From contig NZ_JALXBJ010000012.1 in assembly GCF_026991495.1 (NCBI RefSeq), forward strand, positions 1 through 64,000: 64,000 nt of DNA, read 5' to 3'. Each line of letters opens with the position of its first letter. Within the stretch, counting starts at the first letter, position 1. This document shows positions 1-64,000 of the stretch, piece after piece. The translations under genes and the position numbers were made by a program. Below the pieces are notes generated by a model that did no database searches, was not told the origin of the DNA, and saw only the letters and a list, made by a program, of their open reading frames with translations. Origin of the DNA: Thermococcus sp. Lineage in GTDB: Archaea > Methanobacteriota_B > Thermococci > Thermococcales > Thermococcaceae.

Positions 1-105
1 AAACCGGTAACAGAAGTAGGTGGATGAGTGCCCGTAAACCGAACCGCCCTTGGCGAGGGGTTAAACCGTTGGAACCCTCGCCTTTCAAGGCGGGGAGGAG
101 GTCAG
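1..105 (+). mobile_element. Probable right end of an IS200/IS605-type (TnpB) element; the rest lies outside the window
   Basis: Stem-loop cctcgcc-tttcaa-ggcgggg (76-95) followed by gaggaggtcag, resembling the right-end/omegaRNA hairpins of Thermococcales IS605 elements. It sits exactly where a lipoprotein reading frame on the other strand stops making sense. Confidence 0.5.
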
Positions 106-369
106 CCCTATTATTATCGTGCTTGAGACCGCGCTGGACGTCGTTGTGGACGACGTTGAGCTGCTCGAACTGGAGGAGGCTGAGCTCGATGACGAGCTTG
201 AGCTCGGGCTTGAACTCGCTGATGGGCTTGAGCTCGTGGTGCCCCCTCCTCCGAGGCATCCGCTGGCCACTACCGAAAAAAGAACTAAAAACACTATCAA
301 AACCGCAGCGTTGCTCCTCTTCACGGGTTTCACCCGAAGTCTCTTTATGCATATCAGGGTTTTAAACAT
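85..369 (-). pseudogene. N-terminal fragment of a lipoprotein (likely solute-binding protein) with Ser-rich linker, interrupted by the element end
   Basis: Lipobox VVASGC, long poly-Ser/Thr linker, then 'SSTIIIG' and an abrupt switch into the hairpin sequence and a stop. Confidence 0.55.
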
Positions 370-481
370 TTTGTTATTAGCCTTGTATAATCGTCAACGA
401 TTTTTATTTTACTCCCATGTAAATCTTTCCGAAGTGTTAGCCTGGCAAAGGTTAATAAAGTCCGCCTTCCAGTCCCCCCTC

Positions 482-1183
482 ATGAACTGGGAGCAGTGGA
501 GGCCGTTCTACCTCAGGATAGTCCGCGAAATGGGTTACTCGGTCGAGAAGGACAGGGAAGCTTCCCACCTCCTTCGCGCTCTCCTCCTTGAAAGCGATGA
601 GTACATCCTCAGGGAGGAGCTCTCGGCGGTCATCGGGAAAAAAGCCTACGTCTTCGGCGCAGGCCCGAGCCTTGAGGTGGCTTTGAAGGAGTTCGACTTC
701 TTGGATGGGACGCTTATAGCGGCGGATGGAGCGACCTCGGCCCTTCTTGAGAAGGGCATAGCTCCCGACGTAATCGTGACAGACCTCGACGGCAGGGTTC
801 CCGACCTCAAGATAGCGAACGAGGGAGGGGCTTTCATGGTAATCCATGCCCACGGGGACAACGTTAACAAGCTCAAGGCCTACGTCCAGCTCTTCTCAAG
901 GATCCTCGGGACGTGCCAGACGGAACCGCTCGACATCGTCTACAACTTCGGCGGTTTCACCGACGGCGACAGGGCGGCTTTCCTTGCGGAGGCCTTGGGG
1001 GCGAGGGAGATAACCCTTGTCGGCTTCGATTTTGGAGAGACCGTTGGGAAGTGGAGCAAGCCCTTCCTGAAGGATCACTCGCCGGCCTGGGAGAGCAAGA
1101 GGAAGAAGTTCGCCTTTGCACGGGAGCTCCTCGAATGGCTGGAGAAAAACGGGAGGGCGAGGCTGGTATACGCCAGCCCCTGA
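482..1183 (+). CDS. mptE: 6-hydroxymethyl-7,8-dihydropterin pyrophosphokinase (MptE/DUF115 family)
   Basis: MNWEQWRPFYLRIVREMGY... YVFGAGPSLE... IVTDLDG... GFTDGDRAAFLAEALGA. ATG at 482 chosen inside the longer ORF 119-1183. Confidence 0.8.
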   Translation: MNWEQWRPFYLRIVREMGYSVEKDREASHLLRALLLESDEYILREELSAVIGKKAYVFGAGPSLEVALKEFDFLDGTLIAADGATSALLEKGIAPDVIVTDLDGRVPDLKIANEGGAFMVIHAHGDNVNKLKAYVQLFSRILGTCQTEPLDIVYNFGGFTDGDRAAFLAEALGAREITLVGFDFGETVGKWSKPFLKDHSPAWESKRKKFAFARELLEWLEKNGRARLVYASP

Positions 1184-1199
1184 TGATTGACCCCCTCCT

Positions 1200-2603
1200 T
1201 CACCTCTTCCTGTACAGCAAAGCCGGCAGGACTATCAGGGCAACGGCAAAGGCCGGGCCGCAGATGCCCTTCTTTCCCCCGCTCGGAAGCTCGTACTTGA
1301 ACTCGACCCTGTCCGGGATCTTCCCCATTAGGGCCTGGTAGTCTTTTAAGGGCGTCCCGTAGCGGAGGAAGACGCTGCTCCTGATGACAACCTCCCGGTC
1401 GCTGACCTTCTCCACGGTCATGGAGACGCTGTTCCCGTTGAGGGTGACGTGCACGTCCTCTGGAAGCTCGGTGAACTTCGCCCCCTCCGGAAGGGTGAAC
1501 CTCGTGACCTTGGTCTCGTTGAGGTTGGCGTCGAGCCTGTTGAGGAACTGCATCGTTCCGAGCTCAAGCTTTGGGTCGTAGGCGTAGACGTAGCTCCCGT
1601 TGACTTCCTTAGTGAAGTTCTGGAGGATGAAGTGGTACCTGACGACCAGCGGGCCGGTGGAGTTGAGGTTCAGTATCCTGACCTTCCCAGCTTTCACGGT
1701 TACGCCCTGTTCCTGGAACTGCTGGGCGTACTTCTGATAGAGGCTGTTTTCAGCCTTCTCTACACCCTGGTAGGTTATCTGGAACTTCAGGTAGCTTATG
1801 TACGATTCGGGCTCCTTGTACTCCTCAACGCTGTCGAAGACTGTCTGGTTCTTCTCCACCGTTATGTTGTTGAATATCGCCATCTTCCACGTCGTCGAGT
1901 TCTCGGAGCCGCTTCTCCCGGCGTACTGGATTACAAAGGTTCTCGGCTTCCCGTATATAGCCTGGATGTCCGCGTAGGTGACGCCCTTCGCGAAGTATAT
2001 CGTCGACCTTATCGTCACCGTGTTCCCCTCTCTGGTAACGTTTATGCTGACGTAGCTCCCGTGCGATTTTGCCGTGTAGTTTCCGGGGAGAACCTTTAAG
2101 GTGGCACCCAGGGGCAGGTGAACGATGAACGTGTTTTCGAGCATGACGCTCCCGTTGAGCTTGGTTGGGTCTATCTGGGCCAGATCGGCCACCCGCAGGA
2201 CGTCGAGGGTCACCTCCCAGACGCCGTCGTAGGAGTAGTACTTGGCGAAGTTCGGGACGTAGCCCCTAACCACGGTCTCCAATGGGCCGGTGGAGTTGTA
2301 GCCTATTATCTCAGCCGTCGCGTTCTTGAGGGTCAGGCCCTCTCCAGCGAGCTTCTGCGTCGCCTGGCTGATGAACAGCTTCTCGGCCTTTTCAAGCCCC
2401 GCCTGCACGATGCTCTCCTTCGTTTTGTTCAGGAGATCTGTCGGGCCGTAGAGGGTTGTGTTGAGGGTTACGTTGGCCCCCCCATCCCATTGAATCCAGT
2501 ACTCGTTTCTCTGGCCCTCCTGAAAGCCACCGGCGGCGGAGAGGCCGGCGGTCAAAGTCCCCGCCACTAAGAGAAGAGCGAGCAACAGGCCGTATTTCCT
2601 CAT
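1200..2603 (-). CDS. Secreted/surface protein with C-terminal CGP-CTERM sorting signal
   Basis: Signal peptide MRKYGLLLALLLVAGTLTAGLSAAGG; C-terminus GGKKGICGPAFAVALIVLPALLYRKR. Confidence 0.8.
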   Translation of the reverse strand: MRKYGLLLALLLVAGTLTAGLSAAGGFQEGQRNEYWIQWDGGANVTLNTTLYGPTDLLNKTKESIVQAGLEKAEKLFISQATQKLAGEGLTLKNATAEIIGYNSTGPLETVVRGYVPNFAKYYSYDGVWEVTLDVLRVADLAQIDPTKLNGSVMLENTFIVHLPLGATLKVLPGNYTAKSHGSYVSINVTREGNTVTIRSTIYFAKGVTYADIQAIYGKPRTFVIQYAGRSGSENSTTWKMAIFNNITVEKNQTVFDSVEEYKEPESYISYLKFQITYQGVEKAENSLYQKYAQQFQEQGVTVKAGKVRILNLNSTGPLVVRYHFILQNFTKEVNGSYVYAYDPKLELGTMQFLNRLDANLNETKVTRFTLPEGAKFTELPEDVHVTLNGNSVSMTVEKVSDREVVIRSSVFLRYGTPLKDYQALMGKIPDRVEFKYELPSGGKKGICGPAFAVALIVLPALLYRKR

Positions 2604-2699
2604 AACTTTACCTCCAATCGTCCTGCCTTAGACTGGGGTTAGAGTATATTAAACTTTGCCATGGAGAGGTTTATAAGCGGGAGGTGGTAGGGGGGTTAG

Positions 2700-3761
2700 G
2701 TGACCCGAATGAAGACCGAGCGCGCTAAGGACATACTCCTTCAGCTTTTGAAAATCCCCTCACCCTCCGGCAGGGAAGACAGGATAATGCTCCACATCAT
2801 GGAGTTCCTCCACAGACTCCACTACGACGTCCACATCGAGAGCGACGGGGAGGTAATAGACCTCGTCGTTAACCCCGACGCGGAGCTCTTCTACGAGGTT
2901 CACGTTGACACGATTCCGGTAAGGGCCGAGCCGTTCGTCAGGGGCAACATACTCTACGGAACCGGGGCGAGCGACATAAAGGGCGGCGCGGCCGCGATAC
3001 TCCTCATGATGGAGAGCCTGAGGAGGGAGAACAAAGACCTGAACGTCGGAGTGGTCTTCGTCAGCGACGAGGAGTTAGGGGGAAGGGGAAGCGCCCTCTT
3101 CATGGAGCGCTACCGGCCGAAGATGGCCGTCGTTCTTGAGCCGACCGATTTGGAGGTTCACATAGCCCACGCCGGCAACATTGAAGCTTATTTCGAGGTG
3201 GATGGGAAGGAGGCCCATGGAGCGTGCCCCGAGAGCGGGGTCAACGCCATAGACGAGACCTACAAGATGCTGGAGGAGCTCAAGGCCCTCGAACCCTTCA
3301 AGCAGAAGGGGAAGTACTTTGACCCGCACATAGGCATTCAGGAGCTCCTCTGCGAGAACCCGGTCTATCTGATTCCAGCGCTCTGCAGGGGCCGCTTGGA
3401 GGCGAGGCTTCTCCCGAACCAGGAAGTTGAGGACATACTCGACCTTCTCGACCCGATACTCGACGAGTACACACTCAAATACGAGTACACCGAGATATGG
3501 GACGGCTACGAGCTTGAGCCGGACGAGGAGATAGTCCAGCTCGCCAAGAAGGCTATGGAGAGAACTGAAATAGACGAGTTCGGTGGAATGAGGAGCTGGA
3601 CGGACGCGATAAACTTCATGTACAACGGGACGAAAACCATAGTCTTCGGCCCCGGGAACCTCGACATCTCCCACACCAAGAACGAGCACATCGATGTGAG
3701 GGACGTAGTTACTGCCAGCGAGTTCCTCAAGGTTCTCAACGAGATCTACAGCGGCGGGTGA
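2700..3761 (+). CDS. M20-family peptidase/deacylase (ArgE/DapE/LysK-like)
   Basis: IPSPSGRED, HVDTIPV, GTGASDIKGG, EELGGRGS motifs. Start GTG 2700 or ATG 2709. Confidence 0.75.
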   Translation: MTRMKTERAKDILLQLLKIPSPSGREDRIMLHIMEFLHRLHYDVHIESDGEVIDLVVNPDAELFYEVHVDTIPVRAEPFVRGNILYGTGASDIKGGAAAILLMMESLRRENKDLNVGVVFVSDEELGGRGSALFMERYRPKMAVVLEPTDLEVHIAHAGNIEAYFEVDGKEAHGACPESGVNAIDETYKMLEELKALEPFKQKGKYFDPHIGIQELLCENPVYLIPALCRGRLEARLLPNQEVEDILDLLDPILDEYTLKYEYTEIWDGYELEPDEEIVQLAKKAMERTEIDEFGGMRSWTDAINFMYNGTKTIVFGPGNLDISHTKNEHIDVRDVVTASEFLKVLNEIYSGG

Positions 3762-3783
3762 GGTAAGGCCTATTAGCTAATAT

Positions 3784-3806
3784 CCCCCACCAGTAACTGG
3801 TGGGGG
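3784..3806. repeat. Perfect palindrome CCCCCACCAGT-A-ACTGGTGGGGG just upstream of the ATPase ATG
   Basis: 11-bp arms, 1-nt centre, read directly from sequence. Confidence 0.85.
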
Positions 3807-3808
3807 GT

Positions 3809-4874
3809 ATGCTCTTCAATCCAAAGCCCAAGAGGAAGAGGGAAGAGCTCTACGACCGGGAGGACGAGCTCTCAACCGTTGAGCGTTCCATCAAAAAAGG
3901 TGTTCCCCTCGTTGTCCTCCTCGGGATAAGGCGCCTCGGGAAGAGTTCACTTCTGAACGTGACCCTGAACGAGAGCCCGGTAAAAAGTGTCAAGATCGAT
4001 GCCAGGAGGGTTTATTCACAGCTCGGGAGCGTTCCCCAGAGCGCACTCGCGGAAGTTATCCTCAAAGGCTACCTCAAGGCCTTCCCCTGTGAGAGGATTA
4101 GGGAGGCAATAAAGGGAATCAGAGGCGTCCGTATTGCCGGAGCAGGCCTTGAACTGAGCGTGGCTAAAGGGGGTGAACCTTTCCGAAGTTCTTGAGCGGA
4201 TAAACTCCCTCGGTGGGAGGTTTGTTATAGCCATAGATGAGGCACAGTACCTGAGGTTCTCCAGCGCCAGGTACGCTGAGCTTATAGCGTGGGCAACCGA
4301 TGAACTTGAAAACGTCAGCTTTATCCTCACCGGTTCTGAAGTTGGCCTTCTTGAGGACTTCCTGCGCATCCACGATCCGGAGTCGGCCCTCTTCGGGAGG
4401 GCACACGTGGAGATAAAGCTGAAGCGTTTTGAGAGACGCCAGAGCCTCGATTTCCTCAGGAAGGGCTTTGATGAGATAGGCCTCGAAGTTAGGGCTGAAG
4501 AACTCGAAGAGGCCGTTGACGAACTCGATGGGATAGTCGGCTGGCTCACCCTCTACGGCTACAACCGCTACCTCGGCCTCTCCCACAGGGAAGCCCTCAA
4601 AAAGCTCAAGGAAGATGCCAAGAGGCTCGTAGTCAGCGAGTTCTCAAAGCTGAAAGAACTTTCGCCCCGCTACGAACTGGCCATGAAGGCTGTAGCAAAC
4701 GGCAGGCACCGCTGGCGGGAAATCAAGGAGGCTGTTGAACTCCTCGAGGGCAAGAAAATAGACGACAAGAACTTCTCCAACGTCCTCAACAACCTCGTCC
4801 GCTACGGCTACCTCGAAAAGACCGTGGAGGGATACTTCATTCCAGACCCATTAGTGGAGCTCGCGTTTAAGTGA
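3809..4874 (+). pseudogene. Archaeal ATPase (STAND/AAA, PF01637-like) with a single-base frameshift near 4168-4172
   Basis: ORFs 3800-4195 (Walker A GIRRLGKSSLLN) and 4173-4874 (Walker B FVIAIDEAQYL) are in different frames. Removing one G from the GGGGG run gives ...LELSVAKG-VNLSEVLERIN... Confidence 0.75.
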
Positions 4875-4877
4875 GGG

Positions 4878-4900
4878 CACCAGTTACTGGGGGTGCTTTT
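4878..4900. terminator. Inverted copy of the CACCAGTTACTGG motif followed by a T-run; putative terminator or element boundary
   Basis: GCACCAGTTACTGGGGGTGCTTTT directly after the ATPase stop; CACCAGTTACTGG is the reverse complement of the core of the 3784-3806 palindrome. Confidence 0.5.
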
Positions 4901-7900
4901 AAACCTCCCTCCAGCCGAGCTTAACCTTGTGGACTATTACGTCAGCTTTCTCCACGAGCTCCGGCGGAATGTCGAGGCCCTCCTCAAGGCGTGCCTTTAT
5001 CTGGTCCTTCAACGCTTTGATTTCCTCGATCACCTCCCCACTCGCGTAGTGAGCGAGGTCGCCGGCGTACTTGTAGGCCCCCGCTAAGTCGCCTATCTTG
5101 AGGTTCACGAGCAGCAGCTCCCCAGTGTAGTAGGCGCTCCTCGACAGATCCCTATCCCCGACAGATTTCTTCAGGCTCCTCCTGTACTCCATTCCTAAGA
5201 ACAGTGCGAGCTCACCCTGAAGCTCGGCTGTGCTCTCGTAGCGCTCCTCCCTCCTCTTGGCGAGGCAACGCATTATAATGTCGTCAAGGGGCTCAGCATC
5301 GGGGTTGAGCTCGCTCGGCCTTTCGGGGGTTTCATAGACTATCGAGGAGCTGACCTCCACAAAGTCCTCGCCCTCGAAGGGAAGCTTCCCCGTCACAAGC
5401 TGGTAGAAGATAACCCCCAACTGCCAGATGTCGGTTCTCTCGTCCGTTGAGCCGAACTTCGATTTGCTTATCTGCTCGGGGGCGGCGTAGTAGGGAGTGA
5501 AGCTCGCGAACGTGCTCGAGCGGCTCTCCTTCAGGACTTTGCTGAGCCCCCAGTCGCTTATCTTCGGGATCCCGCTCTTGAGGAGGATGTTGCTCGGTTT
5601 GAGGTCGCGGTGGATTACCCTCTTCGAGTGTGCGTACTTTAATCCTTCAGCGATGTCAAAGACGATTCTCGCGGCCTCCATTGGCGGGAGATAGCCCCTC
5701 CTCCTCAGGAGGTTTTCAAGCGAGTCCTCGCAGTACTCCATCTCGAAGAACGGAACTGGAAGAATGTTGTAGTCGTAGACCCTCACAATGTTCGGGTGCT
5801 TGAGCTTCGTCCAGTTCTCTATCTCGCGCAGGAAGGACTTTCCAGTTGCCGGGTCGAGACTTATCGGAATTTTTATCGCTACAACTTTTCCGTCCCGCTT
5901 TCTCTTGGCCTTGAAGACCCTCGCAAAGCCGCCTTTGCCTATGAAGTCGACGTCGGTGTAGAGCTCAGCCAGCTCCAGCGGGAATGTCTTGGGCGTCGTC
6001 GGGGATGGTGTGAACTGGGCTGGGGTGTAGGCAGGAGCGGCCGGAGTGGATGGCTGGACAGGGGGTGCAATAGCTTTTTCCTCAACTTCAACGGGGATAA
6101 CCTTCTCGGCCTCGATTTCGAGGCCGTTTACGATGGCTTTAATCTTGATTCTGAAGTCGAATTTTCCGGCGTACTTGGGCTTTACGGTAATGCTCTTGGA
6201 GACCTTTTGACCCCTCTTGAGCTCGGGGAACTCAAGGTTTTCCTCCTCAAGCTCGAAGAAGTCGTTCCCGGAGAGGTCAAGGGTTGCCTTGAGGGAGTCG
6301 GCGAGGTTGTTGGTAAGGGTAAGCTTGACAGTCGATTCCAAGTCCTCAATAAATCTGGGGACTGAGGTGGAAAGCTCCCCTGGGATAACATTGACCAAAA
6401 CTTTCTTGGCTTCTTCCTTTGCCTCTTTTGAACCCTCCTTAATAGCCTGATTCAAGAACCTTAACTTCTCTTTGTAATCCCTTGTTTTGCTTGCAAGGGT
6501 TAAGTAAAGCTCTCCAAGCTCTCCAGATGAGACAAGCCTTGCATCTACTTTTGTCTTGTAATCAATCGCTGGCAATTCAAATACAACATCAAACCATCCC
6601 CACCCTAAATCGCTTTTTTTCTGCGCTCGAATGACCTTCACAATACTTTCACCGGCTTTAAGCTTCAATGGTATCTCATTCGCTGGGGAGGAAAAGTGCC
6701 TATCATTTTCGGGCTTCACTTTGATATCCACGTCGGGGATGCCGCGGTTTGATGCAACTATAAAGACGTCAGCTTCATTCTTTTTTTCATCCCCCTTTGA
6801 AATAAGGACGCTAAAATCAATTATGAAATCAATCAGGGTTGTATCAAACTCTTCCCCAAGCTTTTTCCTTGCTCTGGTTAGGTAATCCCAGACTTTTTGG
6901 TACTCTCTCCTTCCAATGGCCCTCCAGAAGTTTGTGAGTTCCTCAACTTCAGAATCATACTGAACCCTGATCTTGGTGCTCCCTTCCACTATGGAAGTTT
7001 TCACAGGGACGCCTTCTATTGGCTCAAAGACCTTCTTCTTTACCTTGACTTTCTTGGGGACTCTAATCGTCTTCGGGACTTTCACAGTCTTTTTGACTTT
7101 CTTCTTCCTGAGTAAGCCAACCGTTTCCCAGACTTCTTTCTCTTCGTAGATTGTCTCCTCCTTAAAAGTCTCTTCTTCAACCTCGATCTCTTTCTCTATT
7201 CCGGATGCTGTCACCGTAACGTCCGAGTCAGCAACTTTTGCATTGCTCTCCATTACTATTGCGTTTGAATCACGGGAGAACCCCTCCAAATCTCCATCCG
7301 GCGGGAGACGGAGAACCCAGATATCCCACCATTTTGACCCAAAACTTGCTGTATTGCCCGCTATTATAATATTGCCTCCCTCATCCAAGAGGACAGATGC
7401 AGCCTCATCATTACGGCTTCCTCCATAGGTTTTCTGCCATTTAACGTTCCCGTTCTCGTCAAGCCTGAGAACCCAAGCGTCCCTGTCACCAGCGCCGAAG
7501 CTGTAAGTCCCTCCAGCTACGATAATATCACCATTATCAGCGATAGCAATTGCATTGGCCCACTCATTATCGCTTCCTCCGTAGGTTTTCTGCCACTTCA
7601 CGTTCCCATCAGCGTCAAGCCTGAGAACCCAAACGTCTCCCAAACCAGGGCCGAAGCTCCGAGTGGAGCCGGCCACGATAACGTCACCATTAGGAGCGAT
7701 TGCAACCGCGTTAGCCTCATCCAAGTAGCTTCCTCCGTAAGTCTTCTGCCACTTCACGTTACCCTCTTTATCCAGCCTAAGAACCCAAGCATCCCTACCA
7801 CCAGCGCCGAAGCTCCGAGTGTAACCGGCCACGATAACATCACCGTTGGGAGCAATCTTCACGTCGTTGAAGCCGTCGTCTTTTTCACCGCCGTAGGTCT

Positions 7901-8366
7901 TGAACCACTTAACTTTCCCGTCCCCGTCTAAGCGGGCGACGAAGGCGTCCTTTTTGTCTTTCTTCTCCACGTAGCCCGCGACGATTACATCGCCGTTCCT
8001 ACCCATGACAACTGCCTTAGCTTCTCCAAGCCCGTAGGTTTTAGCCCATTTTACATTTCCCTCCTCATCAAGCCTCAGAACCCCAACGGTGTAGTTATCA
8101 TTGGAATCCCTAATGGAACCAGATACAATTATATCCCCCTTTGGGGCCACTGCAAGGGAGTAAAAATTGCTCCCCCTGTATGACTTTTGCCATTTGACTT
8201 CTCCTTTTGTGGTAAGGCGTGTTATACAGCCCCCAATGACATCTCCACCAGCTATTAATACGTCCCCTTTATACATTGTGGCATCATGGACAGCCACCCA
8301 GTTGTATGTCTTCACCCAGTACGACACGATGACCACCACCGGTGATTGTCCTTCAATCTTGGGCAT
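4899..8366 (-). CDS. Multidomain beta-propeller / Ig-like / Hanks-type Ser/Thr protein kinase
   Basis: N-terminal ~52-aa repeats (DAWVLRLDENGNVKWQKTYGGS...NGDVIVAG); kinase motifs GKGGFARVF, VAIKI, HRDLKPSNILL, SDWGLSK, APEQ, DIWQLGVIFYQLVTGKLPF. Confidence 0.9.
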   Translation of the reverse strand: MPKIEGQSPVVVIVSYWVKTYNWVAVHDATMYKGDVLIAGGDVIGGCITRLTTKGEVKWQKSYRGSNFYSLAVAPKGDIIVSGSIRDSNDNYTVGVLRLDEEGNVKWAKTYGLGEAKAVVMGRNGDVIVAGYVEKKDKKDAFVARLDGDGKVKWFKTYGGEKDDGFNDVKIAPNGDVIVAGYTRSFGAGGRDAWVLRLDKEGNVKWQKTYGGSYLDEANAVAIAPNGDVIVAGSTRSFGPGLGDVWVLRLDADGNVKWQKTYGGSDNEWANAIAIADNGDIIVAGGTYSFGAGDRDAWVLRLDENGNVKWQKTYGGSRNDEAASVLLDEGGNIIIAGNTASFGSKWWDIWVLRLPPDGDLEGFSRDSNAIVMESNAKVADSDVTVTASGIEKEIEVEEETFKEETIYEEKEVWETVGLLRKKKVKKTVKVPKTIRVPKKVKVKKKVFEPIEGVPVKTSIVEGSTKIRVQYDSEVEELTNFWRAIGRREYQKVWDYLTRARKKLGEEFDTTLIDFIIDFSVLISKGDEKKNEADVFIVASNRGIPDVDIKVKPENDRHFSSPANEIPLKLKAGESIVKVIRAQKKSDLGWGWFDVVFELPAIDYKTKVDARLVSSGELGELYLTLASKTRDYKEKLRFLNQAIKEGSKEAKEEAKKVLVNVIPGELSTSVPRFIEDLESTVKLTLTNNLADSLKATLDLSGNDFFELEEENLEFPELKRGQKVSKSITVKPKYAGKFDFRIKIKAIVNGLEIEAEKVIPVEVEEKAIAPPVQPSTPAAPAYTPAQFTPSPTTPKTFPLELAELYTDVDFIGKGGFARVFKAKRKRDGKVVAIKIPISLDPATGKSFLREIENWTKLKHPNIVRVYDYNILPVPFFEMEYCEDSLENLLRRRGYLPPMEAARIVFDIAEGLKYAHSKRVIHRDLKPSNILLKSGIPKISDWGLSKVLKESRSSTFASFTPYYAAPEQISKSKFGSTDERTDIWQLGVIFYQLVTGKLPFEGEDFVEVSSSIVYETPERPSELNPDAEPLDDIIMRCLAKRREERYESTAELQGELALFLGMEYRRSLKKSVGDRDLSRSAYYTGELLLVNLKIGDLAGAYKYAGDLAHYASGEVIEEIKALKDQIKARLEEGLDIPPELVEKADVIVHKVKLGWREV
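7430..8300 (-). repeat. Intragenic ~156-bp (52-aa) propeller repeats, about seven units
   Basis: Recurring ttctgccacttcacgtt..cctgagaaccca and the protein repeat W(Q)KTYGGS; the central units are most alike. Confidence 0.8.
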
Positions 8367-8470
8367 CGAGGTATTTAGAAATTTCGGTTAGGCGCAAGGC
8401 TCCCATTCTGTTGCTTCCTTTAATCGAAACGCATTTATATATAATCGTGCTTAGATATAATGGTGGTTAG

Positions 8471-9859
8471 ATGAAGTTCATAGACCGCGAGCGAGAGATG
8501 GAGATTCTTGAGAGGGAGTGGGAAAACAGGCCGTCCTTTGTGGTGCTCTACGGCAGGAGGAGGATCGGAAAGACGAGGCTCTTAAGGGAATTCTCAAAGG
8601 GAAAGAGGACTTTCTTCTTCACCTTTCCGGAGGCGGTTAAAACCGTTCAGATGGCCGAGTTCAAGAAGGCCCTCTCGGAGTTCCTGGGAGATGGACTTAT
8701 CCTCAAGCTTGAAACGGACAACTGGCTCGACCTTCTCATTTACCTCGCCGAAAGGATTGATGACTCGCTCGTAGTCCTCGACGAGTTCACCTATGCGATA
8801 AAATCCGACAGAAAGATCCTCAGCGATCTCCAGAGGGTCTGGGATGGGATTTTGAGCGAGAAAAACGTCATGCTCGTCCTTTCTGGCTCGCTCCTTGGAA
8901 TGATGTGGGACGACGTTCTAAGCCACGCCTCACCGCTCTACGGCAGGAGGACGAGGAGCATCCATTTAAATCCCCTCGGCTACACCAGCGCCCTAAAGTT
9001 CTTCAAAGACCCTGAGTACGGGATTAAAGCTTACATGCTCGTCGGCGGGATTCCACCTTACCTGAGACTCGCCTCGCGCTACGAAAGCGTCGAAGCCTTT
9101 GTAAAGGAGGAGTTCCTGAGCGACTACGGCTTCTTCTACGACGAACCCTACGTCATCCTCACTGAGGAACTTAGGGAGCTGAAAACCTACTTCTCCATTC
9201 TCCGGGCAATGGCGAGTGGAAACAGACGCCTTGAGGAGATTGCCAACTTCGTAGGCCTCCCCGCGGGGAGTGTCTACCCCTACGTGGAGACCCTCATGCG
9301 GCTCGGGCTGATTGAGAAGGAAACCCCCATCTTGGGAAGCAGGAAGGCAACCCTCTACAGCATAGCCGATCCCTCTCTGCTCACGTGGTTCACTCTCACC
9401 TATCCCCAGCTCGATCAGATTTCCCTCGGGACTGCTAAGTTAGATGACCTCTATAAGGTCTTCCCGGTTCGCTTCGAGGAACTTGCGAGGGAGTTCTTAG
9501 TCGTAAAGAGGCCAATTGAGTTTGAGAAAATCGGCAGGTGGTGGTATAAGGGGGAGGAGATAGACATCGTGGCGATAGACGGGAGAACCGCCTATTTGGT
9601 AGAGGCCACGTGGAAGGATCTGGGCAGGAAGGACGCAGGAAGGGTTTTAAAGGCACTCGAAAGGAAATCAAAGCTCGTTAGGTTCGATGGGGGGTTTAAA
9701 CTCGGACTCATCGCGAGGAAAGTCGAGGGGAAGGAGGAACTCAGGAGCAGGGGTTACACCGTCTGGGATATGGAGGACGTTCTGAGAGGTGGCGGGCCAT
9801 CCTCACACCCATCTTCCAATCAATTTTTAAGCTCGGGCGCCTTAGCTAAGTTAAGGTGA
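8471..9859 (+). CDS. Archaeal ATPase with DUF234-type C-terminus
   Basis: MKFIDREREMEILEREW, P-loop YGRRRIGKTRLLREF, VVLDEFTYAI, C-terminal nuclease-like EEIDIVAIDGRTAYLVEATWK. Confidence 0.85.
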   Translation: MKFIDREREMEILEREWENRPSFVVLYGRRRIGKTRLLREFSKGKRTFFFTFPEAVKTVQMAEFKKALSEFLGDGLILKLETDNWLDLLIYLAERIDDSLVVLDEFTYAIKSDRKILSDLQRVWDGILSEKNVMLVLSGSLLGMMWDDVLSHASPLYGRRTRSIHLNPLGYTSALKFFKDPEYGIKAYMLVGGIPPYLRLASRYESVEAFVKEEFLSDYGFFYDEPYVILTEELRELKTYFSILRAMASGNRRLEEIANFVGLPAGSVYPYVETLMRLGLIEKETPILGSRKATLYSIADPSLLTWFTLTYPQLDQISLGTAKLDDLYKVFPVRFEELAREFLVVKRPIEFEKIGRWWYKGEEIDIVAIDGRTAYLVEATWKDLGRKDAGRVLKALERKSKLVRFDGGFKLGLIARKVEGKEELRSRGYTVWDMEDVLRGGGPSSHPSSNQFLSSGALAKLR

Positions 9860-10905
9860 GAAAGGTGCACCTGATGGAGCTACCGCGGGAAGTCCTCCTC
9901 GGTGAGAACTTAGCTGGAGAAGCCGTGAACGTTGCGAAGAGGCTCAAGCTGGGGAAAAAAGTTCTCGTTCTCTACGGCCCCAAGACAAGAAAGATAGCCG
10001 GGGAGGAGGTTGAGGAGAACCTCTCCCAGGAGTTCGAGGCTTCTGGAGTTGTCGTTAGGGGGGCCACGATGGGGGAAGTCGGGAGGGTTATGGGGCTTGC
10101 GAGGGAGCTCAAAGCCGACTGGCTCATAGCGGTCGGCGGCGGGAGCATAATAGACGTCGCCAAGTTAGCCTCCTACCGTCTGAAGCTGCCCTTCATCAGC
10201 TTCCCGACGACGGCTTCCCACGACGGTATAGCGAGCGCCAACGCGTCCATAAAAGACCTCGGCTCGAAGACCTCGGTGAAGGCGAGGCCCCCGATAGCGG
10301 TCATAGCGGATGTGAGGGTTATCAAAACCGCACCCTACCGCTACCTCGCGGCTGGTGTGGGGGACATAATAAGCAACCTCACAGCGGTAAAGGACTGGCA
10401 GTTAGCCCACAGGCTTAAGGGCGAGTACTACAGCGAGTACGCCGCTTCGCTCTCCCTCATGAGCGCCAAGATGGTCATAAAGAACGCCGACATAATAAGG
10501 CTCGGCAACGAGGAGTCCGTGAGGAAAGTGGTGAAGGGTCTCATTTCCAGCGGCGTCGCGATGAGCATAGCGGGCTCTTCAAGGCCCGCCAGCGGTGCCG
10601 AGCACCTGTTCAGCCACGCCCTCGACATGCTCCTTGAGAAGCCGGCCCTGCACGGCGAGCAGGTCGGCGTGGGAGCCATAATAACCGCCTACCTCCACGG
10701 CCTCAAGTGGGAGCGCATCAGGGAAACATTAAAGAAGGTGGGCGCTCCAACCACTGCGTACGAACTCGGGGTGGAACCCGAGATCGTGATAAAGGCCCTC
10801 ACGATAGCCCACACGATAAGGCCCGAGCGCTACACGATACTCGGGAAGGACGGGCTCACTTGGGAGGCCGCCGAGGAGGCGGCCCGGATTACGGGAGTGA
10901 TATGA
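9856..10905 (+). CDS. egsA: sn-glycerol-1-phosphate dehydrogenase
   Basis: LIAVGGGSIIDVAKLASY, FPTTASHDGIASANAS, SGAEHLFSHALDML, HGEQVGVGA. Confidence 0.9.
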   Translation: MRKVHLMELPREVLLGENLAGEAVNVAKRLKLGKKVLVLYGPKTRKIAGEEVEENLSQEFEASGVVVRGATMGEVGRVMGLARELKADWLIAVGGGSIIDVAKLASYRLKLPFISFPTTASHDGIASANASIKDLGSKTSVKARPPIAVIADVRVIKTAPYRYLAAGVGDIISNLTAVKDWQLAHRLKGEYYSEYAASLSLMSAKMVIKNADIIRLGNEESVRKVVKGLISSGVAMSIAGSSRPASGAEHLFSHALDMLLEKPALHGEQVGVGAIITAYLHGLKWERIRETLKKVGAPTTAYELGVEPEIVIKALTIAHTIRPERYTILGKDGLTWEAAEEAARITGVI

Positions 10906-10923
10906 CGATCATACTTCACGGAG

Positions 10924-11358
10924 GTGTTTGAATTGGTCATCACACTGGTTGGTGAAAAACTGGCGAAACCGGGTCTTGAGTTCATCTATTACGGACCCGC
11001 TGAACCGTGCAAGAGCTGCAAGCTGGCAAGGGTGTGCGTCGGAAACCTCGAACCCGGAAGGAGGTACCGCATACTGAGGGTTAGGAACATAGAGCACTCC
11101 TGTCCGCTCCACGAGGGGAAGGTCCGCGTCGTCGAGGTCGTTGAACCGCCGATACAGGTTCTTGTGGAGCCCCGCGCAGCCATACCCGGCTCAATGCTCA
11201 CCCTTAAGTTCGTGGACTGCGACGACCCGAAAAAGGCCGAGCTCGCGAGGCCGGAGGGGCTCTTCGAGGGAGACCACGTGAAGGTGAAGGAGATTCTCGA
11301 CGACGTCGAGTGCAACGGACGCAGGTACAAGCTGGTGACGGTGACGAGGGAGGGCTGA
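10924..11358 (+). CDS. UPF0179 family protein
   Basis: [43 protein letters not shown]. Confidence 0.8.
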
Positions 11359-11455
11359 GCCTAACCCCGAGTTTCCCTTTCTCTTTCCCCGTTCTTTGAG
11401 GCCCGTTTTTCAATGGGAGACAACCCTTATTAACGGGTTCCCGGGAGTCTGAAAC

Positions 11456-11743
11456 ATGAAGGTGAAGGAACTCCTCGACATGCTGGACGGGACGATAGCG
11501 GATCTAAAGGTGGCCATAGTCGCCAACCAGAGCCGGTCCTTCGAATCACCGTACACAATGCTCGAATTCATACAGCGCGCGAACGAGCTCCAGGAGGATC
11601 TCGACGACCTGCTGAAGATCAGGGAACGGCTCTCCAGCCTGAACCCCGAGGACGAGGCGGAGGAGCACCTCTCGAAGGAGGAGCTCGAAGGGCTGATGAA
11701 GCTCATGAAGCTCCTCGAAAGCTCTAAGGCCCACGTCTATTAG
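11456..11743 (+). CDS. Hypothetical protein, charged helical
   Basis: Complete 95-aa ORF, ATG start, stop abuts the next gene. Confidence 0.65.
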   Translation: MKVKELLDMLDGTIADLKVAIVANQSRSFESPYTMLEFIQRANELQEDLDDLLKIRERLSSLNPEDEAEEHLSKEELEGLMKLMKLLESSKAHVY

Positions 11744-12073
11744 GTGGTTCAAATGGCCAGACTCAAGCTCGCGGCCGGCGTCCTGCTCTTTCAGGCGGCG
11801 GTGAACTCCTATCAGTCCATGAAATCTCCCTGGGTGTACCTTCCCTTCGTCGCCCTCGACCTCATCCTCGCCCTCGGGGTCTGGAAGGAGAACCGGCCGG
11901 CCATCAAGGTGGCCCTCGTCTACCTCGGCATAGACCTCTTCCTCGCGATATTCTACCTGATGGCCGGGGTCTACCTCCAGGGAATCACCGCCATCCTCGA
12001 CTTCTTGGGGGTTCACAACCTGATCGGCTACATCATGGAGCAGGTGCGAGAGGAGGGTGAGGAAGGGAGTTAA
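11744..12073 (+). CDS. Hypothetical integral membrane protein
   Basis: 109-aa ORF with multiple hydrophobic segments; GTG 11744 or ATG 11753. Confidence 0.65.
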   Translation: MVQMARLKLAAGVLLFQAAVNSYQSMKSPWVYLPFVALDLILALGVWKENRPAIKVALVYLGIDLFLAIFYLMAGVYLQGITAILDFLGVHNLIGYIMEQVREEGEEGS

Positions 12074-12118
12074 TTATTTAAACATCAGTACGAACGTTAT
12101 CGTGTCGGTGAGAGCAAG

Positions 12119-12742
12119 GTGGAAACGGAGGGTGACCGCGGCCGGGGGTTTGGAGAGGACCTCTACATGGAGGAGACCTCGATAAGCGTTGACTTCACAT
12201 CCTTTATGGCGGCGGTGGTTTTCTTCTTCATAGGTCTGCTCCTGACGGGGAGCCCAGAAGTCCAGGTCAGGCTGAGGATCCCCTTAGTGTTCCTCTTCAT
12301 CAGCGCCATGGGCTTCCTGTACTCAACCATCATATACGCAAACGCAAGCGGGGAGCTCGCGAGGCTGAGAAAGCACGAGTTCGATGACCAGATCACCATG
12401 GGCAACATAATCTCCGAGTACCTCGGCGTGTACTGCCTCGTCTTTGCCATACCGCTGGCCATCTTGGGCTATTCGCCCGACAGGGTTCTGGCCCTCGTTA
12501 TAGTCCTCCTTGACTCCGCCGGCTTCTGGTTCTACCACCACATGGGGTACTCGATACTCGAGAGGTACGTGAGCAGGCCCCAAATGCACTACATAGTCGG
12601 CCTGTTCGTGGGTCTCTACCTCTCGTCCTTCTTTGGGTTCTACTTCGGCAGGATCTGGGCCTACTACGGGCTCTCATCCGTTCTCCTGGCGCTCATTTTT
12701 GCGGTGACCTTCTTTTCAGTACGGAAAGGGAGGGAGCTGTGA
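12119..12742 (+). CDS. Hypothetical polytopic membrane protein
   Basis: 207 aa, ~6 hydrophobic helices; overlaps the next ORF by 4 nt. Confidence 0.65.
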   Translation: METEGDRGRGFGEDLYMEETSISVDFTSFMAAVVFFFIGLLLTGSPEVQVRLRIPLVFLFISAMGFLYSTIIYANASGELARLRKHEFDDQITMGNIISEYLGVYCLVFAIPLAILGYSPDRVLALVIVLLDSAGFWFYHHMGYSILERYVSRPQMHYIVGLFVGLYLSSFFGFYFGRIWAYYGLSSVLLALIFAVTFFSVRKGREL

Positions 12743-13974
12743 TGTGGTGGGAGAGAATGGGCCACCTGACGGTTAGGGGAAACGAACTGTTCATTGGGGA
12801 GGAGCCGGTCGTTGAGCTGGCGAGGAAGTACGGCACTCCAGTTTACGTCTACAACCTGAAGAGGGTAGAGGACAACTACCTCAGGATGGCCGACGCGCTG
12901 AGAAAGGCCGGCTTTAAGGAGTGGGAGATCCACTACGCGATGAAGGCCAACAACAACGTCCACGTCCTTGAGACAATACGGGAACTCGGTGGAAAGATAG
13001 ACGCCACGTCCCCCGGCGAGGTGAAGTTGGCGTGGGAGGTGGGGTTCGGGGACGGGGACATAATCTTCACGGGTACGTCCCTCAGCAACGGTGACCTCGA
13101 ATTCCTCTCCGGCACCGAGATACTCGTCAACTTCGACTCCCTCTCGTCCATCAGGAGGTTCAGGGGGGAGCCCTTCAGGAAGGTGGGCCTCAGGGTAAAC
13201 ACCGGGGTAGGCATCGGCCGCGTTGAAAAGACAACCACCGGGGGGAGCGAGATAGGGAGCCTGCCCGTTAAGTTCGGGATACCCCTGAACAGGGTGGACG
13301 AGGCCTTCGATCTGATCGAGGAGAAGGACTACACCCTCTCGTGCCTCCACCATCACGTTGGCTCGGACTGGACCGGGCCCAAGGTCGAGAGGTACTTCCC
13401 TGCCCTGAGGAACCTGCTTGACGTTGCCGCGCGCGCCGAGGAAAGGCTCGGCTACCGGATCGAGACAATAGACTTGGGCGGGGGCTACGGGGTTCCCCAC
13501 AGCGAAGACGAACCGGAGTTCCCGCTTTACGATTTCTTCTCCCGCGTTAAAGAGCACCTGGATGAGCGCGGCTTCGGAAGGGCGAAGGTGATCGTTGAGC
13601 CCGGAACATACTTAGTGAGCGACGCCGGGATCTTAGTAGTCCAGGTAAACACCGTGGAGGAGAAGAACGGCAGAATATTCGTCGGGGTGGACGCGGGGCT
13701 CAACGTCTTCAACTCCCCGGCCCTCTACAACTACTACCACGAGGTCGTCGTCTGCAACAGGGTGGCCGCTGAGGAGACCGTGACCGCGACCGTGGTTGGG
13801 AACATATGCGAGAGCGGGGACATATTCGCCGTTGACAGGCCCCTTCCAAAAGTCGAGGAGGGGGACTACCTTGCCATCCTGAACGCGGGTGCATACGGCT
13901 ACGTTATGGCGAACAACTACAACCTGCGCCCTAAGGGAAGGGAGGTCGTCGTGCCCTTCCCGGAAGGGCCGTGA
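12739..13974 (+). CDS. lysA: Diaminopimelate decarboxylase-like fold-III PLP enzyme
   Basis: YAMKANNNVHVL, ATSPGEV, HHHVGSDWTGP, DLGGGYGVPH, EPGTYLVSDAG, ICESGDIF, NAGAYGYVMANNYN. Confidence 0.8.
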   Translation: MMWWERMGHLTVRGNELFIGEEPVVELARKYGTPVYVYNLKRVEDNYLRMADALRKAGFKEWEIHYAMKANNNVHVLETIRELGGKIDATSPGEVKLAWEVGFGDGDIIFTGTSLSNGDLEFLSGTEILVNFDSLSSIRRFRGEPFRKVGLRVNTGVGIGRVEKTTTGGSEIGSLPVKFGIPLNRVDEAFDLIEEKDYTLSCLHHHVGSDWTGPKVERYFPALRNLLDVAARAEERLGYRIETIDLGGGYGVPHSEDEPEFPLYDFFSRVKEHLDERGFGRAKVIVEPGTYLVSDAGILVVQVNTVEEKNGRIFVGVDAGLNVFNSPALYNYYHEVVVCNRVAAEETVTATVVGNICESGDIFAVDRPLPKVEEGDYLAILNAGAYGYVMANNYNLRPKGREVVVPFPEGP

Positions 13975-14038
13975 GGTTGGGGTACCGGCCGGCCAAAACC
14001 GTTATTTAGTTTTCGGTCAAAGAAGGTGCGGTGGTAGC

Positions 14039-14365
14039 ATGAAGATGAGGATAGTGTTCGATAGGGAGTACGACCTCCTCTCGGGAGCTTACAGGGTGAA
14101 GGTGAGGGAGCTGGAGTTCGACGAGGAGCTCCAGAACGTCCTCCAGGGGGTCGATCCGGCCCTCAGGGTGAAGGGGGAGGAGATCAAGCTGAGCGAACTC
14201 AGGGAGAGAACCTTTGAGCTCCAGAGCAGGGAGGAGGCGGAGAAGCTCATGGGCGAGGTTAGGGGGGCCCTTGTGGAGACACTGAGCGCCCTCATAGCCC
14301 GCTTTAAGGAGGCCCAGAACTTCAATGGTTCGGTTTCGTACGAGATAGACTTCAACGAGCTCTGA
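14039..14365 (+). CDS. Hypothetical protein
   Basis: ATG at 14039 within ORF 13889-14365, MKMRIVFDREYDLLSGAYRVKVREL. Confidence 0.6.
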   Translation: MKMRIVFDREYDLLSGAYRVKVRELEFDEELQNVLQGVDPALRVKGEEIKLSELRERTFELQSREEAEKLMGEVRGALVETLSALIARFKEAQNFNGSVSYEIDFNEL

Positions 14366-14432
14366 CTTTCAGGCCCGGGCGGAGTCTGTTTTCCCAGAAC
14401 GGGCCCAGAACGGGTAAGAAACGGCAGTCGGG

Positions 14433-15035
14433 TTAGGCTGGTTTTGAGCGCCGCACTATGGGGAGGACTTCCTCCTCCAGCCGCTTCGCCCTCTCCTCAT
14501 CCAGGTAATCCATTACACCGCTCTTCTCCTTGAACATCCTTGGCAGAAGGTGATACAGCGCCACGTGCGCCTGGTGTATGGCTTCAATCTCTTCTGGCTT
14601 GGCGTAGAGATCCAGATAGCCGAGCGGGTCTGGGTCATCCACATACATCTTTTCAGCCGCTTCATACGGCGATAATTTTTCTCCCCTCCTCCGCATATCT
14701 TCCCACGCCCTCTTCGTTATCTCTGCCCACGCTTTCGAAGCTTTCACGAATACGGGTGCCAGATCTGCCAACATCTTCGCATGCTCCTCTGGGATGCCAG
14801 AACGTTTCAGCTCATCTTCGAGTTCATATTGGAACCTTTTCATCTTTTCCTTATTCTGTAAGAACTCGTCAAGGCTCTTGAGCCGTGTGAGGGTGTCGTT
14901 ATTCACAAATTCTCTTATCTCCGTAATTGGGCTATCTCTCCATTTTTTCTTGGCTTCCTCTTCATAATCTTTTTCGAAGGGTAGTATTGCGTATTGAATT
15001 ACATCTGCCTTATACGACGGCAGTTTATACTTCAT
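14433..15035 (-). CDS. Hypothetical protein, C-terminus related to the 15782-17389 product (possible fragment)
   Basis: IHQAHVALYHLLPRMFKEKSGVMDYLDEERAKRLEEEVLPIVRR vs IHKMHRIIYELTKPVSRVVFERPSGVEEFLDEREKEEVEREVQELLKR. Confidence 0.55.
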   Translation of the reverse strand: MKYKLPSYKADVIQYAILPFEKDYEEEAKKKWRDSPITEIREFVNNDTLTRLKSLDEFLQNKEKMKRFQYELEDELKRSGIPEEHAKMLADLAPVFVKASKAWAEITKRAWEDMRRRGEKLSPYEAAEKMYVDDPDPLGYLDLYAKPEEIEAIHQAHVALYHLLPRMFKEKSGVMDYLDEERAKRLEEEVLPIVRRSKPA

Positions 15036-15064
15036 AGTCCCGATTAGTCATAGTCCCGATTAGC
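15033..15064. repeat. Tandem 16-bp duplication CATAGTCCCGATTAG(T/C) spanning the start codon of the 14433-15035 ORF
   Basis: Two adjacent copies, 15/16 identical. Confidence 0.9.
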
Positions 15065-15106
15065 CTGTATATGGTTGTAATGGGGTGATACTCAAGCCCC
15101 ACTGCT

Positions 15107-15316
15107 TCATCCTCTACACTTGTGCCTTCCCATGGGTAGTGAACGTTTTTTCCACCAGCCCCTATTTTTCTTGTACTCGTCCTTCAGGGGAGGTAGGAGC
15201 ACCCCCCCGCCGTCGGGATTGTAGCTGAACTCATGGCTGATCCTTATCGCGCTCATAGACTTTCCTCGCGCTTCTCGATCAAGCGGAAACTTCCTCTCTG
15301 CGGGAAAAGGTACCAT
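15107..15316 (-). pseudogene. N-terminal fragment of a second 'MVPFP...LLPP' family member
   Basis: MVPFPAERKFPL...NPDGGGVLLPPLKDEY vs MVPFPYSEVSEG...KPDGRGLLLPPVKKES. Confidence 0.5.
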
Positions 15317-15376
15317 TCTTCTCCACCTCTACTACTTCTAACTACGCTCCGGTGGTATAAAAATGAAAGGGTGGGA

Positions 15377-15493
15377 TCACCCCACCTTCACGGACCAGGT
15401 ATTCGCTCCAGCTTTCACCTCTATCGTCAATCCGTCTGTTATCTTCCCTTTCACGTCTATGTACTTGTCCGCCTTTGCGTGGAGGCTGCTCAT
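15377..15493 (-). pseudogene. 38-aa remnant ORF (MSSLHAKADKYIDVKGKITDGLTIEVKAGANTWSVKVG)
   Basis: Protein-like reading continues upstream (GDPYIG) to an in-frame TAG, suggesting the tail of a decayed gene. Confidence 0.35.
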
Positions 15494-15562
15494 CCCAATG
15501 TAAGGGTCCCCCTAACACACCTGCTTGAAGAGGAGTAGGAGGATAAGATATGTTTTTAGAAA

Positions 15563-15724
15563 TTACTCAAAAAACCCATCAGGACAGGGAGCTACCAGGG
15601 GGCGTATTGGGCGCACTCTACCACGCCTCCTCCCAATTACCTGAGATCCAAAGTGCACTTTGTTAGGATTCCCATCCACAGAGTTACCTTGTTTTCGAGC
15701 TATCTCAGAGGATATGGGGGTCAT
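15563..15724 (-). CDS. Small basic 53-aa ORF
   Basis: MTPISSEIARKQGNSVDGNPNK...GRRRGRVRPIRP preceded by TATAAATA (15766-15773, minus strand). Confidence 0.35.
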   Translation of the reverse strand: MTPISSEIARKQGNSVDGNPNKVHFGSQVIGRRRGRVRPIRPLVAPCPDGFFE

Positions 15725-15781
15725 GCACACCACCTTTAGAGACTGTTCCAAATACTACTTCGACCTATTTATACCTTGGCC

Positions 15782-17389
15782 TCACACCCGATCCCTCGTT
15801 CTCTTCACGTGCGTGAATCCGACTACCTTGTATCCTGGGCGCCTGAAGTGCTTTTTCAGGAGCTCGTACATTTTTTCGGTGGCTTCTTCCTTGCTCCAGT
15901 CTATACCGTACTTCTCCGGATTCTTTGCCATGTCTTCTACCAGTTTTTCTGCCTCTGCCAACTGCACCTCACTCCCTGCAATGTCAATTACTGCATGATC
16001 TGTGGTGTAGTCTGGCAGGTGGAGCATCACCTCGAATTTGTGGCTACGGATTGAATGGGCAAGAATATCAAGAGCCTCTTGTATGTGCTTCTGGTTTGTT
16101 TTGCTTTTCTCTTCACGTATTTTACTTAAAATTTTGTCTGCCGCAGTGCGCACGTCCTTACTCTTCTGTAGTTCCTCTCTATATTCTTTGAGTAGCTCTC
16201 TCGCCTTTTGGATGCCCTCTTTTAGTTTGTGCGGGTCTGTGACGCCCTCATCTGCGAGCGCGTGGAACATGTATATCGCGTAGGGTGGCACTGCCTCAGG
16301 ATAGAGGTTCGGTATCTCCTTCGGGTGCTTGTGTGGTGGCAAGACCACAATCTGTTCTCCATTTCTTATTATTGGCAGGCCAGTTTCCGGGTGCACCTCT
16401 GCTCTTTTCGAGTCCACGTCCTCAATCCTAATTACGTCCTTCTCTCTTCTGACCTCCAGCGGATTGCGTTTTGCTGGCGGTGCTGGCGCTCTTTGTGGCG
16501 TCACCTTTGTCGTGGTTTGCACTGGCTGCGGTTTCTGTACTTCTCGTCTTTGTGGTGCTGTTTCAGGCTCCTGAAGCCTTTTCAGGAGCTCCTGTACCTC
16601 TCTTTCTACTTCTTCCTTTTCTCTTTCGTCCAGGAACTCTTCTACTCCGCTGGGCCGTTCAAACACCACGCGGGAAACAGGCTTCGTCAGCTCGTATATT
16701 ATTCTGTGCATCTTATGTATCTTCTTTATCGCTTCCGGCCCGAAGAGCTGGTACACCTCCATCCGCGGGTCAGCAGTTCCTCTGCTGATATGATTCATAA
16801 AGAGCCTAGCTGTAAGTTGCCATTTCTTCCGTTTGTCGTTCCAGTATATATGTGTATGCACGTGTTTTGCATACTTTCCGATGAGATCTGCCGTTTCAAT
16901 GGCGTGCGGGAGCAGGATTTCCAGCTCACGTATCATCTGCTTCTTCTTCTCAAGAGGTGCATCTGAAAACGCCCAGTCGTGCAATATTGCCTGTTTCGCG
17001 TCTTCCAATGCCTTCTTCGGGTCCAAGTTCTCCCAGTCGTGGAGATACATTCCCAGGCGCCCACCTGCTAGCAGCGGTTCGCCATTGTGTTTAACTGCTG
17101 CCGCGAATATTACGTTTCCGGCCTCTGACCTGTGCTTCAGCTGGAGCCACGTCTTTATGTAGTGCCTAAGGATGCCGTAGGGAACGCTGTCGTACATATC
17201 TCCTACAGCATCTTGTGTTGCAGGACTATCAATTTTGTCCCAAATGCTTCGGATTCCTATTACGGACTCTTTTTTCACGGGCGGCAGTAACAGTCCTCTC
17301 CCGTCAGGTTTTGTTCTAAGTTCCTCTGCAGCGAGGTACGCATCATGCTCTTTTCCCTCGGACACTTCGCTATACGGGAACGGCACCAT
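15782..17389 (-). CDS. Hypothetical 535-aa protein of unknown family, accessory island
   Basis: Long AT-richer ORF, MVPFPYSEVSEGKEHDAYLAAEELRTKPDGRGLLLPPVKKES..., Pro/Gln-rich mid-region, helical C-terminus. No family recognised. Confidence 0.7.
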   Translation of the reverse strand: MVPFPYSEVSEGKEHDAYLAAEELRTKPDGRGLLLPPVKKESVIGIRSIWDKIDSPATQDAVGDMYDSVPYGILRHYIKTWLQLKHRSEAGNVIFAAAVKHNGEPLLAGGRLGMYLHDWENLDPKKALEDAKQAILHDWAFSDAPLEKKKQMIRELEILLPHAIETADLIGKYAKHVHTHIYWNDKRKKWQLTARLFMNHISRGTADPRMEVYQLFGPEAIKKIHKMHRIIYELTKPVSRVVFERPSGVEEFLDEREKEEVEREVQELLKRLQEPETAPQRREVQKPQPVQTTTKVTPQRAPAPPAKRNPLEVRREKDVIRIEDVDSKRAEVHPETGLPIIRNGEQIVVLPPHKHPKEIPNLYPEAVPPYAIYMFHALADEGVTDPHKLKEGIQKARELLKEYREELQKSKDVRTAADKILSKIREEKSKTNQKHIQEALDILAHSIRSHKFEVMLHLPDYTTDHAVIDIAGSEVQLAEAEKLVEDMAKNPEKYGIDWSKEEATEKMYELLKKHFRRPGYKVVGFTHVKRTRDRV

Positions 17390-17464
17390 TTTTTACACCC
17401 CTTGGCCAGTGGTAAGAACTTGAGGACTTAAGGTTTTTCCTCCGGGGGACTGGAAAATTGGATG

Positions 17465-17791
17465 TTAAAGTCCCGAGAGAAACCTCTTCAGAAACGGAAC
17501 GTCTTCTTTTAGCGTCTTCCACACGACGCGAAGATCAACGCCGAAGTAGGCGTGTATCAGCTTGTCCCTCATCCTTGCCATTTCCCTCCACGGGACTTCA
17601 GGATGTTCCTTCTTGAAGTCCTCAGGAATGGCCTTTGCCGCTTCCCCGATTATCTCAAGAGCCCTGATGACTGCAAACTGGGTTTTTCTGTCATTCAAAA
17701 AGTCCTCAAAGCTCATGTCTGAAGTAAACTCCTCTATGGACGCAATGGCGTCCAGCATATCTTTCAGGTAATCCTCATGGGTTCGCTTCAT
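17465..17791 (-). CDS. hepT: HepT-like HEPN/DUF86 ribonuclease toxin
   Basis: [43 protein letters not shown]4-6H motif [10 protein letters not shown]. Confidence 0.85.
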
Positions 17792-18087
17792 ACGTAGATG
17801 ACCTCCCTCTTCACGTGCTCCCCAATCTTAGGCTTTAGGGCGGACTTCATGACGAGATCTACCTTTATACCGAGGAGTTTCTCAAGGTGCTCCTCAAGCT
17901 CAATGAACTCCAGCAGAGAAGGAACCTCGTAAAAGTCCACGAGAATATCTACATCGCTCTCCTCGGTCGCTTCACCACGGACGTAGGAACCAAAGACCCC
18001 TATCTCCTTAATCCTAAATCTCTCCTCAAGCTCCCGCCGGTGTGTCCTCAGGATCTTCTCGATTTCGTCAAGGGTCAACATGGTCAT
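17788..18087 (-). CDS. mntA: MntA-like minimal nucleotidyltransferase antitoxin
   Basis: [24 protein letters not shown]; overlaps hepT start by 4 nt. Confidence 0.85.
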
Positions 18088-18170
18088 CGCCTAATATTAG
18101 TCCAAACTCCCAAAAAGTTTTTTCTTCCAATCAGTCACACTTTAACGATCTTCGAGCACTCAAAGATACC

Positions 18171-19351
18171 TCAACCGGATGAAGGCTTCCCTTTAAGGCT
18201 CTCCTTTGCCAGCTTCAGCAGCTCCTCCGGTGTCAGGACATCAATCCCCTCCGGTTCCCTTTCAAGGACTTCAACGCTTGGCACGATGAGGACTTTTCTG
18301 CAGTTGAACTTCCCAAGCTTTTCCTCTATCCTTCTCACTTCCTCCCTCTTAACGCGGTTCTTCCACTTAACTTCCCCAACGAGTTCAAGCTTTTTGAAAC
18401 CCTCTAAGGCAATGTCGAGCTCAAGCTCAGGCATTTCCACGCTCACCGGCCTTAGGCCGTAGATTTTGGCGAGAAGGCTTTCGACAAAGCCCTCCACGTG
18501 CCTGGGCAGCTTTTCGTCTATCGCTCTTCTGATGAACTCCCTCGGCGTCTCAAGCTCCGTGTAGGCATATTTCGCCTCAAGGTAGAAGTGGAGGTCGAGC
18601 AGTGGAGAGGCTATGGAATAGCGGAAGCGCTTCTTCTTCCCGTGTATCGGCTTCTTTCTAACCAAACCCATGGCGGTCAGAACTTTCAAATACTTTTGAA
18701 CGCTCGACGGGGCCTCGATCAGCCCCCCGGATAGGAGGTAGTTTCCTATCTCGGTGCTCTTAGACTTCCCGTCAGCTATTGAGTGCAGGACTGCCAGATA
18801 AACCTCTGAGAGCCTCAGCTCCTCCTCGGAGAAGGCCTCCCCAACTATCTCCCTCACGAGGGCACCTGAGGAGTGAAAGTAGTCTGTTAAGAACTCCCTC
18901 AGCGATGGTCGGTAGAGCGGAACCAAAACCGGTTCGCGGAGGTAGACCGAAGCTTCCACCAGCTCTTTTCCTTCAATTTCCTTCGAGAGCTCCGCTAAGA
19001 TTTCCCTCTCGTCTATGAGGCCTATTCTTACTGGAACCACTATGCCGAGGAGCGGGCTCTCCCTCTCGCCCAGAAGCCTCATCGCCAGCCAGAGGGTTGA
19101 GGTTATCAGTATCACCTCACCCTCGGGTGAGTATGCGTGGAGGGTGTCTAAAAACTCCCTCGGCAGTCTGTGAAACTCGTCTATGACGGTAACCCCTTCT
19201 CCAAGCCGCTTGATGAACTCCATTCTGAATTCGTCATAGGAGAGCTGCCTTTTAGAGTTGATGTCAATAACGGTTCCGTTCCTGTTTGCGAAGATTCCAG
19301 CCTGGCGCCTTTAGGTTGTCAAACTCAATTCTTCTTGGAATGATTCTCATA
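18171..19351 (-). pseudogene. Archaeal ATPase lacking Walker A (internal deletion plus frameshift)
   Basis: ORF 18171-19223 carries Walker B (VTVIDEFHRLP) and the DUF234-like C-terminus. An N-terminal start MRIIPRRIEFDNLKAPG lies out of frame only 128 nt upstream, leaving no room for a P-loop. Confidence 0.7.
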
Positions 19352-19388
19352 AGAATGATTCTGATTAGAATCTTTTTAAGACTTTCGC

Positions 19389-19736
19389 CTAAAACTCAAA
19401 CTCCACCCCGTTCTCTTCACCCTCCCAGAGCACAAGGCGGTGGAGCTTAACCCCTTTGGGGAGTTTCTTCTCTACTTCCCCGGCTATCCAGAGGGCAATG
19501 TTCTCCGTCGTGGGATTCTCGAAGAGCCCGTTCAGGTTCCGGTGGTCGAGCTTCTCGATGACTTCCTCAAAGATAGCCCTCAGCCCGAGGAAGTCCATGA
19601 CGTAGCCGTCTTTAAGCGGGCCCTCAACCGCTACCTCAAGCCTGAAGGTGTGCCCGTGTGTCTCCTCGGTCTGGCCGTCTATGCTTACCGCGTGGGCCGC
19701 CTCGAACTTGAAGCGCTCAACGACGCGGGATTTCAT
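19389..19736 (-). CDS. 6-pyruvoyl-tetrahydropterin synthase / QueD family
   Basis: FKFEAAHAV, THGHTFRLEV, GYVMDFLGL, LDHRNLN, PTTENIALWI. Confidence 0.85.
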   Translation of the reverse strand: MKSRVVERFKFEAAHAVSIDGQTEETHGHTFRLEVAVEGPLKDGYVMDFLGLRAIFEEVIEKLDHRNLNGLFENPTTENIALWIAGEVEKKLPKGVKLHRLVLWEGEENGVEFEF

Positions 19737-19775
19737 AGGGATTCCTCCAGGGGACCAGGATTTTTAAGACCGCGC

Positions 19776-19952
19776 CTAAGAAGCACAGACTCTCCGGGTT
19801 CCAGCTCCCAAAAATCCCGTCCACGTTTCATAAAGCTCGGCCCCCAGCACATGCCCGGGTTTATCAGACTTTACCGACCCTAAGGCATGCTTGATGATCT
19901 CGTCAATATTGTCCCCCCGTCCCTTTACGATGGCTTTCCTGGACGCCTCCAT
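19776..19952 (-). CDS. Small hypothetical protein
   Basis: MEASRKAIVKGRGDNIDEIIKHALGSV... downstream of rpl15e. Confidence 0.35.
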   Translation of the reverse strand: MEASRKAIVKGRGDNIDEIIKHALGSVKSDKPGHVLGAELYETWTGFLGAGTRRVCAS

Positions 19953-19990
19953 CGTAGGCAATTGAAATCCGGAAAGAAGGGGATGAGGAC

Positions 19991-20584
19991 TCACTTGCCC
20001 TTGCCCTTGTTGGCCCTTATGCTGGGCCTTATCTTCTCGGCTCCCTTGCCCTTGTTGAGCAGGCCGCGGCTCCTCTTTCCGGCGCTCGTCAGACCGCGGA
20101 AGACCCTGCCCTTGTGGGCCTTTCCGGCTATCCAGGCTATCTTCGGGTCGTTCTTTACGACCGGGTGGTGCGGGTCAACGAGAATGACCTCAAACCACCT
20201 GTACATCCCGTCCTCGCCAACCCAGTAGGAGTTGAGAACCTCAAGGTTCGGGAACTTCCTCGCGGCCTTCTCTTCAGCGATCCACTGGAGGCTCTTCTTT
20301 GGCGAATACTTGATCATACCCATCTTGCTCGGCTTCCTTCCGCCCTTCCACCTGGGCCTCTTCCTTCCGCCCTTCCTCACGCGGACGCGGGCTATGATGT
20401 AGCCCTGCTTCGCCTGGTAGCCGAGGTTCCTCGCGCGGTCGAGCCTCGTCGGTCTCTCGACGCGCACGACAACGGGCTCACGGCGCCATCTTATCATCCT
20501 GACCTTCAGGAGGTCTCCAACGTAGCTCTCCTTGGGGTTCTTCCAGGCTTCCCTAATGTACTTGTACATGCCCATTCCCTTCAC
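19991..20584 (-). CDS. rpl15e: 50S ribosomal protein L15e
   Basis: [16 protein letters not shown]...[45 protein letters not shown]. Confidence 0.95.
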
Positions 20585-20666
20585 CCCTTCGCTGCTTGTG
20601 GTTCTCCCTTACGGGAACATCCCGCGGGTTACCCCGCCAAGTCGAGCCGAGTTGGAGGATCAGTTT

Positions 20667-21245
20667 TTAAGGGTTGCGCCCCGGGATACCGTAGAGGCCG
20701 CTGGAGTTCACGAGGGCGGAGAGCTCCTTCAGGCTCATCAGCTTGAAGTCCTTCTCAGGCGACGGCCTTATGAAGACGGCCGAGGCGTTGTCGGCGAAGC
20801 GCCATGTGCCGAGGAGCTGGAAGTAGACGCTGTCCCCGTCCTCCGCGGTTCTTCCGATCCAGACGGAGACGGAGAGGGACTCCATCGGCTGGTCGAACTT
20901 CAGGATTACCGTTCCCTCTTTCATCCCCTGCCGGCAGGTCTCGTTTCCGCGGCGGCCCGTCCTCAGGTAGGAGTACGCAGCATCGTCCAGCTCGTAGACC
21001 TCGACTTGCCCCGACCCGGTGGTGGTGTAGGTGTACGCAACTGCGCAGGAGTCTATTATCGGCCCCTCAACGGTGTAGACGCCGTCAACCTCGGGCCCTC
21101 CCACAAGCCCGGGGCGCAGGGTGAGGTTCTCAAGCCTCGGGGGAGAAGGGTTGGCCCTCTCGGCTATCTGACTCCAGAAGACGGAGACGAGAGCAAAGGA
21201 GACGAAGAGGATGAGAGATATCGCGAGCACCTTCCCCCTCATCAT
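20667..21245 (-). CDS. Hypothetical exported/membrane-anchored protein
   Basis: N-terminal hydrophobic segment MMRGKVLAISLILFVSFALVSVFW. Confidence 0.6.
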   Translation of the reverse strand: MMRGKVLAISLILFVSFALVSVFWSQIAERANPSPPRLENLTLRPGLVGGPEVDGVYTVEGPIIDSCAVAYTYTTTGSGQVEVYELDDAAYSYLRTGRRGNETCRQGMKEGTVILKFDQPMESLSVSVWIGRTAEDGDSVYFQLLGTWRFADNASAVFIRPSPEKDFKLMSLKELSALVNSSGLYGIPGRNP

Positions 21246-21331
21246 CTCACCTTGAGAAGTTGATCATCGGGGTAGATATACTTTGCGGGAAGGGTTAAAA
21301 GGGGTCGGGGAAAAGGGTGTAAGGTGGTGGC

Positions 21332-22036
21332 ATGAACGTACTGGCCGCGATAGTCTTCTTCGCCTACGTCCCGGCCCTCATCATCCTGTGGTACTTCTAC
21401 CATCAGGACAGGCTGGAGCCCGAGCCGAGGAGGTACGTGATAGGAACCTTCATACTGGGTGCAACGCTCTCGGTGGGGATAGCGCTCATCATTGAGAGCG
21501 TTCTGACCCCGAAGTGGGGGGGAATGGCGCTTCTGTTCCCAGGGAGCATAACCTGGATGGCCTTCGTGGCGGGAACTGTGGAGGAACCATCAAAGGCCCT
21601 CGCTATACTCCTGCCCTTCAGGAGGGGCCAGATGGACGGGATAATGGACGGTGTGGTGTACGGCGTCGCCGCGGGACTTGGATTCGCGGCCACCGAGAAC
21701 CTCCTCTACGGTCTCGGCTACGGCTTAGAGACGACCGTGCTGAGGGCCTTTCTAACCCCCCTCGCCCATGCAACCTGGACGGCCATAGTCGGGGTCGGCT
21801 ACGGACTGATGTCTGAGGGCAGGGCTGAGGGCATCTGGGGCTTCCTCACAACGGCAATGTTCCTCCACTTCCTCTGGGACTACTTCGCCTTCCTGAGCAT
21901 GGCAGTTCCTGCTTACAACGTGATCCTGATCTTCCTCCTGCTCATGAACCTCGCCATCCTCCGCTACCTCACCCTTCTCGGCATCGAGGAGGATATAAAG
22001 AAGCGCCTCTACTACGTCTTCAGGTGGGGGTGGTGA
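21332..22036 (+). CDS. PrsW-family intramembrane protease
   Basis: VEEPSKALAI, GVAAGLGFAATENLLYG, LAHATWTA, FLHFLWDYF. Confidence 0.85.
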   Translation: MNVLAAIVFFAYVPALIILWYFYHQDRLEPEPRRYVIGTFILGATLSVGIALIIESVLTPKWGGMALLFPGSITWMAFVAGTVEEPSKALAILLPFRRGQMDGIMDGVVYGVAAGLGFAATENLLYGLGYGLETTVLRAFLTPLAHATWTAIVGVGYGLMSEGRAEGIWGFLTTAMFLHFLWDYFAFLSMAVPAYNVILIFLLLMNLAILRYLTLLGIEEDIKKRLYYVFRWGW

Positions 22037-22069
22037 GGTGAGCCTTGGGAAAGCTGCGGGGGTGATCGC

Positions 22070-22294
22070 GTGGACGATCTGAGGGAGCTCGTTGAGGAAG
22101 CGCTCTTTGAGGCCAGACCCTACGTGGAGTACTACGACAGGCTCAGGGAGGAGATCATGCCCCTGCTGAAAGCCGTCTCCGACGTCGAGGAACTGCGCCT
22201 TAGGATTGAGGAGATCGGCAGGGGAGCTGGGGAACCCTTCAGGACTGACATCAGGATATTCCTCCAGAAGCTGGACTCGCTGGCAGGCACCTGA
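22070..22294 (+). CDS. Hypothetical small helical protein
   Basis: 74-aa complete ORF downstream of prsW-like gene. Confidence 0.5.
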   Translation: MDDLRELVEEALFEARPYVEYYDRLREEIMPLLKAVSDVEELRLRIEEIGRGAGEPFRTDIRIFLQKLDSLAGT

Positions 22295-22335
22295 CTCCAT
22301 CGAGGCTCCCCTTCAATTTTTGCGTACGACAAAAG

Positions 22336-22370
22336 ATCGTATTCAAAATATGAACAGGAAAAATATTTAA
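22336..22370 (+). promoter_or_regulatory. Conserved promoter/operator copy 1 (ATCGTATTCAAAATATGAACAGGAAAAATATTTAA)
   Basis: Matches 24069-24103 at 29/35 positions with no gaps; ends in TATA-like TATTTAA. Confidence 0.6.
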
Positions 22371-22414
22371 GTGCCCTCCCAGAAGTATTCACGGAAAACA
22401 TGGAGGATGATAAC

Positions 22415-23941
22415 ATGAGGCGTCTCGTGGCTGCCCTGCTGATCCTCTCTGTAGTCCTAGCCGGGGGCTGCGTCGGAAGCGGAACCAGCCTGTCGCAGGA
22501 CAAAGTCCTGAAGGCCATCCACAACCTCAAAACCGGCGAGTACTCAGCCTCGGTCTTCATAAACGCCTCCTACAGCTACCCCAATTTTAACCTCAGCGGA
22601 AGGGAGAGTGGGGTTATAAGGATGCGGGGGCTGTTCGACAGGACCAGGGGGCTTTCAGTGGGCAACATCAGCTTCAACGTGCGCGCAACACCCCCCGGGG
22701 TAAACCTGAGCTCCTCCATGCCCTACTTCCTCAACGGGAGCAGGCTTTACCTGAAGCTCCCGGACGGATGGCAGAAGGCCAACGTCAGCGCTTTGGAAGG
22801 AAACGAGAAGATCAGCCTCGGCACCGGGGTCACCGGCGGGAGCAACATTCTACTGGAGCTCCAGTACATCGAGGATCTTCTGAAAAACAAGAGCGTGAAG
22901 ATAGAGAAGAACGGGAAGGGCTACTACTTCCGCATGAACGTTACCACCGGGTACTTAACCAATGCCTCCTGGATCAAGCCAATGGGAATGAGTGCAAAGC
23001 TGGTGGGAGGATGGATCGAGGTCAACCTGACCGAGAACGGAACCCCCTACCTGATCAGGGAGCACTTAAGCCTTTCGGCCTCACGGGGAGGCTTTTCCCT
23101 GAACATGACGGCGGACGAGTCCCTCAAGCTCACGAAGGTAAACGAACCCGTGAGGATAACCCAGCCGAAGGGCCTTAAACTGCTCCTCAATAGGGAGAGG
23201 CTCCTGGCCCAGCTGGAGGGCATGAGATCCTACAGGTCAGAGCTCACCCTAAACGTGACCTACTCCCAGGGCTTGGGCAGCTATCTTTTGACGAACGGGA
23301 CGGCTACTCTCCTGACAAACGAAACCATTAACACTGTGTGCTCAGTCAGGGTCTCAAGCTGGGTAAACGGCAACGGCTCCGTCTCGCGCGTCCTTGCTTC
23401 CATCCACAACCCCGTACTGGGCGAAATGAAGGCAATGAACTACACGATCTACGATGAGAACGGAATCCTCAAAGTCGTTTCCGGAGTTTCGTTCCTTCCA
23501 TCCTTAGAGGTGAGCATTGAAAACCTAAGCCCGCTGGAGAGAGGATACCTCAGGTACCCCCACCTGGGCCAGAGCATCCTGACTGCCGTGCTCCTCCATT
23601 CAAACTTCACCCTTGAGAAGACGGGGAGCGGGTACAGGATCCACATGAACCTGACGAACACCTCAATGACCTTCCTCCCCTTCAACCCCTACTCCGGCAA
23701 GACAACGGTGGGTGCGATACAGATACAGATTGGGACAGGAAACACAGGCATCTCCGGCTTTGAGGGTTATATTGACGCCAACTTTACAAAGAACCTCCTC
23801 CCCATTTCCTACAGAATTCACGCCTCCTACAAGGTCTACACGGTACAGACGGGGCTCACAGAGCTCTCGGTCAGCTATGATCTGCTGGGAAGGTTCTGGG
23901 ACGTCAACGCCAAGGTGAAGCTCCCAAGGCCGTCCGGGTGA
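22415..23941 (+). CDS. Lipoprotein, family paralog 1
   Basis: MRRLVAALLILSVVLAGGCVGSGTSLSQDKVLKAIHNLKTGEYSAS; lipobox LAGGC. Confidence 0.75.
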   Translation: MRRLVAALLILSVVLAGGCVGSGTSLSQDKVLKAIHNLKTGEYSASVFINASYSYPNFNLSGRESGVIRMRGLFDRTRGLSVGNISFNVRATPPGVNLSSSMPYFLNGSRLYLKLPDGWQKANVSALEGNEKISLGTGVTGGSNILLELQYIEDLLKNKSVKIEKNGKGYYFRMNVTTGYLTNASWIKPMGMSAKLVGGWIEVNLTENGTPYLIREHLSLSASRGGFSLNMTADESLKLTKVNEPVRITQPKGLKLLLNRERLLAQLEGMRSYRSELTLNVTYSQGLGSYLLTNGTATLLTNETINTVCSVRVSSWVNGNGSVSRVLASIHNPVLGEMKAMNYTIYDENGILKVVSGVSFLPSLEVSIENLSPLERGYLRYPHLGQSILTAVLLHSNFTLEKTGSGYRIHMNLTNTSMTFLPFNPYSGKTTVGAIQIQIGTGNTGISGFEGYIDANFTKNLLPISYRIHASYKVYTVQTGLTELSVSYDLLGRFWDVNAKVKLPRPSG

Positions 23942-24068
23942 GCTTTTCGCCTTTTTCTTTTCACGATGCCAAAGCCAGAATCGAGAGACTCTATTGGGTT
24001 GGAATTTTAGGTGGGGCCTTTGAGTGCTTATCAACGGTTACTTTTTCATCTTTTGCAAACTTCAACAA

Positions 24069-24103
24069 ATCGTACGCAAAATTTGAAGGGGAAAAGTATT
24101 TAA
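24069..24103 (+). promoter_or_regulatory. Conserved promoter/operator copy 2 (ATCGTACGCAAAATTTGAAGGGGAAAAGTATTTAA)
   Basis: See copy 1. Confidence 0.6.
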
Positions 24104-24140
24104 AGGGCTGCCGGGAGTTCATGACGCCGGAGGTGGAAAA

Positions 24141-24947
24141 GTGAGGAAGCTGCTGGCGTTGCTCTTCGTCGGCATCGTGGTACTTGCAAGCGGATGCATA
24201 GGGAATCAGGTCGGCCTCACCAAGGAAAAGGTCCTCAACGCCCTCCAGAACATAGAAACGGCCCACTATAATGATGAGTTCTCGATAAGAATGCACTTCC
24301 CCGACCCAAAGACCAACAGAACGGTTAACATTACGGTATCGGGGCAGCTCATCGGCCTCTTCAACACCACAGCCGGGCTCGAAGAGGGCAACATGAGCAT
24401 AAAGACCCACATGATGGGCTTTGACATCGGCATGAACTGGCCCTACTTCATCAACGGCTCCAGGGCCTACTTCAGGGTGGACGGGAGGTGGTACAACGTC
24501 TCCCATGCCAACGACCTCTACTCCCGGATCAGGGCCTCTCTCAACCTGAACTACATCAACGACCTCCTCAAGGAGAAGGACGTCACCATAGAGAAGCTCT
24601 CCAACGGCTACGCCTTCAGGGTAAACGTTACTTTCTGGGAGTTCGCGAACGCCACCAACCAGACGGGATACTTAGAGAAGCTCTGGGACGTCAACGGCGA
24701 GAGGATTGTGAACGTCACCACGAAGTCGGGCTGGGTAGAAGTCCACTTCAGGGATGACGGGACGCCGACTTCCATCGAGACTTACATGAAGCTCGTCATA
24801 ACGGGGAAGGGCCTCAACGGGGGCAAGGACGCCCTCTTCATGACAGTACACGAGAAGGTTTCCCTCTCGGACATCAACAAGCCCGTTGAAATCAAGGCGC
24901 CCAAGGGAATAGAAAGCGCAAAGGACTTTGAGGAAATATTTGAGTGA
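24141..24947 (+). CDS. Lipoprotein, family paralog 2
   Basis: MRKLLALLFVGIVVLASGCIGNQVGLTKEKVLNALQNIETAHYNDEF; similar to the preceding lipoprotein. Confidence 0.75.
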   Translation: MRKLLALLFVGIVVLASGCIGNQVGLTKEKVLNALQNIETAHYNDEFSIRMHFPDPKTNRTVNITVSGQLIGLFNTTAGLEEGNMSIKTHMMGFDIGMNWPYFINGSRAYFRVDGRWYNVSHANDLYSRIRASLNLNYINDLLKEKDVTIEKLSNGYAFRVNVTFWEFANATNQTGYLEKLWDVNGERIVNVTTKSGWVEVHFRDDGTPTSIETYMKLVITGKGLNGGKDALFMTVHEKVSLSDINKPVEIKAPKGIESAKDFEEIFE

Positions 24948-24951
24948 GGGG

Positions 24952-25302
24952 CTAAGCGCCCCTCGTCGCCACTATCTTTACCCCGTCCCACTCGGCAACG
25001 ACGTCGCCGATATTTACAGGCGCCTTTATCTTTATCTCCGCCAAGAACCTCATCAGCTCAGGTATCTTCTCCTTTGGGATCGGCTCAGCTGTTTTCACGC
25101 TCACAGTCGGCAGTGCCCCGTTCTCGACCGGAATGACCGTCATCACGACCCTCTTCGGACTTATGACCTCCTGGACGGCCCACTCCTCACCGCGCGGACA
25201 GGTGTGCCCCCTGACCTCAAGGACTTTTCCGTCCTCAACCTCGACCTCAATTGAACAGCCGAGCGGGCAGACGATGCAGGTGAAGCGGTAGATCTCCTTC
25301 AT
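24952..25302 (-). CDS. DUF1667 family protein (glycerol-3-P dehydrogenase associated)
   Basis: FTCIVCPLGCSIEVEVEDGKVLEVRGHTCPRGEEWAVQEVISPKRV. Confidence 0.8.
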   Translation of the reverse strand: MKEIYRFTCIVCPLGCSIEVEVEDGKVLEVRGHTCPRGEEWAVQEVISPKRVVMTVIPVENGALPTVSVKTAEPIPKEKIPELMRFLAEIKIKAPVNIGDVVAEWDGVKIVATRGA

Positions 25303-26564
25303 GGCCTCACCACCTCCACTGTGAGCTTCTCGGCGTTTCTGATCTCCTCTGCCTTCAGCTTGAGCCTTATCATCTCGGCCGGCTTGACGACCGGGAGCTT
25401 GAGTCTCTTGCCTATCTCGGGAATCCTCAGCTCAACGTCTTCCATAGGTTTCGAAACGCGGAGGTAGAGGTGGACGTCTCTTTCACCGCTCAGGTAGTGA
25501 GGAACTACGAGGCGGACGTTTTCGCCCGTCTCGACCTTTATCCACTTCCTGCTCTCGATCCCACCGTTCTCTATGAACTCTTTAGCTCCTTCGGCGGCAA
25601 GCTCACCCTGCTCGGCAACGTAATCAACGAGGTCGTTGATAACGAGTGAGTTTCCTGCAACGAATATCCCAGGGACGCTCGTCTCAAGCCTGTCGTTGAC
25701 CACTGGACCAGCGGTTGCAGGGTCTATTTCAACGCCAATCTTCTTCAGCTTCTTCACTGCGGGAACCAAGCCCGCCGAGATTACGAGCGTGTCTGCCTCG
25801 ATCCAGAACTCGCTTCCCGGGATTTCTTTCAGGTTTTCGTCGACCCTGACAACCTTAACGCGCTCCACCCTTCCCTTTCCCCTGACTTCCACTACCTTGT
25901 GGCTCAGGTAGAGCGGAATGTTGAAATCGCGGAGTATCATGACGTTCCTCGCCAAACCGCCTGGATAGGGCATGAGCTCTATCACGGCCTTCACCTTCGC
26001 CCCCTCAAGGGCAAAACGGCGCGCCATTATCAGGCCGACGTCGCCGGAGCCGACTATGACTATCTCTTTCCCGGGCAGAACGCCGTAGATGTCCATGAGC
26101 GTCTGCGCCTCTCCCGCGGTGTAGATTCCCGAAACCCTATCGCCCACGATTCCGATCTCGAAGGCGTGCCTTTCGCGGGCTCCAGCCGCGTAGATTACTG
26201 CCTTCGCCCAGACCCCATAGATCCCACTTGGAGACGTGAAGAGCACGAACTTTTCGAGGTCGGAGTAGTTCCTGATTTCGAGAACCCTCGCCGAGGTTCT
26301 GTATTCGACGCCGAGCTCAACGAGCCTCTTCGCCAGCCTTGCTGCGAACTCCGGCCCGGTGAGCTCTTCCCTGAAGTAGTGTATCCCAAAGCCCGGATGG
26401 ATGCACTGCGGTAAAATACCCCCGAGGTAGTCGTTCTCATCGAGCAGGAGAACTTTCAAACCGAGCTCCTTCGCTTTTATTGCCGAGGCCATGCCCGCCG
26501 GTCCGCCCCCGATGACGACCACGTCGTAACTCAGCATTGGAACCTCCGGGAAGGGCTTCATCAT
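25299..26564 (-). CDS. FAD/NAD(P)-dependent oxidoreductase of the glycerol cluster
   Basis: YDVVVIGGGPAGMASAIKAKELG, GSGDVGLIMARRFALEGAKV, GIFVAGNSLVINDLVDYVAEQGE. Confidence 0.85.
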   Translation of the reverse strand: MMKPFPEVPMLSYDVVVIGGGPAGMASAIKAKELGLKVLLLDENDYLGGILPQCIHPGFGIHYFREELTGPEFAARLAKRLVELGVEYRTSARVLEIRNYSDLEKFVLFTSPSGIYGVWAKAVIYAAGARERHAFEIGIVGDRVSGIYTAGEAQTLMDIYGVLPGKEIVIVGSGDVGLIMARRFALEGAKVKAVIELMPYPGGLARNVMILRDFNIPLYLSHKVVEVRGKGRVERVKVVRVDENLKEIPGSEFWIEADTLVISAGLVPAVKKLKKIGVEIDPATAGPVVNDRLETSVPGIFVAGNSLVINDLVDYVAEQGELAAEGAKEFIENGGIESRKWIKVETGENVRLVVPHYLSGERDVHLYLRVSKPMEDVELRIPEIGKRLKLPVVKPAEMIRLKLKAEEIRNAEKLTVEVVRP

Positions 26565-28060
26565 GCCTCATCCCCCCTCAGGAGAGCCTTCACATCGCCT
26601 ATTCCAATCTCGCTTCCCCTGCCCTTCAGCGTGACCTTCCATGGCTCGACGCCGTATTCCCTCGCTAAAAGCTGGACTATCCTCGGCCTGCAGAAGCTCC
26701 CCTGACATGTTCCGGTGGTAGCTTTCGTCCTGAACTTCACGGAATCGACGCTCGGCGTCTTAACGCCTATGAACTTCATCCTCTCAATGGCCTCTAAGAT
26801 GTCCCCCTCGCTGACGCTGTTGCACCTGCAGACTATCTTTCCGTAGGTCGGGTTCCGCTTTACGAGCTCGTTCGCCTTCTCGGGCGGTAGCATGAAGAAG
26901 TGGGTTATCTCCCTCCTGTATGGGTTCCAGTTGGACTTCTCGACCAGCTTAATACCGAGGTCGCGCTGGATTATCTCTGCAACCTCGTAGGCTATGGCAG
27001 GGGCGCTCGTGAGTCCCGGGGAGCGTATTCCGGCGACGTTTATGAACCCCCAGACCCCTTCTTCCGCCTTTATGATGAAGTCTCCGCCGGTCGGTTCTGG
27101 CCTTAAGCCGGCAAAGGTTCTTATCACCTTGCTCCTCGGAGGTAGCTGTGGCCAGAGCTTCTTTGCCCCCTCCCAGACCCCCTCAAGGCCCTCCTTTGTT
27201 GTTGCTAAGTTGTCCTTCTCTTCCGGGGGTAAGTCTTGAGCGTTCGGTCCTATCATGAGGTGCCCACTCACCTCGGTCGTAACGACGATTCCCTTGCTTA
27301 TCGGGGTCGGGGTTGGAAAGAGAACCCTTCTCGGGCCGGGAACGTCGTCGTCAAAGATCCAGTACTCTCCTTTCCTCGGGCGGATCTCGAAGTAGTCTAT
27401 TCCCGCCATCCTCGCTATCTCGTCCGCGTAGAGGCCGGCTGCGTTGATTACCACATCTGCCTCTATGAAGCCGTTGTTGGTTTCAACACCTTTAACCTCG
27501 CCGTTCTCGACCTTAATTCCCCTAACCTCGGTTTCAAGGTGGGTCTTTACGCCGTTCGCTACGGCGTTCTCGACGAGCGCTATAACCGCTGGAATCGGCG
27601 CTATCTGGCCGACTATGGGAACCCAGAGTGCTCCAAGAGCTTCCCTCGTGAGGCCGGGCTCAAGGTGGAAGAGCTCGTCCCCCTCAACGATCCTCATCTC
27701 CGGAACGCCGTTCCTTCTCCCGCGCTCCAAAAGCTTCTCCAGCTCGTCAAAGTCTTCCTCCCTGGTTGCCACTATTAAAGCTCCGTTCCAGACGTGGGCT
27801 ATCTGGAGCTCCTTGACCCAGCGGTGCCAGAGCCGGTTCCCTCTTATGCAGAGCCTCGCCCTCGTCGGGTACTTGTCCGGGTCGTCGTCGTAGCCACCGT
27901 GGATCAAAGCTGTGTTGGCCTTGCTCACGCCCCAGCCCACATCGGGGGCCCTCTCGATGAGATGAACCTCCAGGTTCCCGTATTTACTGAGAACCCGCGC
28001 TATGCTTGCCCCGCTTATTCCAGCGCCTATTACGGCGACCTTTCTCTTCATCGTTACCAC
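26561..28060 (-). CDS. glpA: FAD-dependent glycerol-3-phosphate dehydrogenase with BFD-type [2Fe-2S] domain
   Basis: VAVIGAGISGASIARVLSKY, ALIHGGYDD, KIVCRCNSVSEGDILEAI...TGTCQGSFCRPRIVQLL. Confidence 0.85.
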   Translation of the reverse strand: MVTMKRKVAVIGAGISGASIARVLSKYGNLEVHLIERAPDVGWGVSKANTALIHGGYDDDPDKYPTRARLCIRGNRLWHRWVKELQIAHVWNGALIVATREEDFDELEKLLERGRRNGVPEMRIVEGDELFHLEPGLTREALGALWVPIVGQIAPIPAVIALVENAVANGVKTHLETEVRGIKVENGEVKGVETNNGFIEADVVINAAGLYADEIARMAGIDYFEIRPRKGEYWIFDDDVPGPRRVLFPTPTPISKGIVVTTEVSGHLMIGPNAQDLPPEEKDNLATTKEGLEGVWEGAKKLWPQLPPRSKVIRTFAGLRPEPTGGDFIIKAEEGVWGFINVAGIRSPGLTSAPAIAYEVAEIIQRDLGIKLVEKSNWNPYRREITHFFMLPPEKANELVKRNPTYGKIVCRCNSVSEGDILEAIERMKFIGVKTPSVDSVKFRTKATTGTCQGSFCRPRIVQLLAREYGVEPWKVTLKGRGSEIGIGDVKALLRGDEA

Positions 28061-28231
28061 CCCAAACTGAGTATTAGAAAGGGCTTTGCATGTTTTAAAG
28101 CTTTCTTTAACCTTTAGTTTGGTCTAAAAGGAGCGAGAGAACGGTTTTAGACATAAAAAGGCAGGACAGCCCTGAACATCTAACAAATGCACATAGGTGA
28201 ACTATGAAAATGAAGGAGCATGAAGTGGGAA

Positions 28232-29713
28232 TCAGCGGCCAACCACCTTCGCCCAGCCCATGGCCCTCCTCACAGCTTCCTTCCACCCGCGGTAGAGCTT
28301 CTCCCTTGTCTCATCGTCCATCTTCGGCTCAAAGACTTTCTCCGCCCTCCAGAGCTCCTTTATCTCCGCCAAGCTTTCCCAGTAGCCAACGGCAAGGCCG
28401 GCCAAGTAGGCGGCCCCCAAAGCAGTTGTTTCCTTAACCACGGGCCTGACGACGCGCCTCTTCAGTACGTCCGCCTGGAACTGCATCAGGAAATCGTTTG
28501 AGGTTGCACCGCCATCAACGCGGAGCTCCTTTATGCCAACGAGTTTCTCCATCTCCTCGATAACGTCGCGCGTAAGGTATGCTATGGCCTCGAGGGTGGC
28601 CCTGGCGAGGTGCTCCCTGCCCGTTCCGCGCGTTATGCCGATTATCAGCCCGCGCGCGAACTGATCCCAGTAGGGTGCCCCGAGGCCGACGAAGGCCGGC
28701 ACGAAGTAAACCCCCTCGTTGCTCCTCAGCTTTCTTGCGAGCCCTTCCGTTTCGGAGGCGTGTTTGATTATCCTTATTCCGTCCCTGAGCCACTGAACCG
28801 CGGCGCCTGTTACGAAAACGCTCCCTTCGAGGGCGTAGGTGACCTTCCCGTTGAGGCCCCATGCAATAGTTGTGAGCAGGTTGTCGGAATAGCGGACGGT
28901 CTTCCCTGTGTTTGCGAGGATGAAGCTCCCGGTCCCGTAGGTTGCCTTCACCATTCCAGTCTCGAAAGCCGCCTGTCCGAAGAGCGCGGCCTGCTGGTCG
29001 CCGGCGTCTCCGCCCACCGGGATTTCGGCACCGATTACGCCCCTCTTCGTGTAGCCGTAGACCTCGCTCGACTCCCTCACCTCAGGGAGAACGCCCTCCG
29101 GAATGTCGAAGAGCTCAAGTAGCTCGTCGTCCCACTCCAGCTTTTTGATGTTGAAGAGCATCGTCCTGGAGGCGTTGGAGTAGTCGGTGACGTGCTCACC
29201 GGTGAGGCGGTAGATTAGGAAGGTATCCACCGTCCCGAAGAGGGCCTCACCCCTCTCAGCTTTCTCCCTCAGGCCGGGCACGTTGTCGAGGAGCCACTTG
29301 AGCTTGCTCGCGGAAAAGTATGCATCGGGCACGAGACCGGTCTTCTCCTTGATGAGGCTTCCGTACTCGCGCTTTACCTCCTCCACCATCTCAGCCGTCC
29401 TCCTGCACTGCCAGACTATGGCGTTGTAGAGCGGCCTTCCGCTTTTGTCCCAGACTATCGTCGTCTCGCGCTGGTTGGTAACGCCCATGGCGGTTATCTG
29501 CGCCGGCTCAATCTTTGCCCTCTCAATGGCCGTCCTTATCGCCCTCAGCTGCGCCTCCCATATCTCCTCCGGGTCGTGCTCCACCCAGCCGGGCTTTGGA
29601 TAGTGCTGCGGAAACTCGTACTGACCGAGTCCGAGGACGTTGCTCTCCCTGTCGAAGAGTATCGCCCGAGCTGAGGTAGTCCCCTCGTCGAGTGAGAGTA
29701 CGAACTTCTCCAT
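28232..29713 (-). CDS. glpK: Glycerol kinase
   Basis: [74 protein letters not shown]. Confidence 0.95.
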
Positions 29714-29763
29714 GCCACCACCAAGAATTAAGAAAGGCGGGAGGATATATTAGGGATTCGGTC

Positions 29764-30504
29764 TCACCTGAGACCAAGGGAACTGAGGTAGCTGATCATC
29801 CTCTCGACGTCGTTGGCTATAACCCCATCGAAGAGCCCGCCCAGCCTGATGAGGTTGTCGTTCTGGTAGTAGAGCTCCTCGTTGAGTGGCCAGAGGAGAA
29901 CCTTTAAGCCAGCTTTCTTGACCATCTGGAGGGCCCCAACGGTCTTCTCGACGCCGAGGATGGCTAAAGCGTCTATCGGCGCGTTGATTGACCAGGGGCT
30001 TACCCTGGGCATCAGCTCCGGCAGTTTTGCTATCGTCTCCTCGCGGTCGATGAGTATTCCTATCCTCGTTTCCGGGTCGAGCTTTCTGTACTTTTCAAGG
30101 GCATCGAGATGGAACGATGAAACTACAACCCTCTCCGGGCTGTGGGCCCTTACTATCTCAGCAGTTCTCTCGACGGCATCCGCGTCCTTAATCTCGACGT
30201 TTATGATTGCCTCCCTGGGAAGGGCCTCAAAGACCTCCTCCAAAGTTGGTATCCTCTCCCCGTTTCCGAAGTCGAGCCCTTTAAGCTCTTCCAAGGTCAT
30301 CTCCTTGACTCTACCGCTCCCGTTGCTCGTCCTGTCAACGGTCTCGTCGTGGATTACAACGACTTCCCCGTCCTTCGTGAGCCAGACGTCGAGCTCGACT
30401 CCATCGGCTCCTGCCTCGATGGCCTTTTTGAAGGCCAAGAGGGTGTTCTCAGGGTATTTGGCTGAGTACCCCCTGTGACCGAGCACCAAGATCTTGCCTC
30501 CCAT
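29764..30504 (-). CDS. Glycerophosphodiester phosphodiesterase 1
   Basis: [45 protein letters not shown]. Confidence 0.9.
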
Positions 30505-31240
30505 GCAGATCACCGTAGTGACCTTCTCGCTCGCCGTAAAAAACCTTTCTTAGCCTCGCCGGGTCGTCGGAGATTACGGCGTCGACGAAGGGGAGGAACC
30601 TCGGAACCCACGAAAGCTCGTCCATCTCGTAGTTCCAGAGGTAGATCCGAAGCCCGCGCTTTCGGAGGACTCTCATGAGCGAGACCACGGCGTTGTAGCC
30701 TATATAGGAGACAGCGTCGATGGGTACGTGGAGGGAGTGCAAGCCCTTAAGTCTCGGGATCCAGGGAATGGAAGAGTAGCCGACTATGGAGAAGCCCACC
30801 CTGCAGTCTGGGCACTCACGGAGAAGGGAGAGGATTATCTCAGGTGAATCCGCCGAGAAAATGGCCCGTTCAACAGCCCCAGCCCGTTCGAGAGTTCTTA
30901 CTACCCCCTCAGACGTTTCCGCTTCCTTAACGTCCACGTCAAAGACAGCACTTGGAAAGCTCCTCACAACGCCGTCAACGGTGGGTATCATCTTCCCGAG
31001 GGGGTGAAGCCGCCTGAGCTCCGCGAGGGTGAGGTTCCTAAGCCGGTAGGTTCTGCCACCTGAGCGAAAGCCCTCATCGTGGTGGACGACGAGCTTTCCG
31101 TCAGCAGTCATCCTGACGTCGAACTCCACTCCGTCTGCGTACCTCAGCGCCCTTCGAAAAGCCGGAATCGTGTTCTCAAGTTCTCCCCTAAAGCCCCTGT
31201 GACCGAGTATGAAAAGTTTTTCACTGTCCATAGGTGGCAT
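30449..31240 (-). CDS. Glycerophosphodiester phosphodiesterase 2, divergent
   Basis: [45 protein letters not shown]. Confidence 0.85.
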
Positions 31241-31322
31241 CTCCCCTGCCGCCCAAAGATGGGCTGAAAACCCTTAAAAGCTTCCCCGCCCAAACCTGTT
31301 ATGCTATAATTTATACCGTGGG

Positions 31323-32648
31323 GTGATCCCTGTGTCCAACGATGAGAAGAGGTTTAAATGGAGCGTTATCTTGGGCCTCGCGTTCTTGGGCTTCAGCATG
31401 AGCACCGGCTGGGCGCTGAACAAGGGGTACTCCTTTAAACTGATAGAGCACTCCTACACCTACTCCCCCCTGATCATCGGAACCATCCTGTCCCTTCAGG
31501 GTCTCATAGGAAGCATAGTCCCCATACTCTCCGGCTACTACAGCGACGTTCACAGCTCAAAGCACGGCAAGAGAAAGCCCCTGATACTCGTCGGCGGCAT
31601 CCTCGGCGCTTTGGCGACCGCCACCATATACACCGTCTACATAGCCCACGCCAGCATAGTGGTCTTTGCACTCGCGTTGGCGTTCTTCTTCTTCTCGCTG
31701 TACTTCTACTCACCGCTCTACCGCGCCCTCCTTCCAGAGGTGGTTCACAGCGGTGCCAGGGGGACTGCCAGCGGGGTAATAACGCTATTCGAGTGGATGG
31801 GCAACCTCGTCCTCTTCGGCTCGATAGCCTTCCTCGCCGCCAAGGCCTCACACCTGTACCCCAAAGCAGGGGATCAGATAGAGGCAATGATAGAGGCCAA
31901 CTACCTCGTGATACCCTTCATAGTCGTCGGCCTCATGCTCCTCATCTCGGCGGCGTACATATACTTCTACATAAAGGAGCCAGAGAAACCGGCGGCTCAG
32001 GCTGAGATAAGCCTCTGGAGCTATTTAGGGGAGATCTTCAGGGACAGGGAGTTCACCAACTTCTACCTAGTTCAGATACTGTTCTGGCTGAGCTTTGAAT
32101 TCATAGCCGTCTTCATGTTCGGTATCCTCAGGTCGGTCCTCAACACCGAGAAGGTCACGGCAGCCGGCAACGTCCTCATGGCCCTCTTCAACGTTACCGT
32201 TCTCATAGGTGCGGTCACCGGCGGGCCCCTCTACGACAGGATCGGGAGGAGGAAGTCAATACTCGTCGGGGGCGTGGTGTTCCTCGTGCCCTTCCTCATT
32301 GGCTGGTTCGTCCACACCTTCGGCCAGATGATGGTCCTCATTGGACTGGGGGGCATAGGATGGGGCATCTTCGTGGCGACCTCATGGCCCGTGGTCGGCG
32401 ACATGCTCAGCAAGTACCAGCGCGAGGAGCTCAACGGCATCTACTACGGCGTCTTTGAGGCCGCAAAATCCTTCCCGGTCTTCATCGCGGCAATAACCGG
32501 CGGCATCATAGTCTACTTGACCGGCGGGGCAAGCTTCACCGAGGCCAACTTCAACTACAGGATCCTCTTCCCAGTGGGTGCCCTCTTCATAATAATCGCC
32601 CTCCCCCTGATATGGAGCATGAAGCACCTCGACGTTGAGAAGGGTTAA
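31323..32648 (+). CDS. MFS transporter, possibly for glycerophosphodiester or sugar
   Basis: 12-TM-like hydrophobicity, GYYSDVHSSKHGKRKPLILVG and GGPLYDRIGRRKSILVGG loops. Confidence 0.8.
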   Translation: MIPVSNDEKRFKWSVILGLAFLGFSMSTGWALNKGYSFKLIEHSYTYSPLIIGTILSLQGLIGSIVPILSGYYSDVHSSKHGKRKPLILVGGILGALATATIYTVYIAHASIVVFALALAFFFFSLYFYSPLYRALLPEVVHSGARGTASGVITLFEWMGNLVLFGSIAFLAAKASHLYPKAGDQIEAMIEANYLVIPFIVVGLMLLISAAYIYFYIKEPEKPAAQAEISLWSYLGEIFRDREFTNFYLVQILFWLSFEFIAVFMFGILRSVLNTEKVTAAGNVLMALFNVTVLIGAVTGGPLYDRIGRRKSILVGGVVFLVPFLIGWFVHTFGQMMVLIGLGGIGWGIFVATSWPVVGDMLSKYQREELNGIYYGVFEAAKSFPVFIAAITGGIIVYLTGGASFTEANFNYRILFPVGALFIIIALPLIWSMKHLDVEKG

Positions 32649-32674
32649 ATATCTCTCCCCCACAATTTCTTTGG

Positions 32675-32977
32675 GTGAAGAAGGTGAGAATCCTTAAAGA
32701 GATAAGGGAAATCCTCCGGGAGCACATGGACGAACTAAAATCGAAGTACGGCGTTCGCACCATTGAGATTTTCGGGTCCTATGCCCGAGGAGAGCAGGGA
32801 AAAGACGGCGACCTCGACCTTCTCGTCGAGTTCGAAAAACCTGCGGGGTTATTGACGATTTCGATGCTCCAGGTTTACCTCTCAGACCTGCTCGGGATTG
32901 AAGTGGACGTCATCCCCCAGGACTCCCTAAGACGGGAGCTGTGGAAGAGCGTGAAGAGGGAGGCAGTGGGGATATGA
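32675..32977 (+). CDS. MntA-like minimal nucleotidyltransferase
   Basis: IEIFGSYARGEQGKDGDLDLLVEF; ATGA overlap with next ORF. Confidence 0.85.
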   Translation: MKKVRILKEIREILREHMDELKSKYGVRTIEIFGSYARGEQGKDGDLDLLVEFEKPAGLLTISMLQVYLSDLLGIEVDVIPQDSLRRELWKSVKREAVGI

Positions 32978-33192
32978 GACGCTGCGATCAAGCCGCAAAA
33001 GCCGTGCCTCCAGAGGTTCGTGAAAAGTACCCCGAGATACCCTGGAGGGCAATAGCCGGGAGGAGAGACCGGCTGATTCATGGATATTTTGGTGTAAACC
33101 CCAAAACCGTCTGGATAACCGTCGTCAAGGATCTTCCTCCGCTGAAGGATGCGCTCAAGAAGATCCCCAAAGGGGAGGGTGATGAGAGATGA
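32974..33192 (+). pseudogene. N-terminally truncated HepT/HEPN toxin
   Basis: MRRCDQAAKAVPPEVREKYPEIPWRAIAGRRDRLIHGYFGVN aligns only to the C-terminal ~60 residues of the intact HepT at 17465-17791. Confidence 0.7.
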
Positions 33193-34052
33193 TTGCACAG
33201 ATCGTGATAATCCTCGTTTTGCTATTCTTCCTATTCGTGATCTTCGTCGCTTACAAGATGGTCAAGCCCCCGCGCTTTATAGGGGACTGGACGCCTAAAG
33301 ATCTTGGCTTCGACTACGAGGACGTAACCTTCGAGAGCGGGGACGGGCTCAAGCTCAGTGGCTGGTGGATAGACAACGGGAGCGAGAAGACGGTTATACC
33401 TCTCCACGGCTACACGAGGAGCAGGTGGGACGACGTCTACATGAAGCCCGTCACCGAGTTCCTGCTGAAGGAGGGCTACAACGTCCTGACCTTCGACTTC
33501 CGTGCCCACGGAAAGAGCGAGGGAAACTACACGACGGTCGGCGATAGGGAAATCGAGGACGTTAGGGGGGCCGTTGAGTGGCTGGTCGAGAACCACCCGG
33601 AGAGGGCGAAGAGGATAGGACTCGTTGGCTTCTCCATGGGCGCGGTGCTGACGATAAGGGCCCTCGCTGAGATAAACGGGGTCTGCTGCGGCGTCGCCGA
33701 TTCACCCCCAATAGACATGGACAGGACGGGGGCGAGGGGCCTGAAGTACTTTGCAAACCTCCCGGAGTGGCTCTACACCTTCGTCAAGCCCCTCACAAAG
33801 CTCGTCAGCGGTGCAAGAGAGCTCAACGTAATGGACTACGCCGATAAGGTCAGAAAACCGCTCCTCCTGATACAGGGCGACAGCGACCCCCTCATTAAAG
33901 TGGATGAGGTTAGGGCCTTCTACGAGAAAAACAGGGGGGTCAACCCGGACGTCGAGCTCTGGGTCACTGATGCCCCCCACGTGAGGACGCTCAAGCTCCA
34001 CCCTGAGGAATGGAAGGCCAAAGTGGGAGAGTTCTTCAGGAAATACCTCTGA
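33189..34052 (+). CDS. Membrane-anchored alpha/beta hydrolase
   Basis: N-terminal TM, IPLHGYTRSRWDD, FDFRAHGKSEG, GLVGFSMGAVLTI, QGDSDPLI. Confidence 0.85.
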   Translation: MIAQIVIILVLLFFLFVIFVAYKMVKPPRFIGDWTPKDLGFDYEDVTFESGDGLKLSGWWIDNGSEKTVIPLHGYTRSRWDDVYMKPVTEFLLKEGYNVLTFDFRAHGKSEGNYTTVGDREIEDVRGAVEWLVENHPERAKRIGLVGFSMGAVLTIRALAEINGVCCGVADSPPIDMDRTGARGLKYFANLPEWLYTFVKPLTKLVSGARELNVMDYADKVRKPLLLIQGDSDPLIKVDEVRAFYEKNRGVNPDVELWVTDAPHVRTLKLHPEEWKAKVGEFFRKYL

Positions 34053-34114
34053 GGGGCACTTGAGCCCTCATCTTTTTTGGAGGTTCCCAAGTCCTTTTAT
34101 TGGGGTGAAAAAGG

Positions 34115-35344
34115 TCACTGGAGCCTCTTAATTGCCCAGTTGTACAGGAGCACCACTATCAGGAGCATCACCAGGGAGTTTATTGCAATCCACACGACAT
34201 CCGGAAAGACCTCACTCGGAGGCCTGTGGTAGATCTCCAGGAGCCGGAGATCCTTGACTGCCGTGCCGAGCGGGAAGTAGTCCGCTATCGGCCTCGCCCA
34301 CCTGGGCAGTATGCTTTCTGGAATGACTATGGCAGCTAAGAAGAGCAGGGGCATCGAGAGCAGGTTCACGAGGGCGTTCGTTGCCTTCATGCTCCTTGTT
34401 CCCATCGCTATCGCCAGACCCAGGCTCATCGAGAAGACCGCTGAAAGAGCTATTATGAGCCATCCCGTGGGGCCGGGGAAGACAGTCTCCTTAAACACCG
34501 CCTTGGAGTAGCCTATCCCTATCAGTATGCTCGCCGTTATCACTATGAAGGTCGAGAGCATCTTGCCCACGAGGAAGTCCCAGGCGGTGGCGGGTGAGGC
34601 GGCGATCCTCCTCAGCGTTCCCTTCTCGATCTCCTCGAATAGAAGGTTCGAAACCGTCAGCATCGTTGCGAATAGGAACTGGATGCCTATGAAGCTCGTC
34701 ACGTAGAACTTTATCGGTGATGGCCTCTCCCCCTTGACCGCCTCCTCCCTGAGGCTTATGGGGTCTATCAGCCCCATCATGTACGCCCTTAGCATGGAAG
34801 GCGAGAGGTTTGCGGAGAGGTTCTTTGGCAGATAAGCTTCAACGTATCCGAGAGTGATGTTGAGCTTTCTGTAGGCCATTTCCCTCTCGAACTCCGAGAA
34901 GAAGCCCTTCACGACCCCGCTCGCTATCTGGTACTTCTGGGGGTCGCTCCTGTCGAAGTAAGCGTAAACCTTTCCCTGTAAACCACTGCTCACGTTCTCA
35001 CCGAATCCCTGAGGGAAAAGCAACAGAACGTCAACCCTTCCTGCTTTTACGGCTTTCAGTCCGGCGCTCTCGTCTGGATACCTGGTTATGCGGAAAATCC
35101 TCTGGCCGTCAACGCTCACGTTCTCCATTATGCCGATCAGCGTTGACGCCGTGAAGGGGGCGCTCTCGTTGAAGTAAACTGCCCCAACGTGAACCACCAC
35201 CGGGGGACTCGAACCGCCCCATATGGCCCCGAGCAGGGTCACCCACATGAGCGGGAAGACGAATATCCAGAACACGGCCATTCTGTCCCTTCTCGTCTCC
35301 CTCAAGTCCTTCACGACTATGCCCTTAACGGCCCTCGCCTTCAT
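34115..35344 (-). CDS. ABC-2 type transporter permease
   Basis: Polytopic membrane protein with large extracytoplasmic loop; coupled to the ATPase. Confidence 0.85.
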   Translation of the reverse strand: MKARAVKGIVVKDLRETRRDRMAVFWIFVFPLMWVTLLGAIWGGSSPPVVVHVGAVYFNESAPFTASTLIGIMENVSVDGQRIFRITRYPDESAGLKAVKAGRVDVLLLFPQGFGENVSSGLQGKVYAYFDRSDPQKYQIASGVVKGFFSEFEREMAYRKLNITLGYVEAYLPKNLSANLSPSMLRAYMMGLIDPISLREEAVKGERPSPIKFYVTSFIGIQFLFATMLTVSNLLFEEIEKGTLRRIAASPATAWDFLVGKMLSTFIVITASILIGIGYSKAVFKETVFPGPTGWLIIALSAVFSMSLGLAIAMGTRSMKATNALVNLLSMPLLFLAAIVIPESILPRWARPIADYFPLGTAVKDLRLLEIYHRPPSEVFPDVVWIAINSLVMLLIVVLLYNWAIKRLQ

Positions 35345-36228
35345 TCCAATCCCCTCCCGGTCAGCTTGAGGAACACGTCCTCAAGGCTCGGCTCCTCAAT
35401 CCGAATACTCCTGATCTCGCTCCCGCCCTCCACTAGGGCCTCGACTACTTTAGGCAGTGCCTTTCTTGCATCCTCAACGGAGACCCTGAGAACGTTTTCC
35501 CTCTCTATGGCCCTGAACTCCCTGAGTATTGCCTCAGTTCCCCGAAGAATCCCCTCGACGTGGATAACGCTCTCGTTGCCAGCGAGCCTTTTGAGCTCCT
35601 CGGGGGTTCCGACCGCTATCACCTGCCCCTCGTTCATTATCGCCACCCTGTCGGCCAAAGCTTCCGCCTCCTCCATGTAATGAGTCGCCAGCAGAACAGT
35701 TTTCCCCTCCTCTCTAAACTCCTTTATCAGCTCCCACAGCTCCCTTTTAGAGGGCACGTCAAGGCCTGTTGAAGGCTCGTCGAGAACCAGTACCCTCGGG
35801 TCGTAGAGGAGGGCAACCGCGAGGTTCAACCTCTTTTTGAAGCCACCGCTCAGCTCCTTAGCCTTCTTTTTGGCCGGGAGCTTAAACCTCTCGATGAGCT
35901 CGTCCACCCTCTTTCCAGGGACGTCGTAGAGGTCGGCGTAGAACTCAAGGTTTTCCCTGACTGTCAGGTCGTCGTAGGCCAAACTCTCCTGGGGGGCATA
36001 GCCGATGAGACGGGCGGTCTTCTTTGAGAGGGATTCCCCAAAGACCCTTATCTCGCCTGAGTCGTAGGAGAGTCCCTCGGCGAGGATCCTTATGAGCGTT
36101 GTTTTTCCGGCACCGTTGGGCCCGAGGAGCGCGAACACCTCCCCCTCATCGACGTCGAGGTTTATTCCGTTGAGCGCAATGAAGTTCCCGTAGCTCTTCC
36201 TCAGGCCCCTAACTTCAATGGCCCTCAT
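35341..36228 (-). CDS. ABC transporter ATP-binding protein
   Basis: ALLGPNGAGKTTLI, LSGGFKKRLNLAVALLYDPRVLVLDEPSTGLD. Confidence 0.9.
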   Translation of the reverse strand: MRAIEVRGLRKSYGNFIALNGINLDVDEGEVFALLGPNGAGKTTLIRILAEGLSYDSGEIRVFGESLSKKTARLIGYAPQESLAYDDLTVRENLEFYADLYDVPGKRVDELIERFKLPAKKKAKELSGGFKKRLNLAVALLYDPRVLVLDEPSTGLDVPSKRELWELIKEFREEGKTVLLATHYMEEAEALADRVAIMNEGQVIAVGTPEELKRLAGNESVIHVEGILRGTEAILREFRAIERENVLRVSVEDARKALPKVVEALVEGGSEIRSIRIEEPSLEDVFLKLTGRGLE

Positions 36229-36389
36229 CAACTTCACCACTATACACTACGCTCCCAAAGGATATAAAGCCCCGTGAAACTCTGGAATTCAGAGTAAACA
36301 GGATAGAGAAACTTAAGATGGACGACCCCCTGTTGTTATTCTCCCAAAAAGCATAAATATCCCACGGTGAATGATAATCCGGTGATAGA

Positions 36390-36713
36390 ATGGACTTCGA
36401 CCTCTTTATGGAGAGGTACGGCTACACAGTTCTCCTGATAGTTTTGGGAGCCGGGTCTATAGTCGGCATCTTCGCACTCTTGGGCTACAACCTCGTAAAG
36501 ATGGGGCACTTTACGAGGGAGGAGCTGCTGACGTTCCTGCTCATCCTTGTGATCGCCAGCGTAATAGCCGCCTACTTCGGCAGGTTCATGAACACCCTCA
36601 CAACGATAGCGAGCAGGGTGGGCTACCACTACAGGGCCAAGGTCTTTGAGGACAAGAAGAAGCTTGAAAGGGAGCGCGAAAAGCTTAGGGAGGAGGGAGG
36701 GAAGCTCTACTGA
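36390..36713 (+). CDS. Hypothetical membrane protein
   Basis: Two hydrophobic helices then charged helix KKKLEREREKLREEG. Confidence 0.65.
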   Translation: MDFDLFMERYGYTVLLIVLGAGSIVGIFALLGYNLVKMGHFTREELLTFLLILVIASVIAAYFGRFMNTLTTIASRVGYHYRAKVFEDKKKLEREREKLREEGGKLY

Positions 36714-36819
36714 GGCCTCGGCTAACCCTCTTCTCCTCACCGGTCAGCGTGGCTAACGCTCGTCATCGGCCCCTCCTGGATAGGGGGAACCTTTTAAAAA
36801 TCAACCTCCGAAACGGCGG

Positions 36820-36874
36820 AGGGGATGAAGAGCGTTTACCGGTCTGATGGATGATGAGACTGGCACTGGCGGAC
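36820..36874 (+). ncRNA. Candidate archaeal C/D box guide sRNA
   Basis: C-like ATGAAGA (36825), 12-nt spacer, D' CTGA (36844-36847), 3-nt, C' ATGATGA (36851-36857), 12-nt spacer, degenerate D-like CGGA; upstream TATA-like CTTTTAAAAAT (36791-36801). Confidence 0.45.
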
Positions 36875-36891
36875 CCAAAAGGGAAGGGGGA

Positions 36892-38409
36892 TTAGATGTC
36901 GATCCCGCCCCTCTCCTTCAGCTCGCGGTACATGCGCCAGCTGATTACTGGCCTCTTGACCGCTAAGACGTCGTCCACCCTTCTGACGGCGGTGCTGTGG
37001 GGCGCGCCCTTAACCAGCTCCGGATCGCTGTAGGCCTCCTCGCTTATCCTCTTTAACGCATCTACGTAGGCGTCGAGCTCCTCCCTGCTCGCCGACTCGG
37101 TCGGCTCTATCATCAGGGCCTCGTGCACTATCAGCGGGAAGTAAATAGTTGGCGCGTGCATTCCAAGGTCGAGGAGCCTCTTCGCTATATCAAGGGCCTT
37201 GACGCCGGTTTCCTTCTTCATGGGCTCGGCCGAGAAGACGGTCTCGTGCTTCCTCAGCTCCTTACCAGGCAGCTCGTAACCTCTGGTTCCTTTCAGCTTT
37301 CTCGTTATGTAGTTGGCGTTTAGCACCGCCACCTCGCTCGTGTTCCTTAGCCCTTCCCTCCCCAAGATCTTGAGGTAGGTGAGGGCCTTGACGAGGACGG
37401 CGAAGTTGCCGTAGAACTCCTTCACCTTGCCGATGCTCTTTGGCACGTCGTAGTCTAAGTAATAGCGGTCGTTCTCCTCGTCATAGCCCACCAGCGGGAC
37501 TGGGAGGTAGTCCTTGAGGAAGTCCTTGACGCCGACGGGCCCGCTTCCAGGGCCTCCCCCGCCGTGCGGGGTTGAGAAGGTCTTGTGGAGGTTGAGGTGG
37601 ACGACGTCGAAGCCCATGTCCCCCGGCCTCGCCTTCCCGAGGAGGGCGTTTAGGTTTGCGCCGTCGTAGTAGAGCAGGCCTCCAGCTTTGTGGACTATCT
37701 CCGCTATCTCGAGTATCTCGTCCTCGAAGATGCCGAGGGTGTTGGGGTTGGTGAGCATCAGCCCAGCGGTTCTCTCGCTCACGGCGTTCTCAAGGGCCTC
37801 CAAATCAACGGTTCCGTTCTCGTTCGAAGGTATTTCAACGACCCTGAAACCCGCCATCGCCGAGGAAGCAGGATTCGTCCCGTGGGCTGAATCAGGAACG
37901 ATCATCTCCGTCCTCTGAGTGTCGCCGCGGTCGAGGTGGTATGCCCTTATTATGCTCACACCTGTGAACTCACCGTGGGCCCCGGCGGAAGGCTGGAGCG
38001 TGAAGCGGTCCATACCTGTTATCTCCCTCAGCCATCCCTCCAGCTCCCACATTATCTTCAGCGCTCCCTGGACTGTCCTCTCGTCCTGATATGGGTGGAC
38101 GTAGGCCACGCCGGGGTGAGAGGCTATCTCCTCGTTTATCTTGGGGTTGTACTTCATGGTGCATGAACCGAGGGGATAAATCCCGGAGTCAACGCCGTAG
38201 TTCATCTCGCTCAGCCTTGTATAGTGCTTGACTACCTCGGGCTCGCTCAGCTCGGGAAGGTCGAGCCTGCTCTTCCTCCTCAGCTTCTCGGGGATCTCGA
38301 CTTCTACGTCTTCAATCGGCTTCGGAAGTGTATACCCGACCCTTCCCGGGCGGGAGAGCTCGAAGATAAGGGGTTCGTCCCATTTTGCCTGCATGAACAT
38401 CTCCACCAC
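36892..38409 (-). CDS. gcvPB: Glycine dehydrogenase (decarboxylating) subunit 2
   Basis: [47 protein letters not shown]. Confidence 0.95.
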
Positions 38410-38410
38410 C

Positions 38411-39772
38411 TCACACCTCTGCCTCGCCTATTATCTCTCCGAGAGCCTTGATAAGGCCGTCAACCCACTCCTTTCTCGTCGTTTCGGTTGCCGCGAAGAG
38501 CGCCGTCTCCCCGAGCTCCGGGAAGTGCCCGCCTATGTAGTAGCCGCCGTGTACTCCCCTCTCAAGGAGTCTCTCGTGGATGACGTCGTATGGGACGTCG
38601 AAGCGAACCGGCACGTCCTTAAAGTAGAGCCCATCAAAGGGAACCTCTGCAACCTCAGAAAGGCGCTTCCTCAGATAGGAGGTGTTCTTGAGTATGACCT
38701 CACCGAGCTCCCTCAGTCCCTTCGGCCCGAGGCTGGCCAGGTGTATAGCAGAAGCGACCGCGACCAAAGCCTCGTTCGAGCAGATGTTCGATGTCGCCTT
38801 TGCCCGCCTGATGTGCTGCTCCCTCGTTTGCAGGGTCATCACGAAGGCCCTCCTTCCGTCGGCGTCTTTCGTCATGCCGATTATCCTGCCGGGCATCTGC
38901 CTTACCAGCTTTCTGTCGTTCCTGACGGCGAAGACCCCGGCCCTGGGCCCGCCGAAGTTCATCGGACTCCCAAGGAAAGAGGCCTCCCCAACCGCTATGT
39001 CTGCTCCGAGCTCTCCCGGTGCCTCAAAAATCCCGAGCATCGTCGGGTCTGCACCGACCACGAAGTAAGCCCCCGCATCGTGCGCTATCTCACCTACCTC
39101 TCTCACGTTCTCCTCGACCAGGCCGAAGAAGTTGCTCATCTCAACGTAGACACCGGCCGCGTCTTCAACCACGTTCTTGAGAGCTTCAAGGTCAAGCCGG
39201 CCCTTCTCGTCCCAAGGAACTTCTACAATCTCAAGGCCCGCTCCTCTTGTATACGTCCTTATGACAGCCTTCCTTTCAGGACTGAGGGCCTTTGGAATAA
39301 CGAAGCGCTTCCTCTTTCCCTTGTGGAGTCTGACCGTCATTAAAGCCGCTTCCGCTATGGCGCTTCCCCAGTCGTACATCGAGGAGTTGACAACCGGCAA
39401 ACCGTAGAGCTCGGCCATCATACTCTGGTATTCGAAGAGGGCCTGGAGCATGCCCTGGCTTATCTCCGGCTGGTAGGGGGTGTAAGCGGTTAGGAACTCG
39501 CTCCTCTCGATGAGGTACTTAACGTGAGCCGGAACGTAGTGGAAGTACGCTCCAGCCCCGAGAAAGCTCGGCATATCAAGGACTGTCTTGTTCCTGCTCA
39601 GGATTTCATTCATCTCGGTGAAGACCTCGTACTCGCTCTTGCCCTCCGGCAGATCGAACTCCTTGACCATTCCCTCAGGGACATCGGAGAACAGGTCATC
39701 GATTGAAGAAAAGCCGATTTCCCGGAGCATCTCCTCCATCTGGGGGAGGTTTGGAAGGTAGTGTTTGCCCAT
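38411..39772 (-). CDS. gcvPA: Glycine dehydrogenase (decarboxylating) subunit 1
   Basis: [68 protein letters not shown]. Confidence 0.95.
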
Positions 39773-39915
39773 TACCCATCACCCTCTGAGCTTTAAGATG
39801 CTCATTGAAAGTCAGCCCGGGAGAATATATGCTTTGTGCCCCCGCCTGAAAAATCGCCCCGCGGCATCGAAACTAAAGCGACCCTGGAGAAATCGGGAGC
39901 TCTGCCTCAGGCGGT

Positions 39916-40656
39916 TCAATACATGACCCGCGCCTTGAGCCCCGCTATCTTGAGCACCTCCTCGGCGAGTTTCATAAAGGCCTTGGCGCCCTCTGAGTCG
40001 GGGTCGTATTCAACCACCGGAACGCCCTCAAGCGTGGCCTCCCTGACCTTCGGATCCTCAGGAACCACCACGAGAAGGGGGAGCTCCATCACGTCTTCCG
40101 CGGCATCGGGGGGTATGTCGTTGTCAGTCCTGCCGTAGCGGTTGAGAACAAAGCCGAGGACGGCAAGCCCTGCCTTTTTGAGGACTATACCAACCTTCAT
40201 GGTGTCGGTTATGCAGGATATCTCAGGGTTGGTTATCAGGATCACCTCGTCGCCACTGAGCATCGCGTTCATAGCGTCCATCTGGAGCCCTGCGGGGCAG
40301 TCGATGATAACGAAGTCGTAATCTCCCCTCAGGGGTTTTATCGTGCCCGGGAGCTTCCTCGGGTCAGCCTTCCGGACGTGCTCCCAGTCTATGGCAGCCG
40401 GGATTAGATCAACGTTTTCATAGCTGGTGTGGTAGATGGAGCCCTCAATGTCCGCATCGCCCGCGAGCACGTCGTGTATGGTCGTCTCGGCGTCGTCTAT
40501 GCCCATGACGAGGCTGAGGTTCGCCATAGTCAGGTCGGCGTCCACCGCGAGGACCTTCTTGCCCATCTTCCCGAGGGCTATCGAGAGGTTGGCGGTTGTC
40601 GTTGTCTTCCCGGTTCCACCCTTCCCGGAGGCTATCGAGATGAGCCGGCCCATCAT
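39916..40656 (-). CDS. minD: MinD/ParA-family ATPase 1
   Basis: IASGKGGTGKTTTTANLSIALG, DADLTMANLSLVMG, VIIDCPAGLQMDAMNAM. Confidence 0.9.
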   Translation of the reverse strand: MMGRLISIASGKGGTGKTTTTANLSIALGKMGKKVLAVDADLTMANLSLVMGIDDAETTIHDVLAGDADIEGSIYHTSYENVDLIPAAIDWEHVRKADPRKLPGTIKPLRGDYDFVIIDCPAGLQMDAMNAMLSGDEVILITNPEISCITDTMKVGIVLKKAGLAVLGFVLNRYGRTDNDIPPDAAEDVMELPLLVVVPEDPKVREATLEGVPVVEYDPDSEGAKAFMKLAEEVLKIAGLKARVMY

Positions 40657-40710
40657 TCCACCCCATCCTATTTTTCCTAAACCTTTATGAACCTTTAGCC
40701 AAGGCTCAAC

Positions 40711-43700
40711 TTGGTGGGAGAGATGAAGGTTTTCGTCCCCGATACGAGCGTGATAGTTGACGGCCGCCTGACGCAGTTCCTCTCAACGATGAACGAGAGG
40801 GTGAAGGTCGTCGTTCCGGAGGCCGTCGTGGCAGAGATAGAACATCAGGCCAACGAGGGGAAGGCAATAGGCCACACAGGCCTTGAGGAATTGAAAAAGC
40901 TCCGCTCCATGGCGGATCGGGGTGACATCCTCTTAGAGTTTTACGGTGAGAGGCCGGAGCTCTGGCAGATAAGGCGGGCAACAGCTGGCGAGATTGACAA
41001 CATGGTGCGCGAGACCGCGAGGGAGCTCAAAGCAACCCTCATCACCGGGGATCAGGTTCAGCGCGATATCGCCGCGGCCAAGGGTATAGGCGTCATATAC
41101 CTGACCGCGAGGAAGGAGATAAGGCACCGCCTTGAGGACTTCTTCGACGAGGAGACGATGAGCGTCCACCTGAAGGCCGGGGTGGTGCCACTCGCCAAGA
41201 AAGGCAGACCGGGAGAGTGGAAGCTCGTCAGAATAGGAAACGAAGCCCTCAGGAGTGAGGAGATCGAGGAGATAGCGGACGACATAGTGGAGAGGGCAAA
41301 GCGGGACCCAGAGAGCTTCATAGAGATGGACGAACCCGGGGCAACCGTCGTTCAGCTCAGGAACTACCGCATAGTCATAGCCCGTCCCCCCTTCGCCGAC
41401 GGGGTGGAGATAACAGCGGTGAGGCCCGTAGTGAAGCTGGGCATAGAGGACTACAAGCTGAGCGAGAAGCTTTTGGAGAGGCTCAAGAGCAAGGCGGAGG
41501 GCATTTTGATCGCTGGCGCGCCAGGTGAGGGCAAGTGCTTACCCCCCGAAACACCAGTACTGCTCGAAGACGGTTCGTTCGTCCAGATCAGGGATGTAAA
41601 GCCGGGTATGAAGGTGGTAACCCTTGCACACGAGAGACTTGAGGCCCAGCCCGTTCTCAGGGTCTACAAAAGGTCTGAAAAGTTCATGGTGAGGATTAGA
41701 ACCTCCACGGGGAGGGAGATATCCCTCAGTCCAAACCACCCAGTCCTGACCATAAAGGGCGGTTTTGTTGTCTGGAGTGACGCAGGGAAGCTCGGAGAGG
41801 GCTCGGTTATAGCAGTGCCCAGGAGAATAGCCGTGAGGAGCAGCCTTCCGGACAAGCTGTGGGTTGGGGAGCTCGTTAGTGAGGGCTTCTTCGCCAAAAC
41901 GATGGACGGAAGAAAGATTCCTTTGAATGAGGCTAAGCCCGAGGAAGTGGAGTCGGTCTTCTACATGGGAAAGAACCACAGGGCTTCGAGGGAGATGCCG
42001 CCTTACATTGAGGCAAACGAGGACTTCTTTGAGTTCTTGGGGCTGATGTGGGCCAAGGGTTCGGGAAGCAACTTCGAGTTCAACAGCTTCGATGAGATGT
42101 TGATAGAGCGCTTTAAGGAACTCGTCTCGAAAACGTTCGGCGTCTCTGAGGGCGAGTTCTACTTTGCGGCACCCGGAAGGCTCAGGGTCAGGAACTCCAA
42201 GACGATAGAAAAACTCCTTAGGGCACTCGGATACCCCGAAAAGAGAAAGGCGCACTCGATAAGGGTTCCGGAAATAGTGATGAGGGCCGACGAGAGAAAT
42301 ATAGCCGCGTTCCTCCGGGGAGTTTTTGAGGGGAACGGTTGCATAGGAAAAGAGGTCGAAATAGCCACTGCCAGTCGGGATTTCGCCCTCGGCCTGCAGT
42401 ACCTCCTCCTCAGGCTCGGGATACCTTCAATCGTCAGGGAAAAGAAGGTAAGGGGAAGGCCCTACTACCGCGTCCTCATCAGGGATTCGGAGTCAATCAG
42501 GAGGTTCTACGAGACCGTAAAACCTAAGTTCAAGGTCGAAGGCTTTAACGAGCGCCTTGAGAGGGCTTCAGGCCTGAACCTCGACGCTATCCCCGCTGGA
42601 GAGCTCGTTAGGGCCCTTGGAATCCTGACCGGCAGGAGAATCGAGGATGCGAACAAGAACAGCTATTCCAGGAGGAGGCTCTCGAAAGTGTACGAAGACT
42701 TCTTAACTCTTTACCGGGGGTACGCATCGTTTGAGGGATCCATAAAGAAGCTTATGGGCTACGCCGGACAGCTATCCCGCTGGAGGGAGCTCGTGAAGTT
42801 CATCAACGAGAGGGTCTCCAACGACTTCTATCGCCGCCACAGTATGGATTCGAGCGCACCTCCAAAGTGGCTCAAAGGGGAGAGAACGCCAATGCCATCG
42901 GCGATAGCCAAGCTGCTCTCCGCCTTTTCATCCGAAACGGGTCTTTTGGCTGAAGAGGCAAGGGTATGGAATGAGCTAACGGCTGAAGTTAGAAAACTCC
43001 TGAGCGTTGCTTTTGCTTTCCTTGGCCAGAACTTCCAAAAGGCTGTTTCCCAGTCAATGGTCAGCTTTTTCCTGAGGGGGGCAGAAATCGACGTCGAGCG
43101 TCTGGCTAAGGTCATTGAGGACGTAGCTGCCGAGTACTACCACAGGGCCGAGCTCATCGAGGAGCACTTAGCTCATCTGAGGGTTATGCTCGACCCTAAC
43201 ATCCTGTGGGACGGGGTTGAGTCCGTAGATGTCATCGAAGGGGGCTTTGAGGTCTACGACATAACAGTGCCCAACCACAACTTCATGGCCGGCTTTGCTC
43301 CAGTCATTGTGCACAACTCCACCTTCGCCCAGGCTTTAGCGGAGTGGTACGCGGGTATGGGCAAGATCGTGAAGACGATGGAGAAGCCGCGCGACCTGCA
43401 GGTGAGCGAGGAGATAACCCAGTACACGGCCTTGAACGGAAAGATGGAGCTGACAGGGGACCTGCTCCTCCTGGTCAGGCCCGACTACACGATATTCGAC
43501 GAGATGAGGAAAACGAACGATTTCAAGATATACTCCGATTTAAGATTGGCCGGGGTTGGCATGATTGGGGTTGTCCACGCAACCAAGCCGATAGACGCGG
43601 TTCAGAGGCTGATCGGGAGGGTCGAGCTTGGCATGATACCCCAGGTCGTCGACACGGTGATATTCATCAAGGGGGGGAAGGTGAGCAAGGTCCTAACCTT

Positions 43701-44313
43701 AGAGTACCTCGTCAAGGTTCCGAGCGGGATGAGGGAGGAGGATCTCGCGAGGCCTGTCATAGAGGTCCGCGATTTTGAAACGGGGGAGCTTGAGTACGAG
43801 ATATACACCTACGGCGAGGAAGTCAGCGTCGTCCCGGTGAGGGCAGCGAAGAAAGCCCCCGCCCTAAAACTCGCCGAGAAGAGGCTCAAGCAGGAGATAA
43901 AGAAGTTCCTGCCGGACGTCCACACGGAGGTCGAGATAGTGAGCCCGCACAAGGCCGTTGTGTACGCCGATGAGTTCGACATCCCAACCATAATAGGGAA
44001 GAGGGGGAAGCGCATCACAGAGCTGGAAAAGAGGATAGGGATAAGCATTGACGTCAAGAGCTTTGAAGAGAGGGAGGCGGGGAAGCCGAAGGAAAAGATC
44101 CCAGTGGAGGTTGAGGAGAAGAAAAAGACCTTAGTACTGCGTGTCCCCGCCGACTACGCGAGGAAGCCCCTGAAGTTCTACGGGGGCGAGCAGTACGTCT
44201 TCACGGCCGCACCGAGCAAGAAGGGGATAGTCAAGGTCAGCAAGAGCACCCCCATAGGCAGGGAGCTCAAGAAGCTCATAGAGGCCGGGATAGAGGTGTG
44301 GGCGAGCACTTAA
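40711..44313 (+). CDS. PIN domain-ATPase-KH (PINA-like) protein containing an intein
   Basis: PIN domain KVFVPDTSVIVDGRL; Walker A GAPGEGK^S split by intein; C-terminal KH-like IPTIIGKRGKRITELEKRIGI. Start GTG 40711 or ATG 40723. Confidence 0.9.
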   Translation: MVGEMKVFVPDTSVIVDGRLTQFLSTMNERVKVVVPEAVVAEIEHQANEGKAIGHTGLEELKKLRSMADRGDILLEFYGERPELWQIRRATAGEIDNMVRETARELKATLITGDQVQRDIAAAKGIGVIYLTARKEIRHRLEDFFDEETMSVHLKAGVVPLAKKGRPGEWKLVRIGNEALRSEEIEEIADDIVERAKRDPESFIEMDEPGATVVQLRNYRIVIARPPFADGVEITAVRPVVKLGIEDYKLSEKLLERLKSKAEGILIAGAPGEGKCLPPETPVLLEDGSFVQIRDVKPGMKVVTLAHERLEAQPVLRVYKRSEKFMVRIRTSTGREISLSPNHPVLTIKGGFVVWSDAGKLGEGSVIAVPRRIAVRSSLPDKLWVGELVSEGFFAKTMDGRKIPLNEAKPEEVESVFYMGKNHRASREMPPYIEANEDFFEFLGLMWAKGSGSNFEFNSFDEMLIERFKELVSKTFGVSEGEFYFAAPGRLRVRNSKTIEKLLRALGYPEKRKAHSIRVPEIVMRADERNIAAFLRGVFEGNGCIGKEVEIATASRDFALGLQYLLLRLGIPSIVREKKVRGRPYYRVLIRDSESIRRFYETVKPKFKVEGFNERLERASGLNLDAIPAGELVRALGILTGRRIEDANKNSYSRRRLSKVYEDFLTLYRGYASFEGSIKKLMGYAGQLSRWRELVKFINERVSNDFYRRHSMDSSAPPKWLKGERTPMPSAIAKLLSAFSSETGLLAEEARVWNELTAEVRKLLSVAFAFLGQNFQKAVSQSMVSFFLRGAEIDVERLAKVIEDVAAEYYHRAELIEEHLAHLRVMLDPNILWDGVESVDVIEGGFEVYDITVPNHNFMAGFAPVIVHNSTFAQALAEWYAGMGKIVKTMEKPRDLQVSEEITQYTALNGKMELTGDLLLLVRPDYTIFDEMRKTNDFKIYSDLRLAGVGMIGVVHATKPIDAVQRLIGRVELGMIPQVVDTVIFIKGGKVSKVLTLEYLVKVPSGMREEDLARPVIEVRDFETGELEYEIYTYGEEVSVVPVRAAKKAPALKLAEKRLKQEIKKFLPDVHTEVEIVSPHKAVVYADEFDIPTIIGKRGKRITELEKRIGISIDVKSFEEREAGKPKEKIPVEVEEKKKTLVLRVPADYARKPLKFYGGEQYVFTAAPSKKGIVKVSKSTPIGRELKKLIEAGIEVWAST
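41536..43317 (+). mobile_element. Intein, 594 aa, with LAGLIDADG-like region
   Basis: Starts Cys (CLPPETPVLLEDG), block B-like SLSPNHPVLT, DOD-like LGLMWAKGSG and LRGVFEGNGCI, ends VYDITVPNHNFMAGFAPVIVHN followed by extein Ser. Confidence 0.93.
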
Positions 44314-44352
44314 TCTTTTTAAGCTCCCCATCAATTTTAATTGGGTGATAGC

Positions 44353-44712
44353 ATGGGGTACAACGTCGTTGTCATCCCGGAGAGCTTTCACAAGTTCGGT
44401 AAGCACGACATTGAGCACGTCTGCGTCCCTATCGTCATCGGGGGCGGCAGCTACGACACATCCATGGAGGTCGTGAACGGCATCGACCGCGTTCTGAAGG
44501 CCGAGTTCCAGGTTAAGTCCGTTGAGGAACCGGAGGGCGACGATTGCACCGCGCTCTACCGCAGGTACACCCTGAAGGGCGAAGGCGGGGATCTAATAGT
44601 CCACGTAAAGCTGATGGGAGAGAACTGTGGAAAAATCGCGGGCAACCGCTGCTCCGTCCTTGAGTTCGAGAGGGACATCTACTGCATCGTAAAGGAGTTA
44701 GCGAACTGCTAA
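44353..44712 (+). CDS. Hypothetical protein
   Basis: MGYNVVVIPESFHKFGKHDIEHVCVPIVIGGGSYDTS; ATG with upstream ggtgat. Confidence 0.65.
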   Translation: MGYNVVVIPESFHKFGKHDIEHVCVPIVIGGGSYDTSMEVVNGIDRVLKAEFQVKSVEEPEGDDCTALYRRYTLKGEGGDLIVHVKLMGENCGKIAGNRCSVLEFERDIYCIVKELANC

Positions 44713-44735
44713 GGGTACGGTAAAAAAAGAGGGAA

Positions 44736-46253
44736 TCAGATATTTCCAATCCTCTGGAGAACCATCCCCTCTATCCTTATGGGCTCGGTTCTCCTGGCCT
44801 GCACTATGGCCTGGTCGAGCCTCGCCTCGCTCTCCGCGTGGATTGTAAAGAGGGGATCCCCTTCCTTGACCTTCTCGCCGACTTTGACGTACAGCTCGAT
44901 CCCGGCCCCCTTGTCCTCGGGTGCCCCCGCGGCCTTCGCTATGCCCGTTATTCCCCTGTTGTCTATCCCGGTTACGTAGCCGCTCGTGGAGGCAGTGAAG
45001 GTGTAGGTCTTGTCGCCAATCGGTATCTCCTCCGGCTTTACCTCCGGGTTGCCGCCCTGGGCCTCTATTATCTCCTTCATCTTCTCCCACGCCTTCCCGC
45101 TCTCAAGGATCTCCCTCGCCATCTTCTTTCCCATTCCAGTCGGGGCAACTCCGCCCATCTCAAGGAGGATCCCTGCCAGGCCCGTGGCCTTCTCTATGAG
45201 ACTCCCCGGCCCTTTGCCAGTCTGGAGGGCGGAAAGGGCTTCCCTGGCTTCAAGTGCAGGCCCAACGGTGTGTCCTATCGGCTGGCCACCGTAGGTTATC
45301 GCGACCTCAACGTACTGGCCGAGCCTCTTCCCGAGCTCTATGAAGTCCCTTGAGAGGGCCCTCGCCTGGTCAACGGTCTCGACCTTAACCCCTTTCCCTG
45401 TGGGGATGTCTATGAGGACGTACTGGCTGCCCATCGCGTACTTCTTTGACATTATGCTCGCGAGCATCAAACCGGTCGGGTCAACGCTCAGCGCACGCTC
45501 CGATTTTATCGTTATGTCGTCGGCGGGGGCGAGGTTCAAAGCCCCTCCCCAGACGAGGCAGGCTCCCACTTTCTCGACTATCCTCTTTATCTCGTCGAGC
45601 TCAAAGCTGACGTTGGCGAAGACCTCAACCACATCGGCGGTTCCAGCGGCGCTGGTTATCGCCCTCGAACTCGTCTTAGGTATCGTCAGGCCGGCGGCAG
45701 CCACTATGGGCACGACGAGGATGTTTGTCTTGTTGCCGGGGACGCCGCCTATGCTGTGGACGTCCATTATAGGCTTCCTGTCTATGTCGAGCATGTCGCC
45801 CGTCTCAGCCATCGCTATGGTTAAAGCCGCTATCTCGTCCATGTCCAGGCCGTTTATCTCAAGGGAGGTTACGAAAGAGCTTATTTCAATGTCCCTGAGC
45901 TTTCTGTCCACGATGTCCCTGACTATGGCCTCTATCTCAACCTTCCTGAGCTTCTCCCCGTGCATCTTCTTCTTTATGTACCTGACGCTCTCCGGCTGCC
46001 CCCCTGGAAGCACGAGGACTGACTCCCCCTCCGATAGGTTGTGGAGGTCGAGCATGTCCCTGCTTATCCCGACCTCTCCTGGCTTCACAAGGTTGCTCAC
46101 CACGAGGCTTCCGTAGGCTACTTTCTTCCCAGACTCTATCCTGACGAGGTCGTCTGGGTGCAGTTTCGCCTTCCTTGCCTCCTCCTCGTTTATAAAGACC
46201 GAATACCGACCGCTGTACACATCCAGTATCCTAACCTTCGCCTTCATTCTCAT
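44736..46253 (-). CDS. deoA: AMP phosphorylase
   Basis: [47 protein letters not shown]; archaeal N-terminal extension. Confidence 0.92.
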
Positions 46254-46345
46254 CCCCCCAAAGTGGGTATCAGGTAAATAGGTGAGGGGGTTTTATAACT
46301 TCTTCGCAAACGGACGGGCCAAGTATCAACCCAAGAAAAGAAGAG

Positions 46346-46594
46346 TCAGCATGCGAGGCCCTTCAGCGGATTTCTCGAACCGCCGCGGACCCGGCTCTGG
46401 CCAGTCAACGCGCGTACAACGTCCCCAGCCACCTCTCTGACCTCGGGGGGAAGGGGGGCAGAGCTTCCATGGGCGCTCCGCAGGACATCTTCAAGGGGGG
46501 CGCTGTGGAGCCTCCCGTCGAAGACGAGCACTTCACCACCTTCGACGATGACCACCCTATCCGGGTAGGCCAGCCTGAGCACCATGGCGCCCAC
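46346..46594 (-). CDS. Hypothetical protein
   Basis: 82-aa ORF MGAMVLRLAYPDRVVIVEGGEVLVFDGRL. Confidence 0.5.
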   Translation of the reverse strand: MGAMVLRLAYPDRVVIVEGGEVLVFDGRLHSAPLEDVLRSAHGSSAPLPPEVREVAGDVVRALTGQSRVRGGSRNPLKGLAC

Positions 46595-46637
46595 CCAGAT
46601 TAAAGAACAAAATGTAACTTAAAAATTTAACGCGGGA

Positions 46638-46886
46638 TCAGAGGTTCTTGACCTCCTCGTCGATGCTGCTTTCGAGCTCCTTCTCCCACTCGTCCACGTC
46701 GAAGTCCACGAGCTCCTCCTCAAGCTCCTCCTTGAGGTTGGTGACGCGCCGCTTTAAGGCGGATTTGGTCTCCTCGTCGTAGACAACGTAGTAGGGGTTC
46801 TTCTTTGCCGAGATGTAGAGCATCAGGAATATTATGTTGGTGAACAGCAGGACGATGAGGATCGCTGCCCACACAATAGCCTGCAT
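46638..46886 (-). CDS. Small single-TM protein downstream of minD-like gene
   Basis: MQAIVWAAILIVLLFTNIIFLMLYISAKKNPYYVVYDEETK...; starts just after the minD stop. Confidence 0.65.
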   Translation of the reverse strand: MQAIVWAAILIVLLFTNIIFLMLYISAKKNPYYVVYDEETKSALKRRVTNLKEELEEELVDFDVDEWEKELESSIDEEVKNL

Positions 46887-46891
46887 CCCCA

Positions 46892-47671
46892 TCACCTCTT
46901 TCCTCCGAATATAGCTTTGAAAACCCTCTTTATCGGGCTTTCCGGCTGAGGAGGCTCCCATTTGATACCTGCCAGCTTGGCCGCGAGCTGTTTGATGGCG
47001 ATGGCGGCGGGACTTGTCGGGTTCTTGATGACGAGGGGGACGCCGTAGGCCGAGGCGCGCTTAACCTCCGGGTCCTCCGGGATCACCGCGAGCACCGGCA
47101 CCTCGAGGATGGCCTCGATCTCCTCCTGGGTGAGCTCGGTCTTCTCGTTGGTGACCCTGTTGAGTATGGCACCGAGGGGCAGGGTTCCGAGCTTCTCGGC
47201 TATGAGCTTCGTCTTCAGGGAGTCCGTGATAGCGGATATCTCGGGGTTTGTGACTATTATGAGCTCCTTCCCTATGAGAAGCGCCGTGACCGACGTCATC
47301 TCAAGGCCCGCCGGCGCGTCTATGAGGATGAAGTCCGCCATCTGACTTATGTCCCTTATAACCTCCCTGAGCCTCTCTGGCTTGGCCTTCTTTATCTTCT
47401 CAAGGCTCAGACCGCCGGGTATGACCTTAACCCCGGCCGGTCCCTCGTAGATGGCGTCCTTGAGATCCGCTTCCCTTGCTAAGACGTCGTGGAGCGTTAT
47501 CGGTATGTCCTCCATCCCGAGGACGAGGCTCAGGTTGGCCATCGTAATATCCGCATCGATTAGAATCACTTCCTTGCCGAACTGAGCCAGAGCAACTCCG
47601 AGGTTCGCTACCGTCGTGGTTTTACCCGTACCCCCTTTTCCAGAGGCAAAAACTATCGAACGGCCCTCCAA
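46892..47671 (-). CDS. minD: MinD/ParA-family ATPase 2 with basic amphipathic C-terminus
   Basis: FASGKGGTGKTTTVANLGVALA, DADITMANLSLVLG; C-terminus SPIKRVFKAIFGGKR. Confidence 0.9.
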   Translation of the reverse strand: MEGRSIVFASGKGGTGKTTTVANLGVALAQFGKEVILIDADITMANLSLVLGMEDIPITLHDVLAREADLKDAIYEGPAGVKVIPGGLSLEKIKKAKPERLREVIRDISQMADFILIDAPAGLEMTSVTALLIGKELIIVTNPEISAITDSLKTKLIAEKLGTLPLGAILNRVTNEKTELTQEEIEAILEVPVLAVIPEDPEVKRASAYGVPLVIKNPTSPAAIAIKQLAAKLAGIKWEPPQPESPIKRVFKAIFGGKR

Positions 47672-47822
47672 GAGCTACACCTCCCGTATTGATTGTGATT
47701 CCAGGTAATAGCCGATACTGTGCACCATAGCAGTCATAAGTTACAATGGCTTTTATCTTTTGTGGTCTGGAAAGATTGAAAAACCGGCAAAGGTTTTAAA
47801 GCGAAGGTTTGAGCTATCTTGG

Positions 47823-48185
47823 GTGGAAAGGGTGAGAGAGGACAACAAGTTCGCACTCTTGGTTTACCTCTGGGGAACGATTTCAGGGGTGGTAAGCGGC
47901 TGGCTCGCGCTTTACTCAAAGCCCGCATGGATAGTGGGGGCCCTCATGTACTTCCTGACGGACGCCTTCGTGCTGCGCCTGATGGGTGGGAAGCTGCCCG
48001 AGGACCTCAGGGAAGTCGAAAAAGCAAAGCTCCGGGGGGCGGTTCTGAAGAAGGCTTTCTGGGGCTGGCTCCTGTTCTGGCTCTACTTCACCATGCTCGT
48101 TTACACCGTCGGGATACACTTCAGTCCGGTGCCCTACAGCAACCAGAGCCTCTTAGCCCAGTCCCTGAACACAACGGGAGGGTGA
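47823..48185 (+). CDS. Hypothetical membrane protein
   Basis: VERVREDNKFALLVYLWGTISGVVSGW..., hydrophobic segments; stop 4 nt before the rpiA start at 48190. Confidence 0.6.
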   Translation: MERVREDNKFALLVYLWGTISGVVSGWLALYSKPAWIVGALMYFLTDAFVLRLMGGKLPEDLREVEKAKLRGAVLKKAFWGWLLFWLYFTMLVYTVGIHFSPVPYSNQSLLAQSLNTTGG

Positions 48186-48189
48186 TCGC

Positions 48190-48876
48190 ATGGACGTCGA
48201 GGCAATGAAGCGGGCGGCCGCGGAGGAGGCCCTAAAGTTCGTGGAGGACGAAATGGTAGTGGGCCTTGGGACGGGGTCGACCGCCTCCTACTTCATCGAG
48301 CTCCTCGGGAAGAGGGTTCGGGAGGAGGGCCTGGAGGTCTACGGCATACCCACTTCCTACCAGTCCAGACTGCTCGCCATAGAGAACGGCATACCCCTCC
48401 TCAGCCTCGATCAGGCGGACGCCATAGACATAGCTGTGGACGGAGCAGACGAAGTCGATCCGGAGCTGAACCTGATAAAGGGCCGCGGCGCCGCCCTGAC
48501 GATGGAGAAGATAATAGAGTACAGGGCTGGCACGTTCATAGTCCTCGTGGACGAGGGGAAGCTCGTTTCGAGGCTCGGTGAAAGGGCGGCCGTCCCAATA
48601 GAAGTCATCCCAGCGGCATGGAGGGCAATTGCTGAGGAAATCGAGATCTTTAACGCCACTGCAGAGCTCAGAATGGCCAAAAATAAGGACGGGCCCGTGG
48701 TCACCGAAAACGGAAACTTCATCCTCGATGCGAGGTTCGCCAAGATAGAGGATCCCCTCGACATGGAGGTAGAGCTGAACACCATCCCGGGGGTGGTTGA
48801 GAACGGGATCTTCGCGGATATAGCTGACGTCGTGATAGTTGGAGGAAAAGAGGGCGTTAAGAGGCTCGAACGTTAA
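48190..48876 (+). CDS. rpiA: Ribose-5-phosphate isomerase A
   Basis: VGLGTGSTASYFIELLG, IDIAVDGADEVDPELNLIKGRGAALTMEKI. Confidence 0.95.
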   Translation: MDVEAMKRAAAEEALKFVEDEMVVGLGTGSTASYFIELLGKRVREEGLEVYGIPTSYQSRLLAIENGIPLLSLDQADAIDIAVDGADEVDPELNLIKGRGAALTMEKIIEYRAGTFIVLVDEGKLVSRLGERAAVPIEVIPAAWRAIAEEIEIFNATAELRMAKNKDGPVVTENGNFILDARFAKIEDPLDMEVELNTIPGVVENGIFADIADVVIVGGKEGVKRLER

Positions 48877-48910
48877 ATTTATAAGTGGCACCTCCCTCTC
48901 TCATCTGGAC

Positions 48911-48998
48911 GCGGGGGTTGCCGAGCCTGGTCAAAGGCGCGGGATTCAGGGTCCCGTCCCGCAGGGGTTCCGGGGTTCAAATCCCCGCCCCCGCACCA
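48911..48998 (+). tRNA. tRNA-Leu, anticodon CAG
   Basis: Acceptor GCGGGGG/CCCCCGC, anticodon stem CGGGA-TTCAGGG-TCCCG, long variable arm, T-arm CGGGG-TTCAAAT-CCCCG, CCA encoded. Confidence 0.95.
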
Positions 48999-49031
48999 CC
49001 GATTCTGAATGAAGATTGCTTAAAGAGGGCG

Positions 49032-49616
49032 TCAGTGGGCGCTCTTAGCCACTTTGAGGAGCATGGAGTAGTGCCAGAGGGCTATCGTCACCGCCCCGAT
49101 GAGCTCGGCAGCGGCGACGCCCCTGAAGTGGGCCTTCGCCCAAGTTGCCAAAGCCCATCCGGTAAGGAACAGGGCGACGCTGAACCATCCAAAGGACCGG
49201 TCTCCTGAGCTTAGAGCCCCAATACCGGCTATAAGGAACCCAAGGCCCGCCGTTATGAAGAAGGCCCAGCTGACGTAGTAGTGCGGTGATGTTCCCTCCG
49301 GGAAGAGGCCTATCGCCGCCAAGAAAGCCAGGCCAGTGATAAAGATCCAGACCCCCGCGCGCTCGACCCCGTTTCTGCTCCTCTCAAGGAGGCCGGTTGC
49401 GTAGTAGATCCCGAGGACGGCGGTCGCTATGAGCGAGCCGTTTAAGACCCAGTTGTGGGGCAGTCCGAGCTTTCCGAGGTCGCTTATCGCGTTGTCAGTG
49501 AGCCTCCACCAGGAGCGGTTTACGTAGACCGCAACCCCTATGCCGCAGAAGGCCACGATTGGAGCCAAAAGCCCCGCGTAGAGCTGGGACCTCCTCATGG
49601 CACCACCGAAGTGCAT
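49032..49616 (-). CDS. DUF998 membrane protein
   Basis: SWWRLTDNAISDLGKLGLPHNWVLNGSLI...; multi-TM. Confidence 0.75.
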   Translation of the reverse strand: MHFGGAMRRSQLYAGLLAPIVAFCGIGVAVYVNRSWWRLTDNAISDLGKLGLPHNWVLNGSLIATAVLGIYYATGLLERSRNGVERAGVWIFITGLAFLAAIGLFPEGTSPHYYVSWAFFITAGLGFLIAGIGALSSGDRSFGWFSVALFLTGWALATWAKAHFRGVAAAELIGAVTIALWHYSMLLKVAKSAH

Positions 49617-49628
49617 CGTCGCAACATC

Positions 49629-50315
49629 CTATAACGCTTTGCCCTTCGGCTCAAGGTGTGCCATCTTAACCTCTAAAACGCCCGAGTAGCTGCACCCGTC
49701 CCACTTCTTCTCCACTTCGTCGAAGACTATTCGGGCTTTGAAAAATGGCGCGTCTCTCACGAAGGTCTCGAATTCCCCCCCCTCGCCGGCGACGTGAATC
49801 TTGTACTTCTCGTGGAGCTTTATCAGCTCATCCAAGGCCTTCTCGTCTATCCTCCTGCCGAGCCAGCTCTGATCAAGGCCGTAGGCGGCGGTGCCAACTA
49901 TCACAACGTCGAAGATCCCGATGATCTCCCTCATGTAGTCAACCGGGTCGCGGTGCCAAGCAGGGGCGAGGCTCCTCAATCCGAGCTCTTTAGCCACTCT
50001 GTCCACGCGCCTCTTCTGGTACTCGCTCGCTAAAGCACCGGCCACTATCCCCTCAACCTTCAGCCCCTCAAGGACTGCCTTCATGTCCTCTACCTCTTTC
50101 TCCTTTTCACCGCTCGTGAAACCCTTGACGAGGGGGATTCCTATTGCCTTGGCCTGCAACTCGGTGAGGTGTATGTTCGGCACGTGGTACATGTAGCTCT
50201 CCTCGCTCTCGCTAACCATTGAGACGAGGTATTTGACCTCAAACCCCTGCTTCAGCGCCCAGTAGAGGGCGTAGTTCGAGTCCTTCCCGCCGGAGTACAG
50301 GACGGCAACGCGCAT
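49629..50315 (-). CDS. Diphthine--ammonia ligase (Dph6-like ATP pyrophosphatase)
   Basis: [21 protein letters not shown]... [17 protein letters not shown]. Confidence 0.85.
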
Positions 50316-50404
50316 CTCCACCACCGAAAGCTTTAAATTACTTAAGGTTAATTTAATTTTGGACTTCTCCCCGGAGTTCCAAAGCCACAAAGGGCCTTAA
50401 AAAG

Positions 50405-51712
50405 GTGATGCCAATGGTTCCCAAAACGGCAGTAGTCCTTGCAGCGGGCCTCGGGACGAGGCTCGGCGGAAAGCCCAAGGGACTCCTCAGAATAGCCGGG
50501 AGAGAGATTCTTTACAGGACGATAACGCTTCTCCAGCGGAACGGTGTAAAGAAGTTCGTGGTAGTAACCAACGAGCGCTACGCTCCGCTATACCGCGGGT
50601 TTCTGGAAAAACACGGCTTCGATGCGGAGCTCGTAATTAACCCTGAACCTGAGAAGGGGAACGGGCACTCCCTCCACCTCGCTGGAGAAAAAGTTTCTGG
50701 AAGGTTCGTTCTGGTTATGAGCGACCACGTTTACAGCGAGGCCTTCGTTGAGAGGGCAGTAAAGGGAAAAGGCCTCATCGCGGACAGAAAGCCGGGATGG
50801 GTTGACATCGATGAAGCCACGAAGGTGAAAGTGAAAAACGGCCGTGTTGAACATATTGGGAAAAACCTCAAGGAATGGGACGCAGTGGATACCGGCTTCT
50901 TCGTCCTCGATGATGGGATATTCGCCGTTACCTCCGCCCTTGAGGAGGAGAGGGACGGCGACTACGCGCTAAGCGAGGTTGTTGAGAGGGCAAAGCTTCC
51001 AGTAACCTTCGTGGACGGCCTTGCATGGACGGACGTTGATACGCTGGAAGACGTCAAGAGGGCCGGGAAGATGCTCGTCAAAACCGCGGTAAAGGGAACC
51101 GGTGATGGTTTCGTGAGCAGGCACCTGAACAGAAAAATCTCAACCGAGATAAGCTCCCTCCTCGTTGAGAGGGTAAGTCCAAACGCGATGACGGCTTTCA
51201 CGTTCCTCCTCGGTCTTCTCTCGGCAATCTTAACCCTCGTTAGCCCTCTCCTCGCCGGAATACTCTATCAGGTGAGCTCAATCCTCGACGGCGTTGACGG
51301 CGAACTAGCGAGGGCCCAGATGAGGGCGAGCAAACTCGGCGGTTACGTGGATTCCCTCCTCGACCGCTACGTTGACGGGAGCTTTCTGGCTTTTTTAGCG
51401 TATTCGACGCTGAGGGAACCGCTCTGGTATGCCGTTGCCCTTTTGGCGCTACTCGGCTCGGTGATGGTAAGCTACTCCACGGAAAGGTTTAAGGGAGCCT
51501 TCTGCAGAGACGCCTACTCTGAAATCCCAGCGCTGAGAAAACTGCCGGGAAAGAGGGACGAGCGGGTCTTCATTACTATGCTCTTCCTCCTGTATCCGGT
51601 TCAGACCTCCATAAAGGCCCTGTTCCTGTTGCTCGCACTTATAACGAACCTTCGAGTTGCCATCACTGCATATTTCATTTCTAAGAAAGTTTCTCAATCG
51701 AAAACTATTTAA
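50405..51712 (+). CDS. Bifunctional CTP:inositol-1-phosphate cytidylyltransferase / DIPP synthase
   Basis: LAAGLGTRLGGKPKGLL; CDP-alcohol phosphatidyltransferase motif DGVDGELARAQMRASKLGGYVDSLLDR. Confidence 0.9.
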   Translation: MMPMVPKTAVVLAAGLGTRLGGKPKGLLRIAGREILYRTITLLQRNGVKKFVVVTNERYAPLYRGFLEKHGFDAELVINPEPEKGNGHSLHLAGEKVSGRFVLVMSDHVYSEAFVERAVKGKGLIADRKPGWVDIDEATKVKVKNGRVEHIGKNLKEWDAVDTGFFVLDDGIFAVTSALEEERDGDYALSEVVERAKLPVTFVDGLAWTDVDTLEDVKRAGKMLVKTAVKGTGDGFVSRHLNRKISTEISSLLVERVSPNAMTAFTFLLGLLSAILTLVSPLLAGILYQVSSILDGVDGELARAQMRASKLGGYVDSLLDRYVDGSFLAFLAYSTLREPLWYAVALLALLGSVMVSYSTERFKGAFCRDAYSEIPALRKLPGKRDERVFITMLFLLYPVQTSIKALFLLLALITNLRVAITAYFISKKVSQSKTI

Positions 51713-51752
51713 CTGCTGTAAAATATATCACACCAGAAAAGGAGGTGGTAAA

Positions 51753-52901
51753 ATGGTAAGGGTTGTCGTACTCGGACAGGGCTACGTTGCCAGCATCTTT
51801 GCGAGTGGATTGGAGAAGATAAAGGCAGGAAAGCTCGAGCCCTACGGCGTTCCACTGACGGACGAGCTCCCGATAAAGATAAAGGACGTAGAGATAGTTG
51901 GCTCATACGACGTGGACTCCAGCAAGGTCGGAAGGGATCTCTACGAGGTCGTCAGACTCTACGACGGGAACGCCCCGGAGAGCCTCAGAGGGATAACCAT
52001 AAGGAAGGGCGTCCACCTCGGGAGCCTCAGGAACCTCCCGATTCAAGCGACTGGCCTCGACGACGAGATGACTCTCAGCGAGGCGGTTGAAAGGCTCGTG
52101 AGCGAGTGGAAGGAGCTCAAGCCCGATGTCTTTGTCAACGTCTGTACCACAGAAGCTTTCGTGCCCTTTGAGAGTAGAGAGGAGCTTGAAAAGGCCATCG
52201 TCGAGAACAGGAAGGAGAGGCTGACCGCTACCCAGCTCTACGTCTACGCGGCAGCAAAGTACGCCAGGGAAGTTGGTGGAGCCGCCTTCGTAAACGCCAT
52301 CCCCACTTTGATAGCCAACGACCCGGTCTACGTCGAGCTCGCGAAGGAGAGCAACCTCGTCGTCTTCGGCGACGACGGCGCCACCGGCGCGACACCGCTC
52401 ACCGCTGACATACTCAGCCACCTCGCCCAGAGGAACCGCTATGTCCTCGACGTGGCTCAGTTCAACATAGGCGGCAACCAGGATTTCTTGGCTTTGACAG
52501 ACAAGGAGCGCAACAAGAGCAAGGAGTTCACAAAGAGCTCAATCGTTGAGGACCTGCTCGGCTACAACGCGCCGCACTACATCAAGCCGACCGGCTTTCT
52601 CGAACCCCTCGACGACAAGAAGTTCATAGCGATGCACATCGAGTACATAAGCTTCAACGGCGCCCACGATGAGATAGTCGTTACAGGGAGGATAAACGAC
52701 AGCCCGGCTTTGGCCGGACTCCTCGTTGACCTCGTCAGGCTCGGGAAGATGGCCGTCGAGAGGGGGGAGTTCGGAACTGTTTACGACGTCAACGCCTTCT
52801 ATATGAAGAACCCCGGACCTAGGGAAGCGAAGAACATACCGCGCATAATAGCCCACGAGAAGGTCAGAATGTGGGCCGGCCTCAAGCCGAGGTGGCTCTG
52901 A
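51753..52901 (+). CDS. myo-inositol-1-phosphate synthase
   Basis: VVVLGQGYVASIFASGL, NVCTTEAFV, GDDGATGATPLTADILSHLA, FNIGGNQDFLAL. Confidence 0.9.
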   Translation: MVRVVVLGQGYVASIFASGLEKIKAGKLEPYGVPLTDELPIKIKDVEIVGSYDVDSSKVGRDLYEVVRLYDGNAPESLRGITIRKGVHLGSLRNLPIQATGLDDEMTLSEAVERLVSEWKELKPDVFVNVCTTEAFVPFESREELEKAIVENRKERLTATQLYVYAAAKYAREVGGAAFVNAIPTLIANDPVYVELAKESNLVVFGDDGATGATPLTADILSHLAQRNRYVLDVAQFNIGGNQDFLALTDKERNKSKEFTKSSIVEDLLGYNAPHYIKPTGFLEPLDDKKFIAMHIEYISFNGAHDEIVVTGRINDSPALAGLLVDLVRLGKMAVERGEFGTVYDVNAFYMKNPGPREAKNIPRIIAHEKVRMWAGLKPRWL

Positions 52902-52949
52902 TTTCCTTTAGTCTCTTGTTTTCCTCTTGGAAAAATATGAAGAGAAGCC

Positions 52950-55541
52950 TCAGCGCCTTCTGAACAATGCCAAGATGATCAGGAGAGCCACCGCGATAAT
53001 CCCCGCTTTGGAGAAGAGCGGGACCTGCTGGAGGTTAACGCTTGCCGTGTCGCTCCCGTCGCTTCCGTTGAGCTCGTCAAGTGGGCCGTAGAGGTCGTCG
53101 TGCTCGTAGAGCTCGGCTTTTACTGTGATTGACTCGCCCCCCGAGATCGAGAGAACGTCCCCAGGGATCTGGATGAAGACCGAGGAGTCCCCCCTGACCG
53201 GGACGAAGAGAGTCTGCGGGGTAGCGACCTGGGCACCGTCGCCGTTGTAGAGGTCGAGTACCGCGGGAACGCCGTTCAAGACGCCCTCCTTGGCGAGGTC
53301 GGCCACCGCGTAGTAGTCCCACGCTCCATCCCCGTTGGTGTCAAAGTAGACCTTGAGCAGGGGAGCCGGGGCTCTCCCGAGGACGTCGAGAGGCCCTAAA
53401 TTGAACTTCATGTAGAGCATCCCGCTCGATGGGTCGTACCTGACCTGAAGGGAGCGTATGTTGTAGGCTCTGCCGGTGAAGGGCGAGGCTCCGCTATCCT
53501 CTAAGTCCTTCCACACGAAAGTCCCGTTGATGTAGGCCTTCTCCCCTGGGGCAAGGCTTTCTTCGTCCTCCCACTGGCTTGAGTCTATCGGGACGCTTAG
53601 GGAGCCTTTCTCGGTGTTTACGTAGACGGTGCGCTCTGGGAGAACCACTTCGTTCCCGTTCTTCAGCGTTACCGTTACGCTGTAGGCGTAGGTTCCGTTA
53701 TCGAGGCCGGTAACGTTGTAGAAAGCGTGGTAGGGGCCATCCAGTGTCATCGCGTAAGAGCGGCCCGCGAAGCTTAGCAGGGCGCCGCTCATGTTGACCA
53801 CGGACCCAACTTCAACGTAGACCCAGTCGTTGCCGATGATCTCCGCCTGGAGTGGGGTGGAGCCGGTGTAGTCCAGAACTGGAACCTCGGCGCTCACGTT
53901 AAGCCAGCTCCCGTTTTCGGGTATTGGGAGGGGAAGGCTCACCCGCGGACTGGCGGCGGCGTGGAGGTAGGTTGAGTTCACCAGTATTGAGAACGAGTCG
54001 AGGCTACCTGTAACCCCATCCTGATCCTTATCGGCGATCCTGATGTAGAAGGGGACGTACTGAGAGTCAACCTTAGAGGAGTTTGAGAGGGCGCTCAGGC
54101 TGTCCGTGAGGTCGAGGGTTATCGGCTCGTCGGGGAAGGGGTGGGCCTGGTACTCACCAAGTTCGGACTGGGTGGAGTGGTAGGCGATGTAGAGGTTGAA
54201 AAAGTCCCTGACCCAGATGGGGGAGTCTAAGCTCCCGCTTCCGACCTCGAAGCCTGCCTTCACCCGCGGCGGATAGCAGAAGGAGCCAGAGGGGCAGTCG
54301 AACGGGAGAAGGCCCCCTATGACCTCCCCCCTCTTCGGGTGCTCGATTCTAAGGAGGGCGAGAAGCCTCGGCTCGTAGGGCTGGTGCTTCAGCGGGAGGA
54401 AGACGTAGGCCCTTCCAGATGAGAGCCTGTGGTTCGGATCGGTTGCGGCCTGGTAGGTGAGCCACCAGTAGCCCCCTGCCCCCCAGCGGCGCCCCCAGGA
54501 GTTGACCATCAGGAGGGCGCCTTTTCCATCGGGGGTTGTGATGTTGTCGTCGTAGCCAACTATCGTCACCGCATGCCCGCCTGGATTCCCTGTGTGGTTC
54601 CCGTTGAGGGCGTAGACGTCGTTCGTCCCGTTGAAATTTCTGAAGTCGTCGTAGACCGTTATTGACGTCTCTGCCACGTACCCGGTGGCGAGCAGTCCCT
54701 TCAAGTAGGAGAACTGGGTCTCGTTCGTCATGTTGATGACGTAAACGACTCCCGAGCGGGGGCTTCCGCCGAGGGAGGCCGAGTAGTACATGTCGGCGTC
54801 ACCGCGGTTTCCCGGTGCAAGTGCCCACTGCCTCTCCCCGGGCCAAACGGAAATCGCGCTGAGGATCCAGTCGTTGTAGGCGGAGACGTTGTTGTAGTAC
54901 CAGTTCACCAACGTCTGGTTCCAGGGCCCATCCCAGCTGCCGTTCTGAATGCCGTTGTAAACCCTGAAGGCCCCGTAAGGTATGGCCCCAACTGTCGAGA
55001 TGAGGTTCATCGCGTCTTCGATTATTGTGCCTGAGGTGTCAAGCCTCCCGTCCCCGTTGACGTCGGTCGCCCGGCCGTCGTTTATCAGGTTGTAGGTGAA
55101 GGTTGGGTTCATAACGGTCCAGGGGGTGTTGGGGTGTTCCTCGCCGCGGAACCAGCTCAGCATGTACGTCCATACGTAATAAGTTGATGCCCAAGCGTTG
55201 CACGAGCCTATAAAGCCTTGGTTGCCTACTGGAGGCAGGTAGAGGCTGTTGTTGACCGAGGATGGAATGGAGGGGGAGGCACTTGGGCCATTCCGTGCGA
55301 GCGCGATTAGCGCACCCTTCAGGATCGGCGGCAGGGAACTGTAAGAAGGGGCCGCCTCGATCAGTTGAAGGTAGTTATCCGCGGTCAGGGGCTTGAAATG
55401 GAAGTTCGTTATTGCAGAGTACTGCTCGGGGGGTACGTCAACGGCACCGGTACTAAAGGCAGGTTGCGCCGAGGAATAGGCCGCCCCGGATAAGAGCAGC
55501 AGGATCAGCAGGGGGATGACTTCTCTTCTCATCTCCATCAA
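52950..55541 (-). CDS. Secreted papain-like (C1A) cysteine protease, C-terminally membrane-anchored
   Basis: Signal peptide; VGNQGFIGSCNAWASTYYVW (Cys), GGHAVTIVGYDDN (His), MVNSWGRRWGAGGYWWLTY (Asn); C-terminal TM plus RRR. Confidence 0.85.
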   Translation of the reverse strand: MMEMRREVIPLLILLLLSGAAYSSAQPAFSTGAVDVPPEQYSAITNFHFKPLTADNYLQLIEAAPSYSSLPPILKGALIALARNGPSASPSIPSSVNNSLYLPPVGNQGFIGSCNAWASTYYVWTYMLSWFRGEEHPNTPWTVMNPTFTYNLINDGRATDVNGDGRLDTSGTIIEDAMNLISTVGAIPYGAFRVYNGIQNGSWDGPWNQTLVNWYYNNVSAYNDWILSAISVWPGERQWALAPGNRGDADMYYSASLGGSPRSGVVYVINMTNETQFSYLKGLLATGYVAETSITVYDDFRNFNGTNDVYALNGNHTGNPGGHAVTIVGYDDNITTPDGKGALLMVNSWGRRWGAGGYWWLTYQAATDPNHRLSSGRAYVFLPLKHQPYEPRLLALLRIEHPKRGEVIGGLLPFDCPSGSFCYPPRVKAGFEVGSGSLDSPIWVRDFFNLYIAYHSTQSELGEYQAHPFPDEPITLDLTDSLSALSNSSKVDSQYVPFYIRIADKDQDGVTGSLDSFSILVNSTYLHAAASPRVSLPLPIPENGSWLNVSAEVPVLDYTGSTPLQAEIIGNDWVYVEVGSVVNMSGALLSFAGRSYAMTLDGPYHAFYNVTGLDNGTYAYSVTVTLKNGNEVVLPERTVYVNTEKGSLSVPIDSSQWEDEESLAPGEKAYINGTFVWKDLEDSGASPFTGRAYNIRSLQVRYDPSSGMLYMKFNLGPLDVLGRAPAPLLKVYFDTNGDGAWDYYAVADLAKEGVLNGVPAVLDLYNGDGAQVATPQTLFVPVRGDSSVFIQIPGDVLSISGGESITVKAELYEHDDLYGPLDELNGSDGSDTASVNLQQVPLFSKAGIIAVALLIILALFRRR

Positions 55542-55708
55542 CCACCTTAACCCTCAAGGACTGCCTCTGAGCACCCACTTACACTCCAAAATTTAAAAGG
55601 CTTTCTCAACTTGAAGGTGGAAATCCCGCCGCGCTCTCCCTGGGCCCCGCGGATGCACCCCAATAAGGTTTATAATCTCGGCCCTCTACTTCCTTAGGAG
55701 GGAAGCCG

Positions 55709-56308
55709 ATGAGCTGGAAAAGGGGAGCCTACCCGGAGTTCACCATGGAGGATGCCGTTGCGCTCCTCTTTGCCCTTCAAATCCCCACAGGCAGGAAGAC
55801 GGTTTCGGAGTTCCTCGAGCTCGGGGAGGGCAGCGTGCGAACCCTTCTCAAGAAGCTTCTCAGCCTGGGCCTGATATCCTCAACCCAGAGGGGGCACGCC
55901 CTCACCGAGAAAGGAACCGAACTCGTCGGAAGGATTTCAGAGCACATCTCCGAGGCGAGGCCGGTTGGAAGCGTCGAGGGACTGCCTGCCTACGCCCTCG
56001 TTGTGAGGAACCCCGGGGAGTTCAAGAGCATAGAGCTCCGCGATGAGGCGATAAGGTTCCACGCAAGGGGCGCTCTCCTCCTCGTGGTCAGAGAGGGGGA
56101 GGCAGTCTTCCCCGAGGATGGGAGACCTTTGAGCGAGGCGATGCCGGAGCTCGCGCGGGAGCTTGAGGGACTGCCCCTCGAAGAGGGAGACCTTATAGTC
56201 GTCACCTGGGCCGACAGCCCGGCGCGAGCCCTGAAGAGCGCCTATCACGTCGCCCTTTTCCTGAAGGGGGAGAAGCTCCCAGAGGAGATAAAATCGCTCG
56301 TGAGGTGA
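55709..56308 (+). CDS. DUF4443/winged-helix transcriptional regulator
   Basis: N-terminal wHTH RKTVSEFLELGEGSVRTLLKKLLSLGLIS. Confidence 0.7.
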   Translation: MSWKRGAYPEFTMEDAVALLFALQIPTGRKTVSEFLELGEGSVRTLLKKLLSLGLISSTQRGHALTEKGTELVGRISEHISEARPVGSVEGLPAYALVVRNPGEFKSIELRDEAIRFHARGALLLVVREGEAVFPEDGRPLSEAMPELARELEGLPLEEGDLIVVTWADSPARALKSAYHVALFLKGEKLPEEIKSLVR

Positions 56309-56312
56309 AAGA

Positions 56313-56948
56313 GTGAGCGGGCTCATCTTAGCCCTTGACGTTTACGATAGGGATAGGGCGCTTGAGATAGCAGAGAGCACAGCTGACTACCTCTGGGCGG
56401 TGAAGGTGAACTGGCCCCTGATAATCGGCTCAGGCCTCAAAATAATCACCGAACTGAAGCAGATAACAGGACTTCCAGTTATAGCTGACCTGAAGCTTGC
56501 GGACATACCGAACACGAACCGCCTGATAGCAGGGAAGGTCTTTGGTGCGGGGGCGGACTACATAATAGCCCACGGCTTCGTCGGGAGAGACAGCGTTAAA
56601 GCAGCTATGGAGCTCGGAGAGACGATAATCGTCGTGGAGATGAGCCATCCCGGAGCTGAGGAGTTTATCCAGCCGGTAACGGATAGGCTCATCGAGATGG
56701 CCAACGAGCTTGAACCCTTCGGCGTTATAGCCCCTGCAACGAGGCCCGAGCGCGTTAGCTACATCAGCTCGAAGCTTAAGCCGGGGATTAAGGTTATAAC
56801 CCCCGGCGTCGGGGCTCAGGGCGGAAAGGCCGGGGAAGCCATAAAAGCCGGCGCTGATTACATCATCGTCGGACGCTCCATCTACGAGAGCGAGAACCCG
56901 CGGGAAGCCGCGAGGAGGTTTTCTGAGGAGGTGGAAGCGTGGAGCTGA
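56313..56948 (+). CDS. pyrF: Orotidine-5'-phosphate decarboxylase
   Basis: LILALDVYDRDRAL, VIADLKLADIPNT, TPGVGAQGGKAGEAIKAGADYIIVGRSIY. Confidence 0.95.
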   Translation: MSGLILALDVYDRDRALEIAESTADYLWAVKVNWPLIIGSGLKIITELKQITGLPVIADLKLADIPNTNRLIAGKVFGAGADYIIAHGFVGRDSVKAAMELGETIIVVEMSHPGAEEFIQPVTDRLIEMANELEPFGVIAPATRPERVSYISSKLKPGIKVITPGVGAQGGKAGEAIKAGADYIIVGRSIYESENPREAARRFSEEVEAWS

Positions 56949-57457
56949 AGGCCAAGCACCCGCTCAGCAAGAAGGAGATAAAGGAGATAATCCGCGAGAT
57001 GAGCGAGGTATTCGGGGAGGAGATAGCGGGAAAGATGCTGGGCAGAAAAGACAGGGTGGAGATAGCGGAGTTCGACAAAACGACCGAGATAATACTCGTG
57101 AACGGGAGGCCCTTCTTCATAAGGAGGAAAGAGCTCGTCTTTCCGCTCGTCATAGCGCTCTACGAGCTGTCCAACGAAGAGGATCTGAGGAAGTGGCCGA
57201 GGCGCGTGGTCGTTGACGAAGGCGCTGTTCCCTACATCCTCAACGGGGCCGACGTCATGGCCGCGGGCATAGTAGATGCCGACGAAGGCATTAGGGAGGG
57301 GGACTTCGTCTTCGTGGTCGAGGAGAACTACGGAAGGCCCTTGGCTATAGGGATAGCCCTCATGGGCGGAAAGGCCATGAAGGAGAGGTCAAAGGGAAAA
57401 GCGGTTAAGAACATCCACCACGCTAAGGACAAGATCTGGCAGGTCACGGTGGGCTGA
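56939..57457 (+). CDS. PUA-domain RNA-binding protein
   Basis: [40 protein letters not shown]. Confidence 0.85.
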
Positions 57458-57458
57458 T

Positions 57459-57902
57459 ATGGGGGAGAAGGGAATAAGGGTTCTCGTTGGAGGCGTCTTT
57501 GACATACTCCACGTGGGGCACGTCCACTTCTTGAAGCAGGCAAAAGAACTCGGCGACGAGCTTGTGGTGATCGTTGCGCACGACGAGACCGTCAGGAAGC
57601 TCAAGAGGAGGGACCCCGTGAACACGGCCGAGGACAGGGCTGAGCTCCTGCGGGCCATAAGGTACGTGGACGAGGTCTACATAGGCTCCCCCGGAAGGAT
57701 AGACCTCGAACTCGTGAAGAGGATAAACCCGGACGTGATAGCGATAGGACCGGACCAGAACTTCAACTGCGAGAGGCTGAAGGAGGAGCTGAGGAAGCAC
57801 GGCATGAACGTCGAAGTCATTAGAATTCCTTATCCGTACAAGAGCGACAGGGCGAAGACGAGCAAGATAATAGAGAGGATCATAGAGGAGTTCTGTGAAT
57901 GA
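57459..57902 (+). CDS. ribL: FAD synthase RibL (nucleotidyltransferase)
   Basis: [48 protein letters not shown]. Confidence 0.9.
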
Positions 57903-58604
57903 TCAGGCCCGGAAGACCCTATCCGACAGAACGACCATCCCCCGGCTCGTTATCTTAAGCGGCCTCGTGTTCTCGTCGACGGCACTCCCCCTGAACTTCG
58001 TGACCCTCACTCCCCTTATGGAAGTCCAGTTGACGTCCCTTCTCAGGAGCTCTATGACGCCGCTTACCATGTACTCCTCAACGTTCGTCCTCTCCTCCTC
58101 CGAGACGAGCAGAACCGTTGTGTTCTTGCGGTGCACGGCCTTTAGAAAGGGGAGCAGCAACTTCCGGTATTTGAGTTCGCTCTCAACCGTCAGCTTCATC
58201 ATGGTGATGGGATCCACCACAACCCGGGAGTAGTCCTTTCCCTCCACCTCGGAGATTACCGAGCTCAGCAACCTCTCCATGCTCTCCCCGAACTCGACCC
58301 CGGGGCTGCCCGTGAAAACAACGCTCTTCACATGGTTTATTGGTGTCGCGTCGACGAGCCTGAAGCGGGGGTTATCGAACTCGAAGCCGATGCTCCTCAT
58401 GTTCTCCACGAGCTGCTTCGAGGGCTCGCCGAGTGTTATGTAGAGAACATCCTCACCATTCTTCACACCCTCCATCGCAAAATGCATCGCGAGGATCGTC
58501 TTCCCGGTTCCGGCGGCACCCTTGAGAAGGTAGACCCGCCCTTTGATGAGCCCCCCGTTGAGCATGGCGTCGAGCCCGGGAACGCCGGTAGAAACCCTGA
58601 CCAT
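57903..58604 (-). CDS. KaiC-like RecA-superfamily ATPase
   Basis: VSTGVPGLDAMLNGGLIKGRVYLLKGAAGTGKTILAMHF. Confidence 0.85.
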   Translation of the reverse strand: MVRVSTGVPGLDAMLNGGLIKGRVYLLKGAAGTGKTILAMHFAMEGVKNGEDVLYITLGEPSKQLVENMRSIGFEFDNPRFRLVDATPINHVKSVVFTGSPGVEFGESMERLLSSVISEVEGKDYSRVVVDPITMMKLTVESELKYRKLLLPFLKAVHRKNTTVLLVSEEERTNVEEYMVSGVIELLRRDVNWTSIRGVRVTKFRGSAVDENTRPLKITSRGMVVLSDRVFRA

Positions 58605-58711
58605 GCCAAACACCACGTAAGTATACAGGGGAACATTATTTAAACGTATCCTCACATGAGAACTTGCCCCTCCTTTCCCGGGGAAAATAGTTCAAAAGAA
58701 AAACGTAAGAA

Positions 58712-59044
58712 TCAAACCCTGAGCCTTTCGAGGTATTCCCTCAGGAACTCGGGCTCCTCCCTTCTGACAGCACTCATGAGCTCGTCAAACTTCTTCTCAC
58801 CCAGTGCGAGGCGGAGGTAGTAGTAGAGGTTAACCGCGTCCTCAACGATCACGCTCTGCCTCCTCCCCTCCTCCGCGTAGAGCTCTATGAGCTTCCTGTT
58901 CATGTCGAGGCTCACGTAAAGGGTCTTCTGCTTCTTCTGGGCCTTGAGGCCCTCTTTGGTCTTCCTCACCTTGGGTTTGGAGGGCCTGGTGAGCTCGTCA
59001 ACGGAACCGGAAAACAGCTTCGGGAGCTTACTCTCCTTCGACAA
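58712..59044 (-). CDS. Ribbon-helix-helix-like protein, putative ParB-like partner of ParA
   Basis: Basic N-terminus then KKQKTLYVSLDMNRKLIELYAEEGRRQSVIVEDAVNLYYYLRLA; overlaps parA end. Confidence 0.6.
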   Translation of the reverse strand: MSKESKLPKLFSGSVDELTRPSKPKVRKTKEGLKAQKKQKTLYVSLDMNRKLIELYAEEGRRQSVIVEDAVNLYYYLRLALGEKKFDELMSAVRREEPEFLREYLERLRV

Positions 59045-59801
59045 GTCCGATCACCTCTCTCGTGAGTTTTTCAAAGGCCTTAGCAGCCCTTCCACCGGGT
59101 TCATAGTCGAATATGCTCATCCCCCGGGCCTGGGCCTTTTCTAAGGCTATCGCCTTCGGTATGGTCGTCAGTATCGGGGCCTCTGGGTAGGTCTCCCTGA
59201 GTTCCCCGAGTCTCGTCTTCGGAACCTTCGTCTGCCTCGTGAACTTGTTGGGGACGAGGCCGAGGAGGGAGAGGGACTCGTTGGTCTCGCTCCTTATCAT
59301 CGCCATGAGGTTGAACATCAGCTGCATACCTATGACGCCGAAATAGCTCAGCTCCAGGGGTATGAGGACGAAGTCCGAGGCCGTCAGGGAGTTCACGAGG
59401 AATATCCCCATGCTCGGTGGGTTGTCTATGAGGACGTAGTCGTAGTCCGGGAGTATCGGGTTTATCGCCTTCTGAAGCCTCCTCTCCCGGTTGTAGGCGT
59501 TTATGATCTCTATCTCCTTGGCGGAGAGGTTGAGGTGGCTCGGCAGGAGGTGGAGGTTTTTCTCAACTTCTACTATTGTCTCTTCAACGTCGGCCTCCCT
59601 CATCATTACGGTGCCCACGTTCCTCTCCTCGTGCTTGAGCACGTCCATCCCAATCAGCCCGAAGGTAAGGTTGAACTGGGGATCAACGTCCACGAGAAGG
59701 ACCCTTCTGCCGCTCCTCGCGAGGCTGTAGCCAAGGTTCAGAGTTAGAGTGGTCTTCCCGACCCCGCCCTTCTGGTTGGCCACGCTGATTACAACGGTCA
59801 T
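59028..59801 (-). CDS. parA: ParA-family chromosome segregation ATPase
   Basis: ISVANQKGGVGKTTLTLNLGYSLA, LLVDVDPQFNLTFGL, VLIDNPPSMGIFLVNSL. Confidence 0.9.
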   Translation of the reverse strand: MTVVISVANQKGGVGKTTLTLNLGYSLARSGRRVLLVDVDPQFNLTFGLIGMDVLKHEERNVGTVMMREADVEETIVEVEKNLHLLPSHLNLSAKEIEIINAYNRERRLQKAINPILPDYDYVLIDNPPSMGIFLVNSLTASDFVLIPLELSYFGVIGMQLMFNLMAMIRSETNESLSLLGLVPNKFTRQTKVPKTRLGELRETYPEAPILTTIPKAIALEKAQARGMSIFDYEPGGRAAKAFEKLTREVIGLVEGE

Positions 59802-59862
59802 CCTACCACCCGCTGACCTAAACACGCGGCCCCTTAAAAGGTTGTTGAATTAAATAAAAGGG

Positions 59863-61110
59863 TCAGAACAACTCGATGTCCTCGAAGATCTTCTGAATGC
59901 GCTTGTCCCCGCTGCCGTTCGCTGGCTTTTTAACGCCTCCACGGCCGGTTATGATGTTATACAGGTCATCGTCGTGGGCCCTTCTCTCGAAGGGAACCGG
60001 CTCGGACTTCGGAACGACAACCCTAGAACCCGCCTGGAGGGCGGTTTCACCCCCGATTATGTGGGGGCTCTCGACCCCGGTCATTATCACCATGGCCCTG
60101 ACAACCTTGCCCATGTCCTCGTCCACCCTTGCACCCCACTTTATCTCCGACTTGGTGCCCAGGTTGTTGTAGACGACTTCCATGGCGTCGTTGATCTCGC
60201 GGAGGTTCACATCGGGCCCCACGGTGAAGTGGACGAGGGCCTTGTTGCCGCTGCCGAACTTGACGTCGAGCATCTTGTTCTCCAAGGCCGCTTTAACGGC
60301 CTCGACGGCCCGGTTCTTGGAGTCGCTCTCGCCTATTCCTATCAGGGCCGCGCCGCCGTCCTTCATTATGCTGTAAACGTCGGCGAAGTCAATGTTGACC
60401 ATGGAAGGGAGCTTTATGGTCTCGGTTATGCCCTTAACCATTCTGGCTATTATCTCGTCGGCGAAGCGGAAGGCCGCGTTGATCGGGAGGTTCGGGACGA
60501 GCTGGAGGAGCTTGTCGTTCTCTATTATTATGACGGTGTCGGAGTAGTGGAGGAGCGCCTTGATCCCCGCCTTCGCCTTCTCAATCCTTATCGTCCCCTC
60601 GGTTTTGAAGGGAAATGTCACGACGCTGACCACGAGGGGTTCTTTGAAGCGACCACCGCTGTTCCTTGCCCGCTCCTTCACGACTTTGGCGACAACTGGC
60701 GCGGCACCAGTTCCGGTGCCGTTGCCCATTCCAGCGGTTATGAAAACGAGGTCCGCCGGCCCTATCGTCTCGGCGATCTCATGGGCGCTCGCCTCAGCGG
60801 CTCGGTAGCCGACCTCCGGGTCTCCACCGGAGCCTTTTCCCTGTGTTATCTCCTTTCCGAGGAGGAGCTTTTTGTGCGCCTTTATCCTCGCGAGGTGCTG
60901 GGCGTCCGTGTTCATGGCTATAAGCTCGGCCCCCTCTACCCCGAGCTCGTAAAGCCTCGTTATCGTGTTGTTGCCAGAGCCCCCAACGCCCACGATAGCT
61001 ATCTTTATAAAACTGCTGAGATCCTCTCCAAGAAGATCCTCCTTCTCCACCTTGGGCCCTTCATCTATATCAAGTTTTATCCCGGCCTGCTCCAAGAGTT
61101 TAAACACCAT
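59863..61110 (-). CDS. ftsZ: Cell division protein FtsZ
   Basis: [42 protein letters not shown] (tubulin signature). Confidence 0.97.
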
Positions 61111-61141
61111 TATCCATACCCCCTCCACCTGGCGATTTCCA

Positions 61142-61342
61142 TCACCTTATGATGTACTCGGGAAGCTCTTCATCGTTGAAATCCATCTGGAGCTCCCTCT
61201 TTAGGAAGTCTCTAAGGGCCGCTCTGATTATTTCGCTCCTGTTCGGGTAAATACCGCGTTTAACGAGCTGGTCCATGGCGTTAATGAGGTTCTGGGGCAT
61301 CTGCACGCTTATGATGCGCATCTTTGTCATCCGCTGTATCAC
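61142..61342 (-). CDS. Ribbon-helix-helix regulator adjacent to ftsZ (CdrS-like by context)
   Basis: [43 protein letters not shown]. Internal starts at 61330/61321 possible. Confidence 0.85.
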
Positions 61343-61359
61343 CCAGTCCAGTGGGTCGC

Positions 61360-61393
61360 TACTTTAGTTAGTGCTTTAAGTAGTTAAATACTT
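61360..61393. promoter_or_regulatory. Alternating TACTT/AAGTA repeats overlapping the RHH gene promoter
   Basis: TACTT (61360), AAGTA (61378), TACTT (61389) around minus-strand TATA-like TATTTAA. Confidence 0.5.
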
Positions 61394-61536
61394 TGCGGCT
61401 CTAAAATAATATTAGTGAAATATGAATCTGAAAAAATTTTTTGAATTTTTAATTTATACAAAAAATTTTTGAAAAACTGTCCTCCTCGGGGGCAAACGTT
61501 ATAACCTCCCTGGAAAACCGTTACGGGGTGGAGTGA

Positions 61537-61935
61537 ATGAAGACGGCTTACGGCGTGGAAGTTCTACCCGTTGTGATAGAGGATCCCGGTGGGCTGGTGA
61601 ATGATGTGGGGGGCAGCCTTCAGATAGTGAGAGCTGCTTGCATCGAGGCCGTCGTCCACGCGGCGGTTCTTTCGGTGAGGGCCTTCGAAAGGAGCACGAA
61701 CCGCGCCAAGACCCCCGGTGGTGAGCTGCTCCTCCGCCTCGCGGGAACCCTCCAGATAAGGGATGCGATAAGGGAGGTCGGCCTGGCAAAGGGACCCGGC
61801 TACCTCGTGGTCTTCGGGGGTAGCGCGGAGGAGGCGAGGCGGAGGCTTGGCCTGAGACCCTGGGAGGGGGAGCACTGTCCCGGGGAAAAGCTGAAGCCCC
61901 TCCTTGAGAGGGCCGCCATGGTTGAGGTTTTGTGA
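61537..61935 (+). CDS. KEOPS complex subunit Cgi121-like
   Basis: QIVRAACIEAVVHAAVLSVRAFERSTNRAKTPGGELLLRLAGTLQIRDAIREVGLAKG. Confidence 0.8.
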   Translation: MKTAYGVEVLPVVIEDPGGLVNDVGGSLQIVRAACIEAVVHAAVLSVRAFERSTNRAKTPGGELLLRLAGTLQIRDAIREVGLAKGPGYLVVFGGSAEEARRRLGLRPWEGEHCPGEKLKPLLERAAMVEVL

Positions 61936-62012
61936 GCTCCCGGGTTTCGGCGGGTTCCAGGTTAAATTTATAAAGCGGCTGGAGGCAGTTCTGAGATGTC
62001 CGGGTGGTTTCA

Positions 62013-63191
62013 ATGAGGTACAAGAGGAGAAAGTACTTCATGGCCGGGAGAATCAATCTCATCCAGCGCTCCAAGATAAGGGAGCTCTTTGAGAAGGCCA
62101 GAAGAATGGAGAACGTTATATCCCTCGGGATTGGGGAGCCCGACTTCGATACGCCGGAGATAATAAAGGAGGCCGCCAAGCGTGCCCTCGACGAGGGCTA
62201 CACCCACTACACGCCCAACGCGGGCATCCCCGAGTTCAGGGAGGCGATAGCCGAGTACTACAAGGACTTCTACCGGGTCGATATAGACCCAGACAGCATC
62301 ATAGTTACCGCGGGGGCCTACGAGGCAACCTACCTCGCCTTTGAATCCCTTTTGGAGGAGGGTGACGACGTTATAATCCCCGACCCGGCCTTCGTCTGCT
62401 ACGCCGAGGATGCGAAGATCTCCGAGGCCGGAATACTGAGGATACCCCTGAGGCCGGAGAACGGCTTTAGAATGGACCCGGATGAGGTAGTGGAGTTAGT
62501 GACCAAGAGGACGCGGATGATAGTCATGAACTACCCGAACAACCCCACTGGGGCCACCCTTGACAAGGAGACCGCCAAGGCCATAGCCGATATAGCCAAG
62601 GACTACAACATCTACATCCTCAGCGATGAGCCCTACGAGCACTTCATCTACGAGGGCGCCAGGCACCACCCCATGATAAAGTACGCACCGGACAACACCA
62701 TACTCGCCAACAGCTTCTCCAAAACCTTTGCAATGACCGGGTGGAGGTTGGGTTTTGCCATAGCCCCGGGTCAGGTAATACACGACATGATAAAGCTCCA
62801 CGCCTACATCATCGGAAACGCTGCGTCCTTCGTCCAGATAGCGGGCATAACCGCGCTGAGGGACAAGAGGAGCTGGGACGCTGTGAAGGAGATGAGGGAG
62901 GTCTACTCCAAGAGGAGGAAGACGGTACTCCGCTACCTGAACGAGATGCCCCACATAGAGCCCTTCAGGCCTAAGGGGGCCTTCTACGTCTGGGCAAGGA
63001 TCGATCCAGAACTGGACATGAGCAGCGAGGACTTCGCCAACTGGCTCCTTGAGAACTCGGGGGTCGTTGTCATACCGGGAACGGCCTTCGGGAAGCACGG
63101 CGAGGGCTGGATCAGGATAAGCTACGCCACCAAGATGGACCTCCTCACAGAGGCAATGGAGCGCATGAAGGCGGCCCTTGAGGGGCTCTGA
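62013..63191 (+). CDS. Class I/II aminotransferase (aspartate/aromatic family)
   Basis: ISLGIGEPDFDTPE, NYPNNPTGATL, SDEPYEHFIY, NSFSKTFAMTGWRLGF. Confidence 0.92.
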   Translation: MRYKRRKYFMAGRINLIQRSKIRELFEKARRMENVISLGIGEPDFDTPEIIKEAAKRALDEGYTHYTPNAGIPEFREAIAEYYKDFYRVDIDPDSIIVTAGAYEATYLAFESLLEEGDDVIIPDPAFVCYAEDAKISEAGILRIPLRPENGFRMDPDEVVELVTKRTRMIVMNYPNNPTGATLDKETAKAIADIAKDYNIYILSDEPYEHFIYEGARHHPMIKYAPDNTILANSFSKTFAMTGWRLGFAIAPGQVIHDMIKLHAYIIGNAASFVQIAGITALRDKRSWDAVKEMREVYSKRRKTVLRYLNEMPHIEPFRPKGAFYVWARIDPELDMSSEDFANWLLENSGVVVIPGTAFGKHGEGWIRISYATKMDLLTEAMERMKAALEGL

Positions 63192-63193
63192 GG

Positions 63194-63538
63194 GTGAGGC
63201 CCGGGATGAACGTTAAGGCGATCCTCCTCGCGTCTTTTTCACTCATAGCCCTCTACTTCCTCGGGATAGGCGTCCTGTCCTGGGGCTACACGTTCCAAGT
63301 GGCCGGGGCGGCCTTCGCGGCACTGCTCCACTTTGGAATAATCTGGGGCATCCTGAGGGGCCATGACTGGTCTATAGGCCTCGGCAAATACCTCTCCTTC
63401 CTCGACCTGATATTCTCCATACTCTGGATGATGCTCGGTGTCATCCCCCAGGGGGCGGCCCTCTTTACCCTCTCGACCCTCAACTTGATACTCCTATCGG
63501 ACGAGGAGGTTGAGGCCCGGATCCTCGGAAGGGAGTGA
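63194..63538 (+). CDS. Hypothetical membrane protein
   Basis: ~4 hydrophobic segments. Confidence 0.65.
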   Translation: MRPGMNVKAILLASFSLIALYFLGIGVLSWGYTFQVAGAAFAALLHFGIIWGILRGHDWSIGLGKYLSFLDLIFSILWMMLGVIPQGAALFTLSTLNLILLSDEEVEARILGRE

Positions 63539-63694
63539 TCAGATGAACGCCACGAATTCATTCAAAACACCGGCTGGAATTTGAAAAAGAGCGCGTTCTC
63601 TCGATTTTCCTTGGGTTTGCAAGCTGTTTTTTCGGGGAAAGTCTTTTTATCTTCCGGTTCGATATGCATCTGCAGTCAGTTAGGGGGGTTTGCG

Positions 63695-64000
63695 ATGGGC
63701 GTTGAAAAGGTTCCGAAGTACAACATACCGACGAAAAAGGTCGATTACGTCTTTATCGAGCTCAACAGAATGAGGCCTCACGAGCAGCTCGTTCAGAAGG
63801 AGCTTGAGGACTTCATAGAGAGCGTCACCGGCTCCGGCATCTTCTGGAAGCCGATGCTCCTTGCCGAGATACCCGGCACCGGGGACTACCTCATCGTTGA
63901 CGGCCACCACCGCTGGGCAGGCCTCCAGAAGCTCGGGGCTAAAAAAGCTCCATCCGTGATACTGGACTACTTCAGCGACGACGTTAAAGTGTACACCTGG
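63695..64000 (+). CDS. serK: ParB/sulfiredoxin-fold free serine kinase SerK-like (runs off window)
   Basis: MGVEKVPKYNIPTKKVDYVFIELNRMRPHEQLVQKELEDFIES...YLIVDGHHRWAGLQKLGAKKAPSVILDYF. Confidence 0.85.
   Translation, partial: MGVEKVPKYNIPTKKVDYVFIELNRMRPHEQLVQKELEDFIESVTGSGIFWKPMLLAEIPGTGDYLIVDGHHRWAGLQKLGAKKAPSVILDYFSDDVKVYTW

Follow-up and report, generated by a model that had tools for sequence, protein, structure and literature searches.

Introduction

In many genomes the ESCRT loci of the euryarchaeal "main clade" include STK and STP genes (Makarova et al. 2024, PMC10936438), and the STKs are there described as typically having an N-terminal transmembrane (TM) segment, along with Ig-like repeats and, at the C-terminus, a helical domain that resembles PCI. 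The legend to Fig. 3 of that paper names PQQ and PEGA repeats, and propeller forms of the STK may already be drawn in that figure (PMC10936438). A second protein of an ESCRT locus, Halo_adaptin, carries an N-terminal WD40/PQQ-like propeller together with Ig-like domains; it belongs to another ESCRT clade and has another order, and no kinase is mentioned for it in the text (PMC10936438). For Thermococcales, a 2021 review held that ESCRT-III is absent and that the mechanism of vesicle budding is unknown (PMC10117752).

Fusion of a propeller to a kinase is, per se, already known in bacteria, as PkwA of Thermomonospora curvata illustrates. We know of no link between PkwA and ESCRT. Bacterial STKs of the PknB/PknD type, for their part, contain a TM segment and place their sensor outside the cell.

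Here we describe a protein encoded at positions 4899-8366 of the window, the whole stretch of 64,000 nucleotides of Thermococcus sp. DNA that was analysed. A sequence-only reading had proposed it as part of an undescribed signalling system. It belongs instead to a known kinase family, one that in heat-loving archaea goes together with the membrane-remodelling ESCRT machinery, and STKs that combine Ig and helical-tail domains with a link to ESCRT have already been published (PMC10936438); within that family the protein is unusual in being soluble and relocated. With the main-clade ESCRT STK the protein shares phylogenetic range, an Ig-like domain preceding a Hanks kinase and a C-terminal helical domain; it is also akin in sequence to STKs of a locus in which, as described for the main clade, these are linked to Vps4, ESCRT-III and STP (PMC10936438). 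It differs from that typically membrane-associated kinase in being soluble, in its N-terminal propeller and in lying outside an ESCRT locus. The N-terminal TM segment is missing both from this protein and from propeller paralogues adjacent to Vps4, which argues that the segment is usual and not defining for main-clade STKs; position in an ESCRT locus is likewise usual and not strictly defining, since the paper speaks of "many genomes" (PMC10936438). PkwA, whose WD40 domain has been studied (PMC6113231, which cites Janda 1996), is similar in joining a Ser/Thr kinase and a propeller in one prokaryotic chain, but is bacterial and carries its propeller C-terminally. The kinase domain resembles that of PknB/PknD-type STKs, PknB being nearest in the PDB, whereas the TM segment that separates sensor from kinase in a PknD-like receptor is lacking.

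Domain architecture

The ORF starts with ATG and encodes 1155 aa on the minus strand, with limits at exactly 4899 and 8366. The features of the locus are as follows.

4899..8366, minus strand: propeller / Ig-like / Hanks Ser-Thr kinase / helical-tail protein, 1155 aa (ORF list, Pfam, NCBIfam, AlphaFold2)
7299..8318, minus strand: seven-bladed beta-propeller, aa 17-356, delta-60/SBBP-type blades (TIGR02608, blade list, AlphaFold2, Foldseek)
6957..7298, minus strand: K/V/E-rich linker, aa 357-470, modelled as two long low-confidence strands (sequence, AlphaFold2)
6375..6956, minus strand: variable middle segment, aa 471-664, with a helical hairpin at 629-664 (paralogue comparison, AlphaFold2)
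6081..6374, minus strand: Ig-like domain, aa 665-762 (AlphaFold2 of the segment, Foldseek)
5979..6080, minus strand: Pro/Thr-rich linker, aa 763-796, pLDDT low at 766-790 (sequence, AlphaFold2)
5202..5978, minus strand: Hanks Ser/Thr kinase domain, aa 797-1055 (Pfam, motifs, phmmer, Foldseek)
4902..5201, minus strand: C-terminal helical tail, aa 1056-1155, kept in paralogues (AlphaFold2, paralogue alignment)
8434..8444, minus strand: TATA-like element TTATATATAAA, ~70 nt upstream of the kinase start codon (read from sequence)
8471..9859, plus strand: divergent neighbour, archaeal ATPase_2 + DUF234
3800..4874, plus strand: convergent neighbour, ATPase_2 gene split over two frames

The fusion of all these domains in a single chain, first proposed from the translation, was borne out by Pfam (a single Pkinase domain at 803-1046, E 8e-52), by NCBIfam (delta-60 repeats, TIGR02608, E 1e-23, 82.7 bits, above the cut-off of 76.5) and by AlphaFold2, which from an 18-row alignment confidently modelled the propeller (~22-356), the Ig-like sheet (665-762), the kinase (797-1055) and the helical tail (1056-1154), leaving the K/V linker and most of 443-636 at low confidence. 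Modelled separately, the Ig-like segment reached a mean pLDDT of 83.6. The propeller does have seven repeats, but not of a uniform ~52 aa: blades start at residues 17, 59, 107, 154, 206, 258 and 310 and measure 42-54 aa. The order of domains had also been read correctly, except that the low-confidence helical/beta segment at 471-664, between linker and Ig-like domain, was overlooked; this segment is mostly missing from the Vps4-adjacent paralogue.

For the whole model, the best Foldseek matches were CylK (propeller; an alignment of ~395 columns, taken as covering it) and PknB (kinase). The Ig-like domain matched many Ig/MG-type domains, BBSome chains included, a generic result, and adaptin was absent among the 50 matches listed. 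The kinase has a full fold, with the VAIK Lys, HRD Asp, DxG Asp and APE motif, and its motifs are intact (VAIK at 829-832, HRDLKPSN at 919-926, DWG at 938-940); PknB was also the best phmmer match of this domain. Bud32/RIO identity was rejected, Bud32 models scoring far under the Pkinase match. The anti-phage kinase systems MADS, PD-T4-6 and BREX PglW were also set aside, their matches being confined to the kinase domain and falling under NCBIfam cut-offs where these are given; no MADS or BREX genes were recognised among the annotated neighbours. Neither a TM segment nor a signal peptide was found, since the top 19-residue hydropathy window scores 1.07, and the propeller is accordingly predicted to be cytoplasmic, as had been surmised.

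The kinase family and the ESCRT cluster of the genome

A profile search of the contigs yielded 13 Pkinase matches in the genome, 12 of them above the cut-off; those on contigs C85 and C88 are partial and may be Bud32/RIO-like. These genome-wide figures rest on searches; the one contig scan used patterns from the kinase region. Most of the ~12 Hanks kinase domains sit in one 48-kb cluster on contig C58, where seven genes on one strand encode eight kinase domains and are accompanied by a Snf7-like ESCRT-III with a neighbouring paralogue, two AAA ATPases with Vps4_C, a PP2C phosphatase, a pentapeptide-repeat/ion-channel protein and several ATPases. The generalization that archaeal kinases are mostly RIO/Bud32 thus misses the Hanks kinases of this very genome and a family that is multi-copy across Thermococcaceae.

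Five kinases of the genome share 48-64% identity with the Ig-kinase-tail portion of the 4899-8366 protein, and four of the five are encoded in the C58 cluster. Members of the family take several forms: a soluble propeller protein; a signal-like N-terminus with a propeller or PEGA and a TM segment; and a short TM-Ig-kinase. The nearest soluble propeller paralogues (C91 and C58_27419) lack signal peptide and TM segment; in two others (C58_42084 and C53_5110) a hydrophobic segment lies at the N-terminus and a second TM segment ahead of the kinase.

Several other proteins of these clusters deserve mention. The pentapeptide-repeat protein, which ends in an ion-channel domain of two TM segments, lies between a propeller-STK and Vps4 both in C58 (L010:10120-11262) and at L101:2859-3986, and its gene recurs in the ESCRT clusters of several other genomes. 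At L010:1049-3418 (C58 21049-23418), a 789-aa protein contains two tandem kinase domains, one or both of which may be atypical since a strict HRD motif was not found. A 1627-aa protein of the C58 ESCRT cluster (L011:9140-14023) has a signal-like N-terminus and gave matches to laminin-G-like, PEGA, TPR and WD40-type propeller sequences.

Co-occurrence with ESCRT-III in Thermococcaceae

Across 94 Thermococcaceae genomes the kinase profile returned E values of either <1e-90, scored as presence, or ~1e-4, with very few intermediate. An ESCRT-III relative is encoded in 39 of the 94, nearly always with the kinase family, which is at variance with the absence of ESCRT-III from Thermococcales asserted in the review (PMC10117752). 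Both were present in 38 genomes, the kinase only in 7, ESCRT-III only in 1 and neither in 48; at a completeness of at least 90% the corresponding counts are 34, 2, 1 and 38. Five of the seven kinase-only genomes are less than 90% complete, the other two being G021 and G057, in which ESCRT-III was undetected. The Fisher p for co-occurrence (5e-18) overstates significance, because the genomes are related to one another.

Linkage points in the same direction for part of the family. In the named loci (Thermococcus, Geoglobus, Archaeoglobus, Methanosarcinaceae and others) kinase relatives often adjoin Vps4, ESCRT-III or PP2C, and soluble propeller-STKs directly precede Vps4, or do so by a few co-directional genes, in five genomes (G033, G019, G030, G051 and the present one). 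No ESCRT gene lies beside 4899-8366, which stands solo on a contig other than that of the ESCRT cluster. A 22-row tree placed this protein and its orthologue in a supported clade of dispersed propeller-STKs (95/99), separate from that of the Vps4-adjacent propeller-STKs (96/99), and the dispersed clade, as distinct from the soluble propeller-STKs just upstream of Vps4, looks to be new. In G033 a dispersed propeller-STK directly adjoins egsA in divergent orientation; 4899-8366 is arranged likewise, with one ATPase gene between. The architecture is common in Thermococcales but not characterised: literature searches found no experimental work on Thermococcales kinases of this family.

Recoding of a conserved in-frame TGA in related kinase and ESCRT-III matches was considered and rejected, since the genes, once re-aligned, contained no internal stop; most likely the matches extended beyond the natural stop. 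A contig labelled Dehalococcoidia bacterium (L063) carries a kinase relative with Vps4- and ESCRT-III-like neighbours, reflecting contamination or transfer.

Divergence from an orthologue

The ~15 kb around the kinase gene are colinear, at 93% DNA identity, with a locus of an independent Thermococcus MAG (L046, WAKU01000069.1), and this disposes of the concern that the ORF is a chimera produced by misassembly. The propeller is changing faster than the kinase: identity to the L046 orthologue is 84.8% in the former and 95.8% in the latter, the nonsynonymous/synonymous ratio of codon differences, taken from raw counts and no test of selection, is 0.93 and 0.27, and the orthologue has six blades in place of seven. 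Ratios are high in the middle segment and the short tail as well, on few changes.

Discussion

We favour, with about even confidence, the view that the STK family serving the euryarchaeal main-clade ESCRT system includes the 4899-8366 protein as a soluble, dispersed paralogue, which would act by a kinase-adaptor mechanism. This is supported by the identity of its Ig-kinase-tail to kinases residing mostly in the ESCRT cluster, by the co-occurrence of the family with ESCRT-III, by the related soluble propeller-STKs that precede Vps4, by its place in a supported clade of dispersed propeller-STKs, by the named archaeal loci in which kinase relatives adjoin Vps4, ESCRT-III or PP2C, by the STK and STP genes placed in main-clade ESCRT loci in the literature (PMC10936438), and by the faster change of the propeller, with one blade fewer in the orthologue. 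It is weakened by the location of the gene outside the ESCRT cluster, by the two genomes, at least 90% complete, with the kinase and undetected ESCRT-III, and by the generic Ig match that did not single out adaptin. The protein, whose kinase activity and cytosolic location are predicted, would then most likely be a phosphorylating cargo or adaptor protein of the ESCRT system. A cytosolic protein, either cargo or partner, could be recognised by the variable surface of the propeller; docking of the kinase on the ESCRT assembly or on other STKs may fall to the Ig-like domain and the helical tail; the docked kinase might then phosphorylate cargo or components of the assembly, with possible consequences for membrane budding; and the PP2C phosphatase of the cluster would undo the phosphorylation. 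A kinase that is soluble and has an exchangeable domain for recognition would offer a tractable way into target choice and regulation in ESCRT. It is conceivable, if distinctly unlikely, that the soluble propeller-Ig-kinases form a phosphorylating coat/cargo-adaptor layer of Thermococcales ESCRT, propeller plus Ig occurring together as in some eukaryotic coats, and that dispersed paralogues such as 4899-8366 confer different cargo specificities.

An alternative of rather low probability is that, independently of ESCRT, dispersed propeller-STKs work with adjoining ATPase_2/AAA_14 NTPases, with the propeller as sensor of a signal from an invader or from damage. It stays alive because genes for ATPase_2 or AAA_14/DUF4143 flank most dispersed copies: an ATPase gene lies on both sides of 4899-8366, overlaps the start of the kinase gene in C91 and L092, and follows it in L091 and L096. 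The neighbouring ATPases match the PADLOC candidate families PDC-S27 and PDC-S01, and fast change and blade loss in the propeller would suit such a sensor. However, the partners are of two differing families in varying orientation, the L098 copy has no adjoining ATPase, and the kinase's own PADLOC matches are limited to its kinase domain, the PDC families being themselves candidates. The adjacent ATPases pointed out in the sequence-only reading are real, but such families are widespread in the genome, with 23 and 25 overlapping matches to ATPase_2 and AAA_14/DUF4143, respectively; moreover, the convergent gene at 3800-4874, intact in L046 (354 aa), is split here by a frameshift or sequencing error.

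We are similarly doubtful that the gene is a redundant, dispersed duplicate of an ESCRT-cluster propeller-STK, one that stays active but plays no role of its own and is subject to gain and loss. STK copy number does differ widely among genomes, several complete genomes have copies outside clusters, and the propeller is under less constraint than the kinase; against this, the kinase domain has changed mostly synonymously between species, two species retain the locus, and in G033, too, egsA has a dispersed propeller-STK beside it. A surface sensor with its propeller outside the cell, a topology suggested by the hydrophobic and TM segments of C58_42084 and C53_5110, is highly improbable, and an extracellular propeller was rejected for the 4899-8366 protein, since hydropathy reveals no signal peptide or TM segment in it, these being absent from C91 and C58_27419 also.

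Elsewhere in the window, the proteins encoded at 14433-15035 and 15782-17389 gave no Pfam match, and a related 289-aa ORF in L046 suggests that they form a small lineage-specific family.
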